In this document: positions 1-20,243 of the stretch, piece by piece | Position numbering within the stretch: the stretch's first letter is position 1 | Layout: each line of letters starts with the position of its first letter | Virus record (IMG/VR): IMGVR_UViG_3300027754_000538 | Span: 1 to 20,243 of that record | Direction: 5' to 3' (one strand) | Source of the DNA: a virus | Length of the DNA stretch: 20,243 nucleotides | Translations under genes and position numbers: made by a program | The notes under the pieces: model-generated | Databases searched by the model: none | Seen by the model: only the letters and a program-made list of their open reading frames with translations | Told to the model about the DNA's origin: nothing

Positions 1-264
1 ATAATCAAATCCAAATTCGACGCACTTTTCGCGCACAACGTCTTCTGTAAGCTTTGCTTTTTGATTGTTTAACTGTCCTGCTTCCCGAGAACCACACCCA
101 CAGCTTTTGCTTTTGCCTGTGGTGATGTTGCTAGCGTGCATTACTTTTGCATTACCGCAATCGCAAATGCAGTGCCAACGAGTCTGCCACCGAGGACCAC
201 TTGGAGCGCGATTTAATACGTGTAACTTTCCAAATCTATGTCCCGTCAGATCTTTTATCGCCAC
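1..264 (-). CDS. Partial zinc-ribbon-like phage protein (3' end off the left edge)
   Basis: The frame opens with GTG two bases after the stop of the upstream adhesin gene and stays open for 88 codons to the window edge. The start of the protein reads VAIKDLTGHRFGKL, followed by a cysteine cluster: C32, C34 and C36 in a CICDCGN motif, then C55 and C57 in SCGC. The pattern 'DLTGxRFGxL...W.C.CDCGN...SCGC' is a recurring small phage module, probably zinc-binding, often found in proteins with HNH-type or other treble-clef domains. The visible C-terminal part (KLTEDVVREKCVEFGFDY) resembles the start of a further zinc-finger-like repeat, but that repeat would lie outside the window. The 2-nt gap suggests translational coupling. 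The start is GTG and the Shine-Dalgarno is weak (AGGG about 10 nt upstream). Function is unknown; a DNA-binding or nuclease-associated role is inference. Confidence 0.72.
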   Translation of the reverse strand, partial: MAIKDLTGHRFGKLHVLNRAPSGPRWQTRWHCICDCGNAKVMHASNITTGKSKSCGCGSREAGQLNNQKAKLTEDVVREKCVEFGFDY

Positions 265-266
265 AA

Positions 267-2603
267 TTACCGTGCCCTACTGTAGTTAAACGGCATTTCT
301 GCCCATGCAAATCCAATATAAGTACCTGCGCTTGCATTAACTGAAGCATCAGTAGTTCTGAGTTTGAATCCGTTGCTGGTGATGTCTACTAAATCCGCAG
401 TACCCTCAGCATCAGCAGTATTGGGGTAAAGCGGATCATTATCCACGTTGTATCCTTCGCGGGATGTATCTAATAATGTCCAGTTACTTGTACTGTCTGA
501 ACGCTTAAGCATGATTAGCCGTGGGCGGAATCCCAGATACACAAAACTGCCGTCCGCCGAACCATTGCCGGTGTAACTGAACCCATTACTGTACCCGACT
601 ACTGGGGCGAAGCAGTAGGCGACAAAATCATTACTCGCCAACATAGTCCCGGCAACATAAAAAACCGATGAAGTAGGAGCCCCACCCCAAAGAGGAGTGC
701 TTGTAAACACAGAATCAGTCTTGTTCAGGTATACGAGTTGAGTTGACATATTCAAGGCCGAGTGAGCCACAATCCAATCACTTGTTGCTGCTCTATTTTT
801 GACAATAATTAGGCCTGGCGTTACACCTAATCCGTGACCGACGCTGTGCGTACCGCTAGTTTTTGTTGCGGTAACCACGCTAAACCCAGCAGTTGCATTC
901 GCCCGCACCTGACTAGTGATGCTGCCTTGTGTGTTGGATACGGTTGAGGTGCCTGCGTCCCAGCACCATGCGACATAAGTTGCGGCGCTGGTATTAACTT
1001 GCGCCAATGTGCCAAGCGTAAATCCAGCAGAGTTAAATGCAGTTACACCGCCATCAGTTGTGACTTCTGCGTCAGTTGTATTTGATTCAAGTCTTGCTTG
1101 AGCACCACGCACCACGTCATACAGCGCATGGTCCGTGGCAGCAGATCGTGATTTAATCCAAATCCAATCAGGATTAAAGCCAAGCGAACTTGTTGGAGTA
1201 AGCGCTGCACCTGTGCCGGTATAAGTAACAACGTCCATCACCGTATTAGACTTCGTGACTAATGGGGCTGGCAGGTTCTGTGTGCAGAGTGCCTTGAAGC
1301 CGCTTGGTGCGGTGTAGGCGAAGGCGCGTTGGCCGAAGTTTGCGGACCATTTGCCTGTGCTGTATGCGCTGCAGAGAAAACCAAGCGGCCCGCTTAAGGA
1401 TGAGAACGCTGCATTTGTACCCGATGCTGGATTTCCGCTATTTTGCCAAGTTCCATTTTTGCTGAACCAAACTTTGCCATTATCAATATCTAGCGCAATT
1501 CCTATTACATCATTAATTGTGTACGAATTGCCGTAGGAAGTTCCAGATCCATTATTGTATTTGTTGCCGTTGAGGGCGACGTAACCGTATGAGTCAACGG
1601 TGTAACCCACATAGCTTGAACCAGTTGAGTTGTACCAAGGGAAACTTGGACTGCCAACGCCAATAAGGCAGTCAGTAACAGTTCCAGAGATTAATGTAAA
1701 CTCTGCGTAGTATTTACCAGAAGAAGCAAATATCGTTGACAGTGCTGTTTGGTATCCCCCTGTGCTGGTTCCGCCGTACTCAAGACATCCATTACTCATT
1801 GGACCAGTGGAATATGCTGCCAACGGATTTAACGTCGCATAGTTCCCCCGCACCTCGCCGCCCACGTAGGTGTCGGTCCCGTAATTAGTGGGGGAGTCTA
1901 CGAGGCTGTCATTCCCAGCACCAGCAGTAACGGATAAATTATTCGGGGTCCAGTTGTTCCCCAGCCCGCTATAGTCCTTCCCTAATGTGCTGGCAGTATT
2001 GCTGGAGTTATCAGCGAACAAAAGATTGTATCCATTCGTGCCATAGGTGCCGGTGTATGTTTTTGGTATGAGTTGCCCAGTAGTGGCATCGGTTTCGGTG
2101 AATGACGATGGGGTCAGTGCTTGACCGTCGATGAAGTGGATGTTGGTGAGGTAATAATTGGCATAGCTAGAAAATGGGTTGGTGCCAATATAAGCAGAGC
2201 CAGAATACAGTGGAAGATTAGCTGAAACAGTCTTATCCAGAACGCCATTAACGTATAAATTAAAGGTCGATCCATTATTGTTAACTACTATGTGATACCA
2301 GGCCGATGGATCTCTATAAAGCCCGTTTGAAATAAATTGATTAGCGGTGTTGTCATTGACTCGTATTGACCCGTCCGTGTTGAAATATAAATAAAACCCT
2401 GTCGAACTATTGGTGACAAAAATGTCATCGCGCCCAGATCCACAGCGCTTAAGCCAAGCCGACAAAGTAAATGTCGTGATGTTTGCGCTGGCTTTAGACA
2501 AGTAGGCACTGTCACTACTATTGAATCTCAGCGACCTTGATATCTGCAAACCACCAGCGGCGGCGCTTTTTAGTAGTAGCGGATTAGCACTTCCAGGAAT
2601 CAT
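267..2603 (-). CDS. Large adhesin: LamG-like, SPRY-like and three C-terminal repeats
   Basis: This 778-residue protein is probably a tail-fibre or tail-tip adhesin that binds host surface glycans. Residues about 24-178 look like a LamG/concanavalin-type jelly roll (SLRFNSSDSAYLSK, TFTLSAWLKR, WYHIVVNNNGSTFNLYVNG). Residues about 284-428 look like a SPRY domain (KYYAEFTLISG, IGVG, YGYVALNGNKY, DVIGIALDIDNGKVWFSKNG). Residues about 456-549, 574-666 and 677-769 are three diverged copies of a unit of roughly 90 residues with the pattern 'GF.P..I.IK.R....W...D..R...' ending '.A.YVA..WA', recalling the phage domain I know as DUF7483. The C-terminus FAWAEMPFNYSRAR closes the last repeat. The ATG overlaps the previous stop by one base (TAATG). 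No signal peptide is visible. Domain calls are from pattern recognition; ligand is unknown. Confidence 0.82.
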   Translation of the reverse strand: MIPGSANPLLLKSAAAGGLQISRSLRFNSSDSAYLSKASANITTFTLSAWLKRCGSGRDDIFVTNSSTGFYLYFNTDGSIRVNDNTANQFISNGLYRDPSAWYHIVVNNNGSTFNLYVNGVLDKTVSANLPLYSGSAYIGTNPFSSYANYYLTNIHFIDGQALTPSSFTETDATTGQLIPKTYTGTYGTNGYNLLFADNSSNTASTLGKDYSGLGNNWTPNNLSVTAGAGNDSLVDSPTNYGTDTYVGGEVRGNYATLNPLAAYSTGPMSNGCLEYGGTSTGGYQTALSTIFASSGKYYAEFTLISGTVTDCLIGVGSPSFPWYNSTGSSYVGYTVDSYGYVALNGNKYNNGSGTSYGNSYTINDVIGIALDIDNGKVWFSKNGTWQNSGNPASGTNAAFSSLSGPLGFLCSAYSTGKWSANFGQRAFAYTAPSGFKALCTQNLPAPLVTKSNTVMDVVTYTGTGAALTPTSSLGFNPDWIWIKSRSAATDHALYDVVRGAQARLESNTTDAEVTTDGGVTAFNSAGFTLGTLAQVNTSAATYVAWCWDAGTSTVSNTQGSITSQVRANATAGFSVVTATKTSGTHSVGHGLGVTPGLIIVKNRAATSDWIVAHSALNMSTQLVYLNKTDSVFTSTPLWGGAPTSSVFYVAGTMLASNDFVAYCFAPVVGYSNGFSYTGNGSADGSFVYLGFRPRLIMLKRSDSTSNWTLLDTSREGYNVDNDPLYPNTADAEGTADLVDITSNGFKLRTTDASVNASAGTYIGFAWAEMPFNYSRAR

Positions 2604-3169
2604 TAGCTCAAGTTGCTGACAAGGGTGGCAGTAATTTTAGTACTTGATTGCACTGCATACACCAAACAATCAACCGATGCTGCTGCGGTGCTAAGTGTTG
2701 GTGCAGTACCACCAGAAAAGTCCCACTGCGAACCATAGGCCAATGTGCGGCTACCGGTGCCATCCTGCGTAATCCAGATACAACCAGATTGACCAGCAGT
2801 TTGGTTCGATGGGTTAGCTAATGTGCGGTTACCGCCAAGCGTAACTGAGAAGTTATTGGCTGCCGCAAAATCTGCGGTGATCGTTGCCCCATCGGTCAAT
2901 GCGCTGATAGCGCCGCGTTGCGCTGCCGTAAAGCTTTGCGCGACATCGGTTTTAGCGGTATCAACGTCGTAGCCTTGGACGGTTACGCCAATATCAGCGG
3001 AATCTAAAAAGGCTTGCTCTGTTAAGACGCCACCTTCAACTACATAAACTTTATTTTGATCTGTTGCGTAACATATTTCACCTTCTGCTAAGTCAAGGAT
3101 ACTAGCGTTTAAATTTGCATACGTGCCCCTGGCGATTCTTACAGGTGTTCTAGTGGATGGAGTGGCCAT
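2603..3169 (-). CDS. Short tail-fibre protein with N-terminal virion-attachment-like module
   Basis: A 188-residue protein. Residues about 10-50 (RIARGTYANL, LAEGEICYATDQNKVYVVEGG) form the short beta module seen at the N-terminus of many phage tail-fibre proteins, in a variant with 'RGT...L..GEI.YATD...VYV'. The C-terminal part (about 95-188) is Gly/Thr/Ser-rich, predicted beta, and contains 'TLGGNRTLANPSNQTAGQSG', a pattern frequent in phage fibres and possibly a trimerising or receptor-facing tip. The gene starts with ATG overlapping the upstream stop by one base and ends one base into the ATG of the large adhesin, so the three fibre genes are very likely co-translated. It is probably part of the host-contact apparatus; which protein it attaches to cannot be told from sequence. 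Confidence 0.75.
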   Translation of the reverse strand: MATPSTRTPVRIARGTYANLNASILDLAEGEICYATDQNKVYVVEGGVLTEQAFLDSADIGVTVQGYDVDTAKTDVAQSFTAAQRGAISALTDGATITADFAAANNFSVTLGGNRTLANPSNQTAGQSGCIWITQDGTGSRTLAYGSQWDFSGGTAPTLSTAAASVDCLVYAVQSSTKITATLVSNLS

Positions 3170-4050
3170 TAAACAAAGCTCCCGCCGTCTATTGTAATTG
3201 TAGTCGTAACTATGCTACTCCCGTTAGCAAAATTGCCACCATCAACAACGGTCGCACCTGCTGCTGTAGCCCAGCTCAAGGTGCCGCTGCCGTTAGTGCT
3301 TAATACCTGTGCAGCAGTGCCATCGGTTGCCGGTAACGTCCATAACACATCAGCCGCAATTGTTGCTGGTGCCTGAAATCCAACGTAGTTAGTGCCGTTT
3401 GCAGTTGCTTCGCGGAATCGTGCATCAACCTGATTATCTAAAATTACATTACCGGTAAGTGTGCCACCTGCTAATGGCAAGTTGTTGGATGCCGTACCAG
3501 TTAAAGCCGCTGTAATTGTGCCAGCCGTAAAGTTGCCGCTTGCATCCCTTGCGACAATTGCAGATGCAGTGTTGGCATCTGTAGCAGTAGTGGCGCTATT
3601 GCTGACCTTGCCAGCAGTGGCGATAGTTGCAAGTTTAGTGTCAGCAATGGCGGCAGACGCATTTATGTCTGCGTTGACGATTACGCCGCTAGCAATAGCG
3701 GTAACACCCGTGTTGCTTATGGTTACATCACCTGTTACTGCGGTGCTAGTCGCTACGTTTGCGCTGCTGCCTAGCACAATGTTGCCGCTGGTTAGCGTGG
3801 CAAGCTTGCTGTAAGCAATGGCAGCACCCGATGCAATATCAGCATTAACAAATGGGTAAGTGCTTACCTGGCTCCATGGCGTATAGCTCAGTGATGTCCA
3901 AGCTGTGCTGCCAGTGCCAAGTTTTATTTTGCTAGTATCAGATTCAATCCCAATCTCGCCTGCTAGCAGTGTTGGGTTTGCACTTGTCCAGTTAGCAGCA
4001 GTATCACGCCGCTGCGCCATCTTAACTGGAACAGTAGTAGCAGTTGGCAT
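3169..4050 (-). CDS. Tail-fibre protein with Mtd-like N-terminal module and internal repeats
   Basis: A 293-residue protein. Residues about 8-58 carry a widespread phage fibre N-terminal module: QRRDTAANWTSANPTLLAGE, then IGIESDT and KIKLGTGSTAWTSLSY. It resembles the N-terminal domain of the major tropism determinant family. The centre is Ala/Thr/Ser-rich and repetitive. Two copies of 'VNADI.A(S/G)AAIA..KLAT' begin near residues 68 and 124, separated by strands such as GNIVLGSSANVATST and ATDANTASAIVARDASGNF. This is the composition of a beta-helical, trimeric fibre shaft. The C-terminal part ('TNYVGFQAPATIAADVLWTL', then 'VLSTNGSGTLSWA') is also typical of phage fibres. ATG lies 4 nt after the previous stop. 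Role in adsorption is inferred from domain type and position after the tail-tip gene. Confidence 0.8.
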   Translation of the reverse strand: MPTATTVPVKMAQRRDTAANWTSANPTLLAGEIGIESDTSKIKLGTGSTAWTSLSYTPWSQVSTYPFVNADIASGAAIAYSKLATLTSGNIVLGSSANVATSTAVTGDVTISNTGVTAIASGVIVNADINASAAIADTKLATIATAGKVSNSATTATDANTASAIVARDASGNFTAGTITAALTGTASNNLPLAGGTLTGNVILDNQVDARFREATANGTNYVGFQAPATIAADVLWTLPATDGTAAQVLSTNGSGTLSWATAAGATVVDGGNFANGSSIVTTTITIDGGSFV

Positions 4051-4054
4051 AAGG

Positions 4055-4573
4055 TCAGGCTCCGCCAGCTAGCAGTAGTTTTTCTGGGTCCGGAGGTGTC
4101 GCATCTGATGCTAACAGCTCAAATGGTGAAAAGCCAGTGAATGCTATATTTTCAAATGCTTCAACAATAGGTGTTATCGCCGTCCCGCCGCTTAAAATAA
4201 TATTAAGCACCCATCCTTGCAGCACACGTAATGAAACTGTTATATCAAAATAAACTCCTTTTTGCTGCTCTTGCGGTATAGACGCATATCTATAGATTGA
4301 ATCAATTGGTACTACATCATTTGCGTCACCCCATACTGTAACTGGAATTTGGAAATATCCATGCACGCCGCTAGATTGATTCCAATGTGTACGGATTAAA
4401 CTGGCATCAGATTCGATTCGGTTATTAAATGTAAGCTGCAATATATGGCCGTTATTGCGTAATGAATGCCGGAATCTAATAGGGCCGCTAGCTACTGTCG
4501 ATGCTTCGCTTATATTTAAATCCCCTAGGTCGTAGCTGATTTGATCTGGTACAAGGTTAGGAAAAGTTGCCAT
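4055..4573 (-). CDS. Probable minor tail-tip protein, paralogue of the upstream gene product
   Basis: A 172-residue protein without recognisable catalytic motifs. Its N-terminal half lines up by eye with the neighbouring 122-residue protein: both begin MA.FP.L.P, then a Tyr/Gly-containing strand, 'SG....RH......G..L.(M/L)TF', a helix with a conserved His, and 'G.F..(F/P)'. That suggests one fold duplicated in tandem. After about residue 85 it has its own extension, including an Ile-rich segment and a flexible acidic/Pro tail (ATPPDPEKLLLAGG). It sits between the J-like tail-tip protein and the fibres, so a small adaptor joining fibres to the tip is plausible. ATG is 2 nt after the preceding stop. 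No specific family name is claimed. Confidence 0.68.
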   Translation of the reverse strand: MATFPNLVPDQISYDLGDLNISEASTVASGPIRFRHSLRNNGHILQLTFNNRIESDASLIRTHWNQSSGVHGYFQIPVTVWGDANDVVPIDSIYRYASIPQEQQKGVYFDITVSLRVLQGWVLNIILSGGTAITPIVEAFENIAFTGFSPFELLASDATPPDPEKLLLAGGA

Positions 4574-4575
4574 GA

Positions 4576-4944
4576 TTAAATTAGGTACGGTGGGATTAAC
4601 GTTAAAGATACAGTGCCATCAATCTGGTCGCATGTTTCATCAAATGATGGGCTATCAGTATATATCCATTGATGGTTAGCTGGAAATGTTAAATTAGTTG
4701 CAGCTAGTGTTGTAGCATTTAAATCAAATGGTTCAAATCTACCATGAAAAGCGTAGTGGCTTAGCAACGCATAATGCTCAGCCCTAGTCATCTGGCTAAA
4801 TGTCATCCGCAACTGGTCGCCGGACCTGCCATTGCCATGTCGCACGTTGACTTCATCGCCGCTTAGCACAAGCAACGATGTGTTGGCTGTGCTACCTGGC
4901 GTGTAGGTGCGGCTACTTGGATTTAATGCAGGGAATAAGGCCAT
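4576..4944 (-). CDS. Probable minor tail-tip protein (first of a paralogous pair)
   Basis: A 122-residue protein, ATG 9 nt after the stop of the J-like gene. Visible features are MALFPALNPSSRTY, GDEVNVRHGNGRSGDQLRMTF, AEHYALLSHYAFHGRFEPF and a final strand TVSLTLIPPYLI. It resembles small phage proteins placed after the host-specificity protein, and its N-terminal 75 residues share a pattern with the next gene product. There is no signal peptide or membrane segment. Its place among tail-tip genes points to a structural adaptor, but this is positional inference only. Confidence 0.68.
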   Translation of the reverse strand: MALFPALNPSSRTYTPGSTANTSLLVLSGDEVNVRHGNGRSGDQLRMTFSQMTRAEHYALLSHYAFHGRFEPFDLNATTLAATNLTFPANHQWIYTDSPSFDETCDQIDGTVSLTLIPPYLI

Positions 4945-4953
4945 AATTTTATT

Positions 4954-7341
4954 TTAGGGTCCTTGCTCGTTACCGGTAGTGCCTTCCCATTGAGTAATAA
5001 CATCAACTCCATTATTGCTAAATTCCCAATTGCCAATAACAGAAATCACTCTACCTTCAACTGTGCCGCCAAATGCTGTGCCTGGTATCTGTGAGCCAGG
5101 GCCTGAACCAAAACATGGCGAGGCAAAACCACCAAGTGCATAAACGCCTGTTGGATTTGTTGTTTTATTAGTAGTAATGACAGATGCACGCCAAGGAGAA
5201 ACCGCGCCCGTGGGAGGGACTGTAGTTTCAAAGGAAGCAGCATTGTTTTGATTGAATTCAATATCTTGACCACATCCCCAAAGACCGCGAAGAGCTACAA
5301 CCCCTGCAAAAAACATTGCGAAAGGTGTTGTTACTTGATATGCAGCCCCAGTTGCTGGCGTTATAGTGCCAGTCCATCTTACATATGTATAACTATAAAT
5401 ATCAGGTTCCGCCGGTTCTGTAATGCCAATTAAGGATGGCTCACCAAAACCATCTGGGCTGCTAGGGTCTGGGCATGTAGCTTCTGCAATTATGTAATGG
5501 TCTATATCGTCATTTGTAAGTACCAGCGAAGCGCCTGCCTCCCACCCACTGGTACCAAGTGTTTCGCATTGTATTAATGTGCGGTTAGTCGTTGTTCTTG
5601 CTTCTTCTATATCTGCCACTAAAGACTTAGTTACGCGATACCAGCAGACTTTACCGCCTGGGCATGGCGGCACTGCATTTGCAGTTTCGCCTTCTTTTGG
5701 CGGGTCGCTAACGCCTGTTACTCCAGGGTTTGGCCCGCTTGGATAGCTGGGCTCGGGCTCGTCTAGTGGGTCTTCTGGGTTATCAACTGGGTCTGTCGGC
5801 CCGGCATCTGGTTCATTGCCAAGTTCAGCGGGGTCAGTTTCAACTGGCGGGTCATTTATAGGTGATATAGTTTCGCCAACATCAGGTAAAGGCGTGTTAT
5901 CAACAGCGCGACCTGCAATATCACAAGTGAAATCTGTGCGCCCTGTTGGCACGGTATAACCATTGCCTACCGCAGCATTAACTGCTAAGCCGACCAGGCT
6001 GCGGTTTTGGCTATCAACTGGAAAATGAATTAAATCTAAACTGATAACACCGCTGATGGCTCTTGCAATACGTTCTACTTCATAGAAATGATTATGGTAA
6101 CTAACTGTACCAACATTAGTCTCACGCCTTAATCTAACGCGTACAACATCGCCCACAATTAGCGTGGCATTAAACGAGCTAGGCGCAACACGTATCCTAA
6201 GCGTATGCGTTACATAGTAACGACTAGCGACACGGTAAGTTCCAACCTTAACTGCATGGTCTTCAGTGGCACAAAACTGGCTTAGGTCGTATTGTTCTAA
6301 TGGTCCATTATCTGCCAATCCTGTCATCCGTATTTCAGCCGAGCGGATAATCCCAATATCGCTATCCGGTTGCTGACGCCATAAGACTAGGGCTGTAATA
6401 GCTTTGCGATTTTCAAGCGAAATATAATCAATTTCAAAGCTTTCGATTATTACGTGGTCTTCTGTAAAAGTAAATACTGGCTCAATTGCTGTTGTTTTGA
6501 TTGTGCCATTAGCATTGGTTTGTAATCTTGGCCTCAAACCTTTTTTACCATTTTTATCGCTTACGCGCAATAAGAAATCTGAACTAATAGATTGCAACCA
6601 ATCCTCAAGATTAGTTGATTCCTTAAATTCTCCATTATAGAATAAACCATTTACATTGCAAAATAATGCTGCATCTTCCATCATTGTCAAGTCAACCATT
6701 GAGCTTGGAAACCGGCTGCTTTGTGTTATCAGATACAACGCTAAATCAATTACATTGTTGCTAGGCCCTGTAATGTCATCTAAAATTCTTGTGACATTTA
6801 TTCCATTACGAACAAAACAATGCACTTGCCTATCCCATAACTCGCTGCCATCATCATGCGTATTAATGAAACTAAGCGTTGTCATATTGTCGTATGTGCC
6901 TTGAGTGCCGCAATACAATGGGCAATTCCAAAATTTCTTAGTTGCTACAGCAACAATAAAATTACCAGGGTCCCAAGTTTCAGCCCGGCGGTCGTATGTC
7001 TGCGCCCATGTCCCAACACGACAAGCACGTTGGAAAACATCTTTAATCGGCAATTGGTCCATATCGCCTTCACTAAGTACTAGGTGTATTTTGGTGGTCA
7101 GCACGTTAGTTGTTGAATTATTTTCATATCTGCCTTCAGTAGCGGCTGGGCTTACTAATACACCGCCATTGCTTGATACACGCCGACAAAACACAATGGG
7201 GATTGGCTCACCAATTACTGCTGCCTTTTGCCTGCTGTCTAGTGGTGACTGCCCTTTAGCTGCGCCTTCCTCCGTTATTGTAGTAACCAATCCGCTTTGG
7301 TATGGCAGCAGCGCTAATGGGTCTCTAATTTGAATACTCAT
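4954..7341 (-). CDS. Tail-tip / host-specificity protein, lambda J-like
   Basis: At 795 residues, this is the largest protein after the tape measure and first in the host-contact set. Residues about 1-60 match the start of phage tail-tip proteins (SRQKAAVIGEPIPIVFCRRV). Residues 80-470 should form the tail-hub body, with 'KIHLVLSEGDMDQLPIKDVF' and 'NLEDWLQSISSDFLLRVSDKNGKKGLRP' like the tail-tip proteins of siphoviruses (phage-tail_3 type). Residues about 488-561 are a low-complexity linker rich in Pro, Asp and Glu. Residues about 562-625 (WYRVTKSLVADIEEA, WEAGASLVLTNDDIDHYIIAEATC) look like an Ig-type bacterial or phage surface domain, followed by a Gly/Thr-rich C-terminal domain of about 150 residues. 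ATG overlaps the previous gene by four bases. It probably closes the tail tube and carries receptor-binding parts. It is shorter than lambda J (over 1,100 residues), with fewer fibronectin-like domains. Confidence 0.83.
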   Translation of the reverse strand: MSIQIRDPLALLPYQSGLVTTITEEGAAKGQSPLDSRQKAAVIGEPIPIVFCRRVSSNGGVLVSPAATEGRYENNSTTNVLTTKIHLVLSEGDMDQLPIKDVFQRACRVGTWAQTYDRRAETWDPGNFIVAVATKKFWNCPLYCGTQGTYDNMTTLSFINTHDDGSELWDRQVHCFVRNGINVTRILDDITGPSNNVIDLALYLITQSSRFPSSMVDLTMMEDAALFCNVNGLFYNGEFKESTNLEDWLQSISSDFLLRVSDKNGKKGLRPRLQTNANGTIKTTAIEPVFTFTEDHVIIESFEIDYISLENRKAITALVLWRQQPDSDIGIIRSAEIRMTGLADNGPLEQYDLSQFCATEDHAVKVGTYRVASRYYVTHTLRIRVAPSSFNATLIVGDVVRVRLRRETNVGTVSYHNHFYEVERIARAISGVISLDLIHFPVDSQNRSLVGLAVNAAVGNGYTVPTGRTDFTCDIAGRAVDNTPLPDVGETISPINDPPVETDPAELGNEPDAGPTDPVDNPEDPLDEPEPSYPSGPNPGVTGVSDPPKEGETANAVPPCPGGKVCWYRVTKSLVADIEEARTTTNRTLIQCETLGTSGWEAGASLVLTNDDIDHYIIAEATCPDPSSPDGFGEPSLIGITEPAEPDIYSYTYVRWTGTITPATGAAYQVTTPFAMFFAGVVALRGLWGCGQDIEFNQNNAASFETTVPPTGAVSPWRASVITTNKTTNPTGVYALGGFASPCFGSGPGSQIPGTAFGGTVEGRVISVIGNWEFSNNGVDVITQWEGTTGNEQGP

Positions 7342-7799
7342 AACCTTACCGGCGCCCCAATAAGTAAAGTAGTAAATTTACGCGGCGGCACCTGAGCACC
7401 TACCGGGCTAAGGGCTGAGCTTAAATTAATTGATAGCTCCGTGAAATTACCTGAAATTTTCGACACTTCGCCAACATAAGTTGCAATCAATGACTGGGTA
7501 GATATTGGTGCCGATTGAGATAATCGTGTATCGAACTCATACATTTTAATCTCACATAATCTATTGTTATTCAAAGCAGCTTTAAAGACGCTGATTGCTG
7601 TAGTAGTAGCTGGCACTGTGATTGTAACATCTGAACCGGCGGGGCTGCCAGCCATCATCCCATCGGCATTAAATGGATTATAAGACCAAGACGCAGAATC
7701 TAAAGTAATAGTTTGATTAATGTAATATGCCTGCCATCTTACATACGTCTGGCTGTTATCGTAAATTCTTAGATATTGGCTTTGGCCGCGATTGCTCAT
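7338..7799 (-). CDS. Small tail-tip protein between tape measure and J-like protein
   Basis: A 153-residue, mostly beta protein. Visible segments are YLRIYDNSQTYVRWQAYYIN, CEIKMYEFDTRLSQSAPIST and a C-terminal VPPRKFTTLLIGAPVRL. The end recalls distal-tail/minor-tail proteins (BR0599/DUF2163-like), whose C-terminus has a 'VP.R.FT' strand, but I would not insist on the family. It overlaps both neighbours in ATGA junctions. In lambda-like tails this position is filled by M, L, K and I. Here a single gene occupies it, so this product probably forms the ring between tube and J-like tip. No peptidase motif (NlpC/P60 or JAB) is visible. Confidence 0.7.
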   Translation of the reverse strand: MSNRGQSQYLRIYDNSQTYVRWQAYYINQTITLDSASWSYNPFNADGMMAGSPAGSDVTITVPATTTAISVFKAALNNNRLCEIKMYEFDTRLSQSAPISTQSLIATYVGEVSKISGNFTELSINLSSALSPVGAQVPPRKFTTLLIGAPVRL

Positions 7800-9718
7800 G
7801 CGCCTACCCCTTGATAACTGCGTCCGCCGAATGTACGGTTATTAAGCAGTAAAGAATCTGTTAGCATTGTAAGTGCTTTTTCCATATCAGCAATTGTTAC
7901 ATATTGTTGATTGTTTTGTTGCAGTACTGGGCCAGTTTGTATTTGTATCATAGGCGAAAATGACCTGCTGCTACCTTGACTTTGGATGGCTGCATTGCCA
8001 CGCATGCCACCAAGGTAGTTAGCGCTTGCACGCGCCATCTTAGATTCAGGAATTATATATTCGCGCTCACCGCCTTCGCCTACCATCGCAAGGGTAGGAC
8101 CATTCACAACGCCGCCTTGAGCGAATTTAGGTAATTGAGGCTGGGGTAAATATGAAATCTGTGGCAACTTTAAAGTTGCTAACGCTGCATTAGCGCCTTT
8201 GATTACGTTATTAATTGCGTTTACTACACTGCTTATAGCATTACCAATGCCATTTAAAATGCTGTTCACTATGCCTTTCATCGTTTGCATAGCAATTTCA
8301 AATGGTTTTGTAATTGCATCTTTAATTGATTGGAAAGCGTTACCAATATTTTTTATCATGCCGTTTATCGTATCTTGCACCGGCTTAACAAATTTTTCAC
8401 TTATAAAAGTTGTAACTGCTGTAAATACTTTTTTGGCTGGTTCTATAAAATTTGTATTAATATATTGGTACGCCGCAGTTGCAAAGCCTGATATAGCCGT
8501 TGCCGTTGGCTTAATAAAATTTTCAACAATATATTGCGTTAACGCTGCGTGAGCGTCCATGTAAGGCTTGATAAAATTATTGTATATCATTGTAAAAAAT
8601 TGTTTATACAATTCAACAATGGCATTAATCGCTGCGCCAACTTGGTCGCGGAATGCGTAAATTGCAACGCCTGCTGCTATTAGCAATGCTGCCCAGCCTA
8701 CGGGGCCCGTGAATATCCCAACCAAAATAGTTCCTAGCCCGCTTAATGCGCTGCCAATAGCAGCCACAACAGGCCCTAAAGCACCAAGTGACCCGGCAAT
8801 TGTGGCAAATACGCCGCCGCCTGCAAACAGCCCGCCTAATGTTGTAAAAATACTAATAATTGCATTTATGGCTGGCGCTAATACAACGAACGCTGCCACC
8901 AATCCTGCTATCCCGCCAATTATAGTTTGCACTGGTTCTGGCAATTGGCTAAACCCTGTTGCTGCTGCGGCAATGCCTTCAGCTAGTTTTGTGATTGTTG
9001 GCAACAATGCTGTTACAGCTTGATTGAATGGTCCAGATATTGATGATGTTACCTTGTTAATAGAATCATTAAATTTATCTGCTGCTTCGGCCATATCTTT
9101 ATCAATTGTTGCCGAATATCCATTTAATGCCTCTTTACCTTCATTCAACATAGGAATTATATTAGCGCCTGATTTGCCAAATATCTCCATTGCTAATGCT
9201 GTTTTTTCTACGCCATCTGGCATCTTAGAAAACTTATCAGCTAAATCCAATATGATGGCATCAACGCCACGAATCTTGCCTTGCGCATCAGTTGAACTAA
9301 CTCCAATAGATTTTAATGCTTCATTTGTTTTTGATGCCGGGTCAACTATGCCTTTAGCTAGCTTACCCATTGATTTTGCTACTTCTTCTAAACTGCTGCC
9401 ACTATCATTAGCAGCCTTGCCAAATTTATCCAGCGTTTCAACCCCAACACCAGTGCGCTGGCTTAAATCATTTAAATTATCTGCTGCATCAATTGACCGC
9501 TTACCTAAGGCGCCAAGGCCCGCTAACCCAATCGCAGGCACCAATCCACCTAATGAGCTAGTTAAACCACCTGCGGCGCCTTTAACTCGATTGAATGTGC
9601 CCTGCAAACCACCTGCCTGCTTATCAACACGGTCTAAACTTTTTTCTAGCCCATTAATGGATGCAATGCCATCGACACTAGCTTGGATTTTTACAGCAGC
9701 ATTCATATCAAGCGCCAT
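7796..9718 (-). CDS. Tape-measure protein
   Basis: A 640-residue protein that sets tail length and is probably injected with DNA. The N-terminal 250 residues are helical, with 'LNDLSQRTGVGVETLDKFGKAA' and 'ALAMEIFGKSGANIIPMLNEG', characteristic of phage tape measures. Residues about 262-355 are strongly hydrophobic (several possible membrane segments: IIGGIAGLVAAFVVLAPAINA, GWAALLIAAGVAIYAF). Residues 381-474 contain short repeats with [NK]F[IV][KE]P at 381, 400, 423 and 442 and a related TKPF near 470. The C-terminal 'KFAQGGVVNGPTLAMVGEGG' and 'EREYIIPESKM' (about 531-561) is the classic tape-measure end motif. ATG is preceded by a strong AGGAGG 7 nt upstream and lies 2 nt after the chaperone stop. 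The length predicts a short to medium tail (about 95 nm at 1.5 angstroms per residue, inference). Confidence 0.95.
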   Translation of the reverse strand: MALDMNAAVKIQASVDGIASINGLEKSLDRVDKQAGGLQGTFNRVKGAAGGLTSSLGGLVPAIGLAGLGALGKRSIDAADNLNDLSQRTGVGVETLDKFGKAANDSGSSLEEVAKSMGKLAKGIVDPASKTNEALKSIGVSSTDAQGKIRGVDAIILDLADKFSKMPDGVEKTALAMEIFGKSGANIIPMLNEGKEALNGYSATIDKDMAEAADKFNDSINKVTSSISGPFNQAVTALLPTITKLAEGIAAAATGFSQLPEPVQTIIGGIAGLVAAFVVLAPAINAIISIFTTLGGLFAGGGVFATIAGSLGALGPVVAAIGSALSGLGTILVGIFTGPVGWAALLIAAGVAIYAFRDQVGAAINAIVELYKQFFTMIYNNFIKPYMDAHAALTQYIVENFIKPTATAISGFATAAYQYINTNFIEPAKKVFTAVTTFISEKFVKPVQDTINGMIKNIGNAFQSIKDAITKPFEIAMQTMKGIVNSILNGIGNAISSVVNAINNVIKGANAALATLKLPQISYLPQPQLPKFAQGGVVNGPTLAMVGEGGEREYIIPESKMARASANYLGGMRGNAAIQSQGSSRSFSPMIQIQTGPVLQQNNQQYVTIADMEKALTMLTDSLLLNNRTFGGRSYQGVGA

Positions 9719-9720
9719 GA

Positions 9721-10044
9721 TCAGCCCTCCTTTTTGTGAATAGCTGCCAAAATTTCGCCTTCAATGATTTGCATATCAGCAAGCACAGCGGCTGGGTTGG
9801 CTATCTTATACAGTCTAAACACCCACGCCACTGCTGTGTAATCTAACCCTACCGGTCCATTTGGACCCATTCGCCATTGGGTTTGACATGTAAGGAATGC
9901 CTGCATTGCTGGCCATGCCTCAGGTTCAATCTCAAAATACTCTGGTTCAGGCGTATGGTCAAGTTGAACACCTAACACCGCAGCATCATCAAGCGTTTTA
10001 TCAATCACGCCGCCCTTAACCCAATGCTGGGCAGCGCCTATTAG
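9721..10044 (-). CDS. Tail-assembly chaperone, T part expressed by -1 frameshift (DUF1799-like)
   Basis: This frame is the C-terminal part of a G-T fusion, comparable to lambda gpGT. It stays open from CTA at 10044, directly after the slippery site, through 12 codons (LIGAAQHWVKGG) and the 95 codons that a GTG at 10008 would give. The body contains 'PEAWPAMQAFLTCQTQWRMG' and 'GPVGLDYTAVAWVF', which match the DUF1799 tail-protein pattern (W...W.A...F....TQWR.G..G..GLDY). If made by frameshift, the product is 233 residues: 126 from the upstream frame plus 107. The GTG at 10008 has no clear Shine-Dalgarno and lies at the base of the predicted stem, so I judge independent initiation less likely. 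The T part recruits tail-tube subunits around the tape measure in known systems. Confidence 0.83.
   Translation of the reverse strand, partial: LIGAAQHWVKGGVIDKTLDDAAVLGVQLDHTPEPEYFEIEPEAWPAMQAFLTCQTQWRMGPNGPVGLDYTAVAWVFRLYKIANPAAVLADMQIIEGEILAAIHKKEG
9726..9731 (-). promoter_or_regulatory. Strong Shine-Dalgarno of the tape-measure gene
   Basis: On the minus strand AGGAGG stands 7 nt before the ATG at 9718, inside the last codons of the upstream chaperone frame. Most other starts in this operon have weak sites and rely on stop/start overlap, so the tape measure seems to be independently and efficiently initiated. Confidence 0.85.
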
Positions 10045-10050
10045 TTTTTT
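10008..10050 (-). promoter_or_regulatory. Programmed -1 ribosomal frameshift signal
   Basis: On the minus strand the heptamer A AAA AAC (10050-10044) lies in the zero frame of the chaperone gene as GCA AAA AAC TAA, so both tRNAs can re-pair after a -1 slip. A 7-nt spacer (TAATAGG) separates it from an 8-bp stem: CGCTGCCC (10036-10029) with GGGCGGCG (10015-10008), one U-G wobble and a 13-nt loop. The zero-frame stop follows the heptamer at once, whereas the -1 frame continues as CTA ATA GGC into the DUF1799-like frame. Heptamer, spacing, stem and location between G-like and T-like tail genes all match known phage signals. Confidence 0.87.
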
Positions 10051-10421
10051 GCTTTACTTCCAGTCAAACTATCAAAATAAGCCACAATAATAGCTGCTGC
10101 TACTGTTGGGATATCAAGCAATTGTTCTTTTAATTCTTCAGAAAATAAAATTTCATCGCCATCGCCATCTACTACACCAGACCATCCAACCAATAATTCA
10201 TCGGCAATTGACTGGTCACTGATGCCGCCTTCTAACGGTTCATTGCGTTCTGCTGCTTTAATACGTGTTTGCACATCAACTTGAATTTCATTAATGCGTG
10301 CTTGTGGCAACCGTTTAAATTGAGCATCAAAGGTTTGCTTTTCAAACTTGCCGCCATCAGCCGGTAACTTAACGCTAACCGGCCAGCTATAGCTGCTGGA
10401 TTGCTTTAATACAAATGCCAT
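10041..10421 (-). CDS. Tail-assembly chaperone, G-like part
   Basis: A 126-residue protein with the pattern 'FVLKQSSSYSWPVSVKLPADGG', 'KFEKQTFDAQFKRLPQARI' and 'LLVGWSGVVDGDGDEILFSEELKEQLLDIPTV'. This matches a widespread siphovirus tail-assembly chaperone family; in that family the protein coats the tape measure before tube polymerisation and is not kept in the mature virion. It comes between the tail-tube protein and the tape measure, the usual position. The last codons AAA AAC before TAA form the slippery heptamer, so a fraction of ribosomes should continue into the T part. The ATG is 8 nt after the tube-protein stop with no evident Shine-Dalgarno. Confidence 0.85.
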   Translation of the reverse strand: MAFVLKQSSSYSWPVSVKLPADGGKFEKQTFDAQFKRLPQARINEIQVDVQTRIKAAERNEPLEGGISDQSIADELLVGWSGVVDGDGDEILFSEELKEQLLDIPTVAAAIIVAYFDSLTGSKAKN

Positions 10422-10429
10422 TGAATGGT

Positions 10430-11590
10430 TTAAGCAAAGGTTAGTGAAACTTCGTCATTGCCTGCGCTAGTAGGAATAGCGGCAAATGGCAAGCTTAGCA
10501 TTTGGATGCCATCGCTATCTTCGTATGAAGGGTTGCCAATGTCAACCTTTGGCGCCAATAGCGTAACGCGGTTGCCAGCAGTTGTACCATGCAACATGGT
10601 TAAAATGCCGGTGGTATCATCGTTGGCAATAGTAAAGAAATCTTTTTGCGCAATTGTCGGCGCTTCAATCATGCAAGTGCCTTCAACAGCACGGTTAGTA
10701 ATAATTACTGATTTATCGCAACCAACCAGTTCCCGATAAACGGTTTCATTCGCCATATCAAGTTCAAGCGACATCAAGCAACCGCTGTAACCCAAGATTG
10801 AAAACGCGGTAGTGCTACCAGCTTTAAAGATTAAAGGCGTTGCTTGGTTGGTATATGTAGTGGCTGGTGCGGCTGTATCAGTAGGAGCATTGTAAATGCC
10901 AAGCATTGTAAATTCAATGGTTGGTATCTCGCCTACTTCAGCATTTAATACAAATGTACCGCGTGCGCCTGTGATAACATGCAACACGCCATCATTATTA
11001 AAGTAAATTGATGCACTATCAAAGCTTGCGCTAACTGGCTTGTAACCTACGTTAGCTGCAATGCTATAAGTGCTAGAAGCACCTGGCGTAAATGTTGCGG
11101 TTGATTTTTGCACCGTTGCAACTTTAGTGCTACCTACATAATCAGTAATTACGCCAACACCACCGCTACCAGTGCCGCCTGTAATCGTAATAATCATGCC
11201 ATTATAAATATCATCTGTTGCGCTAGCAGCAGCCGCAAGCGTAATGCTGCCAGCAGAGCCCGCCTGGGCGGTGCCGGTAATAGCAGCAGCAGTTGTGGTT
11301 TCAGCCATTCCGCACGCCTTCAGCAGGCTGCTAAAACGTGGTGCTGTAGCAGCAGTACCAGAACCTGCTAACTCAACTTGGAATGTAATGCTAACGCGGG
11401 TGTTAGCTAGCAACTGGTCGCTATTGCCAAGATAAGGGCGAATCAAATCACGGCTAACAACATCAGCCTCAATTGGTGTAATTTCTAACTCCTTAACCAG
11501 TATGGCGTCAGTTCCGGCGGGGCTTGAATCCGTCCCGTAGGTTGCTTCCGTCTTCGCCAGAATCAGGCGTTTGCGAGTTAGTAGGACCAT
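10430..11590 (-). CDS. Major tail-tube protein
   Basis: A 386-residue structural protein, expected to assemble as stacked hexamer rings of the tail tube. The start LTRKRLILAKTEATYGTDSS and 'LEITPIEADVVSRDLIRPYLG' fit the siphovirus tube-protein family (Phage_tube_2-like). The tube fold seems to continue after residue about 180 (YKPVSASFDSASIYFNNDG, GARGTFVLNAEVGEIPTIEF). Residues about 107-178 are an inserted domain rich in Gly/Thr/Ala (GSITLAAAASATDD, GMIITITGGTGSGG, ATFTPGASSTYSI) that recurs in phage surface proteins and may project from the tail. The ATG has a GAGGA-type site about 8 nt upstream. This start overlaps the preceding 56-codon gene by 83 nt. I find no sheath gene beside it, which argues for a non-contractile tail. 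Confidence 0.88.
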   Translation of the reverse strand: MVLLTRKRLILAKTEATYGTDSSPAGTDAILVKELEITPIEADVVSRDLIRPYLGNSDQLLANTRVSITFQVELAGSGTAATAPRFSSLLKACGMAETTTAAAITGTAQAGSAGSITLAAAASATDDIYNGMIITITGGTGSGGVGVITDYVGSTKVATVQKSTATFTPGASSTYSIAANVGYKPVSASFDSASIYFNNDGVLHVITGARGTFVLNAEVGEIPTIEFTMLGIYNAPTDTAAPATTYTNQATPLIFKAGSTTAFSILGYSGCLMSLELDMANETVYRELVGCDKSVIITNRAVEGTCMIEAPTIAQKDFFTIANDDTTGILTMLHGTTAGNRVTLLAPKVDIGNPSYEDSDGIQMLSLPFAAIPTSAGNDEVSLTFA

Positions 11591-11678
11591 TGTTCAGTTC
11601 CTCGGTGTTGGGCTTGCGGGTGCCGGTGATGGGGTCTAGGACGTAAGAACCGCCTACACCTTGGTATTCATCAATCAT
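11508..11678 (-). CDS. Small conserved phage protein overlapping the tail-tube gene
   Basis: A 56-residue frame (ATG 11 nt after the terminator-gene stop) that reads MIDEYQGVGGSYVLDPITGT, then RKPNTEELNN and a hydrophilic C-terminal tail ending RRN. The motif 'Y.G.GGSYV.DP.TG.R' is one I recognise from very short phage proteins encoded just before major tail proteins, so this is likely a real gene and not chance. It would fill the 99-nt gap that otherwise exists between the terminator and tube genes. Its 3' part is overprinted on the first 83 nt of the tube gene and contains that gene's Shine-Dalgarno. Function is unknown; tail assembly is only a guess from place. No Shine-Dalgarno of its own was seen. 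Confidence 0.68.
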   Translation of the reverse strand: MIDEYQGVGGSYVLDPITGTRKPNTEELNNGPTNSQTPDSGEDGSNLRDGFKPRRN

Positions 11679-11689
11679 TCTAGCAAGCG

Positions 11690-12115
11690 CTAAGTGGATA
11701 AGTTGGCAACGCTTGTGCGATACCTAATCAGATAATCGCATGAAATAACGCCAGCCGGTTGGTCAGCTTCTTGCATGTCAAAATCGACAGCAATTGGCTG
11801 AATATCTATAGCATAACCCCCAAGCGTCAAATCAGCCATCACCTTGGCATGTAAGCTTTCAACAATTGGATCTGCTACTTGGTCTGGTATCGCGCCACGT
11901 ACAATTACCGCCACACGTACAGTTAAACTCCAATCCAATGTCGGCAATGCCGTATTCTGTTGCGCGGTATCACTAAGCGGTTCAACCACAATTGCAGGTG
12001 ATTCGCCGCGTGTAATAGGTTCTACCCTACTGCGATAAATCCTAGTGCTAACGCCTGTGGTGCCTGTCAGCGCTGTACGTACAGCAGCAATAATTGTTTC
12101 CCGTTTGGTTGCCAT
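11690..12115 (-). CDS. Tail-terminator / tail-completion protein candidate
   Basis: A 141-residue protein lying just before the tail-tube block. Features: KRETIIAAVRTALTGT at the N-terminus, a basic stretch (VSTRIYRSRVEPITRGESPAI), and alternating strands 'DWSLTVRVAVIVRG' and 'VDFDMQEADQPAGVISCDYLIRYRT'. This arrangement of N-terminal helix, 'R.YRSR...P....E.PA..V' and a C-terminal strand recalls tail terminators of the lambda gpU / minor tail type. It would cap the tail at its head-facing end and stop tube growth. ATG lies 2 nt after the stop of the C1q-like gene. The family is deduced from pattern and position, not certain. Confidence 0.68.
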   Translation of the reverse strand: MATKRETIIAAVRTALTGTTGVSTRIYRSRVEPITRGESPAIVVEPLSDTAQQNTALPTLDWSLTVRVAVIVRGAIPDQVADPIVESLHAKVMADLTLGGYAIDIQPIAVDFDMQEADQPAGVISCDYLIRYRTSVANLST

Positions 12116-12117
12116 GA

Positions 12118-12744
12118 TTATGCAGATGCAACTTGCACTATGGTACAGATAACACCGGGAATGCTTGGATGCGCAAACGGGCTGGTTTGCGCTGCCTCAG
12201 CATGGATATAAGCAGCAGCATTGCTAGTAGCCCAAATCAACTCAAGATAGTCAGCAGCATCTAGCTTTAACACAAAATTAACCGTACCAATTACATTGCC
12301 ATCAACTCCGCCATGGCTGGACGTAATACTGAATCTGCTATCAGATGCAACTACATTAATACCATTTCTGCGTAACCATACATTTATATCATGTATTGAA
12401 GTATCGCTATTCGTAAATTGTATTGAAAATGTAATGCTATAAACGCCAGCATGGGCAAATGTAATTGTTGTATTTGACGCAATACTAATGCCGCTATTGT
12501 CTAAATCAGCACTACGCAATAAAATTGTAGTCGGTGTATTTACTGTTGCGGTTTGTGATGTTAAATCCCAAAACGATGCCCAATAGCCTGGGCAGCCAAA
12601 ATATGGGAGCTTATTCCAATTTGTCAGGCCATCACCTACCTTTACATTTCTTGCATGGTCTTCAACCGCTGGCTCTCCCGCCATCAGTATTGGATTCAAT
12701 GATGACCATTGATTGCGTGTATTAGTCTTAAAATGACTGCTCAT
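12118..12744 (-). CDS. Virion protein with Mtd-like N-terminus and C1q/TNF-like jelly roll
   Basis: A 208-residue protein. Residues about 9-50 (NQWSSLNPILMAGEPAVED, VKVGDGLTNWNKLPYFG) repeat the N-terminal module seen in the tail fibre at 3169-4050. Residues about 75-208 look like a C1q/TNF-type jelly roll: 'TTITFAHAGVYSITFSIQFTN', 'INVWLRRNGINVVASDS', 'VNFVLKLDAADYLELIWATS', then a final strand (GVICTIVQVAS). Such domains form trimers and bind surface ligands. It is odd here: it is embedded between head-tail joining and terminator genes instead of among the tail-tip genes, so it could be a head decoration, neck whisker or collar adhesin. ATG overlaps the preceding stop (ATGA). Confidence 0.8.
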   Translation of the reverse strand: MSSHFKTNTRNQWSSLNPILMAGEPAVEDHARNVKVGDGLTNWNKLPYFGCPGYWASFWDLTSQTATVNTPTTILLRSADLDNSGISIASNTTITFAHAGVYSITFSIQFTNSDTSIHDINVWLRRNGINVVASDSRFSITSSHGGVDGNVIGTVNFVLKLDAADYLELIWATSNAAAYIHAEAAQTSPFAHPSIPGVICTIVQVASA

Positions 12745-13019
12745 GTTTTTTGCAACGCAATTTGCACAAACTTACCATCAGTCATAAACATTGTTTCTCT
12801 TACTGTATAGCCAATAGCATCCACAGTAATAGAATCGCCGCGTATTAAAGTGCCGAAATCTGATGTTTTAGCTGTCAACGTGTAGTCAGTAGTGAGCACC
12901 ATGCCATCACTAAGCACTTGGCTTGGCATGTCAAGAATACCCAAAGCAGTAACGGCGCCAGCAGTGCAACTGACGCCGAAGTCTGCCAGGAAGATGCCTA
13001 GATCTTCCGTTAATGCCAT
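12741..13019 (-). CDS. Head-tail joining protein candidate
   Basis: A 92-residue beta-rich protein. The C-terminal part 'TAKTSDFGTLIRGDSITVDAI', then 'GYTVRETMFMTDGKFVQIAL', matches small phage head-tail attachment proteins (lambda gpFII / ATP-binding sugar-transporter-like fold). These add to the portal complex after packaging and form the tail docking surface. It follows the small head proteins and precedes the terminator block, the order expected for a joining protein. ATG overlaps the previous stop by one base (TAATG). The first 30 residues have weaker similarity to what I know. Confidence 0.7.
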   Translation of the reverse strand: MALTEDLGIFLADFGVSCTAGAVTALGILDMPSQVLSDGMVLTTDYTLTAKTSDFGTLIRGDSITVDAIGYTVRETMFMTDGKFVQIALQKT

Positions 13020-13399
13020 TAGCCGTACTTAGCAGAAGCTAAGCCGATAACAGCAACTGCACCAGCACCAGTACCACCTGCAACAGTGGCGGTTGCCTTA
13101 ACAAATCGCTTTAGGCTGGTTGCATTAACAGTAATCTTTTGCAGTGAAGCAGTGTTAGCGGTAGTGGTGGTAAATGCACCGCCGGTTACATCAGTGTAGG
13201 TGCCGCCAGATGTATCTGATTCGGTTAGCTTTACCGCGTAGGTAATGCTAGCGCCGCCAGCTTCAGCATCAAGCAGCACTGCCATATCGCCTTCATAGCC
13301 CAGCAAATCAATTGCTGAACCAGTGGCGGTAGCAGTTACTACATCGTTGCGCAGGAGGCCCAAGATCGTAGTCTTGGTGCCAAGATTGTGAATAGTCAT
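13019..13399 (-). CDS. Small virion protein downstream of capsid (decoration- or neck-type)
   Basis: A 126-residue, Thr/Ala/Gly-rich protein, starting ATG in an ATGA overlap with the gene before. Visible patterns: 'TGSAIDLLGYEGDMAVLLDAE', 'ITYAVKLTESDTSGGTYTDVT' and 'LKRFVKATATVAGGTGAGAVA'. Such proteins ('LQESDDG..YTDV...... K.YVRA..T..GT..A') are common just after phage capsid genes and have one beta-sandwich domain. A capsid decoration or head-completion role is plausible but the function is not established. There are no cysteines, signal peptide or membrane segment. Confidence 0.7.
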   Translation of the reverse strand: MTIHNLGTKTTILGLLRNDVVTATATGSAIDLLGYEGDMAVLLDAEAGGASITYAVKLTESDTSGGTYTDVTGGAFTTTTANTASLQKITVNATSLKRFVKATATVAGGTGAGAVAVIGLASAKYG

Positions 13400-13578
13400 G
13401 GTTTAGGTTTCCGTTTGGGAGGGGATGGAATAGAGCAAATGGGCGCGATAGGGTCAGATACAATAGCTTTACCAATGCCAATCAGGAGTTTGGCGTCGGT
13501 TAGGGATGCCTCAACAACATCCCCAACACGAACAACCTGGCCTGCCAACATTGTTTGCCGTAAGACCTTAATAAACAT
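13396..13578 (-). CDS. Small basic-tailed protein after the capsid gene
   Basis: A 60-residue protein starting 2 nt after the capsid stop. The central pattern 'AGQVVRVGDVVEASLTDAKLLIGIGKA' ('G..V..GDVVE.S..DA..LI..GKA') is common to very short phage proteins located between the capsid and connector genes. The tail is unusual, Pro/Lys/Arg-rich (SPPKRKPKP), and may contact DNA or another virion protein. Its stop overlaps the next ATG by four bases. No function is assigned in the family as far as I know; head completion is inferred from place. Confidence 0.7.
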   Translation of the reverse strand: MFIKVLRQTMLAGQVVRVGDVVEASLTDAKLLIGIGKAIVSDPIAPICSIPSPPKRKPKP

Positions 13579-13580
13579 AA

Positions 13581-15641
13581 TCAGAGGGTGTTGTTGCCAC
13601 GGCTGAATGATTCAGGGTGACGAACAGCAATGTCACAATCTTGCATCGCTACAACACGCACAGTACCAGAGGTGCTATGTGTGTAAGGGTCAACCATCAA
13701 ATCCAAGCCAGAGAAGTAACCAATGATTAAGTCGGCAAAGTTGCCAAACCACAAATCATTAGATGCGACTTGGTTAGACAAGATGCCGCGATAGCCGTTA
13801 ACTAAATCGCCTTCCATCACAAACAAACCTGAACCAGTGTCCTTGGTCTTAGTCTTCAGAGCACCGCGCATAGCAGCATTCATCAAATACACAGGGCTGC
13901 CGGTCAATGCATTAGCGCCTGCTACATCGCTTTCAAGTGCTACCACTTCAGCAAATGTAGGGGTGTCCGCAGCAAAGTCTTCAGTGCCAACGCCAGTTGT
14001 TAGCTTGAGACCTAGTGGCTCGCTGCTATTGCCGGTGCCATAAAGGCCAGCAACGTCAATCTTGAGTGCCAATACACGGGCAAGATCATTGCGTACCATG
14101 TTCTCAACGTCGATGCTGGATTGCAGCATCAGGCGGCGGCTGTAATCAGTGAAAGCTGCAACCGTGCGCGGTGTCAGGCTTACTTGATCAACCGTTTGCT
14201 GGCTTTCAGTAGGTGCGCCAGACTCAGCTACCCAATAAGCAGTAGCAGCGCCAGATTGGCGAGGAATTGCAACGTTACCAACCAAACCGGTTAGCACAGT
14301 AGCGCCTGCTTGGTCTAGTGCGGATGCGTGACGCAGCAAGTCAATAAAGCTGCCAGCATCCAAATCAGTAGCAACTAAGTTACCACCAGCAGATGCAGTG
14401 CCTACAGACAAATCACGGCGCAGTACATCTTGGGGAATTGTGATACCACGTGATTGGCGGCCCAATTTTGCAGCCGCAGCATCAGATGCTTCAATCTCAA
14501 ATGCAGCCGATTCACGCGCAGCGCGGTCGGTTGGATTTGCTAAATAGTTGATGGCACGCAAAAACGAAAAGCTGCGGCTTTCCTTTTCGCTCATGCCGAT
14601 GTCGGCAACGCTCATAGTCACAGGCTCCTGATAGGTGTTTATTTTGTCTAGAACAGCAGCACGTGCCTCGTCGATTGAACAACAAGATTCGATTAGCTGT
14701 TGGCCGAGGTCGGCCATCCCATGCTTAGTGCATAGAGAATTGATACTGGAGATGCGTGAGCGTTCGGCCTCAACGGCTTCGGCCCGCACCACGGCCAGAT
14801 CTGGAGTGGCGGATTCCATGTTAGGAAGGGGTTCTGGGGTTGGTGCTGCCGGAGCAGCGGGGTTAGTCAATAGCAAGGATCTTCCAATCCCTACTGTTTT
14901 GTCAGCCGGTATAGAAACCATTGAGATTTCATACGGACTCCATGCAGTGGCAACATAGTCACCACCGCCGCGCTCTTCCATCTTATCAATGGAATAGCCG
15001 AAGGATACATTCCTAAGAATGCCATCCTTCACATCAGCTAAAATCTCTTGCGCAAATTCATTCTTGCTAAACCGAACACGTGCATAACCGCGCCTTGCTT
15101 TATCATCAATCCTTGCTGCTTCTACTACACCAATAACACGATCTACATCATGATTAAATAGCAATGGTGCGCCATCGTTTAATCGGCTAAGGTCAGCAGC
15201 ACTAACATCATGGCTTAATACTTCATTACCAAAATATCTAGCAACTGGATGTTCAGAACTAAACGGAAATTCATAAGTGCGGTCTTCTACCTCACTAAAT
15301 GCTGTCATCTCAGCGCGGTGGAATTTACCTGTCATGCTGCGGCCTGTTGCTTCTTCAAATTCAATCGGGTCATACTCATGCTCAATTAACCAGTTAAGCG
15401 CTTCATCTACTGTAAATTGCTCTAGGTCAAACCGTATTGCTTGCAGTTCGCTTGTATCACCTTTAATGCCATAGATAAAATCAATGCCCGGCCCGCCTGC
15501 GTCATCTTCACGCGCAAAATCGTCATACTGCTCTGGATCTGTTAGCCGTGCTGCGTGCTCGTTTGGGTATGGGCGCTTTTGGTCCATTACGCTTTTATTC
15601 AATGATGCCTCTATTGTAACTGCTTTAATCATCGCTTTCAT
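13581..15641 (-). CDS. Prohead protease - scaffold - major capsid polyprotein (HK97-type)
   Basis: A 686-residue fusion with three jobs. Residues about 26-96 form a phage module with 'PNEHAARLTDPEQY', 'GIDFIYGIKG' and 'IRFDLEQFTVDEALNWLIEHE'. Residues about 105-256 are a prohead protease of HK97 type: likely catalytic His164 in LLFNHD and Ser213 in LRNVSFGYS. Residues about 276-342 are charged and helical, like a scaffold/delta domain. Residues 343-686 are the HK97-fold capsid (SAGGNLVATDLDAGSFIDLL, DYSRRLMLQSSIDVENMVRND, GILSNQVASNDLWFGNFADL). I chose ATG 15641 (Shine-Dalgarno GGAG 7 nt upstream), overlapping the portal end by 17 nt; ATG 15632 is also possible. A longer frame from 15713 reads into the portal gene with no family support. 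Self-cleavage probably releases capsid during maturation. Confidence 0.92.
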   Translation of the reverse strand: MKAMIKAVTIEASLNKSVMDQKRPYPNEHAARLTDPEQYDDFAREDDAGGPGIDFIYGIKGDTSELQAIRFDLEQFTVDEALNWLIEHEYDPIEFEEATGRSMTGKFHRAEMTAFSEVEDRTYEFPFSSEHPVARYFGNEVLSHDVSAADLSRLNDGAPLLFNHDVDRVIGVVEAARIDDKARRGYARVRFSKNEFAQEILADVKDGILRNVSFGYSIDKMEERGGGDYVATAWSPYEISMVSIPADKTVGIGRSLLLTNPAAPAAPTPEPLPNMESATPDLAVVRAEAVEAERSRISSINSLCTKHGMADLGQQLIESCCSIDEARAAVLDKINTYQEPVTMSVADIGMSEKESRSFSFLRAINYLANPTDRAARESAAFEIEASDAAAAKLGRQSRGITIPQDVLRRDLSVGTASAGGNLVATDLDAGSFIDLLRHASALDQAGATVLTGLVGNVAIPRQSGAATAYWVAESGAPTESQQTVDQVSLTPRTVAAFTDYSRRLMLQSSIDVENMVRNDLARVLALKIDVAGLYGTGNSSEPLGLKLTTGVGTEDFAADTPTFAEVVALESDVAGANALTGSPVYLMNAAMRGALKTKTKDTGSGLFVMEGDLVNGYRGILSNQVASNDLWFGNFADLIIGYFSGLDLMVDPYTHSTSGTVRVVAMQDCDIAVRHPESFSRGNNTL
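14613..14629 (-). promoter_or_regulatory. Internal ribosome-binding site and ATG for free capsid protein
   Basis: Within the polyprotein gene the minus strand carries AGGAG (14629-14625), 9 nt, then ATG at 14615, in frame at codon 343 (MSVADIGMSEKES). This is better placed than most starts of the operon. Translation from here would give a 344-residue capsid without protease or scaffold segment, comparable to internal starts in other phage protease genes. Coincidence is possible, since AGGAG arises easily, but the position just where the capsid part begins makes it likely functional. Confidence 0.65.
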
Positions 15642-17157
15642 CTTCCAACTCCACTGCTGGCAGCTCCGTTTCTTCAAATGGTTGCATTGCAGACTGCGCA
15701 CCGCCACCTGCATTTACTTCACTTGGGTCGGTGTCAGTAACAATATTCATCTCATCTAGCATCGCTAGCTCAGCCTGACGGCCTAGCAATACTGCATCAA
15801 GATCGCCGCCTTGCTCTGTAATCACCTGCGCTAACGTCTTGAACCCACATCGCACTGCTGTTTTATAAGCATCAACTTCTTTTTGTGGGTCCACCCATTC
15901 CCATGTACGTGGCACCCATTTACTAGCGCGGTAACGGTCTGGATTTAGCTCATAGCCCGGCAGCCGCAGCTCACCGCTTAACACTGCCATCTCAAGCCAG
16001 TTATCAAATACCTGTTGATGAAAATTTTCTATCATATAACGTTGCAGTACACGGTACGTGTCGCGCTCCTCTAGCAGGCTTAGCCTGCTGCTGCTGTAAT
16101 TACTTTCTGAGAAATTCTTGCTGATGCTTTCAAAGCTAACGCCGATGCCAGCCGCTACCGCACGCAACATGCTACGCGTAAATGGTTCAAGCTGACCATC
16201 AGGCGAATTAAGATCTGGCACCGTTACTGATTCGCCCGGTGCTAAATACTTAAATACACCTGGAGTAAACTCGCTAACGCGTTCATTATCATAAATTTCA
16301 TCACCTACCAACTCGCCTTCAGGTGATTGGATGAAACCCATCAGGGCGCTGCTAGCGCGTGCACGTACAACCTCAGCCTCCTCATACCCTTGCAACATAT
16401 GCAAACGCATTAATGCCGATGCAAACCATGTAACACCACGCGTCTGGCCTGGCCTTTCTGGTAAAAACAAATGTATTACTTCATTTGCTGGCACACGTAA
16501 CTTCTTGCCGTTAGTCCGTGGATTACCAGCATATGTATCACCGGGATGATTAGCATAAAAATGATAAGCTTGTGGCCTTAAATAACTATCAATTTCAATT
16601 CCCATCCGCACTGTGTTACCAGTTGCGGCCTGGGGTATATCATCATCAATCAAATAATCAGCTTCCAGCACCTGCAATGCAAATGGAATTCGACTATCAC
16701 CAAATGGTTTACGTATCATACGAACAAATACTTCGCCGCTTTCAGCTAAACTCCGCGCTAATAACCGTTCAATATCATGAAAACCTAAAATGCCGCTTAC
16801 ATCACAACGGCTTTTGTTACCCCATATTTCCCATGCTTCATGGATTTGCCCATTAATTGCTTCATCTAATTTGCCGCCGCGTTGCATCCGTACCTGCCCT
16901 TGATGGCGAATGCCATGTCCAATCACATTATTTTGAATAGCACGCAATGCCTGCCGTGCATAGTCATTATCACGGCACAATTGCCTAGCGCGATTACGTA
17001 ATGCCTTAAAGCTAGACTTAATCTCACTATCGGCGCTGGTTGCACTTGTTATCCAGTCAGCCGTCAACCGGTTTATCCTTGCGCCTTGATATGCACGTTG
17101 CCGCCCTTTGATTGGCGCAAATCCCATTGCCTTGAATAGCTGCGTGCGTAAGCCCAT
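15625..17157 (-). CDS. Portal protein (lambda family)
   Basis: A 510-residue protein forming the dodecameric DNA gate at one capsid vertex, where terminase docks. Typical portal features: N-terminal 'ALRNRARQLCRDNDYARQAL' and 'IQNNVIGHGIRHQGQ' , 'FHDIERLLARSLAESGEVFVR', 'LQVLEADYLIDD', 'ANEVIHLFLPERPGQTRGVT', then 'MLRAVAAGIGVSFESISKNF' and 'NYSSSRLSLLEERDTYRVLQ', the hallmark of Phage_portal_2. The C-terminus is acidic (ELEDESDD). The ATG directly follows the previous stop with no gap. The end overlaps the start of the protease-capsid gene, so expression of the two is probably linked. Confidence 0.95.
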   Translation of the reverse strand: MGLRTQLFKAMGFAPIKGRQRAYQGARINRLTADWITSATSADSEIKSSFKALRNRARQLCRDNDYARQALRAIQNNVIGHGIRHQGQVRMQRGGKLDEAINGQIHEAWEIWGNKSRCDVSGILGFHDIERLLARSLAESGEVFVRMIRKPFGDSRIPFALQVLEADYLIDDDIPQAATGNTVRMGIEIDSYLRPQAYHFYANHPGDTYAGNPRTNGKKLRVPANEVIHLFLPERPGQTRGVTWFASALMRLHMLQGYEEAEVVRARASSALMGFIQSPEGELVGDEIYDNERVSEFTPGVFKYLAPGESVTVPDLNSPDGQLEPFTRSMLRAVAAGIGVSFESISKNFSESNYSSSRLSLLEERDTYRVLQRYMIENFHQQVFDNWLEMAVLSGELRLPGYELNPDRYRASKWVPRTWEWVDPQKEVDAYKTAVRCGFKTLAQVITEQGGDLDAVLLGRQAELAMLDEMNIVTDTDPSEVNAGGGAQSAMQPFEETELPAVELEDESDD

Positions 17158-17727
17158 CTAAAACCTCACAAATAAATTATGCGGATTGCCAAGGCCATTA
17201 GCAATCAATTCCGCCGCCTGCTCGCGTTTAACCTCAGCTTTTAATTTTGCTTCTAGTTGCATCAAGTCAGATAGCGAATACTTACTAAGGCTACGCCCTG
17301 CAATACTATACTGCTGCACTGCACCGCCAGATACAATTGCTCTGATTGCAGCCTTTACTGCGTCTAAATCTTCTTGTAACTGCGTGCGGCCATCAATAGC
17401 GCCTGGTGCGCCGGTATAGCTCAGAGCTTGCAATACCTCAAGCTGGCCAGCACCTAGCGTCAGCTTTTCAGTGCTATAAGTCGCAATCGCCTGCCAATAC
17501 CATTGCCCAGCATCAAAAGCAGCGCTGGTGCCAGCCGCAATCGTAAACTCCCAGCCGGTCCCATAAGCTGTGCCAACAACCGTTGCGCCTTCACTTGCTG
17601 TATTAGTCCGCAAATAATAAGTAAGCGTCCATGTAGCGCTAGTAATAGCATTGCCAAACCCATCCGCCGCCGCGTCATCACGCCATTTGACCGTATCGCC
17701 TGCTCTGATTTGTGCTGGGATTTTCAC
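17158..17727 (-). CDS. Ig-like plus connector-type head protein
   Basis: A 189-residue protein from a GTG start 2 nt after the large-terminase stop. Residues about 5-95 resemble an Ig-like beta sandwich ('AGDTVKWRDD', 'SATWTLTYYLRTN', 'GTGWEFTIAAGTSAAFDAGQW', 'WQAIATYSTEKLTLGAGQLEV'). Residues about 110-180 are helical with 'QYSIAGRSLSKYSLSDLMQLEA', a pattern of small proteins between terminase and portal genes (DUF6148/gpW-like: '.Y...GRS.....L.DL......L'), often a head-tail joining factor. It seems to be two modules in one protein. Its location between terminase and portal fits a packaging/head-completion role. I have no exact family for the N-terminal module. Confidence 0.7.
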   Translation of the reverse strand: MKIPAQIRAGDTVKWRDDAAADGFGNAITSATWTLTYYLRTNTASEGATVVGTAYGTGWEFTIAAGTSAAFDAGQWYWQAIATYSTEKLTLGAGQLEVLQALSYTGAPGAIDGRTQLQEDLDAVKAAIRAIVSGGAVQQYSIAGRSLSKYSLSDLMQLEAKLKAEVKREQAAELIANGLGNPHNLFVRF

Positions 17728-17729
17728 GG

Positions 17730-19586
17730 CTACCAGTTGCGGACGAACTCAGTGCCGGTAGCTACCGGCTTTGGCTTCCTCGATCTTAGCGGCAACTTAG
17801 CACCACTATCAAGTTGTTCTTGTAATTGCTGCCACATCGTAGCCCTATTAAATTTGCGGTAGCTCAATTGCAACGCTGCATAAGCGTAAACCGCGCAGTC
17901 CAGCGCCTCATTGCGTGCGCTTGGTTTCTTTACCCATTCCCTTATCGGAAACCCGCGCAAATAACGCAACGTCTGCTTTTCAGCCGTCAACTGCTCAAAA
18001 TATTCTCCATCAGCAGCCAAGCCAAACCGCAACCCGCCCGGCCCTTCATCGTTATGTTTCATCCTGCCAAATAATGTAGTTTTAATTGTATCACTACCAA
18101 CACTAAATAATGTAACACCACGTTTTAACGTGCGGCCTTTAGTATTAACATCTACCTTATTGCCTTTGCTAACTGCTACACTGCCGCGCTTGCTGCTGCC
18201 TTTAATCGCAACCACGCCTTGCCGTATTCGGTCCCGTACATAATTATAAACTTCATGTGTGCAGTGGCCGCCAGAGTCAATAGCCATCTGCGTAATCTTT
18301 AATTCCTTGTTGCTTTCAGTAGCCCATGCTGTAGCTAATACTTGATCAAGTTGGCCCCACACTTCAATCTGCGTTGGGTCACCCATAACCTCTTGGTGCC
18401 ATATCAACCAACCTGTTTCAGCTTCACCCCATCCCCATACACTAATAGCCAACCTATTATCCTGCACGTCAACACCAGCCGTCAGCAGCAACACGCCATC
18501 TGGGCATATACCAGACGCATAATTTAAGCGCTTTGCAATTAATCCATCAGCACTTACCTTGCTTGCATAATCTTCTTCCCATGTTTCAGCCAATCTAGTA
18601 TTAACAAAGCTCTTAAGCATTGGCGCATCTGCCTTTGCACGTAAAAAATCATCAACCATATCAACCCAACTAAGCCATCCCAATGGTGAATACAAGCCCG
18701 ACAAATGGAATCCAGCCGTCTTGCCATCACATGGTGCTGTAGCTCGCCACTCACCTTGTTGCAGCATCATCGGTTTATGGATTTCTGCAAACTGCTCCTT
18801 GCATTTCTCGCATTCATATCGCACTGTGCTCGCATCATTATCAGCCCATTTAAGCTGTGCCCACTTCAACCATTGCATCTCATTGCACTTAGGGCACGGC
18901 ACATAAAACCGCCTTTGGTCACTGCGTAAATATTCAGCTTCAATACGACTAAAATCTTTTACTGTTGGTGTGCTAGTAAGTAAAATCTTACGCCTAGCAA
19001 ATGTAGTAGCGCGTTTCTCCGCCAAACTAACAGGGTCACCCTCGCCATCTACATCAGCAGGGAACGCATCAACCTCATCCATAAAAATATAACGGCATGG
19101 TGTAGACCTCAACCCAGTTGCACTATTGGCACCAGTAAGCAGCATCATCCCGCCTGGGAACTCCTTAGCAAACATCGTATTACCGCTATCCCTACTTCTA
19201 GCCGGTGCAATCTTATCCGCTAAACATGGCGTCTCACTAATAAGCGATTCCAACCTTTGCTTTGATAATCGCTTTGCCATCTCAACCGTAGGTTGCACCA
19301 ACAACATCGGCCCCGGTGCTGAATTGATTACATACCCCAGCCAGTTGCTGCCAGCCTCCGTCTTGCCCGTCTGCGCTGCAAACATCATCACAACACGCTG
19401 CACGTTGCTGCTACTGCTAAGGCAATCCATCGGCTCCTTCAAATAAGGCGTCCTGCTAGTCCTCCATGGCCCTGGCTCCGCGCTTGCCTTACTGCTAAGC
19501 CTTCTATTGGCATCAGCCCATTCGCTAACCGTTAATGCTAGGTCAGGCCGCAGCCCATCCATAAACGCATCACGCCATACGCTCAT
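17730..19586 (-). CDS. terL: Terminase large subunit, GpA family
   Basis: A 618-residue packaging motor. The ATPase part has a Walker-A-like AAQTGKT (70-76) and Walker B IFMDEVDAF (167-175; D170, E171), with motif III near LLTSTPT (202-208). A four-cysteine zinc ribbon follows: CPKC (231-234) and CEKC (259-262), typical of the GpA family. The C-terminal RNase H-like nuclease shows Asp at 373 (AGVDVQ), 437 (AIDSGG) and 563 (ALDCAVYA). N-terminal 'TVSEWADANRRLSSKASAEP' and 'GPWRTSRTPYL' are signature sequences of GpA. It overlaps the small terminase by four bases (ATGA). The type suggests cos or headful packaging by a lambda-related enzyme; the mode cannot be decided here. Confidence 0.97.
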   Translation of the reverse strand: MSVWRDAFMDGLRPDLALTVSEWADANRRLSSKASAEPGPWRTSRTPYLKEPMDCLSSSSNVQRVVMMFAAQTGKTEAGSNWLGYVINSAPGPMLLVQPTVEMAKRLSKQRLESLISETPCLADKIAPARSRDSGNTMFAKEFPGGMMLLTGANSATGLRSTPCRYIFMDEVDAFPADVDGEGDPVSLAEKRATTFARRKILLTSTPTVKDFSRIEAEYLRSDQRRFYVPCPKCNEMQWLKWAQLKWADNDASTVRYECEKCKEQFAEIHKPMMLQQGEWRATAPCDGKTAGFHLSGLYSPLGWLSWVDMVDDFLRAKADAPMLKSFVNTRLAETWEEDYASKVSADGLIAKRLNYASGICPDGVLLLTAGVDVQDNRLAISVWGWGEAETGWLIWHQEVMGDPTQIEVWGQLDQVLATAWATESNKELKITQMAIDSGGHCTHEVYNYVRDRIRQGVVAIKGSSKRGSVAVSKGNKVDVNTKGRTLKRGVTLFSVGSDTIKTTLFGRMKHNDEGPGGLRFGLAADGEYFEQLTAEKQTLRYLRGFPIREWVKKPSARNEALDCAVYAYAALQLSYRKFNRATMWQQLQEQLDSGAKLPLRSRKPKPVATGTEFVRNW

Positions 19587-20107
19587 CGCTCTGCCTCAAT
19601 CAATGCCAGCAATGCGTCCCTATGCTCCTCGCTCAACATCTTATGAATTACCATCGCGTCAGTTTCACCTGCTAACTGATGGCTTAACCTATCAGCTAAA
19701 TTAGCCAGCGCTTCACGTATCGACCGCCCTACCTGATACGCCTGCTTCTTTACGTCATCAGCAGCAACCAACTCACCACGCTGCAATGAAACCTGCAACT
19801 TCGCTAGCTCCGCTTGGTAATGCTCGCGCCTTGCCCTGCTTTCATTTAACTCTGGTATCGAATCATCAGGTAATGACTTAATAACCTGCTTCAATTGTTG
19901 CGGGTCTATAGGGTCAGCATCTGGTACCTTAGAATTATGTGTCTTCAATGTATTCTTTCGCCATAACTCAAGCGCCATATCGCGATCAAGCCATCGCTTA
20001 CCATCTTTTTCAACAACAGCTTCTGCAATACGGTCTTTAGTCGCATGTGTTACAGCACCACGGCTACAACCTTTAATCGTTGCAAATTCTGAAAACGTAA
20101 CTAGCAA
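19583..20107 (-). CDS. terS: Terminase small subunit
   Basis: A 174-residue DNA-recognition subunit. The start is TTG: an in-frame TAG lies two codons upstream and no ATG follows until codon 44, beyond the DNA-binding part. Residues 1-50 resemble a winged-helix Nu1-like domain (LVTFSEFATIKGCSRGAVTHA, WLDRDMALELWRKN). Residues about 88-128 form a charged helix (ELNESRARREHYQAELAKLQ), likely coiled-coil for oligomerisation, followed by a helical part (YQVGRSIREALANLADRLS) as in phage small terminases. It ends in ATGA overlap with the large subunit. Binding of DNA next to its own gene is usual, so the 11-bp repeats just upstream are candidate sites (inference). Confidence 0.88.
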   Translation of the reverse strand: MLVTFSEFATIKGCSRGAVTHATKDRIAEAVVEKDGKRWLDRDMALELWRKNTLKTHNSKVPDADPIDPQQLKQVIKSLPDDSIPELNESRARREHYQAELAKLQVSLQRGELVAADDVKKQAYQVGRSIREALANLADRLSHQLAGETDAMVIHKMLSEEHRDALLALIEAER

Positions 20108-20110
20108 CTG

Positions 20111-20143
20111 CTAAACCCAAACTAAACACATCTTAAACACCTT
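20111..20143. repeat. Three 11-bp direct repeats upstream of terS
   Basis: Plus strand units start at 20111, 20122 and 20133: ctaaacccaaa, ctaaacacatc, ttaaacacctt. They are spaced exactly 11 bp, about one helical turn, and share the core (C/T)TAAACMC. Regularly phased direct repeats beside a small-terminase gene are what a protein-binding site (packaging or operator) looks like. They also lie in a leader where no gene is certain. The score may be inflated by low-complexity A/C composition. Confidence 0.5.
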
Positions 20144-20243
20144 TAGGCTTCTTGTGTCTTGCGATATCCAAACCCCTTGCGGCGCAAGGCTTTAGAAGGT
20201 TTTAGCGCTGACGCTAGAAAATAAACGAGCGCGTGGACTACCA
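20143..20243 (-). CDS. Possible 3' end of an upstream gene (open to the right edge)
   Basis: The minus-strand frame from codon 20241 is open for 32 codons to TAA at 20145-20143. It reads ...LASALKPSKALRRKGFGYRK..., a basic C-terminus. A second minus frame is also open at the edge for a shorter distance (to a TAA about 50 nt in). An open run of this length is common by chance. It could belong to a regulatory or DNA-modifying protein before the terminase, but no motif supports that. The rest of the leader (20108-20142) holds only the repeats. Confidence 0.25.
   Translation of the reverse strand, partial: VVHALVYFLASALKPSKALRRKGFGYRKTQEA
20175..20189. other. Short GC-rich hairpin in the terminase leader
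   Basis: CCTTGC (20175-20180) and GCAAGG (20184-20189) form a perfect 6-bp stem with a 3-base loop. No run of T follows on either strand, so it is not a convincing intrinsic terminator. It may be structural DNA or RNA in the packaging/regulatory leader. Confidence 0.4.
20203..20216. other. Short hairpin in the terminase leader
   Basis: TAGCG (20203-20207) and CGCTA (20212-20216) form a perfect 5-bp stem with loop CTGA. It is 13 bp away from the other hairpin. No T-run follows, so not a terminator. A 5-bp stem is readily found by chance. Confidence 0.3.

Follow-up and report, generated by a model that had tools for sequence, protein, structure and literature searches.

The tail-chaperone locus on the minus strand of the window, the whole virus record of 20,243 bases analysed here, almost certainly directs programmed −1 ribosomal frameshifting of the type known from lambda G/GT. 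We observed the elements of such a site and found them in phase and conserved; the gene order and the conservation of the protein across the junction were likewise observed. Read on the minus strand, the junction is ...AAA GCA AAA AAC TAA TAGG CGCTGCCC AGCATTGGGTTAA GGGCGGCG TG..., and the features of the locus were the following:

10430..11590, minus strand: major tail (tube) protein (PF18906 Phage_tube_2, 4.9e-19), upstream neighbour of the G-like gene
10041..10421, minus strand: G-like gene for a predicted tail assembly chaperone of 126 aa, with the C-terminal end ...GSKAKN, then TAA
10057..10061, minus strand: Shine-Dalgarno-like GGAAG, a possible upstream stimulator, weak in the window (z −0.8)
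10044..10050, minus strand: slippery heptamer A AAA AAC, read in the phase of the G-like gene (GCA AAA AAC), its X XXY YYZ pattern kept in relatives
10037..10043, minus strand: 7-nt spacer TAATAGG, which opens with the 0-frame stop TAA
10029..10036, minus strand: 5' arm of the stem, CGCTGCCC, read from the sequence and submitted to folding, recoding and covariation tests
10016..10028, minus strand: 13-nt loop, AGCATTGGGTTAA, read from the sequence and from folding
10008..10015, minus strand: 3' arm of the stem, GGGCGGCG, read from the sequence and submitted to folding, recoding and covariation tests
10006..10008, minus strand: GTG, the mechanical start of a separate 95-aa ORF, whose first G is the last base of the stem
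9721..10044, minus strand: T-like −1 frame of 107 codons and a stop, matching DUF1799 (PF08809, 8.9e-15, 55.1 bits against a gathering cut-off of 26), C-terminal part of a predicted 233-aa GT fusion
7796..9718, minus strand: tape measure protein (PhageMin_Tail, phrog_3981 at 2.5e-71, TIGR01760), downstream neighbour of the T-like frame

The position given in the initial annotation for the heptamer, in phase just before the stop of the G-like gene, was exact to the base (10050-10044), with TAA directly 3' of it at 10043-10041. As letters alone the string is not rare, since the window holds 5 copies of AAAAAAC where 5.0 are expected, and this would suit a chance origin, in which an A-rich gene end happens to lie ahead of an unrelated gene. 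Its context, however, is unique within the window. The 19 window genes (6326 codons) hold 20 in-phase XXXYYYZ sites, of which none but the heptamer at 10050-10044 stands at a gene end, and none but it enters a long −1 frame (107 aa; the next longest is 25 aa).

Conservation told further against chance. The slippery site was kept in all 80 of the 80 loci found with the first (G) protein, with A AAA AAC at the same place and TAA or TGA directly after it, or TTC TAG in one clade. When loci were found with T instead, all examined rows (64/64) carried A AAA AAC or, in a few, G GGA AAC, once properly anchored; in L262, L264, L265 and L267 the site was present after re-anchoring. The G GGA AAC form was found in Rhodobacter phage RC1 and Pseudomonas phage phiPMW, and the heptamer was retained out to proteobacterial contigs. 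These two counts give the unbiased frequency of the heptamer; a further set of 70 sequences (<90% identical) was chosen by slippery-site presence and gauges codon choice, not heptamer frequency. Within this set, the codon before Lys always ended in A where the site was A AAA AAC, across eight residues (Ala, Arg, Thr, Val, Ile, Leu, Glu and Gln), while A-ending codons make up only 14% in these genes and Lys is written as AAA in 28%. With G GGA AAC, the preceding codon ended in G (CGG, CTG). The swap of AAAAAAC for GGGAAAC preserves the X XXY YYZ logic: Lys becomes Gly and the preceding codon changes along with it. The wobble choices over the 70 sequences reached a nominal log10 P of −111, a figure that shared ancestry makes less extreme in truth. 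Because the heptamer is conserved in relatives, retained as it was in all those examined, its arrangement is far beyond chance, and we attach practically no probability to an accidental origin.

The same variants bear on whether RNA polymerase, slipping on the run of A, might join the two frames in place of the ribosome, an alternative that we hold to be exceedingly unlikely. A run of eight A at the slip site in L094 and L095, two loci beyond the 64 rows, would favour it, but nearly all other sequences have just six A and then C. A run of six A is short for transcriptional slippage. The GGGAAAC variants have no homopolymer of such length, and an in-phase X XXY YYZ together with a downstream hairpin are ribosomal features.

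In the distant DUF1799 homologues of the Klebsiella phages SmellyBerry and GH-K3, no canonical heptamer was detected at the junction; the slippery-site rule therefore covers this tail-chaperone family and not all DUF1799 proteins. At the Webervirus G/DUF1799 junction (L268 1440-1580, L271 1395-1520) the sequence reads GCAAAAGTTTAA, with no canonical X XXY YYZ and an open −1 frame, and a different shift signal may be used there.

Past the slip site, the −1 frame stayed open for 107 codons (10044-9724) through the predicted fusion junction AKN-LIGAA, and its PF08809 score of 55.1 bits bore out the DUF1799-like protein that had been proposed. Base variation tracked the −1 frame, whose third positions were the most variable (base entropy by codon position 0.75/0.91/1.39). 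When T was read from the slip site, L1 and A4 were invariant and W8 near-invariant, all of them upstream of the GTG, which is codon 12. An AF2 model of T placed a confident helix at residues 2-9, likewise upstream of the GTG (pLDDT about 93 there); the model was good overall (pLDDT 92), yet fold comparison gave no clear match.

These residues weigh on the question whether T might be made on its own from the GTG (10008-10006), through initiation that is either independent or coupled, with no functional frameshift. The GTG does lie at the stem base, as had been noted, and in the window AAGGG ahead of it offers a Shine-Dalgarno sequence (duplex −4.7 kcal/mol); the 95-aa ORF is what a mechanical gene finder would report, and the two genes are deposited as such in S-CBS1, S-CBS3 and S-LBS1. 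Conserved residues upstream of the GTG speak against a separate T, however, as does the codon itself: of 70 diverged relatives, just 10 had a start codon there, and the other positions of the second frame showed no conserved start in the 70. A separate T would also leave the retained heptamer unexplained, and the stem would be expected to partly mask initiation at the GTG. Loss of the heptamer in relatives with retained separate starts would have contradicted a frameshift; the heptamer was kept instead, and the scarcity of starts at the GTG position favours the frameshift. We regard a separate T as very unlikely, and from these comparisons the GTG is probably not the main start of T. Independent initiation at the GTG as the main route was rejected, the codon not being conserved (10/70). 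Since the window's GTG has a plausible Shine-Dalgarno sequence, it could nevertheless add some separately initiated T.

The hairpin predicted after the heptamer gave a more varied picture. Spacer (7 nt), stem (8 bp) and loop (13 nt) were as claimed: positions 10036-10029 pair with 10015-10008, with one G-U, and the stem was present in the MFE fold; its z was −1.6 against dinucleotide shuffles and −2.3 when the comparison was with synonymously recoded −1 frames. In relatives, folding after the slip site beat synonymous recodings in 81% (mean z −1.31), and a folding scan over both genes peaked once, directly behind the slip site (mean z −1.29), and gave −0.69 to +0.35 elsewhere. The detail of the hairpin varied among clades, L057 and its relatives having a 10-bp stem with a 4-nt loop. 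Among the sequences of the subclade that carries GAGGCTGCGCG, and of its neighbours, many lacked a strong hairpin, which was weak or absent in, for example, L036, L043, L045, L048 and L066. Because of this subclade, a hairpin would not be strictly required in the tail-chaperone family.

Pair counts for the window's stem over 24 sequences gave 81.8% paired cells and three pairs in which both bases had changed. No shuffle reached the observed number of paired cells or the observed covariation score, but a register 3 nt away scores too, since the arms are Ala-Ala and Gly-Gly codons and partly complementary anyway; the covariation was positive, not clean. The alignment of homologues that had been called for thus upheld the heptamer in full and the stem in part, and by sequence comparison the hairpin is the less conserved of the two.

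Upstream of the heptamer, many relatives carried a Shine-Dalgarno-like element, a refinement that the initial annotation had missed. A Shine-Dalgarno core lay within 22 nt upstream of the heptamer in 39 of the 70 relatives, against 14.4 expected from synonymous choice, and in 35/70 stronger cores ended 7-8 nt before it. The spacing given for −1 stimulatory Shine-Dalgarno elements is 9-14 nt (PMC5009743). A putative stimulatory role of the element is plausible. One might tentatively go further and see a three-part signal, made up of a Shine-Dalgarno-like element 7-8 nt upstream, the heptamer and the hairpin, whose parts trade off between clades, the lineages that lack a strong hairpin leaning on the upstream element or on an unseen structure; we consider this possible but rather doubtful.

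The assignment of the upstream protein was supported at the family level. Phage_TAC_4 (PF08748) was matched by 18 of the 19 members of the G-like family at E 0.01 or better (best 1.9e-7), although the window's own protein, at 17.8 bits, fell under the Pfam cut-off of 21.1; by sequence, this argues for a tail assembly chaperone. The moderate model of G (pLDDT 75) gave in fold comparison the HK97 chaperone 2ob9 only as a weak match (Z 2.7, rmsd 5.2, 80 residues), tied with unrelated chains. Solved structures searched by sequence held no convincing relative of G or T, and the NCBIfam search returned nothing for either. Profile searches of the window gave the gene order tail tube - G - T - tape measure. 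The lambda-type gpG/gpGT logic put forward earlier is supported by this order, the Phage_TAC_4 and DUF1799 matches, the retention of the heptamer, protein conservation upstream of the GTG and the want of a conserved second start.

The phage itself is probably a relative of the cyanosiphoviruses, kin of Synechococcus viruses, because its terminase matched best those of the Synechococcus phages S-CBS1 and S-CBS3 (about 48% identity).

Some further genes of the window may be recorded. In a single ORF of 710 aa (13581-15713, minus strand), a prohead protease (Peptidase_S78) appears fused to an HK97-type major capsid domain. A fibre-like or BclA_C-like gene (12118-12744, minus strand) lies between head-closure-like and tail-terminator genes, and a fibre protein occupies the corresponding place in S-CBS1 and S-CBS3. 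The protein at 3169-4050 (minus strand) carries an Mtd_N domain, the N-terminus of the major tropism determinant; an mtd gene is present in S-CBS1 and S-CBS3 too. The Rfam search of the window matched no family.

That ribosomes slip here, how often they do so and what G and GT do is inferred, as follows. Most ribosomes would make the 126-aa G-like chaperone and terminate at TAA. A minority would be paused on A AAA AAC by the hairpin, possibly aided in many relatives by the upstream Shine-Dalgarno-like contact, and would slip back by one base into the DUF1799 frame, yielding the rarer 233-aa GT fusion (...AKN-LIGAA...). By analogy with lambda, G would bind the tape measure protein, with tail tube subunits brought in by the T part of GT.

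Several consequences follow for annotation. The DUF1799 frame in this tail-chaperone family is assigned to the T part of the predicted GT fusion, and the two-gene annotation of the cultivated cyanosiphoviruses S-CBS1, S-CBS3 and S-LBS1 is corrected. The 70 sequences (<90% identical) form a well-sampled set with separate variation of the slippery site, the hairpin and the upstream element. How tail chaperone frameshifting is generally understood does not change.

Among the closest known systems, S-CBS1, S-CBS3 and S-LBS1 have homologous G and T proteins and A AAA AAC directly before the stop, and in them, as had been anticipated for such a pair, G and T were deposited as two separate genes. The S-LBS1 paper mentions no frameshift, and in the accessible literature on DUF1799 the shift was not described. 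For S-LBS1 (L099), the annotation names the chaperone (3001-3381) a cobalamin/siderophore ABC ATPase and places an ORF on the opposite strand (3342-3515) over the G/T junction; both look like misannotations.

Like the present locus, the cassette of E. coli dnaX has an A-rich heptamer followed by a hairpin; an upstream Shine-Dalgarno-like element is a further common point in about half of the relatives. Unlike in the dnaX −1 cassette, however, this element is 7-8 nt from the heptamer (versus the 9-14 nt reported for −1 stimulators, PMC5009743) and weak in the window, and dnaX is a different gene with a different purpose. In Acinetobacter phage Loki, AAAAAAC was predicted right beside the stop of the tail chaperone gene (gp12/gp13; PMC5313236); the likeness to the window lies in AAAAAAC at the chaperone stop. 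For HK97-like chaperone genes, frameshifting was measured at 6-7% (PMC3711429).

Lambda is a further close system. Its G/GT tail assembly chaperone frameshift was reportedly described by Xu, Hendrix and Duda in 2004 and is reviewed in PMC5009743. Like the window, lambda has the order tail tube - G - T - tape measure, and a slippery heptamer close to where its first frame ends leads to a −1 fusion. In the window, unlike in lambda, which slips on G GGA AAG, A AAA AAC stands directly before the stop and is accompanied by a hairpin, and the T domain is DUF1799. Lambda makes gpG and, via a low-level −1 shift, gpGT, an arrangement widely conserved in long-tailed phages (PMC5009743), and frameshifting in tail chaperone genes is established for lambda and many of these phages (PMC5009743, PMC5313236). 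The lambda-type arrangement found here is already a well-known kind of feature.
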